Assembly: GCA_963678705.1 (NCBI GenBank)
Contig: OY783208.1
Coordinates: 2,046,001 to 2,110,000, forward strand
DNA from: Panorpa germanica
Taxonomy: Eukaryota; Arthropoda; Insecta; Mecoptera; Panorpidae
Direction: 5' to 3'
DNA: 64,000 nucleotides
Below the pieces are notes generated by a model. That model ran no database searches. It saw nothing but the letters and a program-made list of their open reading frames with translations, and was not told the origin of the DNA. Shown here one piece after another: positions 1 through 64,000 of this stretch (position 1 is its first letter; the number at the start of each line of letters is the position of its first letter). A program made the translations under genes and the position numbers.

Positions 1-310
1 CTATAATTTATGCATTCAAATATAATATGATCCAAAGTTCCTTCTTCACCACATTGACATCTATCGTCGGATTTAATATTAATTTTGTACAGGTGAGCTG
101 GACAGGTGAGTTATACAATGATTACTTTTGATTCTGATTATAGTTGATATCATTTTGCGGGGCTCATTTCTAAACCATCTCTTCTTACTTAAATTTGGAT
201 GTAACATATAATAATCTCTTCCTTTTAACTGACTTTTGTTAATGAAATCTTGGTTTCTTAAATTGAAGTTTAATTATTTGATCTTAATACTTAATTTGGT
301 AATTTTGTTA
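1..310 (-). mobile_element. LINE1 copy a, 3' part, cut by window edge
   Basis: Reverse-strand copy of the LINE whose best copy is at 14.64-15.61 kb. It covers the end of the RNase H-side reading frame and the zinc-knuckle region (CQCGEEGTLDHI in the other copies), and no long frame remains open. The paired CAGGTGAG repeats at 90-112 that break the frame in the other copies are also present here. The LINE 3' end lies off the left edge and the 5' side stops near 310, so this is a 5'-truncated insertion or remnant. Confidence 0.8.
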
Positions 311-1534
311 TCAAGCTATAAATTGAAAATGACACCATTTTGATTTAGTACGTTTTATCATCATAAACTGTTGCTTTAGCAGCATCCCACCCCGACGGAA
401 CAAAGCGGTAGTTCTTATACATCTACAAGAGTAAAATTTTGCGCAAAATGCTACAAGGCTTGATCGTGCGAATCTTCTAAGATCTTAATCTTTCTTTATT
501 CCACAAATAAATGACTTAGCTTGAAATTTTTTTATAATAATTTATTTCGTAGAGCATAGTTAAGTTTTTACAAAATATTTCAACAACTTTCAACCTATTT
601 TACAACTATTTAACACCCGTCACAAATTTTCGGGCCAGTTAAACTTAGTTTTCATGGTCTATTTTTGATGTTCCAACTAAGACGTTACAAAGTTTTAAGT
701 TTTACGTAGTACGCTTCATTCACAGCGCTAAAGAGGGTTGTTTTATCAGTGTGTTGGATGCTACAGTCGGCACCAACTTTTGGAAAAGTGTTTATAAAAG
801 AATCAAGCAGTGAGAAGAAGAAGACAACGTGCAATAAATGGAAACCTTTGAAGACTTTAATATTTAAGTAATACAATATCAATTCATCCCAATGTGATTG
901 TCTTATTGGAATCCCAAATTGTTTGTATCATTTGTTTTAATTCATTCAACAATAATAAACCTATTTTAGATATTGTAAAAGAGATAACTATCAACAACAA
1001 CAATTTATGAAATTTGGTTCTTGTTTAGAAATAGTATGCATAATTTTTTTTTATTGCCAATTTTCCTGGAGCGCCAGTTTTTAAAAAAACTTGCCATAGT
1101 AGTGTTCATTCTTTTTTTTTACACCACGATGAGTTAAAGTTGACAGAAAGTAAAAATCTTTAAAAAATTTATGGAAAAAAATAATTTCGATTTATTTTTG
1201 TGTAAAAACTACTAGCATTCTGGAATTTTTAATGGTTGTGATGGATAGCAGTGCTATTTAGGTTGCTGATACAAAAAAAAACAGAAATATTTGAAAGATT
1301 GAGGTAATGGTAGTTAAAACATCTTAAGGTGTTTCAATCTTCGAATTTTTTTTCTTTTTTTCTTGTGTAGTCATGAGCAGGACCACCCTCTGGTGCCCGC
1401 TTATCGTTGAATATTGGGACACCCTGTATATTCATTACTTTATTAATTTTTATGTTGAGTCCCGATTGGAATAACTTTAGTAGGCATGCTACATTAACAC
1501 CTAATTCGGTCCAGACATATATTACGAGCAATTC
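311..1534. other. AT-rich DNA without recognisable gene
   Basis: No coding signal is visible; short frames here are chance openings in AT-rich sequence. The 15-mer GGGACACCCTGTATA at 1416-1430 is of a kind often found at ends of arthropod transposable elements, so an old element end is possible there. Confidence 0.5.
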
Positions 1535-1755
1535 TACTTCCCAGGTAGAAAATTGACTTGGAGTGCAGGCTTAAGACTTGAAAGTAGCGTTATTAAAGCG
1601 TTATTAAAGCTTGGTATACAAGTTAACTGCAAGGTTGCTCCTAGAATAGTATACAACACAACTCTAAACGAATAATTAAGCATTAAAATTAGCTATCTAG
1701 TAGCTTATTTTCCAAGCGTTCTATGAAATTTGTTTTGCTCATTTTATAAGCGTGG
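1535..1755 (-). repeat. R-K repeat, copy 1
   Basis: Inverted copy of the segment at 5250-5455. Both share the stretch from the paired 'AAAATTG..CTTGGAGTGCAGG' motif through 'GCTTATAAAATGAGC'. The family is not identified. Confidence 0.65.
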
Positions 1756-2225
1756 CGAAAACTTGCTGATAGAATAAAATACATGCATTTTCCGATTTAT
1801 ATATTTATTTATTTATATATTATGATAACAATTTACTTCGGGTAACAAAACAAATGTCAAATACGTGAAATAGCTTTATTAGCGGCTTGAAAATAAATAT
1901 AGATTATTATTAATTACTTTTGGTGTCGAAATTATATATTTTTTACCATAAAGTGAGTTATAGTTCTAATTACGAGAGTTCGGCGGCGACTCATACTTAA
2001 AATAAGTTGTGGGGCATAAACTGCCGATAAAACTAAAAAGCACTGATGCACTTATTTTTCTATAATGTATATAGAAACGAATAAAACAAAATTCATTATC
2101 ATATTATAGATTTATACCGCTCTTATAACCTCTTTTAAGTATAAGTCGCCGGCGAACTCTCGTGATTTGGACTATACATAAATTAAATAGGTTTATTCAC
2201 CATAAAAATAATTTTGAAGTGAAAT
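1756..2225. other. AT-rich DNA, nothing recognised
   Basis: It holds two similar GAG/CTC-rich motifs (around 1975-2010 and 2135-2165, each near 'GGCGGCGACT' or its complement) in inverted orientation, suggesting a decayed inverted-repeat element of about 190 bp. No coding frame is seen. Confidence 0.4.
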
Positions 2226-2935
2226 GTATATGCTAGTATTGGAGGTTATGCCAAGTTATGAATTATTAGTTATATTAAATATTATATTCAATAAATATCG
2301 TTGTGCCCTTATAATACATTACAGTGACAAAGATATGAACGGGAAAAGTAAGTTTTTATTGTTGAAATTAATTAATTACAAAGTTACTCCTGACAAGCAG
2401 GAGAAAGAAAGAAGTAGCGAGGAAACAGTTAAACTTCAGTCCAGAAAAATAGAGGATTTTCGGAAAGGAGGTAAGGACAAGAGGTGGATGACGGAGATAG
2501 AGACAATAATAAAACAGTAAAGTAAGAGAGTCAAGAGGAAATAGTAAAGATAGAGTGTTTATGCCTGTAATAGACATAAGTGGAGAAGTGAAAACGAAGA
2601 GAGAAGGCAGGAAGGATAGTGAAAAGATAATAGAGGGTTTGTCGAGAGGAGACAAGGAAGGCAAGAGGTGATAGATGAAGATACAGGCAATAAGGAAGAA
2701 GAAGCAGGAAACGGTGTGAATAAAGGAGGAGTAGGGGACATGAAGAGAGAGGATCAAGAAAAGAAGAAACAGAAAGTACTATTCGAAGTAGTAATAGTCT
2801 AGAATAGTTTAAGTTTAGTTTTAACTTTGAATTTATATGAAATGCATTAAGAAATATAATACTGTAGATTGTAAAGCCGAAAGGCACACAATTAATATAA
2901 TAAATAACAACACATTTTGCTTTTTAGAATAATAT
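2226..2935 (+). mobile_element. LINE2 copy a, 3' end fragment
   Basis: The frame at 2224-2520 ends in a segment (KIEDFRKGGKDKRWMTEI) matching the region after the zinc knuckle of the LINE2 copy at 41 kb (ILKGGKEGNRWMAEI). Its purine-rich 3' part (about 2560-2910) recurs inverted at 49.8-50.35 kb, and both end in the LINE2 tail signature 'TTGTAAAGCCGAAAGGCAC' followed by an A/T-rich tail. The zinc knuckle and reverse transcriptase are missing, so this is a strongly 5'-truncated or decayed copy. The family is a non-LTR retrotransposon, Jockey/R1-like; the clade is uncertain. Confidence 0.7.
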
Positions 2936-3440
2936 ACTGATGGTGCGGTACTGAATTAAGTGATTAAATGAATTATCAACAGAATAGAAAGAAGATCTTA
3001 ACACGATTCAAAGTACGTAAACACAGAGCAATATATAGACTTCAAGGAGAAGAAAATAGTAATATTAAAAGAAAGTAATCTGAGTAAGATTGGGTATTGG
3101 TTTCAAATAAAATCCACCATTTATTAAACTATTGATGTACGATTAAATTCTCATGTCTATTATTATATCAGTTAAAGAATTATTTCGTTTTCAGAGTGTT
3201 CGTATACTTTTCTGCAAAAGTCAAAGCCTAAAATTACTTCAACAATTGGAACAGCATTTACCCAATCACAATACTGGGATGGTAATCGAAATAGGGATCA
3301 AAATTCTAAAATTCTAAAGAGAATCGTTATATGAAGAACACAACATTTTATTTATCGATTTTGTTAAAAAAAAATTGAGAAATAAAATATTTAACTATTA
3401 AATTTATATTTATTTCTTTTGTTATATATATTTAACTTAA
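2936..3440. other. AT-rich DNA, nothing recognised
   Basis: No coding signal and no clear similarity to the other repeats of the window, apart from the TTAA target at 3437-3440 of the next element. Confidence 0.4.
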
Positions 3441-3726
3441 GGTGAAACGGTACTTGGCCATTTTAGAATTTAACTAAAAAATATAGCAATATTCATTTTC
3501 AAAACTTATTTTTGCGATTCCAACTCATTAAAAGTCAGTGGAAGAAAGCTTAAAATGTAGATACGTTATTCATCTAACTAATTGCAGCTTTAGATTTTGA
3601 TTCGCGTTTATAGTTACTTACATAAAACGATTTAAACATAAAAAACATGTTTTGATAATATTTAACCTGCTGTATAGTATCGTCCTCTATATTTCGCGAG
3701 AAAAAATGGCCAAGTATCGTTTCACT
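3441..3726. mobile_element. R-B foldback element, short form, TTAA-flanked
   Basis: A 286-bp element bounded by TTAA at 3437-3440 and 3727-3730. Ends are GGTGAAACGGTACTTGG and the complement of AGTGAAACGATACTTGG. It keeps one long arm (about 3480-3726) and only about 30 bp of the other, so it is a deletion form of the 526-654-bp copies at 21.9 and 44.4 kb. TTAA target sites are the hallmark of the piggyBac superfamily; assignment rests on that alone. Confidence 0.75.
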
Positions 3727-3880
3727 TTAAAATACGATATCCTCACAAGCGAGCTACAAGCTTCGTTTTCTATATTGGTACTAGCTAATCCTTGCGTAAA
3801 TTAATAAGCTTAAAACTGGCTAACGGCTTGCAAAGATAGCTTTATATAATCTAATTTCAAGATTAATTTCTACTTGGGAT
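3727..3880 (-). repeat. R-K-like repeat fragment
   Basis: The segment 3785-3880 is an inverted, diverged copy of 5150-5220 (shared AAATTAGATT..., TTTGCAA..., 'AGTTTTAAGCTTATTA'). It sits directly inside the first intron side of the host exon. Confidence 0.5.
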
Positions 3881-3952
3881 GAATAAAAGCAGATCCGCTT
3901 CCCAACGATCTACCCTAGCGCCGGGCACTAAATTTAGCTCAAAATAACTCAC

Positions 3953-4133
3953 CATCTAACTTTCCTTTAGGTGTCACAACCCTGAAAGCGCTCATAGAAG
4001 GCGCTCTTCCACTTGTCGGGCTAGATGTAGTCCTGTTTTCATCAAGACCACCATGGGGGCTCAATCGGGAGCCCCCTCGAACTGCCAAACTAAAATCTAA
4101 CGGCATCGGAGGCAATGCACTTAATTCCATCAC
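3953..4133 (-). CDS. Probable first coding exon of a host gene (unknown protein)
   Basis: Start ATG is at 4133 (ATGATGG context). The exon encodes 60 residues beginning MMELSALPPMPLDF, then a Ser/Gly/Pro/Arg-rich stretch (residues 19-47) and ending SAFRVVTPKGKLD. Immediately after one more base comes the perfect donor GTGAGT (complement at 3947-3952), so the exon ends in phase 1; reading on would hit a stop four codons later. The GC content and ordered codon use stand out sharply from the surrounding AT-rich DNA, and the segment has no second copy in the window. I do not recognise the protein; the low-complexity N-terminus suggests a regulatory or signalling protein but that is a guess. No following exon was found in 1-3900, so the gene probably continues leftwards beyond the window. 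Confidence 0.65.
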
Positions 4134-4389
4134 GACGCAATTAAAAAAATAAATAAAAAATAAACAATTTATAAATTTATTAATCCACTAACACTTCTTT
4201 TTAATCTTTTAATAAAAAATCACGTTAAAAATTATCATTCTTAAAAAAATATCACTTCGTTTCACAAAACACATCACTTACAAAAATTACACTTATGTAC
4301 ACTTGTTTTTTTAATATAATAGAAAGTATATTTTTGCGTGGTGTATTTTTACTGGAGCCGTTTTCGACCGGATGCGTCTGCACTGGACT
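4134..4389 (-). other. Inferred 5' leader of the host exon, with a short upstream ORF
   Basis: This lies between the proposed start site (4389) and the ATG at 4133. It is AT-rich and contains an upstream ORF of 21 codons (4274 down to 4209, ATG TGT TTT ... TAT TAA) that could damp translation. A GTAAGT just before the upstream ATG could be an alternative leader splice donor. All inferred from sequence. Confidence 0.4.
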
Positions 4390-4421
4390 GATTTCGACGG
4401 TACTCTATTTAGTGTATTTAT
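4387..4421 (-). promoter_or_regulatory. Core promoter candidate: TATA-like box plus arthropod initiator
   Basis: On the minus strand an ATAAATA box (complement of 4415-4421) lies 26-32 bases upstream of the A of TCAGT (complement of 4387-4391), the arthropod Inr. Spacing is right for TFIID binding. AGACG and GGTCG, both fitting the DPE consensus, occur downstream but at +11 and +21, not at +28. The segment lies about 255 bp upstream of the exon ATG on the same strand and is richer in GC and CG than its surroundings. Confidence 0.5.
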
Positions 4422-5149
4422 TTTCGAGCATATATGGTTCGTTCTACATAATAACTCCTTGTATGTATTTACTACTATGAAACCACGCCTCCTTTTCATG
4501 AAGACACACCTATTTCAGTATTATATCAAAGTGATATCCCACGCGTATATAGTGATTAGCCACGCCTACTATCAGATATTCGAAACACACCTTCTATTTA
4601 TTATATATACAAGATTTATTTTAAATATATTTCAGATATTTTTATTAAGTATTTAAAGATAATATTAAAAAATATGTATTAAGCCCAACCTTTATTTCAA
4701 AATAAATCTTAATTTTCTTTCTGTCTCTCTCTCTCTCTAACATATATCATTATATACACTTACATCTTTTATCTCTTTCTATTATATTTAATTTCAAAAA
4801 TCATTTAATATTTAAAATATTATTGATAAATTTTTTGTCTCGTTTTTTCACAGTGCAAATTATATAGTGCTATTTCAGTTTCTTTTATTATATATAGATT
4901 GAATGTTTTTTAAAATTGAATATATTTAAAAAATTAAATACCATATCATAATTTTTCGGGCTGTGTAATTTACAAGAGAGGCGAGGGGAGTGGGTTTGTT
5001 GTAATAAACACTTTCTTCTTCTTTTTTGTACTAATCATTAGTCTAAAATATTATGTAAGGGACCTTTCAAAAGTTACGTCACACGCATAAAAAAAATTTA
5101 GAATTGTGAAAAGATGTGCCAAGCGCATGAAAATGAGTCATAAGTTGAA
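4422..5149. other. Upstream AT-rich DNA with CT run and G-rich motif
   Basis: No gene. There is a short (CT)n run near 4722-4738. The segment 4940-5030 (ACCATATCATA..., G-rich GAGGCGAGGGGAGTGGG, AAACAC..TTCTTCT) recurs in direct orientation at 5450-5540, bracketing the R-K copy. Confidence 0.5.
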
Positions 5150-5455
5150 ATAAATCTAGAAATTAGATTTTATAAACTACTTTGCAAAGCATTAGCTAGT
5201 TTTAAGCTTATTACTTTAGGTTGGTGCAAATAAAGGTGCAAGTTTGCGCTACGCTTATAAAATGAGCATACGAAATTTCATAAAACGCTTGAAAAATAAG
5301 CTACTATATAGCTAATTTTAATGCTTAATTATTCGTTTAGAGTTGTTTTGTATATTATGCTAGTAGCAACCTTGCAGTTAGCTTGTATACCAAGCCTTGT
5401 TCACGTTTCAAGTTTCAAACCTGCACTCCAAGACAATTTTCCACTTGGGTACCAT
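5150..5455 (+). repeat. R-K repeat, copy 2 (longest)
   Basis: It matches 3785-3880 (inverted) over its left part and 1535-1755 (inverted) over its right part, ending in 'ACAATTTTCCACTTGGG'. It is flanked by the direct G-rich repeats at 4940-5030 and 5450-5540. Confidence 0.6.
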
Positions 5456-5540
5456 ATCATATTTTCAGGGGTAGTGTAACTTATGAGAGGAGGAGGAGGG
5501 AGGAGGGGGGGTTTATGATAGCAAACACCTTTTTCTTCTA

Positions 5541-6336
5541 ATTTCTACAAACAAAATATCATTAATGAATTATCTTTTAATTACAAATTATTGTTGTTAC
5601 CATAAAAAGTAATAACATAATAGGAGGATATCGATTATATAATTCTATTATCAACTAAATAACCATACAAAAGAAATAAAATCAAAAAATATATTAATAA
5701 CATACATAAAAAAAGTCAAATTTAATTTCTTTTAAATATTTTTTTAACGGATTATATTTTTTTAGATTTTATAATAAGTGTCTGCTCTAATTTCATTTAT
5801 GGAGGGGATTTTAATTCTGCGCAGCGCAATCAAAACATATCTCTATCTCTTTCACGCAACTTATTTACCACCCCCACTTGAAAACATTATTTATCTCTTT
5901 CTGTTATACACAGTTTTGTATATCTCTGTTTCTATCAGTTTTTGTCAACGATATTTTTTGGTCGTTCTAGTGTATTCCTTTTATTTCAGACTTTTTGCGC
6001 ATTGAGATAATTCTAGTGGAGTCTTGCAGAGCTGTGAGGGAGTTGTGTTTTCCATCTGGTTGCCGTGGAAACCCAGGATTTTCATTGTGGAGTCACCAAC
6101 ACGTAATTCAGACGACATGGTCTTCATTACTGTTTTTATTTGGTTGGTATATACATAAATGAATTAATCAAAAACGAAACTTGATTAACCAGGCTATAGA
6201 TCTTCCAAAAGTTAACATTATTTTACAAATCGCATAATTAAAAAAGCTAAATTATCAACTACGCACTTTATTTTATACCTGATTGTGCAGGGTCTAACTT
6301 CAAGCTAGCTGTAAGATCAAGGTTTCTGCAGATGCC
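5541..6336. other. Non-repetitive DNA, no clear gene
   Basis: It is mostly AT-rich. 6000-6120 is a GC-richer, single-copy island that contains an X-box-like palindrome. The frame at 5778-6005 looks like chance. Confidence 0.45.
6059..6072. promoter_or_regulatory. X-box-like motif (RFX-type)
   Basis: GTTGCCGTGGAAAC fits RYYNYY-N2-RRNRAC, the consensus bound by RFX factors. It sits in a GC-richer unique island. A single motif match; function unproven. Confidence 0.3.
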
Positions 6337-6877
6337 AATGGGCTTGTGTCCTATGTCTTAATTTCTATAAAAGTGAACTATATATTGATAAAGTGGGTTA
6401 CTAGAAACTCAAATGTTCAATTATTTTTTAATAACTCCTTATATGTTAAGAGATATTAACAATTAAAAAAGTCATTTTGTCTCTTTAATTATTAAAGGGA
6501 TTCAACGCTGTACACATTCCAAATGCTTGTGACATCACAACCGCTGCCAACCTTACAGCTCATAAATCTCTGCTATATGTATTTATATATCAAAATATCA
6601 AATATTATTTACAGCTATTTCAAGGAACAATAAAGTTTCAATATTATGTCTGCTGTAACAGGGTTAAATAAAATAAAAACTTATTATTCTTTGACTTGAT
6701 TTGATTATTCGACTACCAACAGCTACAAAACATTACCACAGCACTGATCTACTCAAGAAATAACTGACGTTAAAATGCATTGCACGTCATACAAATTTTT
6801 AATTGCTATGTCTCCGTCAATATTTAGATATTTAATAAAATAGACACGCCAATACAAATTGATTAACATCAATTTCA
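6337..6877 (-). mobile_element. R-A element, truncated
   Basis: Begins with the R-A end AATGGGCTTGTGTCCT and runs through the conserved internal blocks (AAAGGGATTCAACG, GACTACCAACAGCTAC, TTAATTGCTATATCTCCGTC). It stops at 6877 before the other end, where an R-C fragment abuts. Non-coding. Confidence 0.8.
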
Positions 6878-6880
6878 GTC

Positions 6881-6985
6881 ATAGAGAACAAATAGGAACA
6901 TATACCTTTCTCTCTCGCACACATTTTGGACACACTTTTAATGTATACGAAACATAGGCTATTCACACTCCATATATATATGCTC
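6881..6985 (+). mobile_element. R-C element, terminal fragment
   Basis: Right-hand arm of R-C: CATAGAGAACAAATAGGAAC ... CTATTCACACTCC, AT run, TGCTC, then TA. The left arm is absent. Confidence 0.75.
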
Positions 6986-6987
6986 TA

Positions 6988-7135
6988 AGCGCTAAATCGA
7001 TAAAAATTAAAGAGAATGTTTACTCTCATGATAAATGATGTTAGTGCAAAACAACTCCAATACACCCTACAGTCGTATCGGTACGTGGTATGTATGTATT
7101 GTGACACAACACATGCAAAGAACACAGGAGTAGGC
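6988..7135 (+). repeat. R-M repeat, copy 1
   Basis: Inverted copy of about 50.83-51.08 kb; shared blocks are TTTACTCTCATGATAAAT, GCAAAACAACTCCAATACAC and GTGACACAACACATGCAAAG. Unknown family. Confidence 0.65.
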
Positions 7136-7545
7136 ATTATTTAGAACATCATCTTTATCAATTTTACTTTTAATGTATTGTCTATATATTTAATATCCTG
7201 TTCCACTAGATTGAATTTTTATATAATAGTAATCTTCAATTTGCACTTGCGGAGTTTTGATTGCCTCCCCCCCCTTTCTATTCCCCTTCTCCCTCGCACT
7301 AAGACCTCAAAAGAACTTTCTCATAAAATTGTAATTTGTGTGAACTTTGCACATAAAAAATAACGAGAAGAAAATCTTCGTTTAAGCTGTTACCGCCCCT
7401 CGCACACCACCCCTCCCCTGTCCATCCAATCATCGTAGCAATCCTCCAGAATTAGGATTACTGGGGCTATAACAGGATCTTGATTATTTTAAATCAAAAA
7501 CGATTTTCTTCTAGATATTCAAATTTCTTTGTAGTACGAAGTAGG
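7136..7545. other. Unique DNA with two C-rich tracts
   Basis: Pyrimidine tracts at 7266-7300 and 7396-7424 hold several C3-C8 runs; the opposite strand could form G-quadruplexes. No gene seen. Confidence 0.45.
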
Positions 7546-7735
7546 ATTTATTTTTAAAAGAAGTTCAATGTCAGTTTGTCAAAAATAAAGAAGTAAAAAC
7601 AATTTCTATTACTAATTGTTATTAAAAACAGCAATTTTAATTATTCCACATTCAATCGAACTGTCAAAATTTATATTACTAACGACGCATGCGCACCAAC
7701 TGAATTAACTTACCTAAAATTAAAACTCACAGCTT
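7546..7735 (+). mobile_element. R-D element, partial
   Basis: Block AGGATTTATTTTTAAAAGAA to GACGCATGCGCACCAACT, as in 29391-29580 and inverted in 37.0-37.3 kb. Terminal part missing on the left. Confidence 0.75.
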
Positions 7736-7930
7736 ATAAATATTTTGTTGCATTCATTATATTTGATAACAAAAAATAATAACGTAGTGCATTTCTTCAA
7801 AATGTGACGTCACAGTGCTATGGTGTCAAAGTGATATCAACTGCAAACAAGATTATTGGGATTACAGTTAATCTTAGGCGGAGCGTTTGACCGCCCAAAA
7901 CTCTGAACATCCTAATCGTACACTGAGAGA
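7736..7930. other. Unique DNA with a TGACGTCA palindrome
   Basis: TGACGTCA at 7805-7812 lies outside any recognised repeat. No gene. Confidence 0.4.
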
Positions 7931-8460
7931 AACTTATTTCTATAAAAGTGTACTATATATAGATAAAGTGGGTTACTAGAACCTCAAATGTTCAATTATT
8001 TTTAATAACTCCTTATATGTTAGGAGATATTAACAATTAAAAAAGTCATTTTGTCTCTTTAATTATTAAAGGGATTCAACGTTGTACACATTCCAAATGC
8101 ATGTGATATTACAACCGCTGCCAACATTACAGCTCATAAATCTCTGCTATATGTATTTATATATCAAAATATCAAATATTATTTACAGCTATTTCAAGGA
8201 ACAATAAAATTTCAATATTATGTCTGTCGTAACAGGGTTAAATAAAATGAAAACTTATTATTCTTTGCGTACTAGATACACTGGACTACCAACAGCTATA
8301 AAACATTACCACAACACTGACGTATCACACTACATGTTTCGTCATAAATATGGTCGACCATTTTTAGCGCTAAAACTACAATTCAAACTTTTAATTGCTA
8401 TATCTCCGTCAACATTTAGATATTTAATAAAATAGACACGCCAATACACATTTATTAATA
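7931..8460 (-). mobile_element. R-A element, partial
   Basis: Same order of internal blocks as 6337-6877. It lacks both terminal GGGCTTGTGTCC ends. Confidence 0.75.
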
Positions 8461-8783
8461 TTTCCGGCAGTGTACATATTTATTTATTTGCCTATCAACT
8501 CAGATAAATCTTTTCAAATAACCGACGATATTTAAATAATATAAACAATAGTATAGAATTGATATTAATGTAAAAGTAGCCGCCATGCCGCCTGTGAGAC
8601 AAAATGTGAACTACAGAGAAACCGTGTTAGGTCATCAATCAAATAGATCACTTCAGATTGACAACAAAAGACCATAGAGGACAACAAAACGATGCCGAAA
8701 TGTGGTAGAAAGTTGCTCAGCAGCACTGTGAAATATGTGATGGTTTAAATCTTGGATAAGGTTGTGAAATTGAATCGTGTTTT
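8461..8783. other. Unique DNA, no gene recognised
   Basis: A somewhat GC-richer patch at 8575-8720, not repeated in the window. No ORF of note. Confidence 0.35.
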
Positions 8784-8849
8784 AATGGGCTTGTGTCCTC
8801 ATTTTTTAGTGGTCGATTTTTCAATTGTTGATTGAACTTGATGTTAATA

Positions 8850-9436
8850 CGAGGCGTGTTTTTTTAAGTAAGTACCGTTTTGCGATTCCGCCTTTGCAGC
8901 GCTACGGTCGGCGTTCCGCGCATGCGCGCTGGTTACCTACATCTCTTGTCTACGCACTGACGCCATTACAGTCTGATTCTTCATTGTATACGTTGTTTAC
9001 TGAGTGTTTAAGATGCCTCCGACAATCGTGAGTCCCGCCGATTGTGAAGTACGGGCTGTTATACGATTTCTTAGTGCTAAAGGCGTAAAACCGATCGATA
9101 TTCATCGTGAGATCTGTGAAGTTTACGGACAAAACATTATGAGTGATGGAATGGTAAGGAAATGGGTGAGAGCATTTAAAGATGGCCGCACAAATGTGCA
9201 TGATGAAAAAAGTCAAAACAGTTGTGATACAGTGGTTAACAAGTCAGGCGGCAGAATTTTATGAGGAGGGTATTCAAAAACTGGTGCCACGTTATAACAA
9301 GTGCCTCAATATTCACGGAAATTATGTAGAAAAGTAGATTAAGGTACAGGCTTTCATGTAAAAATAAAATTATTGCGATATCTTTGCACGTCTTTTTTTA
9401 ATTCCAAAACGGTACTTGCTTAAAAGACACGCCTCG
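8850..9436 (+). mobile_element. Mariner M1 copy 1, internally deleted, both ends present
   Basis: Imperfect terminal inverted repeats: CGAGGCGTGTTTTTTTAAGT at the left, and at the right the complement of CGAGGCGTGTCTTTTAAGCA. It is flanked by TA on both sides (8848-8849, 9437-9438), the Tc1/mariner target duplication. Its 587 bp is about half of an autonomous mariner of about 1.3 kb. It keeps the N-terminal helix-turn-helix region and the last 35 codons of transposase, with the catalytic domain deleted. The host sequence is an R-A element. Confidence 0.92.
9013..9264 (+). pseudogene. Mariner transposase N-terminal DNA-binding domain, catalytic core deleted
   Basis: The ATG at 9013 opens MPPTIVSPADCEVRAVIRF, followed by the conserved mariner/SETMAR-type helix-turn-helix segment (KPIDIHREICEVYG, SDGMVRKWVRAFKDGRTN). 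After VHDEK the frame crosses a deletion junction and runs out of register. The authentic C-terminus (SQAAEFYEEGIQKLVPRY ... NIHGNYVEK) follows in another frame at about 9227-9337. All three catalytic acids are missing, so the product could bind DNA at most. Known full-length relatives are about 340-350 residues. Confidence 0.85.
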
Positions 9437-9800
9437 TAAATGTGTATTATCGTTTTTATTTGATTAAATATCCAATAATTGACGGAGATTTATCTATTTA
9501 AAGTTTTACTGCGTAATAATTCTGAAGTAATGTTATTTATTCTTCGTTTTATATCACGACATTATATTGAAACATTATGGGTCGACGCAACAGCTGCTAT
9601 AGCTTTGACGTTTAATTCTGCATCTCTTTTGCACTTCTCTTGTTTAACAGTGACGGTAAATGTTGGCAAATGGTAGTGGGGAAGAAGGTATGGAAGCAAT
9701 CGTTAATAACTTCTATAATATTGCAAATTGAATAAAATAATTGGATATTTGAGGTTATGACAGCCAACTTTATCAATATACAGTTTTAAAGAAATTCAGT

Positions 9801-9850
9801 TATACATAACCCAATATGGGTACATAACCCAAATGGGTACATAACCCAAT
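9801..9850 (+). repeat. Short tandem repeat, unit about 15-17 bp, 3 copies
   Basis: The unit is TACATAACCCAA(A)TGGG. GGGT and ACCC within the unit make each junction a small inverted repeat. Confidence 0.8.
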
Positions 9851-10175
9851 TGTCAAATCGACAATCTCGACAAGCTAACTCTGACAGTGGTTTCAGCAAA
9901 GCAAACTTTGATAAGATACAGAGAAGATTTATGATGATGTTAAATTTCGCACTTTCAATTTAGGCTTGTCATTGTGGAATTTGTTAAATAATAGTTTCAT
10001 AAATTATCTATTATCTACTATGGTTCAAAATCACTACAGTAGGACAGACATTATCAAATAGGGTTGCCAACCTTTCTCGTTTGAGAAATATATCTTCTCT
10101 AAAAACAGTAAGAATTTTTGCAACCGCCGCGCTTGTTCCACTTTGCCAAAATGTTAAATTCAGAACTTTGTAAAT
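9851..10175. other. Unique AT-rich DNA
   Basis: Nothing recognised. Confidence 0.35.
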
Positions 10176-10893
10176 GTGACCTTCGCAAGCGACGACTGTC
10201 TTTTGTGTGTTAATTGAATTTCATTTCAAATTTTAATTCCATTTTTAAATTGAAATATTTAACTCGTTCTATATAAATTTTACATATTACAAGAAATCAT
10301 TTTTCATATAAACTGACTAAAAAAATATATTTCATTATGTGACCAACTTTTTTTCAAAATTTGGGATTTTTTTTTTCGATTCATAAAGTAGTTACCAAAG
10401 TTAATCCGCATACAAAATTTCAACTTTCTAGAACAATTTTTACTCTCGGCAAATACTGCCCCCGTGCCCCCAAATAAAATTTTTAAATTTTGAATAAATT
10501 TTTATTAATAATATACTTAATTATTCTAGAATCCAGAATATGAATTTTCTCCAAAGTTCCCTACCGGGCCCCCGAATTTTTTCAACACCCTTTTTCAATT
10601 TTTGAATTTCTAATTTTTGAGAAATGTCAGCATTGAATACCTTAATACACATACAAAATTTCAACTTTCTATCTTTTACGAATTAAAAGTAATACAGCAA
10701 AAAAGGGCTCACTTTTTTTCCAGTTTTTCCAAAATTACGGGTTTCCAGGAAATTCAGGGAAAAATCCGGGGACGTCAAAAGTCTCAGAATTTTTTTCTCT
10801 ACGAAATAGGAAATTTTCAAAAACATTGACGTAGCCGTTTCCGCGCTGCCATACAAAATTCACTACCAAACATATAAGAATATAAGATCGTAA
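10176..10893 (-). mobile_element. Helitron H2-type element, 3' end eroded
   Basis: It shares with 20412-21118 and 31686-32564 a long non-coding body (ACTGCCCCCGTGCCCCCAAA, CTACCGGGCCCCCGAATTT, TTTTCCAAAATTACGGGTTT, GCTGCCATACAAAATTC). The hairpin-type end survives only as CGCAAGCGACGACTGTC at about 10182, and no CTAG terminus is left. The body is non-coding; it is a non-autonomous element. Confidence 0.7.
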
Positions 10894-11191
10894 AGATACA
10901 CCTAGGACATTATTTCTAGCTATATTACTTATAGATTTTAATGTTCTTCACTTTCCAATATCTTGAAATCGGTATCTCCTTGCGGCGTGATACCAGGGCA
11001 ATCAAATCTTGGGACAAAGTATCTCCAAACATTTGAACAGCGTTCAATTTATTGCACCCGTTATCAGCGACCTCGTCCCTTTCCTCATGCCCCGCTTTGC
11101 CGTTACGATGCTTCAGTCCTGATAAGAAACAACAGTTAAGTGATAACACCTTGGCAGTGTATTATCAGCTAGTGACGTACGCCAAGTCAAG

Positions 11192-11862
11192 AATGGACTC
11201 GTGTCCTCATTTTTTAGTGGTCGATTTTTCAATTGTTGATTAAAATTGATGTTAATAAATGTGTATTGGCGTGTCTATTTTATTAAATATCTAAATGTTG
11301 ACGGAGATATAGCAATTAAAAGTTTGAATTGTAGTTTTAGCGCTAGAAATGGTCGGCCATATTTGTATGACGTGAAATGCATGTTAACGTCAATTAGCTG
11401 TTGGTAGTCGAAATAATCAAGTCAAATCAAAGAATAATAAGTTTGTATTTTATTTAACCCTACTAAGGCAGACATAATATTGAAACTTTATTATTCCTTG
11501 AAATAGCTGTAAATAATATTTGATATTTTGATATATGAATACATATAGTAGAGATTTATGAGCTGTAAGATTGTAGGTTATTATTCTTTGCGTACTAGAT
11601 ACACAGGACTACCAACAGCTACAAAACATTACCACAGCACTGACCGAATCAACAAATAACTGACCTATCCCACTACATGTTACGTCATACAAATATGGCC
11701 GACATTTCCAGCGCTAAAACTATAATTCAAATTTTTAATTGCTATATCTCCGTCAACATTTAGATATTTAATAAAATAGACACGCCAATACACATTTATT
11801 AACATCAATTTCAATTAACAATTGAAAAATCGACCACTATAAAATGAGGATACAAGCCCATT
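11192..11862. mobile_element. R-A palindrome: two R-A arms head to head
   Basis: From AATGGACTCGTGTCCTCA (11192) R-A reads inward to about 11576. It then restarts inverted at 'TTATTCTTTGCGTACTAG' and ends with the same terminus inverted (complement ending at 11862). Both ends are the same R-A terminus, so this is a foldback rather than a normal copy. Confidence 0.75.
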
Positions 11863-12455
11863 GTGTCTATACAAACCTAATTGAACTAATTAAAACAATT
11901 TCAAAGTTTCATCAAATCTAAAAAACACAAAATATAATTAAATTTAATTAAGCAGATTAATTTCAAAAAACACATGCTGGAAATTTAGTAAACGAATGGC
12001 TCTAAAATAGGAGATGGACTAATCTATGTTTATTTACAGCGTTGTGTATTTTTTTACACGCTTTTATAGTATTTTAGTCGCCAGCTGTATTTAGATATTG
12101 ATATGAATCTTTTTTAAGATACTATGGTTATATTTTTACTGTTTTTGACGCGATAAATTATAAAAAATGCATTTGTTTCAATAAATGTTGACAATAGTGC
12201 ACCTACAACGCTAGCAGCGCCTCGGTGGCGGTTAATTCAATTAATTAATTAATAAAGAAACCAAAAATATCTCCCAAACTATGTCCCAAACTTTTTGTTA
12301 CATTTGCGCACAATTTATTTAACATCGCCCTATTTTCGATCCTTAATCCTATCACCGACGACCTCCTACTATGTTGGCAGTTTTTGTGGTGTCGTAGCCC
12401 CATATATATGAGCCACACCGCTGCCTAATAAGTTTCTGATTATATTTATGCCTTA
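11863..12455. other. Unique AT-rich DNA
   Basis: No gene is seen. A short island around 12190-12240 (CGCTAGCAGCGCCTCGGTGG) is GC-richer. The final TA (12454-12455) is the target of the next element. Confidence 0.4.
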
Positions 12456-12922
12456 GAGCATATATATATATGGAGCGAGAATGCTGGACCTGAAAGTGTG
12501 CGAGAGAGAAAGGTATACGTTCCTATTTGTTCTCTATGCGCATGCGTCGAAAGTGACAGTTGTCAAGTCAGAACTGTCTAGATATAATACGTGACAGTTG
12601 TTAAATATGACATTATATTGATGTAGAATAATGTAGATATGTATAAATATAAATAAACTATATATAACTATAACTAAAAACGTGAGTTCTGTTAACTCCA
12701 AATATCAACTGTGTTGGCCGTTACCCCAACAGCAATATAATTTCTTTACATATTTAATATTTATTATATCTTAATAGAATATTAATATTTATTATATCTA
12801 TACAGCTGTCACTATCGACGCATGCGCATAGAGAACAAATAGCAACATATACCTTTCTCTCTCGCACACATTCTGAACACACTTTTAATCTATAGGAAAC
12901 ATAGGCTATTCACACTCTGCTC
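12456..12922. mobile_element. R-C element, TA-flanked, near complete
   Basis: Bounded by TA at 12454-12455 and 12923-12924; the left end is GAGCATATATATATGGAG. Long diverged terminal inverted repeats contain GTGCGAGAGAGAAAGGTATA and TTCTCTATGCGCATGCGTCG, with the complements on the right. 467 bp, non-coding, consistent with a mariner/Tc1-type MITE. Confidence 0.8.
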
Positions 12923-12926
12923 TAAG

Positions 12927-13110
12927 GATAATCGTTGTTTGAAAGATGATGAGTGATTCTAATCAATCATCCTTTGTAGTCCAGTCGAGTAAGGTTTTAA
13001 CCTCGGAATAAAAGTTAAGAGGTTGCACTTTTGCACAGACCTTTGTTCGGACTTTCTTAAGACTTGCCGAAAAGTTTTTTATCATCCCGCATGTGCGTCT
13101 AAAGATATTC
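12927..13110 (+). repeat. R-L repeat, copy 1
   Basis: Directly repeated at 18420-18605 (GAAAGATGATGA..., CATCCTTTGTAGTCCAGTCG, 'TTTGTTCGGAC'). It follows R-C in both places, so R-C plus R-L appears to have been duplicated together. Confidence 0.7.
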
Positions 13111-13364
13111 GTATAGATAAGATTTAAAATCAATTATTTAAGGTGAATCTTCTTCTTTATGTCATAAAACAACCAAACCCAGAAAATATAATTCTAGTAT
13201 GTGCATTAATTTAAAAAGTTGTTAAAAAATATAACTTAGTGCATTACGAATATAAGAATACAGAAATGATCGTGACAACTATGAAAAATTCATGTTTTAA
13301 ATAATAATATCTCGATAACGACGTGATCAATAATGTTAATTTTTCATTATGAGGTCTGTGACTA

Positions 13365-13557
13365 CGATTTTTCTAACATATCAAATTTTCATGAAGTTCC
13401 TGCATTACGTTTGGAATTTAAACCAACAAATGTGTATTCTCCATAAGAGCACGTGTTCAAATTACTCAATTTTGATTTCGTTTCCAATAAAAACGGCGTG
13501 GTCGTTTTTTAAATAATTACGTTCATATGATTTGTAATTAATCAAAGAATAATTAAG
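13365..13557 (+). repeat. R-G element, distal fragment
   Basis: Matches 49495-49680 and 63660-63845 (CAAATTTTCATGAAGTTCCT, GTGTATTCTCCATAAGAG, 'ACGTTCATATGATTTGTA'). Confidence 0.75.
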
Positions 13558-13962
13558 CTAAGCAGTTCTTAGATATTACTTTCTTGCTATGGTACAAATA
13601 TAATAAAAAGTAATCCTCCAATATTTATTATAACTAAAATTCTTTTTCCATGCTAGTATATTCGTAAATAAGCTCCATAATCTTTTCAAAACATATAATG
13701 CCATCTCTGAACGTATTTATAAAAGTAACATTATATTTACTTTTATATATATAACGCATGAGTAATATTATATGATATAATTATCGTTAAAAAGCGCGGC
13801 AAATTTAAAATATGTAATTTTAAATTTAAATATAACTGCATAATACTAAAAACTTTAGTTTTATATGTAACGTATTTGTATAAAAGGGGAAGATATGTTA
13901 TATAAAAATAATGCAGAAAGTAAGAGTCGGTAGGCAGTGGCGTACACGGAATGCAAAGGCAA
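13558..13962. other. AT-rich DNA, nothing recognised
   Basis: No coding signal. Confidence 0.35.
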
Positions 13963-14033
13963 GGGGATCATTTCTTGTCTCGCTGTAGGCATGGCAAGAT
14001 CGTGGTGCAGTCTTTCGTTTGTAATATACCACG
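13963..14033 (-). mobile_element. LINE3 (Jockey-type) fragment, RT C-terminus
   Basis: Minus-strand reading WYITNERLHHDLAMPTARQEM corresponds to the conserved segment after the Jockey reverse transcriptase (W-Y-x-T/N-x-x-L/I-H-x-D-L). The longer sister fragment is at 39586-39776. Only about 24 codons are left. Confidence 0.75.
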
Positions 14034-14057
14034 ACGTCAGTGAAGATAGCAGCCGAT

Positions 14058-14265
14058 TCGATAGCAGTCGATTCGGACTAGTGTTGTAAATCAAAACTAA
14101 TTCGGTGTTAAATCGAATTTAAAATTACATGGCTAATCGGAACATTTAAGCAAATATTTAAGTAATAATAGACTGTAGAAATATTAAGTAACCTAAATAT
14201 TATTATATAATGAATAAATTCATCAATTAGTGTCTTATATTGCTGTTTTAATATAGGAAAATAAA
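14058..14265 (+). repeat. R-N repeat, copy 1
   Basis: Inverted, diverged copy of about 57225-57430 (AGACTGTAGAA, TAATTCATC.. / 'AGTGTCTTATATTGCTGTTT'). Unknown family. Confidence 0.6.
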
Positions 14266-14639
14266 TCGCAAACGAACATCTAAATCCTCATAACTTTTTG
14301 ATATTATTTTTTTATAAATAGGTTAACTAATATGTCTCTTAGGTAATTACAAAATTTCAGCCGTCACAAATTCTTATTTTCTTCAAAAAGTGCAATTTAG
14401 TGAAACTATATACAGCTTTGTTTCATATTTGTATTGGCAACTTATAAGATGTAAAATTCAAAGATAACCTAAAAATTCAGTACGTCTATAAAATCTGGCA
14501 GTCGATTCAGTGACAGCTCTGTTCTATATCTGTGCGGCAATTTATAAGATATTTAAAAATCGTAAAAACCTCATTATGTAATGAAAGTATTTGAATGAAG
14601 ATAGTTTTAATTATTTAATAAGACTCTCTTGTCTCTTGC
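14266..14639. other. AT-rich DNA, nothing recognised
   Basis: No gene or known repeat seen. Confidence 0.35.
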
Positions 14640-15612
14640 ATTGACCTGTTCCTATTGACAAGTGAAAACGATAATACAGTCGTTGCTAGAAAACTAAAGA
14701 GTTATAAATCAGGATTTGCTATATATGAACAAATACATTTATTATTTGATAAATTTAAATGAAATAACAAAGTTAGCTCTTATACTGGAGAACAATTAGC
14801 AATATTAAAAGCACTGGAAATTAATGAAAATATGAACAATAATAAAATTATAATAATAACGGATTCTTTAAGTGTTTTAAAAAATTTAAATTCTAATGAT
14901 AACAAATCAAATAATGATATTTTGACACGCAAAATTAAGGGGGTGTATTTCAATTTAATAAATATGAATAATACCATAAAATTTATGCGGATACCGGGAC
15001 ATTGTGGAATAAGAGGAAACGAAATTGCGGATGAATTGGCAAAGGAATCAATAAATTTGGAAATTGAGATGAAAGTGAAATTCCCTTCATATGAAATTTT
15101 TAATATAATCAAAAAATTAAACTTCAATTTGAGAAACCAAGATTTCATTAACAAAAGTCAGTTAAAAGGAAGAGATTATTATATGTTACATCCAAATTTA
15201 AGCAAGAAAAGATGGTTTAGAAATGAGCTTCGCAAAATTATATCAACTATAATCAGAATCAAAAGTAATGATTGTAAAACTCACCTGTCCAGCTCACCTG
15301 TACAAAATTAATATTAAATCCGACGATAGATGTCAATGTGGTGAAGAAGGAACTTTGGATCATATTATATTTGAATGCATAAATTATAGTTTAGAAAGAT
15401 CTAAATTCAATAGTGAAATATTAGATGTGATTAAAACTTTTCCTGTTAATACTAAATTTTTGTTAAGTGATTCAAAATTAAGTAGTGAATTATTTAAATA
15501 TTTAGAAATTTCTAAAATTGAATTATAAATTATGAAAGATGTATAAAAAATGTTTGATGGTGGCTATGACGAAAGAAAGTCAAGGCAAATAAGTAAATAA
15601 ATATAAGAAAAT
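14640..15612 (+). mobile_element. LINE1 copy b, best-preserved 3' end
   Basis: A 5'-truncated non-LTR retrotransposon keeping the RNase H domain, the downstream region and the 3' end. The 3' terminus is 'GTGGCTATGACGAA..AAGTCAAGGCAAATAAG' followed by a TAAATAAATA-type tail. It abuts an R-A fragment starting at 15613, so it probably inserted into R-A, whose other half I cannot find on the left. Confidence 0.85.
14715..15528 (+). pseudogene. LINE1 RNase H and zinc-knuckle C-terminus
   Basis: The reading passes through SGFAIYE, TGEQLAILKALE (second acidic residue), ITDSLSVLKNL (third) and GHCGIRGNEIADELAKES (final acid and His). This is the order of Jockey/I-type RNase H, which degrades the RNA strand during target-primed reverse transcription. 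A stop interrupts the frame near 14760. The clean frame is 14832-15311 (159 residues); it ends at CKTHLSSSPVQN. The true continuation PAHLYKINIKSDDRCQCG...HIIFEC (a CXCX7HX4C knuckle) is in another frame, to 15528. The switch coincides with a CACCTGT direct repeat at 15284-15302 shared by all four LINE1 copies. Confidence 0.85.
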
Positions 15613-15835
15613 ATTATTCTTTGACTTGACTTGATTATTCGACTACCAACAGCTACAAAACATTACCACAGCACTGACCACTCAACAAATAACTGACGTT
15701 AAAATGCATTGCACGTCATACAAATATGGCCGACATTTCTAGCGCTAAAACTACAATTCAAACTTTTAATTGCTATATCTCCGTCAACATTTAGATATTT
15801 AATAAAATAGAAACGCCAATACATTTAGGTTAACT
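15613..15835 (-). mobile_element. R-A element, fragment after LINE1
   Basis: It starts inside R-A at TATTATTCTTTGACTTGAC and ends before the terminus at 'ACGCCAATACAT'. Confidence 0.75.
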
Positions 15836-16158
15836 TCAATGACGTCACAACTCTTACAACTCGCTCAGTTTCCAACGGCGCTACTGTTATGGAATAAAGA
15901 ACTACGTGCGAGTGAGACAGACATATCGTATAACAGAAAAGCAAGTGGATTATCCGTCCTAAAATATTATTTCTAATGATCCTCGTTCCATTATAAAGTT
16001 CCACAAATGTTTTGTTGTTTTCATTTGGTTGTATTTATGTTTCGTTTAGGTTTATTTCACGAGTTTTGTTTTAAACCGAAAAATAATAATACACTAGTGG
16101 TGATCACACTACATTTTTTATATTTTCTTACTACAAACCACATAGTAAAGACTGTAAA
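15836..16158. other. Unique DNA
   Basis: It contains TGACGTCA at about 15839-15846 and a GC-richer patch to about 15960. No gene recognised. Confidence 0.35.
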
Positions 16159-16320
16159 GGTGAAACGATACTTAACCATTTTTTTAGCGAAATATAGATG
16201 GCGATACTATACAGCAGGTTAAATATTATCAAAAAAACCATGTTTTTTTATGTTTAAATCGTTTTATGTAAGTAACTATAAACGCGAATCAAAATCTAAA
16301 GCTGCAATTAGTTAGATGAA
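16159..16320 (+). mobile_element. R-B element, one arm only
   Basis: From GGTGAAACGATACTTAACC through GATGGCGATACTATACAGCA to 'TGCAATTAGTTAGATGAAT', where the match to other R-B copies stops abruptly. No partner arm nearby. Confidence 0.75.
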
Positions 16321-16329
16321 TATCCACAC

Positions 16330-17045
16330 TATCCTTTTATGGTACAAATATTATAATAACTATGGCAGCAATCTAATTTGTCTTCTTAGAGCAATTCTCT
16401 TATTTCCAATACTTTTATTGATTGATTTACTTGTCTATTGGTATTTTTTGTAGCATGACAGGTAATAACTTTTCCACTTGCTATTTCTGCATCAGTAACA
16501 TTAATTATTTGATGTTTAATTGGTGAATCAGCGATTATTCTTGAACACCTGTAGTTTCTAAATTGTCTGAATATTCTAATTCTTGCAAAGGAACCATGAT
16601 GGAATAGAATTTTCGTTCCAGTTATAAAGTTGTTTGCAGACGTAATTTCTTTTCACATTCAAGTAATTGCCGCATTGAAATATTATACTAAGCTCCAGCA
16701 AACTGTCTGTATTTTCCAAAGCTGTCTTCAAGGGCTGTCATCAGTTTGAAACTTTCCTTGCAAGATATATTTAAATTTTAACTCATTGACACCGGTGCAG
16801 AATCTGGTGTTACACTACACATAGAGTATAGATGTATTTTGGTAATCCTGCCAATAACCAGGAAGACCATGATGCTTTATACATTTTAAAATATCTTTCA
16901 AATTCTTTATTTCACTTGCACTGGTGTAAGTATTAGCACTTCGAATTATAGCTGCATTTAAGTTTGGGTTTCTGAAGTTTCTGTAACTTCTGTAACTGTT
17001 GGCATTTTGTTTTTTAGTTTTAATCACACTATATTTCACTAATTT
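16330..17045 (-). pseudogene. Decayed unknown coding sequence
   Basis: Read on the minus strand, this stretch has amino-acid-like patches in shifting frames: EIKNLKDILKCIKHHGLPGY in the upstream part (frame 16815-17039), then LEDSFGKYRQFAGA, 'ISMRQLLECEKKLRLQTTL', and LERKFYSIMVPLQELEYSD further on. Frame changes and stops occur about every 50-100 bases. It could be a transposon gene carried by a larger R-B-related element whose left arm ends at 16320, or a processed host pseudogene; I do not recognise the family. Confidence 0.35.
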
Positions 17046-17939
17046 TATATTTTATAAATTAACGAAGCACATCACTTGTTTTTGTTTTAAATTGAGACTA
17101 CAATTGAACGGTTTGTAATCAAGTTCGAAAAGTTTTAACTAAGAAATGACTTTTTGACAACACTACAATGACAAAACTCTTTTGTGGATGGAGTGGGGAT
17201 TGGAGGGGGCATTCGAGAAGTGGTGGGGGGTTTGACACTTTGTCGTTGTTTGTGATATAATAATTTCATCCAAGGGATCAGCCATCAACACAGAGTATGG
17301 TCGTATTAACAATTATTACAGTATCATTGCGACTATTACAGTGAAGACAAAATGCAATACATTCATAAAATTACACACACACTATAATGTGTGTATATGT
17401 GTATAGAATAAGTGTAGGATAAAGCGGGGTTATTAAATTTTACAGAAATGATATGGAATTTTATGCAACCGAATTCGTTTATTGTTAAGAAAAGAAGGGG
17501 TGAATGTAGTAAACGACATATGCGTAACGCGGGTGCAATTATTTTTTAATAAGCCACAAAACTTCCAAAAAACATTTTGATATTCATGGTATATTCTAGG
17601 TATATACATTCATGTATGTCGTATGTATATACATTAAGGATTTTATGGAAGTGGTTTTTTTGGAACTAATTCGGATTACTTAATATTTCATTTATTAGCT
17701 TCAATGTTGATTATTTTCGACGCCATCTTGAAAAATGTCGGCTAAAAGCATTCTATTTGCAATATCTCTTTACCAGCGCGTCCTATGACAAAAGTAGTTA
17801 TTTACAATCTAATAGAGGACTCAATTTTCTACAATTTGTGTCTACAACATTTTTTTGCATGTCTGATAAATATTGTGCTACACCGCTGTAAAGTTGACCA
17901 CTACATTGAACTCACAATTTTGCACATATCTCCTAAATT
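17046..17939. other. Unique AT-rich DNA with a G-rich tract
   Basis: G-tract at about 17186-17232 (TGGAGTGGGGATTGGAGGG). Short TATATACATTCATG-like palindromes near 17580-17635. No gene. Confidence 0.4.
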
Positions 17940-18404
17940 TTATTTGTTCTCTATGCGCATGCGTCGAAAGTGACAGTTGTCAAGTCAGAGCTGTTTAGAT
18001 ATAATACGTGACACTTGTTAAATATGACATTATATTGATGTAGAATAATGTAGATATGTATAAATATAAATAAACTATATATAAATAGAAATATAACTAA
18101 AAACGTGAGTTCTGTTCACTTCAGCGACATCTATGGCGTTCATAAGTATATGTTTTCACTGAACAGTCACTGTTTTACCGACAGACGAGCTTTGTACCAA
18201 CTAAAGAAATATTATTTCTTTACATATTTAATATTTATTATAAGTTAATAGAATATTAATATTTATTATATCTAGACAACTGTCACTTTCGACGCATGCG
18301 CATAGAGAATAAATAGGAACATATACCTTTCTCTCTCGCACACATTTTGGACACGCTTTTAATCTATAGGAAACATAGGCTATTCACACTCCACATATAT
18401 ATGG
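17940..18404. mobile_element. R-C element, left arm slightly truncated
   Basis: It starts at TTTATTTGTTCTCTATGCGC and runs to CACACTCCACATATATATGG. The internal region is the longer version also present at 27.0-27.5 kb (GACATCTATGGCGTTCATAA). Confidence 0.8.
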
Positions 18405-18605
18405 TGTAAGTGTAAGACAAGCGTTATTTGAAAGATGATGACTGATTCTATTCAATCATCCTTTGTAGTCCAGTCGGGTAAGGTTTTAACCTCGAAATAA
18501 AAGATAAGGAGTTACACTTTTGCATAGTCCTTTGTTCGGACGTTCTTAAGACTTGCTGAAAAGTCTCTTATGATCACGTATGTGCGTCTCAAGATATTCG
18601 AAGTC
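18405..18605 (+). repeat. R-L repeat, copy 2
   Basis: Direct repeat of 12927-13110, again adjoining an R-C element. Confidence 0.7.
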
Positions 18606-18716
18606 AAAGACAACAAAAATTTGTTTCTTTGCAAATATTTCGTTTTCTATGTGGCATATGTCATAAGAGTTACCGAGATACAACGTGATTTATGAGTAGA
18701 GAGACAGTGCAGGTTC

Positions 18717-18766
18717 TGACCACACTTTTAGGTCCAGCATTCTCTCTCTCTATATATATATGCTCT
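18717..18766 (+). mobile_element. R-C terminal scrap
   Basis: CACACTTTTAGGTCCAGCAT, CT run, AT run, then TGCTCTAAG: one R-C end only. Confidence 0.65.
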
Positions 18767-18905
18767 AAGTCTACAAATAACAAAATCACTTCACCTGGCC
18801 TCACTACCGTACCAGTATTGAATGAAGCTGCTAATAAACCATTCAAGTGTGACAGAGACAGATATATCTTATTTCTTTTTCTGTGATATTCTAGAATTTA
18901 ATCTC
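18767..18905 (+). repeat. R-J repeat, copy 1
   Basis: Repeated at 26305-26535 (inverted) and 55738-55885 (direct). The shared core is TCACTTCACCTGGCCTCACT and 'CCAGTATTGAATGAAGCTGC'. Unknown family. Confidence 0.7.
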
Positions 18906-19404
18906 TACTAAAATAAATATTTCAAATGTAAAAGAGACACAATTATATCTCCATATGCTCTAAGTTAAATAAGTAACAAAGCATGACTTATGTTATTTCT
19001 TTTTTTTTCACTTTTATTGTTTTATTTATTAAGTTAAATAATATACTTTACAGTACCCGCATGTAGTCAAATGGCGCCAAATTTAAAAACCATATCTAAA
19101 AACACTAATTATGAGAAATTGTAAAAAACGTATTTCTAAAATATTATCTGATTGTAGTAATTGTATGTTAGACCAGGGCAATAAATTATTAATTTAGAAA
19201 ACATTCAGATGAGTAGGGGAGAGGAGGGGAGTGCTGGCTGGGAGAAGCTGTGAAGGAAGGAGAGGGCGATGCTATTGTGTAAAATTAGTTAAGAGTAATC
19301 AAGATTTATAAGACGTTATTGAGCTTGTTAAAAAATGACACAAATTGAAAATAAATAATGTTCCTTTTTTTGTGATGAGGGCTGCTATTTTTATACTTAA
19401 AAAA
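18906..19404. other. AT-rich DNA with G-rich tract
   Basis: G-tract at about 19215-19270 (AGTAGGGGAGAGGAGGGGAG). No gene. Confidence 0.4.
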
Positions 19405-19632
19405 CTGCTAGTTCTAATTTGAGGTTAGTTAATTCAGTTGGTGCGCATGCGTCGTTAGTAATATAAATTTTGACAGTTCGATTGAATGTGAAATAATTAA
19501 AATTGCTGTTTTTAATAACAATTAGTAATAGAAATTGTTTTTACTTCTTTATTTTTAACAAACTGACATTGAACTTCTTTTAAAAATAAATCCTACTGCG
19601 TTTTGACAGATTGTCACGTTTTGGAGGTTATA
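19405..19632 (-). mobile_element. R-D element, one arm and body
   Basis: From CTAATTTGAGGTTAGTTAAT to TGTCACGTTTTGGAGGTTAT; inverted relative to 7546-7735. It contains GTGCGCATGCGTCG. Confidence 0.75.
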
Positions 19633-19917
19633 AGCACGTGTTCTTAAAAACAGTACGACGTTTTTTTGAGCGGTGCCAACAAAGACAATTGATTTGCGAG
19701 AAATCATTAATGCTATCTACATCAATTAATAAACCAATTAACATTCTTAATAACCAATTAAACCGATTGGTGTCTTATCTTAAATTGAATCACACCGCAA
19801 AAATAAAACTGTGTCATTGACGCAGTCGTAAAGCCATTAAGTTAGACAAATAATATAAAGTTTGATATTAAAATCGTAAATGAAGGATTAATACAAATAT
19901 TTTGAAGAATATCAGCG

Positions 19918-21162
19918 CTTTTCAATTGAAATTAATGTTAATAAATGTGTATTGGCGTGTCTGTTTTATTAAACATCTAAATGTTGACGGAGATATAGCA
20001 ATTAAAAGTTTGAATTGTAGTTTTAGCGCTAGAGATGTCGGCCATATTTGTATGACGTGAAATGTATTTTAACGTCAGTTATTTGTTGAGTAGGTCAGTG
20101 CTGTGGTAATGTTTTGTAGCTGTTGGTAGTCAAATAATCAAGTCAAGTCAAAGAATAATAAGTTTTTATTTTATTTAACCCTGCTAAGGCAGACATAATA
20201 TTGAAATTTGATTGTTCCTTGAAATAGCTGTAAATAATATTTGATATTTTGATATATAAATACATATAGCAGAGATTTATTAGCTGTAAGGTTGGTAACC
20301 TGTAAACTTGGCATGAATGTGTATCTCTTTTACGCTCTGTTGTATAAAAGAGATATTTATTAACAAATAATTGGACATTTGAGGTTCTAGTAACCAATTC
20401 TATCAATATATAGTGCTCTAGAGTTTACCCCCGTCTTTTTGGCGTGTATGATTTGAATCCAATAAAATAATACGTAATTACATTTCATATTTAATTCTAT
20501 TTTTAAATTGAAATAATAAACTCGCACAATAATAAAAGAATTTTTCAATTTATCAAAATAAAAAATATTTTCAATTTATGCGTTATTTGATTCGTAAATA
20601 AGTTACCAAGGTTATATAAGGCAAATATAAGGCCTATATACAAAATTTCAACTTTCTGGCACAATTTTTACTCTCTGCAAATACTGCTCTCTTGCCCCCA
20701 AATAAAATTTAGAAATTTTGAATTTTTTTTATTAATAATATACTTAATTATTCTAGAATCCAGAATATGAACTTTCTCCAAAGTTCCCTACCGGGCCCCC
20801 GAATTTCTTCAACGCCCCCTTTTTCAATTTTTGAATTTCTAATTTTTGAGATATGTCAGCATTGAATACACTTAATACACATGCAAAATTTCAACACTCT
20901 ATTTTTTTAACGAATTAAAAGTAATATAGCAAAAAAGGGATCACTTTTTTCCAGTTTTTCCAAAATTACGGGTTTCTAGGAAATTCAGGGAAAAATTCGG
21001 GGACGCCAAAAGTCTTAGAATTTTTTTCTCTACGAAATAGGCAATTTTCAAAAACATTGACGGAGCCGTTTTCGCGCTGCCATACAAAATTCACTACGAA
21101 ACATATAAGATCATAAGATAGTACACTTTTATAGAAATTAAGACATAGGACACAAGCCCATT
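19918..21162 (+). mobile_element. R-A element split by a Helitron
   Basis: R-A runs from 19918 to about 20411 (…ATCAATATATAGT), is interrupted by the H2-type element to 21118, and resumes at 21119 with TAGTACACTTTTATAG through the terminal complement of AATGGGCTTGTGTCC at 21162. The first terminus is missing. Confidence 0.8.
20412..21118 (-). mobile_element. Helitron H2-type element inside R-A
   Basis: Read on the minus strand it starts TCTTATGATCTTATATG right after an A (T at 21119 on the plus strand) and ends in ...GGGGGTAAACTCTAG near 20417, matching the Helitron rule 5' TC, 3' CTAG. About 5-7 extra bases lie between CTAG and the R-A sequence. No target duplication, as expected. 707 bp, non-coding. 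Confidence 0.75.
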
Positions 21163-21887
21163 TGATAAAACTTAAATATGTTGTTAATATAAGTGTTTAA
21201 CTATCGTCATCTTCATTTGGGAACCACTGCTACAAAACACAAGTTTGGATAATCAAATTGCAGCTCTGTTTTGATTGTAATCAGAGGGTAATTACCAACA
21301 CACGTTTATTGGTCCAACTAACACAACAACAGGCTGACAGACAGCCAAATAACTGACTGTTATCACTATCACTTAATTAGCGAACCAACGTTTATAGCGG
21401 GCTATTTCTGTAATTGCTTTCAAGCGGATTAAAAGATTAATGAAATTGTTGTTGGATTATCGCGTTTAGATTAAGATTAGGCGTTAGTACGTAGCAAGAT
21501 TTCATTAGCAAAGATTATGCAATGGATTACGTGATAAAGAGATGACAGCCAGCGCTTACATAAGGCAGAGGATGTGGTGTACTTAATATTCGAAGTCCTT
21601 TACTGCATTTTAAATATCTTTGTATATTTAGTTTTAATACGTACCGCTAGGAGTTACATTTTTGATACAATAATTAATCAATAAATTGACTTTTAACTAT
21701 TCTAGATTCTAAATAAAGTAAAAACTAATGTCATCTCTTTCTTCTTCTCTGTAATTCCGCCATCTACCATTTTTCTACGTTGCATTTTCTCATTAAAACT
21801 ATATCTTCTTTTCTTTTCTTTAATGTGATTCAATTCTTTTCTACACATTTTTTTACAGTACTATTTATTTATAATAAGGTGAAACGA
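21163..21887. other. Unique DNA, best non-repeat stretch of this part
   Basis: No repeat of the window matches 21170-21740. No ORF, promoter or splice pattern stands out. Possible old intergenic sequence. Confidence 0.4.
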
Positions 21888-22413
21888 TACGTGGTAATTT
21901 TTGATTCGAAATATAGATGGCGATACTATACAGCAGGTTAAATATTATCAAAAAAACTATGTTTTCTTATGTTTAAATCGTTTTATGTAAGTAACTATAA
22001 ACGCGAATCAAAATCTAAAGCTGCAATTAGTTAGATGAATAACGTATCTACATTTTAAGCTTTCTTCCACTGACTTTTAATGAGTTGGAACCGCAAAAAT
22101 AAGTTTTGAAAATGAATATTGCTATATTTTTTAGTTAAATTCCAATTTTTATACGACTGGTAACATTTCTAAGGGTTTGTCATAAATTAATTTTTACGGT
22201 TCCAACTCATTAAAAGTCAGTGGAAGAAAGCTTAAAATGTAGATACGTTATTCATCTAACTAATTGCAGCTTTAGATTTTGATTCGTGTTTATAGTTACT
22301 TACATAAAACGATTTAAACATAAAAAAACATGGTTTTTTGATAATATTTAACCTGGTGTATAGTATCGCCATCTATATTTCGCGAATCAAAAATTGCCAA
22401 GTATCACTTCACC
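21888..22413. mobile_element. R-B foldback element, two full arms
   Basis: Right boundary TTAA (22414-22417), left ATAA, probably mutated TTAA. Two inverted arms of about 240 bp each (GGTGAAACGATACGTGG ... and complement) are separated by a short centre (ACGACTGGTAACATTTCTAA). No ORF. piggyBac-like by target site only. Confidence 0.8.
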
Positions 22414-22424
22414 TTAAATGTACA

Positions 22425-22912
22425 ACATACTAAGTTTAATGTGTGAAAATTAGAAGTCGATTGGAGTAAAACTGTCGGAGATATAGAGTTTTAAGTCTTC
22501 ACCTCTCTGGTCTGGTTTCGTCTTTCTTTTAAACTTTTAAACGATTTTTTCTTACACTTAGCTTTTTCAGAGACGGTATCCTCTCTAGCTCAAAATCTAC
22601 TGCACCGATCCTTTTGAAACTTTGCACACTCTTTCTTTACATAAATGCCGAGGTAACGCTGTCGAGTTTTTTGTAGAAACTTATCAACTAATGAAATCAT
22701 TTTGGTTTTTTGATTTCAAATAATCCAGTGATGAGTTATGAGTTACTTTTTTTTGTGACGTCACCGGAGATTCGCTGTCAATGGTTCATTTCTTGATATT
22801 TATTTATGAAAATTTCACAAAGTATTCTTTAAATGTTATTTTATCATGTAGTAATTATTGAAATAAATATGTATTAACTGTGTCGTCAAAAAACATTATC
22901 GAAAATATACTT
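22425..22912 (-). repeat. R-E repeat, copy 1
   Basis: Same body as 42285-42795, inverted. TGACGTCA palindrome at 22756-22763. It lacks the ACAGGGTGTCC insert near the middle seen in 42.5 kb. Confidence 0.8.
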
Positions 22913-24223
22913 TTATTAGAATAAGACACATTGTAATAAAATTTGATTCATAAATATTTTTTAACTTCCTTCTACTATTTTAGTTACCTGTTTTTACATA
23001 CGTTTCTAGTTTTAACAGGATTTTTGTCATTTAATCCGTTGTCCTCCATTTTCAGGAGTTGCGTGTTAATGATGTCACCTGTGGCACCAGTTATTGACAC
23101 AAGAAGAACATAACACAGTTTTAATGTCGACAGTGAACCACTGAATCAATATTTTCATCGCAACATGTGAACTGAAATGAATACTAACAGTTACAAGAGG
23201 AGCAGTTATTAATTTAGGTTTTTACTTTTTAAGAAATAGAGTCCATTATAAATTTATTAAAGATTAGTATTTATTAGATTACTGATAAAGATAACTATCA
23301 GAATCTCAAATGTGCTTTGTTTTAAATAGTCGCAATATTATTGAAGATATAAACAACCCAGTAAACAATTTGGTGAAGTGCCCTATTTAGTGACGTTCGA
23401 GTCACTCGTACAATTCTATTCCAACGCTTTACAAGTTCTCTACCTGTCACAGATTTTGTGTTACTTTTTCATAATAATATTCTTTCTTTTTCCAACATCA
23501 TTCATTAAGTATTTCTGTTTCTTTCCCACATGGATATATTTTTTTTAAGTTCACTTTCATCTCATTTATTCGAAAGTGAGAGAGAAACGAGATGCGGTTA
23601 GACAAGTAAAATATATTTTTAACCGTTACACTTGTATACTTGTATAGTATTTTATTCAGTACAGTATGTTTAAAGTATATGCTATCCTTTTTCAACAAAT
23701 ATTTCTTTAATGGTAATAGACAGACGCTATCTCCCTCAATCCCCGAATATAATGTATATAAACGAAGATAGTACCTAGCGATGGTAAGACAGAGGTTTTA
23801 AACCTAACGCAGACCTGCCGATCGTGGATTTTTGAATCACCAAAACAATGTAAAAAACTAATATAACGAGTATTGTTGAAGATGAATAATATTCATTAAA
23901 AAAATCACGATCCGTACTAAAGATTACATCTATTAATTTCTTCATTTAAATATTTATATTTTGCAGACTCTAAAAAGTAGAATTCCATTAAGTTTTATAC
24001 CCCTGCTAGTGTCAAGTTTATAACTCCGGTCATAAATCATAAACCGACTCCACTTTTAATTCAGCAGTGAACCGTCGTTGCGATCTCTGTAGCTCATAAA
24101 AAGGGCCTTTCCTATGAACGACTGAATAGAAAACGAACACGTTCCAGACAAAAAACTCATGATATGAAATAGAAATTAAGTAGAATTTACTCCAAAATGT
24201 TTACTGGGAATTATATGGCTTGT
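22913..24223. other. Unique AT-rich DNA
   Basis: No gene is visible over 1.3 kb; the frame at 23498-23698 has no family resemblance. No repeat of the window matches. Confidence 0.4.
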
Positions 24224-24665
24224 GTCCTATGTCTTAATTTCTATAAAAGTGTACTACATATTGATAAAGTGGGTTACTAGAACCTCAAATGTTCAATTAT
24301 TTGTTAATAACTCCTTATATGTTAAGAGATATTAACAATTAAAAAAGTCATTTTGTCTCTTTAATTATTAAAGGGATTCAACGTTTTACAACATTCAAAA
24401 TGCAATACAACAACAAAGTTTCAATATTATGTCTGCCGTAACAGGGTTAAATAAAATAAAAACTCATTATTCTTTGATTTGACTTGATTATTTCGACAAC
24501 CAACAGCTACAAAACATTACCACAGCACTGACCTACTCAACAAATAACTGAGGTATGGCCGACCATTTCTAGCGCTAAAACTACAATTCAAACTTTTAAT
24601 TGCTATATCTCCGTCAATATTAAGATATTTAATAAAATAGACACGCCAATACACATTTATAAATC
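24224..24665 (-). mobile_element. R-A element, internally shortened
   Basis: Begins at ATGGCTTGTGTCCTATG and carries the usual blocks. Compared with other copies it lacks the stretch between CATTCCAAATGC and the ACAATAAAGTTTC block. Confidence 0.75.
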
Positions 24666-25290
24666 TTAGACATTTTCTTTTGCTCTGCAAGTGCAAACAA
24701 CGGTTTGTTAACAGCGATGGCATTTTGCAAGGAGTCACTAAGAGGTCAAAACACTTGTTTAAAATAATAAAAACTTTCTTTTCATTTTATGATAGAATAA
24801 ATACCGGGAGGACAAGTGTAATCTCATTATTGTAGAACCCCATTTCATCCCCTGCCCTTGTAACTACGTCCGGAGAGAAATCCCGTCGACGGAAGGACAC
24901 CCTCAGTAGTATTTAGCCCTTACTCTTTATTGTCTCAACAATACCAATTCAGCAATTCATCCCTTATTGTTGTGTTTTGTTCAGCTACCCTTACAGCCCG
25001 ACTGGCTCATTGTGTTCTGCCACATTAACCTGTTGAGATACAAAACCGTAAAGGGGTGCTTTGGGGGTTTAAAGAAGCCAGTGACGTGCTTTAAAAAGCA
25101 AAATATACAGGTTTTTATCCTATATTATAATGTTCCAGGTGTATATTTATATGCTTGTTTGTTGAAATTCGTATGGTAGAATAAAAATGGCTCCAGCGAT
25201 GTTTGTGAAGATTTGCTATTTTGTAAAAAAATTTTTTTTCCAAATTTTCCCTGGAAATCCGTAATTTTGGAAAAACTGGAATAGATTTTT
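24666..25290. other. Unique DNA, no gene
   Basis: A GC-richer patch at 24835-24905 (CCCGTCGACGGAAGGACACC). The terminal AATTTTCCCTGGAAATCCGT (25235-25280) resembles the inner part of Helitron H2, so a small H2 scrap may be there. Confidence 0.4.
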
Positions 25291-25852
25291 TTTAATTTAT
25301 ATAAATATTTACTTATTTGCCTTGACTTTTATTCGTCATAGCCACCATCTAACATTTTTTATACATCTTTTATAATTTATAATTCTATTTTACAAATTTC
25401 TAAATATTTCAATAATTCACTAATTAATTTTGAATCACTTAACAAAAATTTAGTATTAACAGTAAAAGTTTGAATCACATCTAATATTTCACTATTGAAT
25501 TTAGATCTTTCTAAACTATAATTTATGCATTCAAATATAATATGATCCAAAGTTCCTTCTTCACCACATTGACATCTATCGTCAGATTTATTATTAATTT
25601 TGTACAGGTGAGCTGGACAGGTGAGTTTTACAATGATTACTTTTGATTCTGATTATAGTTGATATAATTTTGCGGGGCTCATATCTGAACCATCTCTTCT
25701 TACTTAAATTTGGATGTAACAAATAATAATCTCTTCCTTTTAACTGACTTTTGTTAATGAAATCTTGGTTTCTCAAATTGAAGTTTAATTTTTTGATTAT
25801 ATTAAAAATTTCATATGAAGGTAATTTCACTTTCATCACATTTGGTTTTGTG
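25291..25852 (-). mobile_element. LINE1 copy c, 5'-truncated
   Basis: A minus-strand copy with its 3' tail at 25291-25315 and 5' break at about 25835-25852. The readable frame (25594-25872) covers LPSYEIFNIIKKLNFNLRNQ to CKTHLSSSPVQN. The zinc knuckle is in another frame across the shared CACCTGT repeat. The truncation point (GATGAAAGTGAAATTACC) is nearly the same as in copy d at 31.0 kb. Confidence 0.85.
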
Positions 25853-26304
25853 TGCTTCTCTATGTTCCCCAAACTAAAATTACCGCTTCTAGAGATACTC
25901 GTTTTGATTTGCTTGAAGGTTTAAAGCAAAAATAGCCACTCACTACTCTAATGGACTGATTCAACCAGCTGCTTTAGCCAAATAGGTCGACCAATAGTGC
26001 TACCAACTCGTTTTGGTGTTTGTGCGCCTACTTTGCACGTCACTGGACCGGAATAGGATGACTTGGAAAACGTATGTACAAATGGAGGTTGACAATGTGT
26101 TGCTAGAATTCAGAGTAGGGCTGAAGGAATCATTATCACTTGCAAGGGGAAGTAGAGGGATGTGTGAGGAGGGAGCTAGGTTTAATATTGAATTGTTCAC
26201 AAAGAGAACAAAAGCCTAAATTATTATATATTGCATTTTATTTGTTTTTTCATTTATTGCATCTTAAATTATTTAATAATAGATATTAATTATAGACAAC
26301 ATTC
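25853..26304. other. Unique DNA with two overlapping short frames
   Basis: The plus frame 26013-26219 (68 residues, ends FTKRTKA) is rich in charged residues and its region is GC-richer than its surroundings, but no start context, splice signal or family likeness supports a gene. Confidence 0.35.
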
Positions 26305-26535
26305 AATTGAAATATTTATTTCAGTAGAGATAAAATTCTAGAATATTACAGAAAAAGAAACAAGATATATCTGTCTCTGTTACACTTGAATGGTTTATTT
26401 GCAGCTTCATTCAATACTGGTACGGTAGTGAGGCCAGGTGAAGTGATTTTGTCATTTGTAGTTCATATCACTGACATTTCCTTGGACGAGTCAAATCAAA
26501 TTGACGCATATGATGTCAAAGTTACTCCAAAATGT
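26305..26535 (-). repeat. R-J repeat, copy 2 (longest)
   Basis: Inverted copy of 18767-18905. It extends further through ATATGATGTCAAAGTTACTC, which matches the 55.74-kb copy. Confidence 0.7.
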
Positions 26536-26998
26536 TAACATCTTTAGAGCGCTCTGGTGTGCTGGTCACTTTTCTTAATTAAACTCCACAGAGTTGACTT
26601 TTTGTGGTAATGATTTTCTTCTCTGTAACATTTTTATTAAAGTTAGAATATCGCAGCAATTACCACTGAGGACAAGTTAAAACAATCATGCTTAATGTAC
26701 CGTTAGAAGTAGATAGCAGGGGAAGGGAGGGGCAGGAGAGGGCACAGGGTGGTCTGTTTACTGCCCTTAAACATGAACCAGATGGTCACAACATTTAGAA
26801 GTTTTCTTAAAATGCTCCTAAAATGTGGTTAGAAGATAACGTTTAAATTTGATGCTACGTGGAACTTTAACTTCTTTAATTTTTGTTTTGTTATTAAAAA
26901 TAAAGAAGGAAAGGAGACTTTATTAGGAAGAAAGGGGATAGCAGCCTCCAAACTATGCTACAAACACCTTTCAACGTTGGACGCTTAATGGTTGGAGG
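26536..26998. other. Unique DNA with G-rich tract
   Basis: AGCAGGGGAAGGGAGGGGCA at about 26716 could form a G-quadruplex. No gene. Confidence 0.4.
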
Positions 26999-27500
26999 TC
27001 CTATAGATTAAAAGTGTGTCCAAAATGTGCGCGAGAGAGAAAGGTATATGTTCTTATTTGTTCTCTATGCGCATGCGTCGAAAGTGACAGCTGTCTAGAT
27101 ATAATAAATATAATATTCTATTAAGATATAATAAATATTAAATATGTAAAGAAATTATATTTCTTTAGTTGGTACAAAGCTCGTATGTCGGTAAAACAGT
27201 GACCGTTCAGTGAAAACATATAGTCATAAACGCCATAGATGATATTTTGAGTGGAGGACTCAGGTTTTTAGTTGTATTTATATATAGTTTATTTATATTT
27301 ATACATATCTACATTATTCTACATCAATATAATGTCATATTTAACAACTGTCACGTATTATATCTAGACAGCTCTGTCTTGACAACTGACACTTTCGACG
27401 CATGCGCATAGAGAACAAATAGGAACATATACCTTTCTCTCTCGCACACATTTTGGACACACTTTCAGGTCCAGCATTCTCTCTCCATATATATATGCTC
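26999..27500. mobile_element. R-C element, longer internal form
   Basis: It begins within the left end (CCTATAGATTAAAAGTGTGT) and ends ATATATATGCTC followed by TA at 27501-27502. Its centre holds AACGCCATAGATGATAT..., inverted to 17940-18404. Confidence 0.8.
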
Positions 27501-27845
27501 TAAGGGTTGGAACGCATCGTGTGGTTGATGCTGGAACTAAGTGTGTTCAACATTCAGGTTGAAACTTGATCCACATGTCATACACTGCTGCACGAATCGT
27601 CCAACAAAGGAAGGTTTTATACTTGAAAGTTTTTGTTAAACAATGTCAGTGTCATTAATATCAACAAATTAATAAAATAAATAAATCATTCGGATCAAAC
27701 ATTAGTTCTACCATGTAGCAGGAAACTTGCCATGTTAATCTTCCAATATTTCACTCACACGTTGGAGGTAAACATTTGAATTAAACGTTCACTGCATCGT
27801 TTGGAGCCAATCGCCATTCCATTCCTTTCAAAATACTTCATTGAA
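27501..27845. other. Unique DNA
   Basis: No gene or repeat recognised. Confidence 0.35.
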
Positions 27846-28215
27846 TCCAAAAAGTTTATCTCTCGGTTATACGAAATGCAAAATACGAAGTACTTGAGGG
27901 ACGAGCAAATATTGTGACTGTACCTTTGAAAATGAATTTTTCAATTCCCTATTAAACTGCTTTTTGCTTGTTAAAATGATTTTTTATGAAAATAATAGTT
28001 TAATAAATTAAAAATTACCTATAATTAATATCAAAATTTATATTAAATTGAGCTAAAAATTATGATTTGTATGGAAAATGACTATTTTTAATCATGTATA
28101 AAAAGAAAACTATGAACCCTAGGTCTCTAAAATTTTGAGACATTATGTAATTTAACTATTTGTATCGACCCTTCAAATTTCACGACGTTTTCATCATTTA
28201 CGTTAACGTCCTTAA
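27846..28215 (+). mobile_element. R-F element, short form
   Basis: From 'AAAAAGTTTATCTCTCGGTTA' to CGTTAACGTCCTTAA; matches both ends of 54874-55611 but lacks about 340 bp of its centre. Confidence 0.75.
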
Positions 28216-28565
28216 CAGTAACTTTAAAAATCTGTTCAAAGGCTTCAGTTGCCAACCCCTGCTTTCTATTCTTATTTCGCTGTAGTAAGAAATGTTAATC
28301 AATCCTGGCAATTGTCAACAAGACAACTAGTGATCGTGTGGGCCGGTGGATTGCTGTAAAAACTGTTAGTGCCCCGGTACACGATATAATCCAGGCCATA
28401 AAACCCATTACGTAGATAAAGCTCCTGCAGCATGGACCATGGCGCGAGATTAATTAAATGCTGCGAACCGAAACGCTGGGCGGACGGGTGATGGAAACAG
28501 AGGAACGGAAAATATGGAAAATTAATAACTTAATATTTACAAATATAACTAAGGACGATGATATT
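28216..28565. other. Unique, GC-richer DNA
   Basis: 28330-28510 is single copy with balanced base use (GTGTGGGCCGGTGGATTGCT, GACCATGGCGCGAGATTAAT). No convincing frame; a candidate conserved non-coding element. Confidence 0.35.
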
Positions 28566-28795
28566 TGAGTTTAGTTAATTCAGTTGGTGCGCATGCGTCG
28601 CTAGTAATATAAATTTTGACAGTTCGATTGAATGTGGAATAATTAAAATTGCTGTTTTTAATAACAATTAGTAATAGAAATTGTTTTTACTTCTTTATTT
28701 TTGACAAACTTTAACTTTATTTTTGATATTGAACTTCTTTTAAAAATAAATCCTACTGCGTTTTGACAGATTGTCACATTTTGGAGGTTAGAATA
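28566..28795 (-). mobile_element. R-D element (with an internal short duplication)
   Basis: Inverted R-D body ending in TTTTGACAGATTGTCACATT. A 'TTTATTTTTGA..' duplication of about 18 bp is present near 28700-28735. Confidence 0.75.
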
Positions 28796-28849
28796 TCATA
28801 TAGTTTTGTTTAATTTAAAAATATTGGACAAGGTCTAATCAATATAAAA

Positions 28850-29365
28850 AAGCATATTTTCGATAATGTTTTTTGACGACACTGTTAATATATAATTATT
28901 TCTATAATTACTATATGATAAAATAACATTTAAAGAATACTTTGTGAAATTTTCATAAAAAAATATCAAGAAATGAGCCATTGGCAGCGAATCTCCGTTG
29001 ACGTCACAAAAAAAATAACTTATAACTCATCACTGGATTATTTGAAATCAAAAAACCAAAATGATTTCATTAGTTGATAAGTTTCTGCAGGACACCCTGT
29101 TAAGTAACTCGACAGCGTTACCTCGGCATTTATGTAAAGAAAGAGTGTGCAAAATTTCATTGCGGATCGCTGCAGTAGATTTTAAGCTAGAAAAGACACC
29201 GACTCTGAAAAAGTTAAGTGTGACAAAAACGCGTTTAAAAGTTTCAAAGAAAGACGAAACCAGACGAGAGAGGTGAAGACTTAAAACTCTATATCTCTGA
29301 CAGTTTTACTCCAATTGACTTCAAATTTTCACACAGTAAACTTAATATGTTGTACATTCATATAA
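28850..29365 (+). repeat. R-E repeat, copy 2
   Basis: Full-length R-E: AATGTTTTTTGACGACAC start, TGACGTCA at 28999-29006, GCAGGACACCCTGTTAAGTA, ending TTGTACATTCATATAAAT. It lies between two inverted R-D pieces (28566-28795 and 29391-29580). Confidence 0.8.
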
Positions 29366-29390
29366 ATAAACCATCAAAATTTAAAAAGAA

Positions 29391-29580
29391 CGCAATAGGA
29401 TTTATTTTTAAAAGAAGTTCAATGTCAGTTTGTCAAAAATAAAGAAGTAAAAACAATTTCTATTACTAATTGTTATTAAAAACAGCAATTTTAATGATTC
29501 CACATTCAATCGAACTGTCAAAATTTATATTACTAACGACGCATGCGCACCAACTAAATAAACTAACCTCAAATTAAAAC
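29391..29580 (+). mobile_element. R-D element, partial
   Basis: Body of R-D in the orientation of 7546-7735, ending in ACTAACCTCAAATTAAAAC. Confidence 0.75.
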
Positions 29581-30186
29581 ACGATTGCTTAACCTAAAAT
29601 GTAGATTACAATATTTAATAAAAACGTAAATTAAATATGAAAACAGTGAGTGAGAATGAGGCTTAGCTCTCCGCACAGACATCAGGAATATTTAAACTTT
29701 TAACTTGTTCCGTTTGTTCAAGTCGTTGTTTCCGTTTTTCAACAATTTGTGAGGTTAGGTCTAGCAAATAGATGTGTAAATATAAACTAGAATTCAATCC
29801 TCAAATAACCAAACTCCCTGGGGTGTAATGGTAGCAGGAAAACGATGAAAATGAGGAAAACGAGACCCCGGCCCCAGTCCCAGCCCCGCTACAGCCACCC
29901 CTTCCTCCTCACTATACCAGTGAACAATTCCTAATACTGCGTTCTGTATATTGAGCATGGAGACTATTATTTGCTCTATGGTTGTTCTCTCCCTCTATGT
30001 GTGAGAGAGTTTAGATGACTGTAGGTGGTGAAGAAGGGTGAGAGGAAAGGGAAAGGTGGAATTGCATGCGAAAACCTATTTAGTTCTCACCACCCTTTAC
30101 ATTTTGCTGGAGAATTGGGATTCCAAAACTGTTTGTATGTTTTTTTGCCTTTAATTTATTTTGATGTCGTACAATATTAAGTTCAT
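29581..30186. other. Unique DNA with C-rich and G-rich patches
   Basis: 29855-29925 is C-rich (CCCCGGCCCCAGTCCCAGCC). No ORF; unique in the window. Confidence 0.4.
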
Positions 30187-30520
30187 TGAGTCGGTGTCCT
30201 CTCTAGCTCAAAATCTACTGCACCGATCCGCAATGAAATTTTGCACACTCTTTCTTTACATAAATGTCGAGGTAACAGTATCGAGTCTTTTTTGCAGAAA
30301 CAATCATTTTGATTTTTTAATTCAAATAATCCAGTGATGAGTTACTTTTTTTGTGACGTCACCGGAGATTCGCTGTCAATGGCTCATTTCTTGATATTTA
30401 TTTATGAAAATTTCACAAAGTATTCTTTAAATGTTATTTTATCATGTAGTAATTACAGAAATAATTATATATTAACTGTGTCGTCGAAAAACAATAATGA
30501 AAATATGCTTTCTTTCCCAA
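30187..30520 (-). repeat. R-E repeat, copy 3, truncated
   Basis: It lacks the TTGTACATTC end. TGACGTCA at 30354-30361. Confidence 0.8.
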
Positions 30521-31007
30521 CAGATGTATTCTATATTTGAGAAGCGCTGCTTCGGATACTGATGTATGCGGTTGAATCGGGTATCCTCGTTGAATTAAGG
30601 TAGATGGTTCGCTTTGTACCTGTGTGGAAATGGTGGTAGAGAAGGAGGAAGAGGTGGAGGTAGAGGCGATATTGTGTCTACTCTTACTGCTGCTGCTGGT
30701 AATCCCACCGCTGACTTTGAATTGCAAATGGCGGTATCCTGACTTCTAACTCGATGTGTTAAACGGATTATCTCTAGAATGAGTGAACCACGGATAGAAA
30801 CCACCTCGCTGGCCAATAGGATGTGGACGCACTTGTAGCAATTGATTGGTTCGATTGAAAAACCAAGGACGATGACAATTCTTGACTCGTTTGGTATGCA
30901 ATGAGGTTTGTTCTTTGTTTGCGTAAACATTTGCTTGAGGTGAAACTTACCAGCATCTTTTATAGGTGCGATGAACATAGTTGGTGCGTCAACACGAGCT
31001 CTTAACT
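30521..31007. other. Unique, GC-richer DNA
   Basis: It has purine-rich GGAGGAAGAGGTGGAGG at about 30645 and a reversed CCAAT box at 30813. Overlapping frames on the minus strand include a Pro-rich tail, but no clear start or splice sites. It could be an old exon or regulatory DNA; not decided. Confidence 0.35.
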
Positions 31008-31555
31008 AGAAATTGAGATGAAAGTGAAATTACCTTCATATGAAATTTTTAATATAATCAAAAAATTAAACTTCAATTTGAGAAACCAAGATTTCATTAA
31101 CAAAAGTCAGTTAAAAGGAAGAGATTATTATATGTTACATCCAAATTTAAGTAAGAAGAGATGGTTTAGAAATGAGCCCCGCAAAATTATATCAACTATA
31201 ATCAGAATCAAAAGTAATCATTGTAAAACTCACCTGTCCAGCTCACCTGTACAAAATTAATATTAAATCCGACAATAGATGTCAATGTGGTGAAGAAGGA
31301 ACTTTGGGATCATATTATATTTGAATGCATAAATTATAGTTTAGAAAGATCTAAATTCAATAGTGAAATATTAGATGTGATTAAAACTTTTCCTGTTAAT
31401 ATTAAATTTTTGTTAAGTGATTCAAAATTAATTAGTGAATTATTTAAATATTTAGAAATTTGTAAAATTAAATTATAAATTATAAAAGATGTATAAAAAA
31501 TGTTTGATGGTGGCTATGACGAATAAAAGTCAATGCAAATTAGTAAATAAATTTA
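31008..31555 (+). mobile_element. LINE1 copy d, 5'-truncated
   Basis: Starts GAAATTGAGATGAAAGTG, with the first frame 31018-31260 (80 residues, to CKTHLSSSPVQN). The knuckle region is in another frame and is broken once more by an added G in 'AACTTTGGGATC', which removes the Cys part of the knuckle from the final frame (31287-31478). Ends GTGGCTATGACGAATAAAAG plus A/T tail. It adjoins the R-C fragment at 31570. Confidence 0.85.
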
Positions 31556-31569
31556 AAAAAAATAAAAAA

Positions 31570-31632
31570 TATCTCTTTCGCACACATTCTGGACACACTT
31601 TTATTCTATAGGAACCATAGGCTATTCATTCT

Positions 31633-31685
<53 letters not shown>
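31570..31685 (+). mobile_element. R-C element, left piece, ending in an expanded AT run
   Basis: ATCTCTTTCGCACACATTCT ... TATTCATTCTCC then (AT)n at about 31636-31685. The matching end of this R-C (AT run, GCATATATGCTC, TA) is found at 35197-35258, so R-C was opened inside its AT run by the 3.5-kb Helitron pair. Confidence 0.75.
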
Positions 31686-31686
<1 letters not shown>

Positions 31687-32564
31687 TAGCTTTTACCCCC
31701 GTCGCAAGCGACGTCTGTCTTTTGTGTGTGGCTTGAACTTCATGTAAAAATTTAAATTCCACTTGAGTTTACCACCGTCGCAAAGCGATGACTTTTTGGC
31801 GTGTATGATTTGAATTCAATAAAATAATTCGTAATTAAATTTCATATTTAACTGTTCTATTTTTAAATTGAAATAATAAATAAACTCGCGCACATATACA
31901 CACATATAAATTGACTAAAAAAATATTATTTTTTTATCAAAATAAAAAATATTTTCAATTTATGCGTTATTTGACCAACTTTTTTTCAAAATTTGGGATT
32001 TTTTTTTTCGATTCGTAAATAAGTTACCAAGATTAGCCTATATACAAAATTTCAACTTTCTGGCACAATTTTTACTCTCGGCAAATACTGCCCCCGTGCC
32101 CCCAAATAAAATTTTAAAATTTTGAATTTTTTTTTATTAATAATATACTTAATTATTCTAGAATCCAGAATTTGAACTTTCTCCAAAGTTCCCTACCGGG
32201 CCCTCGAATTTCTTTAACCCCCCCTTTTTCAATTTTTGAATTTCTAATTTTTGAGAAATGTGAGCATTAAGTACCTTAATACACATACAAAATTTCAACT
32301 TTCTATCTTATACTAATTAAAAGTAATACAGCAAAAAAGGGATCACTTTTTTTCCAGTTTTTCCAAAATTACGGGTTTCCAGGAAATTCAGGGAAAAATC
32401 CGGGGACGCCAAAAGTCTTAGAATTTTTTTCTCTACGAAATAGGAAATTTTTAAAAACTTCCCTGGAGCCGTTTTCGCGCTGCCATACAAAATTCAGTAC
32501 CAAACATATAAGATCATAAGAATATAAGAATAGATTCAAACAGTTGGAACATTATAATATAGGA
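31686..32564 (-). mobile_element. Helitron H2 (tandem partner)
   Basis: On the minus strand it starts TCCTATATTATAATGTTCC (GA at 32563-32564) and ends ...CGTCGCTTGCGACGGGGGTAAAAGCTAG-type sequence, i.e. a 6-bp-stem hairpin CGTCGC-TT-GCGACG about 10 bases before CTAG (31686-31689), followed by T. 879 bp, non-coding, so dependent on an autonomous Helitron for Rep/helicase. A second hairpin end (CCGTCGCAAAGCGATGAC) lies inside at about 31765-31790. Confidence 0.8.
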
Positions 32565-35193
32565 CTAGCGCTTCGCCCCGTCGCAAAGCGACGTGTATCT
32601 AATATTTGTGAATAAATAAATTTATTTGCTAAATTGAAAATAATGCAAAATATTATTTTTAAGTAATTTTCGTTATAATATATCCTTTTTTAAACTTTTT
32701 TTTTTTATTTTGTTATAATTCTTTCATTTACAGTAATAAAGCACTGTATTGACCAGTCTCCAGTGCCCCCGCCCATAAGCCGCAATCATGACCTTTTGGC
32801 TCCATGCTCTCTTACATTTCCGAACTTTTAATTTGATTCCTCTAAACTTCCGCCATGGAGCGCCTTTTTCCTTCAGCACTCTGTATCGCTTCTTTCCTGA
32901 GCATCGTCGGTCCTTAGAGTACATTCACAGCGCACCCGCTTTAGCACTATAATTAAATAATCCTTCGTTTCCTCCTCTCTGTGTAAAAATTAATATTTAC
33001 CCTAATAAAGCGCTGTATTGAGAAATGTCCACTGCCCCGCTCCGTAATACTAATCATCACCTCTTGGCTCCATGCTCTGTATCGTTCTCGCACTTTCAAT
33101 TGTATTCCTCTGCACCTCTGCCACAATGCGCCCACTTGCAACACCACAGCCAACCTGAGAATCATCGCACATAACGGCACTGTCCTATCGCCCCTTTTAC
33201 CGCAATCATTAAATAATCTTGCGCTTTTACCTCCTGCGTACTAATACTCTTAACAATTAGTTTTCATAATTAATACTTTACTGGCAACCTACACACTAAA
33301 TTTCATCCTTAGAAGTATATTATTTTTTAATAATTATTCGATAAGATAAATGCTTGATAAAATTAATTTTCACTCATTTCAATGTAAACCTACTAATTAC
33401 ATCAATTCATTTATGTTTTTAAGAAAGCCTAGCGGTTCGCTCCTAATCATCTCATCTCTAGCCCTTATCCTTCCCGTTATTGTACTTTCAATTTAATCCC
33501 CTGAACCGCCGCCCACATTTCCAGCACCAAAGCATATATTCTACAACACGGTTATCTTCCAGAGCCATTATAATCTATCGCTACTTCTTCTAAGACCACC
33601 GTTACTTGGTGTCCTGAACCCCGGCGCCACCCTCTCCTCCAATCAGGCACTACCAATTCAATATTACAGCAATTCATTTACATAATTAAAACTGCACTGT
33701 AATCTTACGTTCTAATTTTTGTATTTATATTTACGATATAATATTGTCCTCCCCATTAATTCCCGCTCCTGAAATAAAATTGTCAAATTTTAGGCATAGC
33801 AATCTATTTTGCTCGTAACAACTCTCACTACCTTTATCTACCCCTACTTTTATAAATGATCGAAATTTAAAATTGAGCTCTTTGGCAAAGCCTTTCTCGC
33901 CCCCACTTCCCCAATTTCACGCCGCTACTAAGGTTAAACTTATTTTTCGCAAATATGCACATGCGTAGTTTCTATTTTTTTAATTTGATATTTGGGGCTG
34001 TTAACTATTTCCCCCCTATACCTCTCACTCCTGTTCGATTTCACAGCACAACGAACGCACCAAAAATCAATTCAATTCTACTATTGAATGTAATTTGACT
34101 ATCTAACTTATAGAGAACTATTGTGCTTCTATTTAATATTCTACATGCAAAATATCATCGTTGTACCTCTATTTTGTTCTTATACTCGGTTTATCACTCC
34201 CCACTCTAGTGTTACACTTAAGAAAAGGATTTTTTTTTTATATTTTCGTTATTAATTTGTCAATCTTTATCTGCATACTAAATTTTAGCTTTGTATTTAT
34301 ATTTTAGCATTATTACCCCCCCACATACCTGCGCTACTGAACAAGTTTGTCAAATTTTAACACAGGGATCTATTTTATTTATATCTAAGAACATATAATC
34401 TAAACTATAGCCTTTTATTTCTATATATTTCATATTTCTGGTTTTTGGCCCACAGCGCCCGCCGCCTCTGGAAAGTTGCAGTTTTCTATAGTTTGTCTTT
34501 AATTACACTCTATATAGAGCCCACGTTCCAAATATCAACGTTCTAGCTCTGTTGCAACATTGCCTCCAAAAAATCACGCCGCTACTGAATTAATATTTTG
34601 GTAATCCAATTATTGGCAACATTCGCAATTAGTGTCTCAATACATGCCCTAAGTTTTAATACTACTTTTTCAATATTTCTGGCTTTTACTAACTCAACTC
34701 CCGCCGCCACTGGAAATTTGGGGCTCTTTATTTTTTTTCATTAATAACACTCTAGAGCGAGCCTACATATTAAATTTGAACGTCCTAACTCTATTCTAAC
34801 ATTGCCCCCGGAAATTCGCGCCGCTACTGAACTTAAATTTTAAATGTCCAACTATTGGCAAATGTGCACAATTATGATCTCAATACACATACCAAATTTC
34901 AGTTTCCTATCTTTTCTAGTTCGTCAGATATTTGCAAAAGTATTTTTTCAAATTTTCCAGTTTTTCCAGAATAATTTTTTCCAGGGAAATTCAGGGAAAA
35001 ATTCAGGGACGTAGAAAGTCTTAGAAATTCGTCCTTTACATAATATCAAAATTTAAAAAACTTTGTAGGCGCCGTTTAGAAGATACCATACAGATTTTGT
35101 TACCGGAAATATATATATATATATATATAAATATCTATGAGTTCTTATGAGTTTTCCATGTTAAATTGGAACATTACGAACATTATAATAGTA

Positions 35194-35196
<3 letters not shown>
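32565..35196 (-). mobile_element. Helitron H3, 2.6 kb, fused head to tail to H2
   Basis: Minus-strand start TCTTACTATTATAATGTTCG (GA at 35195-35196, preceded by A); end ...CGTCGCTTTGCGACGGGGC, GAAGCG, CTAG at 32565-32568, with a perfect CGTCGC-TTT-GCGACG hairpin. Its 5' 250 bp (34920-35196) is homologous to the 5' part of H2. The interior 32.7-34.9 kb is pyrimidine-rich on the plus strand and made of decayed repeats of about 250 bp (ACATTGCCCCCGGAAATTCG-like at 34800, ACATTGCCTCC at 34555, CACGCCGCTACT at about 33915). The frames on it (e.g. 32724-32924, 32953-33180) look non-coding. No Rep or helicase motif seen. Confidence 0.75.
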
Positions 35197-35240
<44 letters not shown>

Positions 35241-35258
35241 TATATGCTCTAAGGTTCG
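35197..35258 (+). mobile_element. R-C element, right piece after Helitron insertion
   Basis: AT run, GCATATATGCTC, then TAAGG. Completes the R-C at 31570-31685. Confidence 0.7.
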
Positions 35259-35774
35259 AATAGTGGTGCTGCAAATGAAATTGTTGCACAAGACGATGGA
35301 ATTACACTTCTAAAACTAGGTCAATTGGTGGTGAATCACCCCGTTACATTAGCCGTCCTTATTCTTTCAATATTTACCCTTATCATAACAAAATTCGATG
35401 ATAAATAACGGGCAATCTCCCTATTAAATCGTTGGTCAACAACCATCGTTGGCTGACGTCCATCCGTTGTCCGTTCTCCAGTGTCCAACGTTGTTGTTCA
35501 TAACGGGCCTTCGTTTATTATTTACGACCTTTCGACCTTCTGTGTACACAGCACTCACCTCTGTACCTGGCGCTTTATCGGCGTCTGGAGGGCGTCGCCA
35601 TCGAGTAGTGACGGTTTTAATTGCCAGAGGCTTCGCTGTAGTGAAGGAGGCGCTGACAAACTGAATTACCGGATTCCTGTAAAGTCAATTTTTCTATTAA
35701 CTTATTACAATTTAACTTTGCATATACAAGACTTCGACTTTGCTTAAATTAAGCAAAACTATATGATATTCTAA
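35259..35774. other. Unique, GC-richer DNA, coding status open
   Basis: 35440-35665 is single copy with good base balance. Two overlapping plus frames exist (35449-35664, 71 residues from TTG, and 35481-35747, 88 residues from ATG). Neither resembles a known protein and no donor or acceptor stands out. Confidence 0.35.
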
Positions 35775-35878
35775 CCTCCAAAATGTGACAATCTGTCAAA
35801 ACGCAATAGGATTTATTTTTAAAAGAAGTTCAATGTCAGTTTGTCAAAAATAAAGAAATAAAAACAATTTCTATTACT
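35775..35878 (+). mobile_element. R-D element, cut by R-A
   Basis: Starts CCTCCAAAATGTGACAATCT and reads into the body to TTTCTATTACTAA, where the R-A terminus begins. The remaining R-D half is not found on the far side. Confidence 0.8.
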
Positions 35879-36862
35879 AATGGGCTTGTGTCCTATGTCT
35901 TAACTTCTACAAAAGTGTACTACATATTGATAAAGCGATATATTCTGACAACTTTGCAGGTTACCAACCTTACAGCTCATATATATCAAATATTATTTAC
36001 AGATATTTCGAGGAACAATAAAGTTTCAATATTATATCTGTAGTAACAGGGTTAAATAAAATGAAAACTTATTATTCTTTGCGTACTAGATACACAGGAC
36101 TACCAACAGCTACAAAGCATTACCACAGCACTGACCGAATCAACAAATAACTGACCTATCCCACTACATGTTACGTCATAAATTTAGCCGACCATTTCTA
36201 GCGCTAAAACTACAATGGGATTGTGTCCTCATTTTTTAGTGGTCGATTTTTCAATATAGTATTGGCGTGTCTATTTTATTAAATATCTAAATGCTGACGG
36301 AGATATAGCAATTAAAAGTTTGAATTGTAGTTTCAGCGCTCAAAATGGTCAGCCATATTTGTATGACGTGAAATGCATTTTAACGTCAGTTATTTGTTGA
36401 GTAGGTCAGTGCTGTGGTAATGTTTTGTAGCTGTTGGTAGTCGAATAATCAAGTCAAGTCAAAGAATAATAAGTTTTTATTTTATTTAACCCTGTTACGG
36501 CAGACATAATATTGAATTTGATTGTTCCTTGAAATAGCTGTAAATAATATTTGATATTTTGATATATAAATACATATAGCAGAGATTTATGAGCTGTAAG
36601 GTTGGTAGCGGTTGTGATATCACATGCATTTGGAATGTGTACAACGTTGAATCCCTTTAATAATTAAAGAGACAAAATAACTTTTTTAATTGTTAATATC
36701 TCTTAACATATAAGGAATTATTAACAAATAATTGAACATTTAAGGTTCTAGTAACCCACTTTATCAATATATAGTACACTTTTATAGAAATTAAGACATA
36801 GGACACAAACCCATTCTTATTTTTAATTGCTATATCTCCGTCAACATTTAGATATTTAATAA
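35879..36862 (-). mobile_element. R-A element, outer copy, interrupted by another R-A
   Basis: The outer copy occupies 35879-36213 and 36816-36862. Across the gap the sequence joins as GCGCTAAAACTACAA / TTTTTAATTGCTATATC, as in uninterrupted copies. It sits in the R-D of 35775. Confidence 0.8.
36214..36815 (+). mobile_element. R-A element, inner copy, complete with both ends
   Basis: 602 bp from AATGGGATTGTGTCCTCA to the complement of AATGGGTTTGTGTCCTATG. It gives the R-A structure: terminal repeats of about 16 bp, non-coding body. No clear target duplication can be read, so the superfamily is open. Confidence 0.85.
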
Positions 36863-37017
36863 GATAGTAAAAAATCACAACAAAAAAATGTTGGATTGCC
36901 CCTGATATTTATGTGACACTACTAACACTTTTGTCGAAAACCCATTTTACAAAATTAATCTTAAAGTGTCATTCCCACTCACTGTTTTTAAGAGTATTAC
37001 AAGGTTCAATATTTTTA

Positions 37018-37340
37018 AATTAAACAATACTATAGCCTCTAAAATGTGACAATCTGTCAAAATGCAGTAGGATTTATTTTTCACATTCGTGTTCTAATTT
37101 GAGGTTAGTTAATTCAGTTGGTGCGCATGCGTCATTAGTAATATAAATTTTGACAGTTCGATTGAATGTGGAATAATTAAAATTGCTGTTTTTAATAACA
37201 ATTAGTAATAGAAATTGTTTTTACTTCTTTATTTTTGACAAACTGACATTGAACTTCTTTTAAAAATAAATCCTACTGCGTTTTGACAGGTTGTCACATT
37301 TTTGAGGTTATAATATGATATAGTTTTTCTTAATTTAGAA
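37018..37340. mobile_element. R-D element, complete with terminal inverted repeats
   Basis: Left end TAGCCTCTAAAATGTGACAA ... AGTAGGATTTATTTTT, right end the complement, ending TTGAGGTTATAATATGATA. The outer flank AACTATATGATATTATAACC recurs at other R-D ends, so it belongs to the element. Body contains GTGCGCATGCGTCA. About 320 bp, non-coding. Confidence 0.8.
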
Positions 37341-38172
37341 ACAGTAAGGTTACAAAAAGTTGAAATTTCCAGTATAGCACCTACCATACTATCAAAAAGG
37401 TGGATGAAAGTGTGGGGTGTAGAGAGATGGGTGTGAGTCAGGGATTGGGGGATGGGGGACGGTCGGGCGATCAGATATCACTGTTCAACTGTAAATTTCC
37501 TTTAATTTATTGTCCATTATTTTACTATGTAATAGTGGTGTTTTTATTTGGTTCGACAAATAACAATTATTATGTCCCATCCCTTGGGACGCGATAAAAA
37601 TTATTTATTTATGAGGAACTACGTCAGAGAAGTCACGGAAAGGGTGACAGGAGCGGAGCACGGGTGGAGGGTGACTACGTGGATTGGGGAAGGAGTGTAA
37701 TTGATCTAAACAAATAATTCATAATCTAAAAATTAGAAATACGTTAAATTGTTTAATCATGATTGATGTAGTACAGCTAGTCAGTCGAAGTGTTACCGAT
37801 TTAAAGAGGTGTAGTTTTGTTAGTTACAAATTTTTTTGATTGAAATTTTAAGATAACGTTGAAAATAGATTGAATTTTACAAAGAACATGTCACTGCCTT
37901 ATATGACCACCTCTGACGAGGATGAAAGCATTAAAACTTAAAATTCAGTCGCAGTTTGATTCGGAAAAGGCTTCTACATATTTATAAAGTTGGGCTCGCT
38001 TCTTAACCACGCATGCTTGCGATTCTTATACACGATTATCACCGAAGATTGATTAACAAGCAAATATCACAATTCACAAATCCAGTTACCATAATTTTAA
38101 TATTTAGAAATAATAAAACTAATTCTTATTATCAAATCACTGAAATCAGGAATTCTTTTTTAGCTACAGCGT
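37341..38172. other. Unique DNA with G-rich tract
   Basis: G-tract 37415-37475 (GGGATTGGGGGATGGGGGAC). The frame 37400-37597 lies on it and is unconvincing. No gene recognised. Confidence 0.4.
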
Positions 38173-38769
38173 AATAGGCTTGTGTCCTCGATTTTTCAAT
38201 TGTTGATTGAAATTGATGTTAATAAATGTGTATTGGCGTGTCTATTTTATTAAATATCTAAATATTGACGGAGATATAGCAATTAAAAGTTTGAATTGTA
38301 GTTTTAGCGCTAGAAATGGTCGGCCATATTTGTATGACATGAAATGCATTTTAACGTCAGTTATTTGTTGAGTAGGTCAGTGCTGTGGTAATGTATTATA
38401 GCTGTTGGTAGTCAAATAATCTAGTTTAGTCAAAGAATAATAAGTTTTCATTTTATTTAACCCTGCTAAGGCAGACATAATATTGAAATTTGATTTTTCC
38501 TTGAAATAGCTGTAAATAATATTTGATATTTTGATATATAAATACATATAGCAGAGATTTATGAGCTGTAAGGTTGGTAACCTTACACACGGATTGTGAT
38601 GTCACATACACTTGGGTTGTGTACAACGTTGAATCCCTTTAATAATTAAAGAGACAAAATGACTTTTCTAATTGTTAATATCTCTTAACATATAAGGAAT
38701 TCTAGTAACCCACTTTATCAATATGTAGTACACTTTTATAGAAATTAAGACATAGGACACAAACCCATT
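38173..38769 (+). mobile_element. R-A element, nearly complete
   Basis: 597 bp from AATAGGCTTGTGTCCTCG to the complement of AATGGGTTTGTGTCC. It lacks about 25 bp (TATTAACAAATAATTGAACA) near the right end. Confidence 0.85.
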
Positions 38770-39117
38770 AAATGGTAATTACTTCTTATATGTTAGGGGA
38801 TATTAACAATTGAAAAAATCATTCAACGTCATTTACAAGTCTGATAAATTTTCAGGTTACTAACCTTACAGCTCATAAATCTCTGCTATATGTATTTAAA
38901 TATCAAAATATCAAATATTATTTACAGCTATTTCAAGGAACAGTCAAATTTCAATATTATGTCTGCCTTAACAGGGTTAAATAAAATAACTTATTATTCT
39001 TTGGCTTTACTTGATTATTTGACTACCAACAGCTACAAAACATTACCACAGCACTGACCTACTCAATAAATAACTGACGTTAAAATGCATTTCACGTCAT
39101 AGAAGTCTCTAGCGCTA
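38770..39117 (-). mobile_element. R-A fragment abutting the previous copy, inverted
   Basis: Begins directly after 38769 with AAATGGTAATTACTTCTTAT and ends at TCTAGCGCTA. One possible reading: the 38173 copy inserted into this one. Confidence 0.7.
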
Positions 39118-39585
39118 GTCCGAATTGGGTGGAAGAACTCGTAAAAGGATTCTTTTATCGATGGAATTAGACCTAGATTTCTACTCTAATATATTGTTAC
39201 AACGGTTCCAAACTCCCTGTACCACTATGCACATACTCTTGTTGAAACAGCAGCCAAAAAATCGCTCCTAGATTTATTCATTCCTACAACCAGTAATTTA
39301 CCATCTCTACTTTCTACTTGAAAAACAATCAAGACAGAATCAAAGGAGACGTCGAAAGATTCCATGCGTGATGATAAAAGGAGAGGAAATGGGGTACAGG
39401 AGGCAGGGGGGGCTTGTATGATGATAGAACTATTCCTTACTCCATCAGCACTGGCTGGAAAGAAGACGTCATTGAAATTAGGCTGAACTCACTCTTGCAG
39501 CAAGACACTTACACAGTCGAAATTGTATATTTATTTAGTATGCTGAAAGTAGTAGTCCTGTCTTCCATTAATGTATTTGGATGGT
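39118..39585. other. Unique DNA
   Basis: G-run at about 39404 (GGAGGCAGGGGGGGC). Frame 39414-39617 has no family likeness and overlaps the LINE3 relic. Confidence 0.4.
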
Positions 39586-39776
39586 TCACAACTCGTTCAT
39601 TTCTTGTCTCACTGTAGGCATGACGAGATCGTGGTGCAGTCTTTCTTTTGTAATATACCACGGTGCATCTACAATCATGCGTAATGTCTTAGATTGGAAT
39701 CTTTGTAAGGTCTCAATGTTTGGGTTAGCTGATGTACTACAAACTTGTAACCCATAAGTCCATATTGCTTTAAGAA
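39586..39776 (-). mobile_element. LINE3 (Jockey-type) relic, RT thumb region, cut by Helitron H1
   Basis: Uninterrupted minus-strand reading of about 63 codons without an ATG: LKAIWTYGLQVCSTSANPN, IETLQRFQSKTLRMIVDAP, WYITKERLHHDLVMPTVRQE. This is the conserved I-W-x-Y-G ... L-Q-R-F-Q-S-K-x-L-R block of Jockey-clade elements, downstream of the reverse transcriptase fingers and palm. The upstream part is not found beyond the Helitron. Confidence 0.85.
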
Positions 39777-40130
39777 TCTTAATATATATAAATTACGTGT
39801 CACTGTGTTGTCCGCTATGGACTCCTAAACTACTTAACCGATTTTAATGAAATTTGTACACCGTGTGCAGTTTGATCCAACTTGAAAGATAGGATAGCTT
39901 ACATCTCAATTTATTTATCTTATTGCTAATTATTTGTCTATTAATTATCTGTGTATGACATATGACATCGGGCGACGATGATGGCGACATCTGTTGACTA
40001 GATTGAGTAAATATTCTGTTGAGTAAATCGAAATCTGTTGACTAGATTGAGTAAATATTTAATAGATGGCGCTATGTAATGTAATATGACAAAAACGTTA
40101 GTCACAGCAACGCGTGGCCGGGACAGCTAG
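39777..40130 (+). mobile_element. Helitron H1 copy 1, complete, non-autonomous
   Basis: Starts TCTTAATATATATAAATTAC after A and ends GTGGCCGGGACAGCTAG before T (40131): the A|TC...CTAG|T signature. 354 bp. The body has the widespread arthropod Helitron segment GGACTCCTAAACTACTTAAC, 'CGATTTTAATGAAATTTG'. An internal duplication of TGTTGACTAGATTGAGTAAA is shared with copy 2. Confidence 0.9.
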
Positions 40131-40639
40131 TACATTTATATATTAATAGTTTGTTTTTTATCTCGTGCAATCCATTATTTTGTACTTAAGAAATTAAGGT
40201 ATTTAATTTTAGGCAAATATATTTAGATTCAGTATTTCCTAGTGTGCGTTTAGCCTAAATCGTTTCCTGAAAGGAGCAACTGCTTGAGAATTGGTTAACT
40301 GAATTAAACGATTCTGTTCTCCTTGGTTCCTTCTACTGTTTGCTTTATTTTACGTAAATGCCGCGTGCCTCGCATGAGACATGGGCGTGTTCCACAAATT
40401 GAAATGCAATCAAACAAGCAGGCTCTCCTTCACAACCCTAACCTACCTCATTTTCCAACACTCACATAAATTTCTATACACGAAAACTCCAACTTAGTTC
40501 TGTGTTAGTTGTGTCACATAACTTTCAGGGGCTTTTGGAATTTGTTTATTCGTAAAATTCTTTCTGTTTTTAACATCATATATTTAGGAGGACGAGTTCT
40601 ATCGATTGACAAGGAAACAAGATTTTTGTCTATACATTT
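40131..40639. other. Unique AT-rich DNA
   Basis: No gene or repeat recognised. Confidence 0.35.
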
Positions 40640-40926
40640 TATTTGACATTTTCTTTACATAAATGCCGAGGTAACGCTGTCGAGTTACTCAACAGAGTGT
40701 CCTGCAGAAACTTATCAACTAACGAAATCATTTTGGTTTTTTGATTTCAAATAATCCAGTGATGAGTTATGAGGGACACCGCAATGAAACTTTTTTTTGT
40801 GACGTCACCGGAGATTCGCTGTCAATGGCTCATTTCTTGATATTTATTTATTAAAATTTCACAAAGTAATCTTTAAATGTTATTTTATCATGTAGTAATT
40901 ATAGAAATAATTATATATTAACTGTG

Positions 40927-41741
40927 ACACAGGTGCACGCCAGGACACATGATCATGGAGTAGCTAAAAAGAGACCGAATAAGAATTAAAGCAGGTGGAA
41001 GAGCAATAAAATATGATGAGAAAATGAGCAGTGCAGAAAACAAAATTAAAAAAAAAATAAACGAGGAAAGTATAAAGAAGGGGGGAGGGGGGTTAGGAGG
41101 CTCGAAAAAGAGAAACTAGTATTTTGAAAGGAATTGAATGGTGATCGAAGTAGCACAGAGAAGAAAAGAAGGAGGCGCAAGTGTAGAAGAGGAGCTAAGG
41201 AGGTACAACAACAGGAAAAAATGAGAAAAATTGAAAAAAGCAATTACAATACAAAATATAAAACGATTTGGGAAACTAATATACCTCAATACTTAATAGA
41301 AAAAGATATAAAACACATAAGAAGGACAGCAAGGTTTAGATTTGGAAATGAGGAAAAATGAAACAGATACTGGGAAAGTAGAAAGGAAAGAATGTGTAGA
41401 GTGTGCGGACCAGAGGACGAAACACTGGAGCACATTAAGTTTGATTGTATGGAAAAAGTAGGGAGTGAGATGAATATTGGGCAGATCTTAAAAGGGGGCA
41501 AAGAAGGGAACAGATGGATGGCAGAAATAACTAAAAGAAGGAAGGCTGAAGCTATTTGTCTTTTGAAAATGTGCAAATCCATTTATTTTCTTGAAGATAT
41601 TAGGAGAATTGAGGTTTTTGTTTTTGGTTGTTTGGTATATATATATATATATATATATATATTTAAGGATTAAAATGTATTGTACTAGGGCAGAAGAATG
41701 TAATGCCGAAAGGTAAAACATTAAATAAATAAATAATAATA
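40927..41741 (+). mobile_element. LINE2 copy b, 5'-truncated, with target duplication
   Basis: 815 bp flanked by ATATATTAACTGTG at 40913-40926 and 41742-41755, a clear target-site duplication. It ends in GAATGTAATGCCGAAAGG, a short A-rich part and (TAAA)/(TAA) repeats, the usual LINE 3' tail. A (TA)n run at about 41636-41661 lies in the 3' UTR. The intact duplication and readable frames suggest it is younger than most elements here. Confidence 0.9.
41134..41673 (+). pseudogene. LINE2 ORF2 C-terminus with zinc knuckle
   Basis: The first frame 41134-41361 has the block YNTKYKTIW..PQYL....ARFRFGNEEK. A TGA follows, then NRYWESRKERMCRVCG...ETLEHIKFDC in the same frame. C-x2-C-x8-H-x4-C (41392-41449) is the LINE C-terminal nucleic-acid-binding knuckle. 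One in-frame stop (TGA at about 41359) separates the two halves. Reverse transcriptase and endonuclease are missing because of 5' truncation. Clade likely Jockey/R1-like; not certain. Confidence 0.8.
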
Positions 41742-41795
41742 ATATATTAACTGTGTCGCCAAAAAACATTATCGAAAATATGCTTTTTTTTTGTA

Positions 41796-42284
41796 TCGTT
41801 ATAATTGAATGTGTCGCAAGTTCAGATGATTCGGTAAATGTTCATGCACGAACCTTTGTACTCAAACGATCCATCCGAGGCAATTATTCGCTCTTGTTTC
41901 GTTTCACATTCGGCGCTTCGCCAGTTGACTCTGTGGGCCGCTGGGGACCAATAGAATTCTCAAATTTAAACCGTGGGATTGAATTAAACCATCGCGGGGT
42001 TCACTATGGGGTTAAAAGAGGAGAGAGGGGGGGAGGAAGAGGGATACAGATATGCATTTAATCAAATCGTTGTGTTCGATTTGTTACGAATTCCATTTTA
42101 TATGGAAGACAAATATCAAGAGACCACAAAAATAAAATGAAAAATTGTAAAGAGGAATACGGGACTTTATTAGAAGATAGAATAAGAGTAGGATAAAGGG
42201 AGCAGCTGCTCGATGACATGGAAAGGGCCTTTCAATAAGAGCAGTCATTTGAAATCAACAGAAAAACGATAAAAACAAAGTATA
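41796..42284. other. Unique, GC-richer DNA
   Basis: 41830-42010 is single copy with good base balance (CATTCGGCGCTTCGCCAGTT, 'GTGGGCCGCTGGGGACCAAT'). The plus frame 41753-42061 crosses it but starts in R-E sequence. G-tract at 42020-42045. A host exon or regulatory element is possible; undecided. Confidence 0.35.
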
Positions 42285-42795
42285 TTATCAATAATGTTTT
42301 TTGACGACACAGTTAATATATAATTATTTCTATAATTACTATATGATAAAATAACATTTAAAGAATACTTTGTGAAATTTTCATAAATAAATATCAAGAA
42401 ATGAGCCATTGACAGCGAATCTCCGGTGACGTCACAAAAAAAAGTAACTCATAACTCATCACTGGATTATTTGAAATTAAAAAACCAAAATGATTTCATT
42501 AGTTGATAAGTTTCTGCAGGACACCCTGTTAAGTAACTCGACAGCGTTACCTCGGCATTTATGTAAAGAAAGAGTGTGCAAAATTTCAAAAGGATCGGTG
42601 CAGTAGATTTTGAGCTAGAGAGGACACCGACTCTGTAAAAGCTAAGTGTGAGAAAAACGCGTTTAAAAGTTTCAAAGAAAGACGAAACCAGACCAGAGAG
42701 GTGAAGACTTAAAACTCTATATCTCCGACAGTTTTACTCCAATCGACTTCAAATTTTCACACAATAAACTTAATATGTTGTACATTCATATAAAT
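42285..42795 (+). repeat. R-E repeat, copy 5, reference copy
   Basis: Full-length. AATGTTTTTTGACGACACAG start, TGACGTCA at 42427-42434, GCAGGACACCCTGTTAAGTA, GTGCAGTAGATTTTGAGCTA, and end TTGTACATTCATATAAAT. No ORF and no clear terminal repeats. Confidence 0.85.
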
Positions 42796-43399
42796 ACAGG
42801 GTGCTTGTTTTAAATGAGATGATACTACTTCCATCACGTTTTTTGCAAGATCCTCTACAATTTTATTAATATAGATTGCTTTTAACATTAAGTAAAAACC
42901 ACACAAATATTCCAGAATATATCAAGTTCTATTTTTACTGTATAGTACTTGTACTAGACTCGATTGGTCATCATCATCATCATCGTCATCTCGATGACAT
43001 CATCGCTATATTCAAGTCTGTTTGCGTCCCAGATCATTAACTCTCATTATATTTATTAAAGACTGACATCGTCAACAACACCAGGGTCAAAGGTCGTGCG
43101 AATTCTCAAGACCCCGAGAGATTTAGACCCCGACGATCCGAGACTGTTGATTAGTATTAATTATAATTAATATATTTATAATAAAAATTAATAAAATCCG
43201 AATTGCGCGAGTGTCATGACGATTTGCTCATCGTGTTAATAAATATTTTTATAACAATATTGCTGTCTCTTTCTTTTACATATAAAAATCTTATGCACTG
43301 CTCTAACACATTGTAATAGTCATTGCTTCCTCGCCTTCTTCTCCACTACCATTTTCCGTCGCTGTTAAGAGGGGTTAAGGTTTCAACTTATTTATTTAT
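42796..43399. other. Unique DNA with CAT microsatellite and a DR1-like motif
   Basis: ACAGGGTGCTTG at 42797 resembles an old transposon end. (CAT)n at about 42968-42990. GGGTCAAAGGTCG at about 43084-43096 is a DR1-type nuclear-receptor half-site pair. No gene. Confidence 0.4.
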
Positions 43400-43890
43400 A
43401 TATGTACAACATTGTTTATTGTGTGAAAATTTGAAGTCGATTGGAGTAAAACTGTCGGAGATATAGAGTTTTAAGTCTTCACCTCTCTGGTCTGGTTTCG
43501 TCTTTCTTTGAAACTTTTAAACGCGTTTTTCTCACACTTAGCTTTTTCAGAGTCGATGTCCTCTCTAGCTCAAAATCTACTGCACCGATCCTTTTGAAAT
43601 TTTGCACACTCTTTCTTTATATAAATGCCGAGGTAACGCTGTCGAGTCTTTTTTGTAGAAAATTATCAACTAATGAAATCATTTTGGTTTTTTGATTTCA
43701 AATAATCCAGTGATGAGTTATGAGTTACTTTTTTCGTGACGTCACCGGAGATTCGCTGTCAATGGCTCATTTCTTGATATTTATTTATGAAAATTTCAAA
43801 AAGTATTCTTTAAATGTTATTTTATCATGTAGTAATTATAGAAATAATTATATATCAACTGTGTCGTCAAAAAACATTATTGAAAATATG
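43400..43890 (-). repeat. R-E repeat, copy 6
   Basis: Inverted relative to 42285-42795. TGACGTCA at 43737-43744. With copy 5 it makes a pair of inverted R-E around 43.1 kb. Confidence 0.8.
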
Positions 43891-44360
43891 TTCTATGTAT
43901 AAAATGTGTTGTATGTATATAAAATAGTTTCTATGTCGTCCATAACTGCTTGTAAGAGCCTTGCAATTAAACGAGGGATTCTTAGAAATAATTTGTTGTC
44001 CACTGTGGTGTTTTTTATGATTTCTAATAAATTGGACAACTTGGTGATATAAAACAGAGCATTTCGGAATGACAAGATGTTATTAATCCACAAATTACAA
44101 GAAGTAATCATGAAGGACAACCAATTACTCTAAATATTGTTACTGTCACTACGACAAATTACTGACAACATTTCAGAACATATTATTGTTCCACGATATT
44201 TCATTTACTGTTACAAAACATCAGCTGATAGTTAACTTTATCAGTACATGTAATATACATTTCTAGAATTTAAGATATTGTTCATAACACAAATTAAAGT
44301 GTGTCTAACCAATCTTTAACAAATTTATAGTGAATTGAATGGAGTCTATGAAATTTTAAC
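43891..44360. other. Unique AT-rich DNA
   Basis: A scrap at 44245-44290 (CAGTACATGTAATATACATT) recurs inverted at about 55615-55645. No gene. Confidence 0.4.
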
Positions 44361-44364
44361 TTAA

Positions 44365-45018
44365 AGGGAGACGATACTTGGTCATTTTTAATTCGCGAAA
44401 TATAGATGGCGATACTATACAGCAGGTTAAATATTATTAAAACAACCATGTTTTTTTATGTTTAAATCGTTTTATGTAAGTAACTATAAACGCGAATCAA
44501 AATCTAAAGCTGCAATTAGTTAGATGAATAACGTATCTACATTTTAAGTTTTCTTCCACTGACTTCTAATGAGTTGGAACGGCAAAAATAACTTTTGAAA
44601 ATGATATCTGCTATAATTTCTAGTTAAACTCCAATTTTTATATGACTGGGATATTATCGAATTCTCTATATATTTTTAAGTCTTAAGCGTAAGTTTGAAA
44701 ACCATTATAAATGTTATATACTTTTTGACAAACCCTTAGAAATGTTACCAGTCCTATAAAAATTGGAATTTAACTAGAAAATATAGCAAACTTATTTTTG
44801 AGGTTCCAACTCATTAAAAGTCAGTGGAAGAAAGCTTAAAATGTAGATACGTTATTCATCTAACTAATTGCAGCTTTAGATTTTGATTCGCGTTTATAGT
44901 TACTTACATAAAACGATTTAAGCATAAAAGAACCTGGTTTTGTTGATAATATTCAACCTGCTGTTTAGTATCGCCAATTATATTTCGCGAATCAAAAATG
45001 GCCAAGTATCGTTTCCCC
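44365..45018. mobile_element. R-B foldback element, longest copy, TTAA-flanked
   Basis: TTAA at 44361-44364 and 45019-45022. Two inverted arms of about 270 bp around a 100-bp centre (GAATTCTCTATATATTTTTA). 654 bp. No ORF. Confidence 0.85.
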
Positions 45019-45189
45019 TTAAGGCGCCAGGCCGGTGGTCTAGAATTTTCAAAAAATCAATTTTGTTTTTGATATTTCGAAAGTACAGTCTTTTAAGAAT
45101 ATTTTGTTCAATTTTTCTAAAAATATTGCCAATAGTTTCGTTTCTACAGCCGTTTTAGCATATACCAATAGCCATATAACCATAGCATA

Positions 45190-45400
45190 ACACATGGTTA
45201 ATGAAGAGGTTTTCGCTGAAACTGAGGCCTATTTTGAGGCAAAAGATAAATCGTTCTACAAAAGTGGTATTGAAATGTTAGAGCGGCGCTGGAATGATTG
45301 CGTTGCTCTTGATGGAGATTACGTTGATGAATAAAGATAATTTTGAACCAAAAAAACTGTGTTTTCTTTGTTAGGCCCTGGACTTTTCAGCCCATGTGTT
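45190..45400 (+). mobile_element. Mariner M2 remnant, last 46 codons and 3' end
   Basis: AATGAAGAGGTTTTCGCTGA ... translates NEEVFAETEAYFEAKDKS, 'GIEMLERRWNDCVALDG', then stop, as in 58830-58961. The 3' inverted repeat TTAGGCCCTGGACTTTTCAG ends at CCCA. Of the 5' inverted repeat only about ATGG is left. The fragment interrupts R-G sequence that reads on at both sides. Confidence 0.85.
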
Positions 45401-45998
45401 ATAATCTTATTTATCTCAAAACTACATTTTTCGGCATGGTGTTGTAGAACAAGAGAAAACTAGTCAACCGAATCGTCTGAAATTTTAATATGTTATTCAC
45501 AACATCAATAGCTATGGTTGGAACTAGAATCATTTTTTTATTTCAATAATTTCGTATTTTTTTCATTAAATAACTGTACTCATACTAATTAATCATTTTC
45601 TTGGTTTTTATTGCTCAGATAAATAGAAGAGTTAAAATCGGTAACACCGTCCAGGTCCAATTTTTTGACAGGCGCCAGTTTTTCAAAATACCTATTTAAC
45701 AATATTTTCATTCATTGTATTATTTTATTATTTATTTTGTCCAGATTAAAATGTCAGACACGAGTTTCTCTTTTATTTCTCTTTGTTGTCTCCAACAAAT
45801 GTTAATCCTATTTTAGCACCTTTACCCTAACCTGCAGGATTTTCATGTTTATAATTTCTATTTTAAGTAAACATGATAACAAATACTCGTGCCAATTATC
45901 CTAAATGAGAAGGTTTTATAACAGCAATAAAACTATTTGAAGTTTCCCGGGTCTGTATTCTTTAAAATAACCCGTTGTCCCGTAGACAATGCACTTAA

Positions 45999-46285
45999 GG
46001 TGAACCGATACTTGACTATTTATCATTCCCGAAATATAGGTGACGAAACTGTACAGCAGGTTAAATATTATCAAAAAAACCATGTTTTTTTTATGTTTAA
46101 ATCGTTTTATGTCAGTAACTATAAACGCGAATCAAAATCTAAAGCTGCAATTAGTTAGATGAATAACGTATCTACATTTTAAGCTTTCTTCCACTGACTT
46201 TTAATGAGTTGGAACCGCAAAAATAAGTTCTGAAAATGAATATTGCTATATTTTGTAGTTAAATTCCAATTTTTACATGCATGGA
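45999..46285 (+). mobile_element. R-B arm in arm 1
   Basis: TTAA at 45995-45998, then GGTGAACCGATACTTGAC. Only one arm; the inner end passes into R-G at about 46290. The same junction occurs at 52.33 and 53.90 kb. Confidence 0.75.
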
Positions 46286-46451
46286 ATGGTATGGTGTTGT
46301 AAAAAACAAAAACTATTCAACCGAATCGTCTGAAATATTAATATGTTATTCACAACATCAATAGCTATCGTTGGAACTAGAATCATTTTTTTATATCAAT
46401 AATTTCGTATTTTTTTCATTAAATAACTGTACTCATACTATTTAATAATTT

Positions 46452-46968
46452 TATTTTTACATGAAAGCCTGTACCTTAATCTACTTTTCTACAGCCATTA
46501 CAGTCTGATTCTTCATTGTATACGTTGTTTATTGAGTGTTTAAGATGCCTCCGACAATCGTGAGTCCCGCCGATTGTGAAGTACGGGCTGTTATACGATT
46601 TCTTAGTGCTAAAGGCGTAAAACCGATCGATATTCATCGTGAGATCTGTGAAGTTTACGGACAAAACATTATGAGTGATGGAATGGTAAGGAAATGGGTG
46701 AGAGCAGTAAGGGTATCGTTTTGCTGCATGACAATGCCCGTCCACATGTGGCGAATCGGATACAGTGGTTAACAAGTCAGGCGGCAGAATTTTATGAGGA
46801 GGGTATTCAAAAACTAGTGCCACGTTATGACAAGTGCCTCAATATTCACGGAAATTATGTAGAAAAGTAGATTAAGGTACAGGCTTTCATGTAAAAATAA
46901 AATTATTGCGATATCTTTGCACGTCTTTTTTTAATTCCAAAACGGTACTTACTTAAAAACACGCCTCG
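46452..46968 (+). mobile_element. Mariner M1 copy 2, rearranged and internally deleted
   Basis: The right end is as in copy 1 (…ACACGCCTCG, TA at 46969-46970). The left end is abnormal: the 5' terminal repeat is replaced by an inverted copy of the element's own 3' UTR (complement of TAGATTAAGGTACAGGCTTT at about 46460-46495). The same chimera occurs in copy 3, so it predates the inverted duplication. Confidence 0.85.
46545..46772 (+). pseudogene. Mariner M1 transposase, HTH fused to second-Asp segment
   Basis: The ATG at 46545 opens the same helix-turn-helix region as 9013. After GMVRKWVRA the deletion joins directly to the segment of the second catalytic Asp, GIVLLHDNARPHVANR, read in another frame, and then to QWLTSQAAEFYEEGIQKL ... 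NIHGNYVEK. First and third catalytic acids are gone. 75 residues in the open frame. No transposase activity expected; DNA binding possible. Confidence 0.8.
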
Positions 46969-47085
46969 TATATTTAAATTTTCAAGATGATCGTAAGACA
47001 AGTGATCTTCTTGTGGCACGTTCTCTGAATTTGGTCCAGATATCAGTAGATGTGGAGACTAATTTGTCAGCATCTATATTGTGTG

Positions 47086-47960
47086 TTACATACAGCAAAA
47101 AACCATAAAAATAAAAACACAGCTAGACTCAATTACACAAAAATATTTTTTATTATTTTTTTAGGTTATAATTTATTAAATTAGTTAGTAACTACACTAG
47201 CGCCACTCTGTATACAAAATCAATTGATAATATACCACCACTAGAATTACGTCATTGACATACATAGCTGTGTATACATATATAGTAATGAGAGTGACTG
47301 AGACAGATGTAAAAACTAAATAATAATTTTAGGCGCCGTAGTAATTGTGCATTCGAATGCATTTTAATATAGCACCAATGTGTTAGAGAGAGATAGGTGA
47401 TAAGTACAGAGTACAGAGATTAGAAACCTTTAATATTCATTTTTTGATTTTATATTTATATTTTTCACCCTGCGTGTGTACTTTGGGTTTTTTAAGGATC
47501 AGTTGAAATTTCAACTCCTACAGAGCGCCCTTCGCCTATGCCCTCTAAAAAATCTAGGTAGTGGTGGGCCCTAAATGCACTTTTTTGTTTTCCTCATTGT
47601 TTTACAGTTTTTTCATAGTTAGAATAAATGTTTTATGTAATCTAATATATTATTTCTTAGATTATATATATAGATTTTTTTTTATTAGTTCATCTTTTTA
47701 CTACAATAAGAAGTTTTTGAAGATGGGTGACCATTCCCCGTAAATTCTCTTTTTGACGCTATTTATTATTAATTAATATTAATTATTATTTCATAACTTT
47801 TGTATTTTCATCAATAAAAACTTATTTTGTGCCGAATAATCACCGTTCCGTTTATTATGACATGCCTGAATCCGTAAAATATTCCCCACTTTCAGGTGCA
47901 CAAATAATTCAACTTTTTGGAGCCCACGCCAAAGACACTATATTCTTTCGAAAGCTTATA
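47086..47960. other. Unique AT-rich DNA
   Basis: No gene. A short purine/pyrimidine-mixed patch at 47500-47580. TSD of the next element at 47961-47968. Confidence 0.4.
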
Positions 47961-47968
47961 GTCTAAGG

Positions 47969-49059
47969 CAGCGGTTCTCAAACTTTTTACTTCGAGCCCC
48001 CCTGCATAATCCAGCTGTAAGCCGAGCCCCCTACATGTAAGCGTACTATATATTATAAGTGAGTCGCATTTGACATTTTACAGTCAATTTTTATTTAGTT
48101 AAGCTTTACACATTAGCAATAGGTTTAATCGCAATCAAACAACAAATTCTATACAAACAATTACTGTTTATTTAATTATTTTAGCTACTATAGTACATAA
48201 TTGTTATTTGTAACTCAAAGCAATAATAATAAAAAGAGGTTCAGTGTGAAGGATGTGCTTGTTTTTTTTCTGCGCATAGTTTCTTGAAACGCGGTGTCAG
48301 TTCTGATAACGCTACTCTGAGATCCTTGGTCACATTCAGTCTTGAGCGATATTTACTCTGCCTGGAAGCTAAAGCAGAAAACCCAGTTTCACAAGAATAA
48401 GTGGTGGCGAATGGATGAGTATTGCAATGCCCTTTCACTCGAAATTGGGTATTCCTTTTGTACACCAATCCAGAAGGATGTGAGAAAAGATTCTTTAAAC
48501 TTTATTTCAAGCCCAGTGTTACCTTGGAGGTCAATGAGATTTTCTTTTTCCTTCATGTTGAGGGAGCACTCATCGACTGATGGTTTGAACGGGTTTTGAA
48601 TCCATGCCAAACCATCCAAGTTCTCATTAAAATATTTTTGAAAACGAGGTTTGAGAATTTCTAAGGGTTTCAGAAAGCATTTCTTTGCATTGGTTGGAAT
48701 AGTTTTGAGATCCATTTCTTCAATCATAATTTTAAGATTAGGAAATAGCTCCAAATTGTCACTTTTCAGACCGCCCTCGTACAAACTTAGCTTCATTACA
48801 AAGCTTTTCACCTTATCAGTCCATTGCAGAAGGTTTGCGTCTTTTTTCTGTATTTTCTGATAAACTAAAAAAAATAAAATGTTCGGCACTCTTACGACGT
48901 TGACTAAAAATTATACACTTGTTGTAATTTTAAAAATAAAAAGTTTGTTTTATTATTTTGTAAGTAAATATAAATAATTTTTCAACCAAGCTTTGGCCCC
49001 CCCCTGAGCCTTCATTGCGCCCCCCTTGGGGGTCGCGCCCCACACTTTGAGAACCGCTG
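47969..49059 (-). mobile_element. hAT transposon, internally deleted, 8-bp target duplication
   Basis: Terminal inverted repeats CAGCGGTTCTCAAACTTT at the left and its near-complement CACACTTTGAGAACCGCTG at the right, flanked by GTCTAAGG at 47961-47968 and 49060-49067. An 8-bp duplication and CAG-type ends are diagnostic of hAT. Subterminal C/G-rich CGAGCCCCC and GCGCCCCCCTTGG repeats match Charlie/ZBED-type elements. 1091 bp; autonomous relatives are 2.5-4 kb. Confidence 0.93.
48241..48889 (-). pseudogene. hAT transposase C-terminal half (ZBED5/FAM200-like)
   Basis: The frame 48389-48889 (166 residues) covers the part of the RNase H-like domain ending in IQNPFKPSVDE, LIDLQGNTGLEIKF and SFWIGVQKEYP, typical of the ZBED5/SCAND3-related hAT group. 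The dimerisation motif FATTYSCETGFSALASRQSK continues in a different frame to the stop at 48241 (…KKQAHPSH), so one frameshift lies near 48410-48430. The N-terminal zinc finger and first two catalytic regions are deleted. No activity is expected. Confidence 0.88.
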
Positions 49060-49189
49060 GTCTAAGGTAAAAAAGTCTACAACCGTTTTTCTTAATATTT
49101 GTTTGTTAAAAAGTTATGTTTTTTTTAACAATATTCACTATTGTTTCACTATTTGTGAATTTTTATTACCAATGGTTTTAAACTTTGGA

Positions 49190-49775
49190 CTTTAATGAAC
49201 TTAAATTGAAATCTTAAAAACCGGTTTTTTTACTAGAAAAAAACACGAAATTATTGAAATAAAAAATGATTCTAGTTCCAACGATAGCTATTGATGTTGT
49301 GAATAACATATTAATATTCCAGACGATTCGATCGACCAGTTTTTTTCTACAACACCATGCCGAAAAAAGTAGGTTTGAGATAAATGAGATTAAAGTTTTA
49401 AATATGCTATGGCTATATGGTTATTGATATATGCTAAAACGGCTGTAGAAACGAAGCTATTGGCAATATCCTTACAAAAATTTAACAGATTTTTATAACA
49501 AATCAAATTTTCATGAAGTTCCTGCATTACGTTTGGAATTTAAACCAATAAATGTGTATTCTCCATAAGAGCCCGTGTTCTAATTACTCAATTTTGATTT
49601 CGTTTCCAATAAAAACGGTGTGGTCATTTTTAAAATAATTACGTTCATATGATTTGTATTTAATGAAAGAATAATTAAGCAACGTTTTGTTTATTAGCAA
49701 GAACACAAGGTTCGCCATCCCTGCAACAGTCATTGGAATTTATTATTGTGTAGTTTTTTGATGTGTGATGATCAT
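49190..49775 (+). repeat. R-G element, copy with distal half
   Basis: From ACTTAAATTGAAATCTTAAA through TCCAACGATAGCTATTGATG, CTACAACACCATGCCG and 'CATGAAGTTCCTGCATTACG' to CATTGGAATTTATTATTGTG. Matches 63350-63940. Unclassified. Confidence 0.75.
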
Positions 49776-49812
49776 TGCATGATGTTGAGGGGCAGGGGAC
49801 AGGGGGGAAGCT

Positions 49813-50345
49813 TTATGATACTGCGTTAATAACTATATCCTGTTTATACATTGTAAATAATAACGTGTGATTTATGTTTTTATTTTGATATACACTGTCA
49901 ATAAGTGAACAAAATTTAAGTAAAAATGAACCATAAGATATTACAAAACATTCCGTAAAATAACTTACATTTCCTTGATAAAATATATTAAATTCAAAAT
50001 TCATAAAAATAAAAGTAATAATAAATAATATTATTATTATATTAATTTTGTGCCTTTCGGCTTTACAATCTACATTCTTAATACATTTCATACAATTTCA
50101 ACTTGAAATTAAACTTAAACTATTCTAGACCTTTTTATTTCCAAAAGTACTATCTGCTTCTTCTTTTCTTGATCCTCTTCCTTCATTCTCACCGTTTCCT
50201 GCTTCTCCTTCCTTATTGCCTGTATCTTCATCTATCACCTCTTGCCTTCCTTGTCTCCTCTCGATAAACCCTCTATTATCTTTTCCCTATCCTTCCTCTT
50301 CGTTTTCACTTCTCCACTTATGTAATAATAGATAATATAGTTTGA
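49813..50345 (-). mobile_element. LINE2 copy c, 3' UTR and tail
   Basis: Inverted copy of 2560-2935. The tail signature is the complement of TTGTAAAGCCGAAAGGCAC at about 50047-50067, followed by A/T repeats. No knuckle left. Confidence 0.75.
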
Positions 50346-50414
50346 ACCATTCAAAAAATTTTTTTTTAAAAACAAACTAAAAATATTTATATCTACTTAA
50401 CTACAGTCTAAATT

Positions 50415-50545
50415 ATTTTATTATTGTGCGAGTTTATTATTTCAATTTAAAAATAGAATTAAATATGAAATGTAATTACAAATTATTTTATTGGATTCAA
50501 ATCATACACACCAAAAGGACATCGGGGGGTAAACTCTCATCAAAC
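50415..50545 (+). mobile_element. Helitron H2 3'-end scrap
   Basis: TGCGAGTTTATTATTTCAAT ... CACACCAAAAGGACATCGGG, 'GGGTAAACTCTC': the 3' 130 bp of the 20.4-kb H2 type, inverted to it. Confidence 0.7.
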
Positions 50546-50585
50546 AAAAGTCATAATAGTTAAAAAATAAAATTCATTTTTTTAA

Positions 50586-50822
50586 GACTTCAGAGAAAAT
50601 GATACTTCTTTATCATTAATCATGTTCTCATTAATCTCTGATATTTTTCAATTTTTATTTTTATCTTTAAATTTAATTTTTAGATTTATTTTTACACAAA
50701 TAAATCACCCTTTAGCTATAGGATTAATTTTATTAATTCAAACTTTATTAATCTGTATAATTTCAGGATTAATTACAAAAACATTTTAAATTTCATTTAT
50801 TTTATTTTTAGTACATTTAGAA
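50586..50822 (+). pseudogene. nad6: Numt: mitochondrial trnP remnant and 5' part of nad6
   Basis: From ATT at 50643 the invertebrate mitochondrial code gives FQFLFLSLNLIFSFIFT, QMNHPLAMGLILLIQTLL, 'ICMISGLITKTF', a stop, then ISFILFLVHL. This is the N-terminal half of insect NADH dehydrogenase subunit 6 (the family has HPL-x-MGL-x-LLIQT and KTFW-x-SxILFL). The stop TAA at 50787-50789 stands where Trp is usual. Immediately upstream 50590-50642 has TCAGAGA...TCTCTGA, the acceptor stem of a minus-strand tRNA-Pro lacking its anticodon loop; trnP-nad6 is the standard insect gene order. Nuclear copy, non-functional. Confidence 0.85.
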
Positions 50823-50829
50823 AAAATTG

Positions 50830-51075
50830 TCTAAAGTTTATTTGTGTTTTATTAGAGCGATTATTGGTTCGAGTGACCACTATGCAAGAAGTTTCAAAGC
50901 AAGCCGACTCCTCTGTTCTTTGCATGTGTTGTGTCACAATACATACATACCATGTACCGATGCGACAGTACGTCAAGTCAAACTTGTGTACTGTAGAGTG
51001 TATTGGAGTTGTTTTGCACTAATATAATTTATCATGAGAGCAAACTTGTACTTTCATTTTTATCGATAAACTACT
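50830..51075 (-). repeat. R-M repeat, copy 2
   Basis: Inverted copy of 6988-7135. Contains TTTGCATGTGTTGTGTCACA and 'GTGTATTGGAGTTGTTTTGC'. Confidence 0.65.
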
Positions 51076-51220
51076 GTTCTTTCATTATCCTCCAGTGTAT
51101 TTGCTTGGTTACAATTCGCTTAAAACGCTTTCAGTATAAGAGCTGGCTTAAAATTGGATTTGTCGCTTGCAGTGTGCGACATGCCTTATTTAATATATAT
51201 CAAATCATATATATATGCTA

Positions 51221-51553
51221 CTAGCTGTCCCGGCCACGCGTTGCTGTGCCTAACGTAGCGCCATCTATTGAATATTTACTCAATCTAGTCAACAGATTTC
51301 GATTTACTCAACAGAATATTTACTCAATCTAGTCAACAGATGTCGCCATCATCGTCGCCCGATGTCATATGTCATATACAGATAATTAATAGACAAATAA
51401 TTAGCAATAAGATAAATAAATTGAGATGTAAGGTATCCTATCTTTCAAGTTTTATCAAACTGGACACAGTGTACAAATTTCATTAAAATCGGTTAAGTAG
51501 TTTAGGAGTCCATAGCGGACAACACAGTGACACGTAATTTATATATATTAAGA
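51221..51553 (-). mobile_element. Helitron H1 copy 2, complete
   Basis: Plus strand starts CTAGCTGTCCCGGCCACGCG after A (51220) and ends TATATATTAAGA before T (51554), so the minus strand reads A|TC...CTAG|T. 333 bp; 39777-40130 is the sister copy. Confidence 0.9.
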
Positions 51554-51940
51554 TATACCATGATAATTTAAAATTGCTACAAAAAAATAACTTTAATCAC
51601 GATTGTCTTGAAAATTTAAATATACATATTTATTAATGTCGTTTAAACGTAGAAACGTTTAAACGTAGTTCAATACTTCTAGCAGTACTAAACTTTAAGA
51701 TTTCGACGTTAAAATTTGCATTTGCAACATACGAACGCTAACCGACCTATGTTGAAACGGAAACGCATGTTTTGTGATACAACAATAGTCATCTTCTTTC
51801 GATTCTTTTGAAAAACTTAGAATCATTCATTGAGATTATGACAAATATTGTCGTGTGAAGAAAATTACAGCAAGCGTTCGTTTGTTTGTGAAATATGTTA
51901 AAAGTGTACAGCTCGAAAATTGACGGTATTTTGAGGATTG
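51554..51940. other. Unique AT-rich DNA
   Basis: A perfect 12-bp direct repeat of AAACGTAGAAACG / GTTTAAACGTAG at about 51645-51670. No gene. Confidence 0.4.
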
Positions 51941-53085
51941 TTTTTTAATAATGAAATTAATGAAAACGATATTTTAACTTTTTAGGCTTATTACTACACT
52001 TATTCTACATACAAAAAAATCATTTTTGAAATTAAAAATATTGTTAAGTATGTTAAAAACGGCGGTGAAGTAGACCCTGTCAAAAAATTGGGCCTGGACT
52101 GTGTTGCCGATTTTGGTTCTTCTATTTATCTGATAAATAAAAACTAAGAAAATTATTAATTAGTATGAGTACAGTTATTTAATGAAAAAAATACGAAATT
52201 ATTGAAATAAAAAAATGATTCTAGTTCCAACGATAGCTATTGATGTTGTGAATAACATATTAAAATTTCAGCCGATTCGGTTGAATAGTTTTTGTTTTCT
52301 ACAACACCATACCATTCCATGCATGTAAAAATTGGAATTTAACTAAAAAATATAGCAATATTCATTTTCAAAATAATTTTTGCGATTCCAACTCATTAAA
52401 AATTAGTGGAAGAAAGCTTAAAATGTAGATACGTTATTCATCTAACTAATTGCAGCTTTAGATTTTGATTCGCGTTTATAGTTACTTACATAAAACGATT
52501 TAAACATAAAAAAAACATGGTTTTTTTGATAATATTTAACCTGCTGTATAGTATCGCCATCTATATTTCGGGAATGATAAATAGTCAAGTATCGGTTCAC
52601 CTTAAGTGCATTGTCTACGGGACAACGGGTTATTTTAAAGTAGACAGACCTGGGAAACTTCAAATAGTTTTATTGCTGTTATAAAACCTTCTCATTTAGG
52701 ATAATTAGCACGAGTATTCGATATCATGTTTACTTAAAATAGAAATTATAAACATGAAAATCCTGCAGGTGAAAGTAAAGGTGCTACATTTGTACATTTG
52801 TTGGAGACAACAAAGAGAAATAAAAGAGAAACTCGAGTCTGACATTTTAATCTGGACAAAATAAATAATAAAATAATACAATGAATGAAAATATTGTTAA
52901 ATAGGTATTTTGAAAAACTGGCGCCTGTCAAAAAATTGGACGTGGACGGTGTTACCGATTTTAACTCTTCTATTTACCTGAATATTAAAAACCAAGAAAA
53001 TTATCAATTAGTATGAGTACAGTTATTTAACGAAAAAAATACGAAATTATTGAAATATAAAAATGATTCTAGTTCCAACGATAGC
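51940..53085 (+). repeat. R-G and R-B composite unit, copy 1 (with proximal R-G)
   Basis: 51940-52330 is R-G (matching 63050-63480, except that the 63310-63400 insert is absent). 52330-52601 is an R-B arm ending at TTAA. 52605-53000 is the link segment (GACAACGGGTTATTTTAAAG, GAAAATCCTGCAGGT, 'CTGGCGCCTGTCAAAAAATT'), and a second R-G start follows. The unit of about 0.87 kb recurs at 53755-54640 (direct) and 45545-46440 (inverted). Confidence 0.75.
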
Positions 53086-53210
53086 TATTATAACACACAA
53101 TATAGATGCTGACAAATTAGTCTCCACATCTACTGATATCTGGACCAAATTCAGAGAACGTGCCACAAGAAGATCACTTGTCTTACGATCATCTTGAAAA
53201 TTTAAATATA

Positions 53211-53735
53211 CGAGGCATGTTTTTAAGTAAGTACCGTTTTGGAATTAAAAAAAGACGTGCAAAGATATCGCAATAATTTTATTTTTACATGAAAGCCTGT
53301 ACCTTAATCTACTTTTCTACATAATTTCCGTGAATATTGAGGCACTTGTCATAACGTGGCACCAGTTTTTGAATACCCTCCTCATAAAATTCTGCCGCCT
53401 GACTTGTTAACCACTGTATCACAACTGTTTTGACTTCGTATGGAGTTACGTCGTCGTGCGGCCATCTTTAAATGCTCTCACCCATTTCCTTACCATTCCA
53501 TCACTCATAATGTTTTGTCCGTAAACTTCACAGATCTCACGATGAATATCGATCGGTTTTACGCCTTTAGCACTAAGAAATCGTATAACAGCCCGTATTT
53601 CACAATCGGCGGGACGCACGATTGTCGGAGGCATCTTAAACACTCAGTAAACAACGTATACAATGAAGAATCAGACTGTAATGGTTGTAGAAAAGTAGAT
53701 TAAGGTACAGGCTTTCATGTAAAAATAAAATTATT
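53211..53735 (-). mobile_element. Mariner M1 copy 3, same chimeric end as copy 2
   Basis: The 3' terminal repeat CGAGGCATGTTTTTAAGTAA starts at 53211 after TA. At the other side the 5' terminal repeat is missing, and an inverted 3' UTR piece (TAGATTAAGGTACAGGCTTT) ends the element at about 53735. Confidence 0.85.
53446..53634 (-). pseudogene. Mariner M1 transposase HTH, third deletion form
   Basis: ATG at 53634; HTH region as in the other copies (one Ser to Arg and one Val to Ile change). Deletion junction after FKDGRTTT leads into VTPYEVKTVVIQW in another frame and the C-terminus GIQKLVPRYDKCLNIHGNY. The catalytic acids are all missing. The junction differs from copies 1 and 2. Confidence 0.8.
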
Positions 53736-54873
53736 AAATAGTATGAGTACAGTTATTTAATGAAAAAAATACGAAATTATTGATATAAAAAAATGATTCT
53801 AGTTCCAACGATAGCTATTGATGTTGTGAATAACATATTAAAATTTCAGACGATTCGGTTGAATAGTTTTTGTTTTTTACGACACCATACCATTCCATGC
53901 ATGTAAAAATTGGAATTTAACTACAAAGTATAGCAATATTCATTTTCAAATTAATTTTTGCGGTTCCAACTCATTAAAAGTCAGTGGAAGAAAGCTTAAA
54001 ATGTAGATACGTTATTCATCTAACTAATTCCAGCTTTAGATTTTGATTCGCGTTTATAGTTACTTACATAAAACGATTTAAACATAAAAAAACATGGTTT
54101 TTTTGATAATATTTAACCTGCTGTACAGTTTCGTCACCTATATTTCGGGAATGATAAATAGTCAAGTATCGGTTCACCTTAAGTGCATTGTCTACGGGAC
54201 AACGGGTTATTTTAAAGTATACAGACCCGGGAAACTTCAAATAGTTTTATTGCTGTTATAAAACCTTCTCATTTAGGATAATTAGCACGAGTATTCGATA
54301 TCATGTTTACTTAAAATAGAAATTATAAACATGAAAATCCTGCAGGTTAGGGTAAAGGTGCTAAAAAGGATTAACATTTGTTGGAGACAACAAAGAGAAA
54401 TAAAAGAGAAACTCGTGTCTGACATTTTGATCTGGACAAAATAAATAATAAAATAATACAATGAATGAAAATATTGTTAAATAGGTATTTTGAAAAACTG
54501 GCGCCTGTCAAAAAATTGGACCTGGACGGTGTTGCCGATTTTAACTCTTCTATTTACCTGAATAATAAAATCCAAGAAATTTATTAATTAGTATGAGTAC
54601 AGTTATTTAATGAAAAAAATACGAAATTATTGAAATATAAAAATGATTCTATTTCCAACGATAGCTATTGATGTTGTGAATAACATATTAAAATTTCGAC
54701 GATCCGGTTGAATAGTTTTCTCTTGTTCTACAACACCATGCCGAAAAAAGTAGGTTTGAGATAAATGAGATTAAAGTTTTAAGTATGCTATGGCTATATG
54801 GCTATTGATATTTGCAATTCAGAACAAATGTGCTATAATCTACTGTAAATTGAGCAAGTGAAGAAGTTCTTAA

Positions 54874-55611
54874 GGAGGCACAGGACGTACCGTCAATGCA
54901 AAAAGTTTATGTCTCGGTAATACGAAATGCAAAATACGAAGTACATGAGGGAAGTGCTAATATTGGGACTGTATCTTTGAAAATGAATTTTTCAATTCCC
55001 TATTAAACTGCTTTTTGCTTGTTAAAATGATTTATTTATGCATATAATAGTTAAATAAATTAAAAATTACCTATAATTAATATCAATTTAAATACAAATT
55101 AAATATTTTGAAAAAGGAATAATAAATTTTTAAACGCTGTAAATTTACGTGTGTTGACGCATGCGTGATTTGGTTCTTTGACAAATAAATTGCTATATTT
55201 TATATAACATTTATTCCGATTTTGAATTTCCCGCTCAAATTGGCATTTGCAACGTTGCCGGCTTATAACCTACATTTACTGTTTCTTAAAGGTTTTATTT
55301 AAATATTTTCGTATATTGGTATCCTTTTGATAATTTTCTTTTTGCAATAGTTACAGAAAAGATTCTTTTATATACACCTAGTTTTTGAAAGCCGTGTCAC
55401 CATTTTTTTATAGTTAAAAGTTATATTATGTGGTGAAATTGAGCTAGAAATTATGATTTGTTTGGAAAATAACTATTTTTAATCATGTATAAAAAGAAAA
55501 CTATGAACCCTAGGTCTCTAAAATTTTGAGACAGCATGTATTTTAACTGTTTGTATCGACCCTCCAAATTTCACAACGTTTCCATCATTTAAGTTAACGT
55601 CCAGTATCACC
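54874..55611 (+). mobile_element. R-F element, TTAA-flanked, complete
   Basis: TTAA at 54870-54873 and 55612-55615. Ends GGAGGCACAGGACGT and the complement of GGTGATACTGGACGTTAAC. 738 bp. Body includes ACGCATGCGTGATTTGG. No ORF. piggyBac-like by target site only. Confidence 0.8.
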
Positions 55612-55737
55612 TTAAATTCTAGAAATGTATATTACATGTACTGATTTTCGACTTGATTTGTCAACATCTCAGCTTTTTACTGAATCCAAACGTTTACAAC
55701 AACTGGATGTTAATCAAAACTAACTTATTAAGATTTG

Positions 55738-55885
55738 GGAGTCACTTTGACGTCATATTGAAGATGCGTCATCAAACAATTGAATTTGATTTGACTCGTT
55801 TTGATATGAACTACAAATGACAAAATCACTTCACCTGGCCTCACTACCGAACCAGTATTGAATGAAGCTGCAAATAGACCTATAG
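55738..55885 (+). repeat. R-J repeat, copy 3
   Basis: GTCACTTTGACGTCATATTG to GAATGAAGCTGCAAATAG. Same order as the inverted 26.3-kb copy. Confidence 0.7.
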
Positions 55886-56538
55886 GTGTTACAGATTCAT
55901 TTAAATGTATGATGTTGAAAAGATTAGGAATATTCTTAAGCCAATATTTCTCCAACATATTTTCAGGGTACAGATGAATACAAACGAAGACCTGGTAAAA
56001 CTGAGTGTATCTATAATTGCCCGTTCTTGGACATCACTGCGTTTAATTGACTAATTAGTGGTGAAGACCGCGAGATTTTTTGTCGTTCCGTGTTAAACAT
56101 ATTACACTCTTTAATTAGATGAGTTACTCTCGTTATTTGAACGAGAGAATCACACATCAACTCGGTTCCCACGCCTCCACGTCGTTGGCCTGCTCTCCCC
56201 CGCCCTGGATTGTGTAGTTCTGCTAATTAGTTCAACTAATTTAATGAATTGTGTCAACTCAACGCTTTCGTTTAACGCTACGAACCTAGATGACTAAGAT
56301 TCACTAATTGCCAGCTCTAGCCAACAGATTTTGGGCTGCTGTGAAGGTGAAGGAAAAAATCGAATTTAGTTTTTCTTTATATAATCTTTGCTAGACATGT
56401 CTTGTATTAATCTTTATTGTCCCTCCAATACCCTAAATTAAAAGAGTTTATTTTTATTGCACCAATAAAACTAATAACCAACAATTTGGTAACATCAAAT
56501 TTTCATAAGTATCTAATATATATTTCGAAAATACAGCA
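55886..56538. other. Unique DNA with clustered TAATTA/ATTAG motifs
   Basis: 56030-56325 is single copy, with several homeodomain-type cores (TTTAATTGACTAATTAG, TTTAATTAGATG, GCTAATTAGTTCAACTAATT). GC-richer centre at about 56165-56215. Possible regulatory DNA; no gene. Confidence 0.4.
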
Positions 56539-57145
56539 TTTTAAGGAGGTACAGGACGTTAACGTAAATGATGAAAACGTTGTGAAATTTGGAGGGTCGA
56601 TACAAATAGTTAAAATACATGCTGTCTCAAAATTTTAGAGATCTAGGGTTCATAGTTTTCTTTTTATACATGATTAAAAATAGTCATTTTCCATACAAAT
56701 CATAATTTTTAGCTCAATTTCACCACATAATATAACTTTTAACTATAAAAAAATGGTGACACGGCTTTCAAAAACTAGGTGTATATAAAAGAATCTTTTC
56801 TGTAACTATTGCAAAAAGAAAATTATCAAAAGGATACATATTTACGAAAATATTTAAATAAAACCTTTAAGAAACAGTAAATGCCAAATTTATTATTCCT
56901 TTTTCAAAATATTTAATTTGTATTAAAATTGAATTAATATAAATTTGATATTAATTATAGGTAATTTTTAATTTATTAAACTATTATATGCATAAAAAAT
57001 CATTTTAACAAGCAAAAAGCAGTTTAATAGGGAATTGAAAAATTCATTTTCAAAGGTACAGTCCCAATATTTGCTCGTCCCTCATGTACTTCGTATTTTG
57101 CATTTCGTATTACCGAGAGATAAACTTTTTGCAGTCGGCAGTTGG
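56539..57145 (-). mobile_element. R-F element, one end missing
   Basis: TTAAGGAGGTACAGGACGTT at 56540 is the left end. It is inverted relative to the 54.9-kb copy and stops at CTTTTTGCAG without the second terminus. The frame 56417-56638 only overlaps it. Confidence 0.75.
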
Positions 57146-58204
57146 ACCATTATTTGTAATCGCTATTATAGAGTTCAAAAGTAAACTAACGCGGCATTTG
57201 TATTAGCATTACTTTGAATACAGAATGTTTTATTTTCCTATATTAAAACAGCAATATAAGACACTAATTGGCAAATTTATAAATTATGTAATAATATTTA
57301 AGTTACCTAATACTTCTACAGTCCATTATCATTTCAATATTTGCTTAAACGTTCTGATTAGCTATGTAATTTAAAGTTCGATTCAATGCAGAAATAATTT
57401 TGACTCCACTAGTCCGCCGAATCGACTGCGTACTTTACCGACGTCTGAAATCATGCGTCATACGTCAGTAGAATACATTATTTTGTAATAATTACTATCT
57501 TTATTTATTATAAAGTACTGCATTTAATATATTTAATTATATTTCCTTCTATTAACACTAAAACTTAGTAAGTGGGAATAGGGCCTAAGCCATGGTTCAC
57601 AAACTCAATTTAAATACAAAAACTTTACTAGTCAAAAAATAATAAAAAATATTCTTATAAAAATTAAAATTATATATCTGTCTCGTTTGTTCTAATAGAA
57701 CGTATACATAAGTACATCTCTTTTCTACTACAACCAAGATATGCACCGATGGCGGCTCCAGGGAGTCTCACGACCAGACCATTCCATTTCATAGGTATTA
57801 ATATTTAACATTAAAATTATATAAGAAAATAACAGTGTCTTTATTATTTTAATGAATTTTTTTGTAATAACATTTGATGATTTATAAAATTTAAGAAACA
57901 GCTAAACTTAAATTAAATTTTGTGTAATTAATTTAGTTAATTCAATTTTTAATGATTTTCAAAATTGATTATAACCGCGGAAAGCTATTCAAATAGTTAT
58001 TTAAGGATTAAATGAAATAAGTCGATTAAAAATATACAAATGTAGCAACTAGTTTGGGACAGGATTTTGTGTACGTATAAAATGATTTACCCTGAAAAGA
58101 TATTCCTTTTTGAATCTAATTTAACAGGAGAAATATTATAATAAGCTTTTCTGCATAATATCATGTTTTACAGTTTTTAATAAACAAAAATGAAAAACAC
58201 CTCC
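57146..58204. other. AT-rich DNA with R-N repeat copy 2
   Basis: 57225-57430 is the inverted partner of 14058-14265 (AAACAGCAATATAAGACACT, 'AGTCCGCCGAATCGACTGCG'). The rest is unique and shows no gene. Confidence 0.5.
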
Positions 58205-59021
58205 GCGGCCTGTCATGTACATGCAAAGAGTTAAACATAGGAAACAAAAAGACTATGCACTTGAAGTATTGAGGCGTTTGCTTACTGTTGACCAAAAACG
58301 AGAACGTGTTGATGATTCTGAGCAGTGTTTGGCCATGTTAAAACGTAACAAACCGGAATTTTTGCGTCGATATGTGACAATGGATGAAACATGGATCCAT
58401 CACTTCACTCCGGAATCAAAACGATCGTCATCAGAGTGGACAGCAACTGGTGAACCTCGTCCAAAGCGCCCGAAAGCACAACAATCGGCTGGAAAGGTTA
58501 TGGCCTCGGTATTTTGGGATGTGCGTGGTGTAATATTCATCGACTATCTTGAGAAAGGAAATACCATTAACAGTGAATATTATATAGCGTTATTGGAGCG
58601 TTTGAATGCCGAAATTGCAAAGAAACAAACGCATATGGCAAAGAAATTTTTTTTGTTTCATCAAGACAACGCACCGTGTCACAAGTCAATCAAAACAATG
58701 GCAAAACTACATGAATTGAACTTCGAATTGCTCCCACATCCACCGTATTCGCCAGATTTGGCTCCAAGCGTCTACTGCCTGTTCGCAGACCTGAAAAAAA
58801 TGCTCGCCGGTAAGAAATTTTGCACGAATGAAGAGGTTATCGCTGAAACTGAGGCCTATTTTGAGGCAAAAGATAAATCGTTCTACGAAAGTGGTATTGA
58901 AATGTTAGAGCGGCGCTGGAATGATTGCGTTGCTCTTGATGGAGATTACGTTGATGAATAAAGCTAATTTTGAACCAAAAAAACTGTGTTTTCTTTGTTA
59001 GGCCCGGGACTTTTCAGCCCA
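58205..59021 (+). mobile_element. Mariner M2, 5'-truncated, 3' end intact
   Basis: Transposase core and C-terminus, then 60 bp to the 3' inverted repeat TTAGGCCCGGGACTTTTCAG, CCCA, and TA at 59022-59023. The 5' terminal repeat and the whole DNA-binding domain are absent. Sister fragment at 45190-45400. Confidence 0.9.
58215..58961 (+). pseudogene. Mariner M2 transposase catalytic domain, third Asp lost
   Basis: 248 open codons. True homology begins near LLTVDQKRERVDDSEQCLA (residue 22); the first 20 residues run through a frameshifted copy of the linker. Catalytic motifs: TMDETWIHHFTPES (Asp57), LFHQDNAPCH (Asp151) and PPYSPDLAPSVYCLF, where the expected Asp of SDY is Val186. Spacing 151 to 186 leaves 34 residues, the mariner DD34D pattern, so Val186 sits exactly at the third metal-binding position. 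WVPRLL linker and N-terminal HTH missing. Ends GIEMLERRWNDCVALDGDYV. Long open frame but certainly inactive for strand transfer. Confidence 0.92.
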
Positions 59022-59079
59022 TAATTATAATGCTCATTATAATGCGTTATGACATATATTTCAATATGTACATTGTGTG

Positions 59080-59372
59080 AGAATTTACGACGACTGTCTT
59101 CTGTGTGTGAATTGAATTTCATTTCAAATTTTAATTCCATTTATAAATTAAAATATTTACCTCGTTCTATATAAATTTTACATATATTATTCGTTGTTTG
59201 GCCAACTTTTTTTTTTAAATCATTGATTTTCTTTTTCGATTCGTAAATAAGTTACCAAGGTTAGCCCATGTACAAAATTTCAACTTTGTAGCCCAATTTC
59301 TACTCTCGGTAAAAACTGCCCCCAAATGCCTCCAAATAAAATTTAGAATTTTTTTTTTATTAATAGCATGTC
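59080..59372 (-). mobile_element. Helitron H2 3'-half fragment
   Basis: TTTACGACGACTGTCTTCTG to CAAATAAAATTTAGAATT. Same order as 10182-10490; CTAG end and 5' half are missing. Confidence 0.7.
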
Positions 59373-59740
59373 CGCTAAAGGCAACCTTATAATTTAGTCG
59401 ATTTTTTTATAGCGACAAAAATAAAATCGATGGAAATTTCTAATAGAATACCAAATAAAACATCATCGCTTTTGTGACGTCATTTTACAGCGATTAAATT
59501 TTATCACCGGTGGAAATACTTTACAGAATAAGGCCCCTAATGATTAACTTAGTATAACACAAATCCTATCATTTGTGTTCTCAGTAAAGATATCATTTAA
59601 AATAGTTTAGTGTAATTTAACATTTGGTAATTCACTTAGCTCGATTGTGTGCTTAAAAACTTGGAAGTTTATTTTGGTTATTATATAATTGTTATTTTAA
59701 AATGCAAGTTCAAGTAGAAACTAAAATAACAAAACTCTAA
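59373..59740. other. AT-rich DNA
   Basis: TGACGTCA-like TTTTGTGACGTCATTTTA at about 59471. No gene. Confidence 0.35.
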
Positions 59741-60645
59741 AGCCTGCTGCACACGTAACGTGTTTTAACCCGGACGGGACGTGGACGGGACGGAGACGGA
59801 ACGTGGTATTAGGTAAACACGTACGGGATATTATACCCGCCTAGTGCATACGCACCGTGACAGTGACTCGAAAGCAACGTGCTAGTGTTGTTGTGGCAAA
59901 GATGAATTTTAACATGAATAATGAATAAAATAAGTAACCCAAACTAAAATGCAAACTAATTTTAACCAAAATGTGCTTTATCTCTTTCTGTCATATTAAA
60001 AAGTCATAATACTTGATTATATTGATGTAATAAATATCGACATTGTAAAACATGACAGTCTACTTTATTTACCTACCTGTCTTTTGATTTTAACATAAAA
60101 AAGTTAAACTGTAATTGTTACATATTAAGATCTATTGCAAAAATTATGAGTGTATATGATGCAATTAATGAATTAAATAAAATTTACAAACGTTTTCAGT
60201 GAGCGATAATTCTAATGCAATTTTACGCCAACGATAATTTTTATGTTTCACATCTAAATACTTTGGATCTGCCAAACTGTATAAACATGGATTTGATCTC
60301 ACTAATTTTTCGTCGTCCATTTTATTTATAATATTTTTATTATTATTATTTATTTATTTATTCAATATGTCCAATTGATAAATACGCAACACACATCACT
60401 ACTTAAAACACGTCCCGTGTGCAGAAGGCTATGCATACGCAGCGGAACCACGTACGGAACGGGGCTCGCGCGGAACGGGACGTGCTAAACATCGTCGTCG
60501 TCGATATTTTTTCCCGTTCCTTCAACGCCACCTCCCCGTCCCGTCCGTGCACCCGTTATGTATGCACTTTCCTATACATTTTATATGAAACGATATTGTC
60601 GTCCCGTTCCGTCCGGGTTAAAACACGTTACATATGCAGCAGGCT
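59741..60645. mobile_element. PIF/Harbinger-type transposon, non-autonomous, TAA-flanked
   Basis: Terminal inverted repeats AGCCTGCTGCACACGTAACG (left) and the near-complement of AGCCTGCTGCATATGTAACG (right), extending through GTGTTTTAACCCGGACGG. Flanked by TAA at 59738-59740 and 60646-60648, the 3-bp target duplication of PIF/Harbinger. Subterminal GGGACGTGGACGGGACGGAG and CGTCCCGTCCGTG repeats are CpG-rich. 905 bp; the transposase gene is missing but a MADF-like ORF remains. Confidence 0.88.
60165..60320 (-). CDS. MADF/Myb-SANT-like domain fragment (Harbinger accessory ORF)
   Basis: The ATG at 60320 on the minus strand opens 51 codons: MDDEKLVRSNPCLYSLADPK, YLDVKHKNYRWRKIALEL, then TENVCKFYLIH and a stop. 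The pattern L-x-x-x-P-x-L-Y/W-x-x-x-x-x-x-Y-x-(D/N)-x-x-x-x-x-x-x-W-x-x-I-A-x-E/L-L is the first two helices of the MADF domain, the trihelix DNA-binding module that PIF/Harbinger elements encode in their second ORF. Full MADF domains are 80-90 residues, so the third helix is lost. A short Ala/Asp-free tail suggests the end is out of frame after a deletion. Confidence 0.75.
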   Translation of the reverse strand: MDDEKLVRSNPCLYSLADPKYLDVKHKNYRWRKIALELSLTENVCKFYLIH

Positions 60646-60648
60646 TAA

Positions 60649-61284
60649 GCCGAATTTTTTACATTGTTATTTTATAAATTATTTTTCCAAATACATTTGC
60701 ATAATCTATTGCGAATGCAAATATTAAAAAAGAAGCAAATATCAAAAAATATTCATTGCAATATTATAAACTTAGTAAATATTTTTGTTTTTGTGAGAAT
60801 TCAACCCTTGCGGGATATGTTGTTTTATAGACCTGCATTTTATTGACGTAATAAATGTCGAATTTATTTAACAGTGTACAAATTCAGAATTAAATAAGTT
60901 TGTTACGTCTACGGTTTATTGCAAATAATCCTTTGTACAAATATTGTACCTTAAAAAAGGGATGAGTTAAGGAAAAACATAACTTTATGGTTATACAGTT
61001 ACAGGTACATCTAAATATAGGCGCCGACAGTAAACTAAAATAACAGACGATTTACAACTTTGTACGTACTAGTACCCTCCATGTTTTCAAATATAAAAAC
61101 GCTAATAACTTTGCACACGATTCAGCTATTTAAACCATATAAACGTTAGGAGTCAGATAAATGTTCTAGCTTTGTTTATAAATGGATCATTAATTAGTAT
61201 ATCAATTATTTAGAAACGTATAGTTGGAAATCAAAATTCCATATTCTGGTTTCAAGGATATGCGTTTCATATTTTCTAATGGGT
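60649..61284. other. AT-rich DNA
   Basis: No gene or repeat recognised. Confidence 0.35.
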
Positions 61285-63048
61285 TATATATTGTCAGGTG
61301 GCCCAAAAAAAAGCGATTCTTTAAGAATTTTACTTGAGAACCCTTTTAAATGTATTATTGTAAAATTTGTACACATATTATGTTCTTTTATGAGCATTTT
61401 AACACTTTTGTATATGTAATAATAATAATTTTGAAAGCTGTTATAGCTGATCTACTATAGCTCCTTTCAAAAAAGGCATCTTGCGGTGATCACGATATCT
61501 CTGGCTTGGATCATCTAAAATAAAAAAACCAAACGGATTTCGTTAAAGTGTTGTATCTAATAGTTAATCAATTTCGTTTCGAAATCGGTTATCCGAAACT
61601 AATTCACCAAAATGTTTTTTAATTTTCTTTTGCCTTTTTTCTTTAAAATGGTGATCTATACTATATTTTCTTTCAGATTCACTCGCTCTCTACTTGAAAG
61701 ATTAAAAGTTATCCCAATAAATTTGCATCCTTGCATTTGTCTCCGCTAAAGTTCTACTTGCCTCGTTCGAATTGATATCGCATTTTTGTGAAGTTTTAGA
61801 TGCATAATTGATGTCATTCAATAGACGGTTCGTTAATTCGCAAAGGAAGGAAAATTATACAAATCTGTAATTCGATACAAGTGCTAACGACATCATTTAC
61901 CGCCAAATTTAAACTATGAGTGGCACAATGTATGTACTCCGCGTTAGGCTGGATATCCTTAATCTACACGCCGCTCATCACACTGGCTCCATCATAACCT
62001 TGGCCCACTCATTTTTTGTCAATCCATATTTTAGTCGATAAAAAATGGAATCACCTGATTGAATAAATCTACAGCACCATGTTTGAATGCTGCATAAAAA
62101 CCTAGAAACGCATCTTTGACTTCTAAACCAACTGGCTGAACAGCCAGCTCGGCCAGCTGATTTATAGGAGCGAAACATTTTACGAATCACTTTTAAAAGA
62201 GTATTTGTGAACTCTAACAATAATTAATAATAAAATTCAGGAATAGCACAGGAATACTCTTGTCCAGCAGGAACTGCTAAAAACTCAACTGTTCCCTCAA
62301 AGACCCAGTGTACACATCGTGTCTCGAAAATTATAGTGTCCACACGGAGGGTTAGAAATGTTGCCATATTCTAAAAAGCAGTACGTTCTAATATTAATGA
62401 CCTCCTAATATGTTGTTAGTTATTATAGTGGCGCTCCACGTTTATCTATATATACTTATTTTAGTTTTCAAAATCTCTTTATATTTTTTAACTCAATTTT
62501 ATAAATTTAATTTTAATTTTATTCAAAAAAATATTTATATGATTTAAATAAAATAAGGATTATTATAAAGTGCTATAGTGTTGTAAATAGTAATTAAAAG
62601 TAATTGTTAACAACATCAAGAAGTTCTACATTTCATAATAATTAATTGGAATCAATAATACCGCATTATGCGCTGTAGTAATGTACTTAGAAAACATGCA
62701 TGGGCTCTAGTTGTTATGCTTTTATATATCGATCTTCCAGTTCATTAGTGGGACAACTTAAAGTATTGAGTTTTAATTAGTAGAATATACTTTGCTTTAA
62801 CGAAATCCGTTTGGTTTTTTTATTTCAGATGATCCAGTCCAGAGTTATCGTGATCACCGCAAGATGCCTTTTTTGAGAGGACCTCCTGGAGATCTGCTAT
62901 AGCACCTTTAAAATTATTTTTTTACAAATACAAAAGTGTTGAAATACGGTTAAAAGTCACCATAACATGTGTACAAATTCTTACATTAATACATTTAAAA
63001 GCTTTCTCAGGAACAATTCTTAAAAAATCGCTTTTCTGGGTCCAAATT
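61285..63048. mobile_element. Element with long inverted repeats around a hAT relic
   Basis: 61290-61560 and 62790-63046 are inverted copies (GGCCCAAAAAAAAGCGATTC, TTTAAATGTATTATTGTAAA, GGCATCTTGCGGTGATCACG, 'AAACGGATTTCGTTAAAGTG'; complements on the right). I estimate about 80-85% identity by eye. The outermost bases differ, so the exact ends and target duplication cannot be set. The inner border of the arms resembles part of R-E (TGATTTCAAATAATCCAGTG vs ATTTCAGATGATCCAGTCC). Confidence 0.6.
61865..62225 (-). pseudogene. hAT transposase relic (ZMYM1/DUF4371-like group)
   Basis: On the minus strand the pieces read in order: ELAVQPVGLEVKDAFLGFYA, then in another frame QSGDSIFYRLKYGLTKNEWA, then GYDGASVMSGV, stop, IKDIQPNAEYIHCATHSLNL, AVNDVVSTCIELQ. 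YDGASVMSG and C-A-T-H-S-L-N-L are hallmarks of the ZMYM1-like hAT transposases (second catalytic region). At least two frameshifts and one stop; the rest of the protein is missing. The 80-residue minus frame ending at 61978 is only partly the real frame. Confidence 0.8.
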
Positions 63049-63940
63049 ACTTTGAGGATTGTTTTTTTATTGTAAAAATGATGAAAAACGATATTTTAAC
63101 TTTAGGCTTATTATTACTACACTTATTCTACATACAAAAAACCCTTTCTTGAAATTTAAAAATATTGTTAAATATGTTAAAAATGGCGGTGAAGTAGACC
63201 CTGTCAAAAAATTGGGCCTGGGCGGTGTTGCCGATTTTGGCTCTTCTATTTATCCGATAAATAAAAACCAAGAAAATTATTAATTATTATTAGTACAGTT
63301 ATGGACGGGACTAAAGATAAGAAAAAAATATTGAAAATTGACAAAATGGTGCGTTTTTGAAATTGAAATCTTAAGAACTGGTTTTTTTACCAGTTGTTTA
63401 ATGAAAAAAATACGAAATTATTGAATTAAAAAAATGATTCTAGTTCCAACGATAGCTATTGATGTTGTGAATAACATATTAAAATTTCTGGCGATTTAAG
63501 GGACAATTTTTTTTTTCTACAACACCATGCCGAAAAAAGTAGCTTTGAGATAAATGAGATTAAAGTTCTAAATATGCTATGGCTATATGGCTATTGATAT
63601 ATGCTAAAACGACTGTAGAAACAAAACTATTGGCAATATCCTTACAAAACATTTAACAGATTTTTATAACATATCAAATTTTCATGAAGTTCCTGCATTA
63701 CGTTTGGAATTTAAACCAACAAATGTGTATTCTCCATAAGAGCCCGTGTTCTAATTACTCAATTTTGATTTCGTTTCCAATAAAAACGGCGTGGTCGTTT
63801 TTAAAATAATTACGTTCATATGATTTGTATTTAGTCTAAGAATAATTAAGCAACGTTTTGTTTCTTAGCAAGAACACAAGGTTTGCCATCCCTGCAACAG
63901 TCATTGGAATTTATTATTGTGTAGTTTTTGATGTGTGAAG
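63049..63940 (+). repeat. R-G element, longest copy
   Basis: It runs from TTGAGGATTGTTTTTTTATT through a coding-like block (KNIVKYVKNGGEVDPVKKLG, 'GGVADFGSSIYPINKNQ' at about 63157-63278), TCCAACGATAGCTATTGATG, ACACCATGCCGAAAAAAGTA, to GCAACAGTCATTGGAATTTA. The coding-like block is also open in the 52.03-kb copy. Unclassified. Confidence 0.65.
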
Positions 63941-64000
63941 TAAACAAAATTAACGTAAAATTGAACCATAAAATATGACAAAATATTGAATATACACAAT

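Follow-up and report, generated by a model that had tools for sequence, protein, structure and literature searches.

Two different Helitrons abutting head to tail within the AT run of an R-C MITE terminus

We analysed a 64,000-nucleotide stretch of Panorpa germanica DNA (contig OY783208.1; hereafter the window), in which two Helitrons, H3 and H2, interrupt one terminus of an R-C element. R-C elements are MITE-like repeats with inverted arms, and their termini read CTTAGAGC(AT)n... and ...(AT)nGCTCTAAG; one copy at 12452-12926 runs from CTTAGAGC to GCTCTAAG and carries inverted arms at 12492-12563 and 12802-12873. The left part of the interrupted terminus (31572-31685, plus strand) is recognized by its similarity to other R-C copies and ends in a 51-bp AT run (31635-31685). 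The segment preceding this run, 31572-31634, is 88-93% identical to three other copies (6909, 18330 and 12856) and has two shorter matches of 90-93% identity (27040, minus strand, and 27436, plus strand). The right part (35197-35253, plus strand) comprises a 41-bp AT run followed by GCATATAT, with the terminal octamer GCTCTAAG at 35246-35253. This right half is thin, consisting of the AT run and GCTCTAAG, but other R-C-type termini show the same octamer after their AT run. Two R-C halves therefore flank the insert as originally predicted, but the predicted limits of 31570 and 35258 were slightly off: homology starts at 31572 and the octamer ends at 35253. The R-C copy at this locus is a single terminus whose inner part is lost where a LINE-like repeat ends.

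The LINE-like repeat that adjoins the R-C terminus at 31572 is about 550 bp long (31009-31561); it recurs at 15060-15611 and 25280-25843 and, in part, at 1-282 (96-98% identity). The copy at 15060 overlaps an open reading frame with an RNase H domain (PF00075), and another copy adjoins a truncated Helitron at 25281. Elsewhere in the window, a 255-residue open frame (58194-58961, plus strand) contains mariner-type transposase domains (PF01359, E 3.7e-23), and positions 35745-36500 are densely packed with short repeats that recur many times on both strands of the window.

Both Helitrons lie on the minus strand. In minus-strand order, H3 (35196 to 32565, 2632 bp) is followed by H2 (32564 to 31686, 879 bp) with no base between them, so that the locus reads ...TATATA/TCTTACTATTATAATGTTCG...GGGGCGAAGCGCTAG/TCCTATATTATAATGTTCC...GGGGGTAAAAGCTAG/TATATA, where slashes mark element boundaries, the first pair of sequences bounds H3 and the second bounds H2. 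Each element begins with TC and ends with CTAG. The CTAG of H3 (32565-32568) is contiguous with GA, the complement of the 5' TC of H2, at 32563-32564. The resulting CTAG/TC junction (32563-32568, minus strand) would mark a former A/TC site at the 5' edge of H2. The pair as a whole is flanked by an A 5' of H3 and a T 3' of H2, with outer minus-strand borders of A/TC at 35197/35196 and CTAG/T at 31686/31685. It lies between A and T with no target duplication, and the AT phase is continuous when the flanks are joined, although a short duplication could hide in the AT repeat. These observations bear out most of the structural part of the original prediction: two different Helitrons, of 0.88 and 2.63 kb, abut perfectly in the AT run of an R-C MITE, with the CTAG of H3 running straight into the TC of H2.

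Joining the two flanks at the target restores a single uninterrupted AT run of 92 bp (51 + 41; 31635-31685 and 35197-35237). Elsewhere in the window, seven R-C-type termini have AT runs of 10 (at 6972), 12 (12460), 0 (12919), 8 (18395), 11 (18751), 4 (18957) and 10 bp (27487), where 18395 is a variant R-C end and 18751 and 18957 are recognized by the terminal motif alone. Coates and colleagues reportedly described, in 2010, Helitrons that disrupt microsatellites in Lepidoptera; judging by its title, that case likewise involves a Helitron in a microsatellite, with (GAAA)n there versus (AT)n here. As for the origin of the long run, Helitron excision footprints are TA repeats (Li and Dooner, as recounted in a passage of PMC10095026), but slippage is a simpler explanation.

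The significance of the junction does not lie in its six letters. The hexamer CTAGTC occurs at 11 sites on both strands of the 64-kb window and is by itself uninformative at this frequency. In contrast, a 30-mer spanning the junction occurs just once in the 64 kb even when up to 8 mismatches are allowed. With up to 6 mismatches allowed, the last 24 bases of H3 and of H2 match the window at only three positions (32565, 31762 and 31686), all on the minus strand. Exact-pattern scans of viral contigs with 3'-end, 5'-end, H2-core and R-C-core patterns returned nothing, as did a scan of prokaryote genomes with the H2 core. The junction pattern did occur in four viral contigs, which share almost identical sequence there; we take this as chance, and among the BLAST matches listed, none to H2 or H3 was better than E 0.007.

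H3 (32565-35196, minus strand) shows the canonical ends of a Helitron, with a 5' TC at 35195-35196 and a 3' CTAG, a form of CTRR, at its other end. Its 3' end also contains a terminal hairpin whose 6-bp stem stops 14 nt short of the terminus (z -2.91; 2 of 200 shuffles fold as well). A six-frame Pfam scan of H3 identified no family above the cut-off, with the best sub-threshold hit, at E 0.18, taken as noise. No RepHel protein, the mark of an autonomous Helitron, was among families above the cut-off in the six frames, and we therefore file H3 as a non-autonomous Helitron. We found no close relative of H3 in the 64-kb window. On its own (minus) strand, H3 shows strong asymmetry, with a GC skew of +0.32 and an AT skew of +0.12, and it contains diverged internal direct repeats (310-543/553-784 and 2074-2202/2342-2471; 72-75% identical).

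H2 (31686-32564, minus strand) likewise has canonical TC (32563-32564) and CTRR ends, the latter being CTAG at 31686-31689, and is also filed as non-autonomous, the six-frame Pfam scan having covered H3. Its terminal hairpin has a perfect 5-bp stem (z -1.28), and 21 of 200 shuffles fold equally well. H2 has relatives at 10217-10887 and 20435-21118, with 85-87% identity.

Judged by sequence comparison, H2 and H3 are different elements. Positions 55-334 of H2 align with 82-362 of H3 at 70% identity (aligned span given as 289 bp); beyond this, the last 36 bp are 81% identical, some 21 bp at or near the 5' end are 86% identical, and the remaining alignments are weak short pieces. Adjacent copies in a rolling-circle tandem would be near-identical, and this pair shares only the 70% segment, the ends and short pieces. 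The description of H2 and H3 as size variants is thus loose: their lengths do differ, but this comparison leaves most of H3 unmatched in H2.

The 5' ends of H2, H3 and a third copy in the window are mutually related. The 12-mer ATTATAATGTTC from these ends has three exact matches in the 64 kb (25124, plus strand; 32547 and 35178, minus strand), each of which is a Helitron 5' end. At up to one mismatch there are six sites versus 1.94 expected, a number reached in 1 of 100 shuffles. The third copy is a 3'-truncated Helitron at 25118-25281 (plus strand) whose first 20 bases are identical to those of H2. It is preceded by an A and no other Helitron. Since this copy starts as H2 does, after a plain A and without H3, it provides independent support for the 5' boundary of H2.

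At its other end, H2 carries two 3' termini in succession, each of a different subtype (31686-31785). The first, RTS-a (31762-31785, minus strand; H2 780-803), ends in GGTAAACTCAAG at 31762, with a degenerate CTAG, and matches the last 24 bases of H2 and H3 at up to 6 mismatches. Two copies, at 20421 (minus strand) and 50536 (plus strand), share the sequence before RTS-a and keep GTAAACTC, with the hairpin partly missing. Past GTAAACTC they diverge from H2 and from each other, and similarity stops there. The 20421 copy reads CTCTAG where H2 reads CTCAAG. RTS-a alone gives no significant fold (78 of 200 shuffles are as good), as a decayed end might. The second terminus, RTS-b (31686-31761, minus strand; H2 804-879), follows RTS-a directly and ends in CTAG. 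It matches the tails of copies at 10180-10244 (83%) and 59088-59142 (82%), and in both the match begins at the T of an A/T dinucleotide (AAAAA/TGG and ATAAA/TGG). Just before that T, the RTS-b-type copies agree with H2 by only one or two A. The two termini are joined at an A/T of the second.

This arrangement suggests an older nested insertion followed by end bypass. Both sides of the join fit a history in which an a-type Helitron entered a b-type Helitron at an internal A/T; in a later transposition it would have run through its own degenerate terminus and ended at that of the b-type element instead. Because this locus lacks the upstream half of a b-type element, any such nesting would have taken place elsewhere. 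We rejected nesting of the first part of H2 in a b-type Helitron at this very site, since the sequence upstream is H3 and the AT run and not a b-type half. Unequal recombination between a- and b-type ends is another possible source of the double terminus, as these ends are themselves related. Beyond its tandem, the locus offers a compact case of a Helitron whose 3' terminus is doubled, as would be expected when one Helitron inserts into another and end bypass follows.

How did H3 come to abut H2? With H2 alone joined to its flanks by script, the minus strand reads TATATA/TCCTAT at the 5' boundary and AGCTAG/TATATA at the 3' boundary. The 5' edge of H2 is again an A/T, as follows from the initial T of a Helitron and its insertion after an A, and the 3' edge is G/T. 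This suggests a model of serial insertion. In the first step, H2 would enter between A and T in the AT run of the R-C terminus. Its 5' edge, A/TC, would then present a renewed A/T target, and its 3' edge, CTAG/T, would present G/T and no target. In the final step, H3, a related non-autonomous Helitron, would enter the renewed A/T in the same orientation to give A-[H3 TC...CTAG]-[H2 TC...CTAG]-T with no base between the elements. We consider this serial canonical insertion, with H2 entering the A/T of the R-C AT run and H3 the A/TC at the H2 5' edge, the probable origin of the pair. The H2-type 5' end at 25118, which follows an A without H3, also counts in its favor. We infer the H2-first order, and likewise that the insertion took place here and not within a donor copy.

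The order of H2 first and H3 second appears likelier in light of the bat Helitron Helraiser. In the portion of that study considered here, 46 of 1,751 Helraiser insertions fell outside AT dinucleotides, most prominently at TT, AC and AA, and sites with AT-rich sequence within ~20 bp were preferred (Grabundzija et al, 2016; PMC4778049); the surroundings of H3 and H2 are likewise AT-rich. This rarity of insertion away from AT and the preference for AT-rich surroundings favor H2 followed by H3.

A single later insertion at this exact site and orientation would have a chance of ~7e-5 if uniform over the A/T sites of the window, or ~0.01 within the AT run. Genome-wide, roughly 0.2 to 27 such pairs would be expected, assuming a genome of 0.1-1 Gb and 2-7 copies per 64 kb; none of these figures takes the AT-rich preference into account, and the size of the genome is itself an assumption. 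The exact pair is thus unlikely to arise by chance within one window, yet is expected somewhere in a Helitron-rich genome.

The alternative that fares best, although we judge it unlikely, is that the pair formed elsewhere by the same A/TC insertion and moved here as one 3.5-kb unit, starting at the TC of H3, bypassing the CTAG of H3 and stopping at the CTAG of H2. End bypass has been demonstrated for Helraiser (in the part of PMC4778049 considered here), H2 itself seems to be derived by bypass, as judged by its two 3' ends, and a single A and T flank the whole H3-H2 unit. However, the 3' hairpin and CTAG of H3 are intact and should favor stopping there, and the junction 30-mer has no second site at up to 8 mismatches, although 64 kb is little sequence to search.

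Three further explanations are less probable still. The original prediction implied rolling-circle head-to-tail joining; H3 and H2 would have been linked in one transposition event, as a concatemer or by template switching between two circles. Multimers repeat one element, and H2 and H3 differ over most of their length, so the join is not accounted for by a single element forming a concatemer; uniting two different elements would need an extra step, for which the parts of the tandem-Helitron literature considered here gave no precedent. We therefore find this reading unsupported and very improbable. Moreover, the normal A/T target rule yields CTAG/TC whenever a second element lands at the 5' edge of the first, so a perfect CTAG/TC junction is by itself no evidence for rolling-circle concatenation. 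The reverse order, with H3 first and H2 later at the G/T on the 3' edge of H3, is one of the two orders proposed in maize, where lines with the left (5') element alone exist (in the text of PMC2267711 considered here), but it requires a non-AT target, and GT is not among the three most prominent Helraiser exceptions; we regard it as highly doubtful. An assembly misjoin across long AT runs would fit the 51- and 41-bp AT runs that flank the insert, far longer than those at other R-C-type termini, but is very improbable, as both R-C halves and the phase of the AT repeat are consistent with a single element and no AT run surrounds the CTAG/TC junction itself.

Serial canonical insertion leads to a broader idea that we hold only tentatively and think rather unlikely: Helitron stacks may grow one way, as the A/T is rebuilt at the 5' edge and destroyed at the 3' edge, with new elements added upstream and occasional end bypass fusing neighbors into composites. 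The locus would then show two steps of this ratchet, in the H2 double 3' end (older insertion, then bypass) and the H3/H2 junction (newer insertion), and the long AT run may be a hot spot. If true genome-wide, such a one-directional rule would mean that abutting pairs lie head to tail with the younger element 5'.

The closest known parallel is the maize r1 locus, where Helitrons No.1 and No.2 are dissimilar and lie head to tail, with the CTAG of one passing directly into the TC of the other, and where independent insertions were concluded (Du et al, 2008; PMC2267711; here and below, statements on published systems draw on parts of each paper). The orientation is called "head-to-head" in the abstract of that paper and "head-to-tail" in its body. 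Du et al discuss the G/T junction and a target made of the host A and TC, and in one of their two orders insertion occurs "canonically, at the AT dinucleotide created by the host A and the T at the 5' end" (PMC2267711). They also cite Pritham and Feschotte, who argued that an A should remain between two independently inserted elements (PMC2267711); insertion at an A/T that straddles the element boundary would escape this argument. Maize lines with a single element hold the 5' one, and the simple reading is the opposite order, with the second element inserted at G/T (PMC2267711); the line survey fits an order of the H2-first type only with later excision. Unlike H3, in which no coding content was found, the maize elements carry genes or gene fragments, and several maize lines were typed, compared with one sequence here.

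In bats, Helibat copies abutting another Helitron have been reported, and 3'-end bypass by Helraiser yields new termini comparable to the double 3' end of H2, although these data concern a bat family and cell-culture experiments (PMC4778049). In fungi, self-insertion is the proposed source of tandems and multi-terminus elements, including the FoHeli composites of Fusarium and a triple tandem in Metarhizium (PMC5148889). The FoHeli elements differ from H2 and H3 in being non-canonical and Helitron2-like, with multiple 5' rather than 3' termini, and the Fusarium tandem has 2 bp between its members (PMC5148889). With abutting or tandem Helitrons reported in maize, bats and fungi (PMC2267711, PMC4778049 and PMC5148889), the view that such joins are rarely seen so cleanly was overstated, and the H3-H2 locus is a new example of an arrangement already described in these groups.
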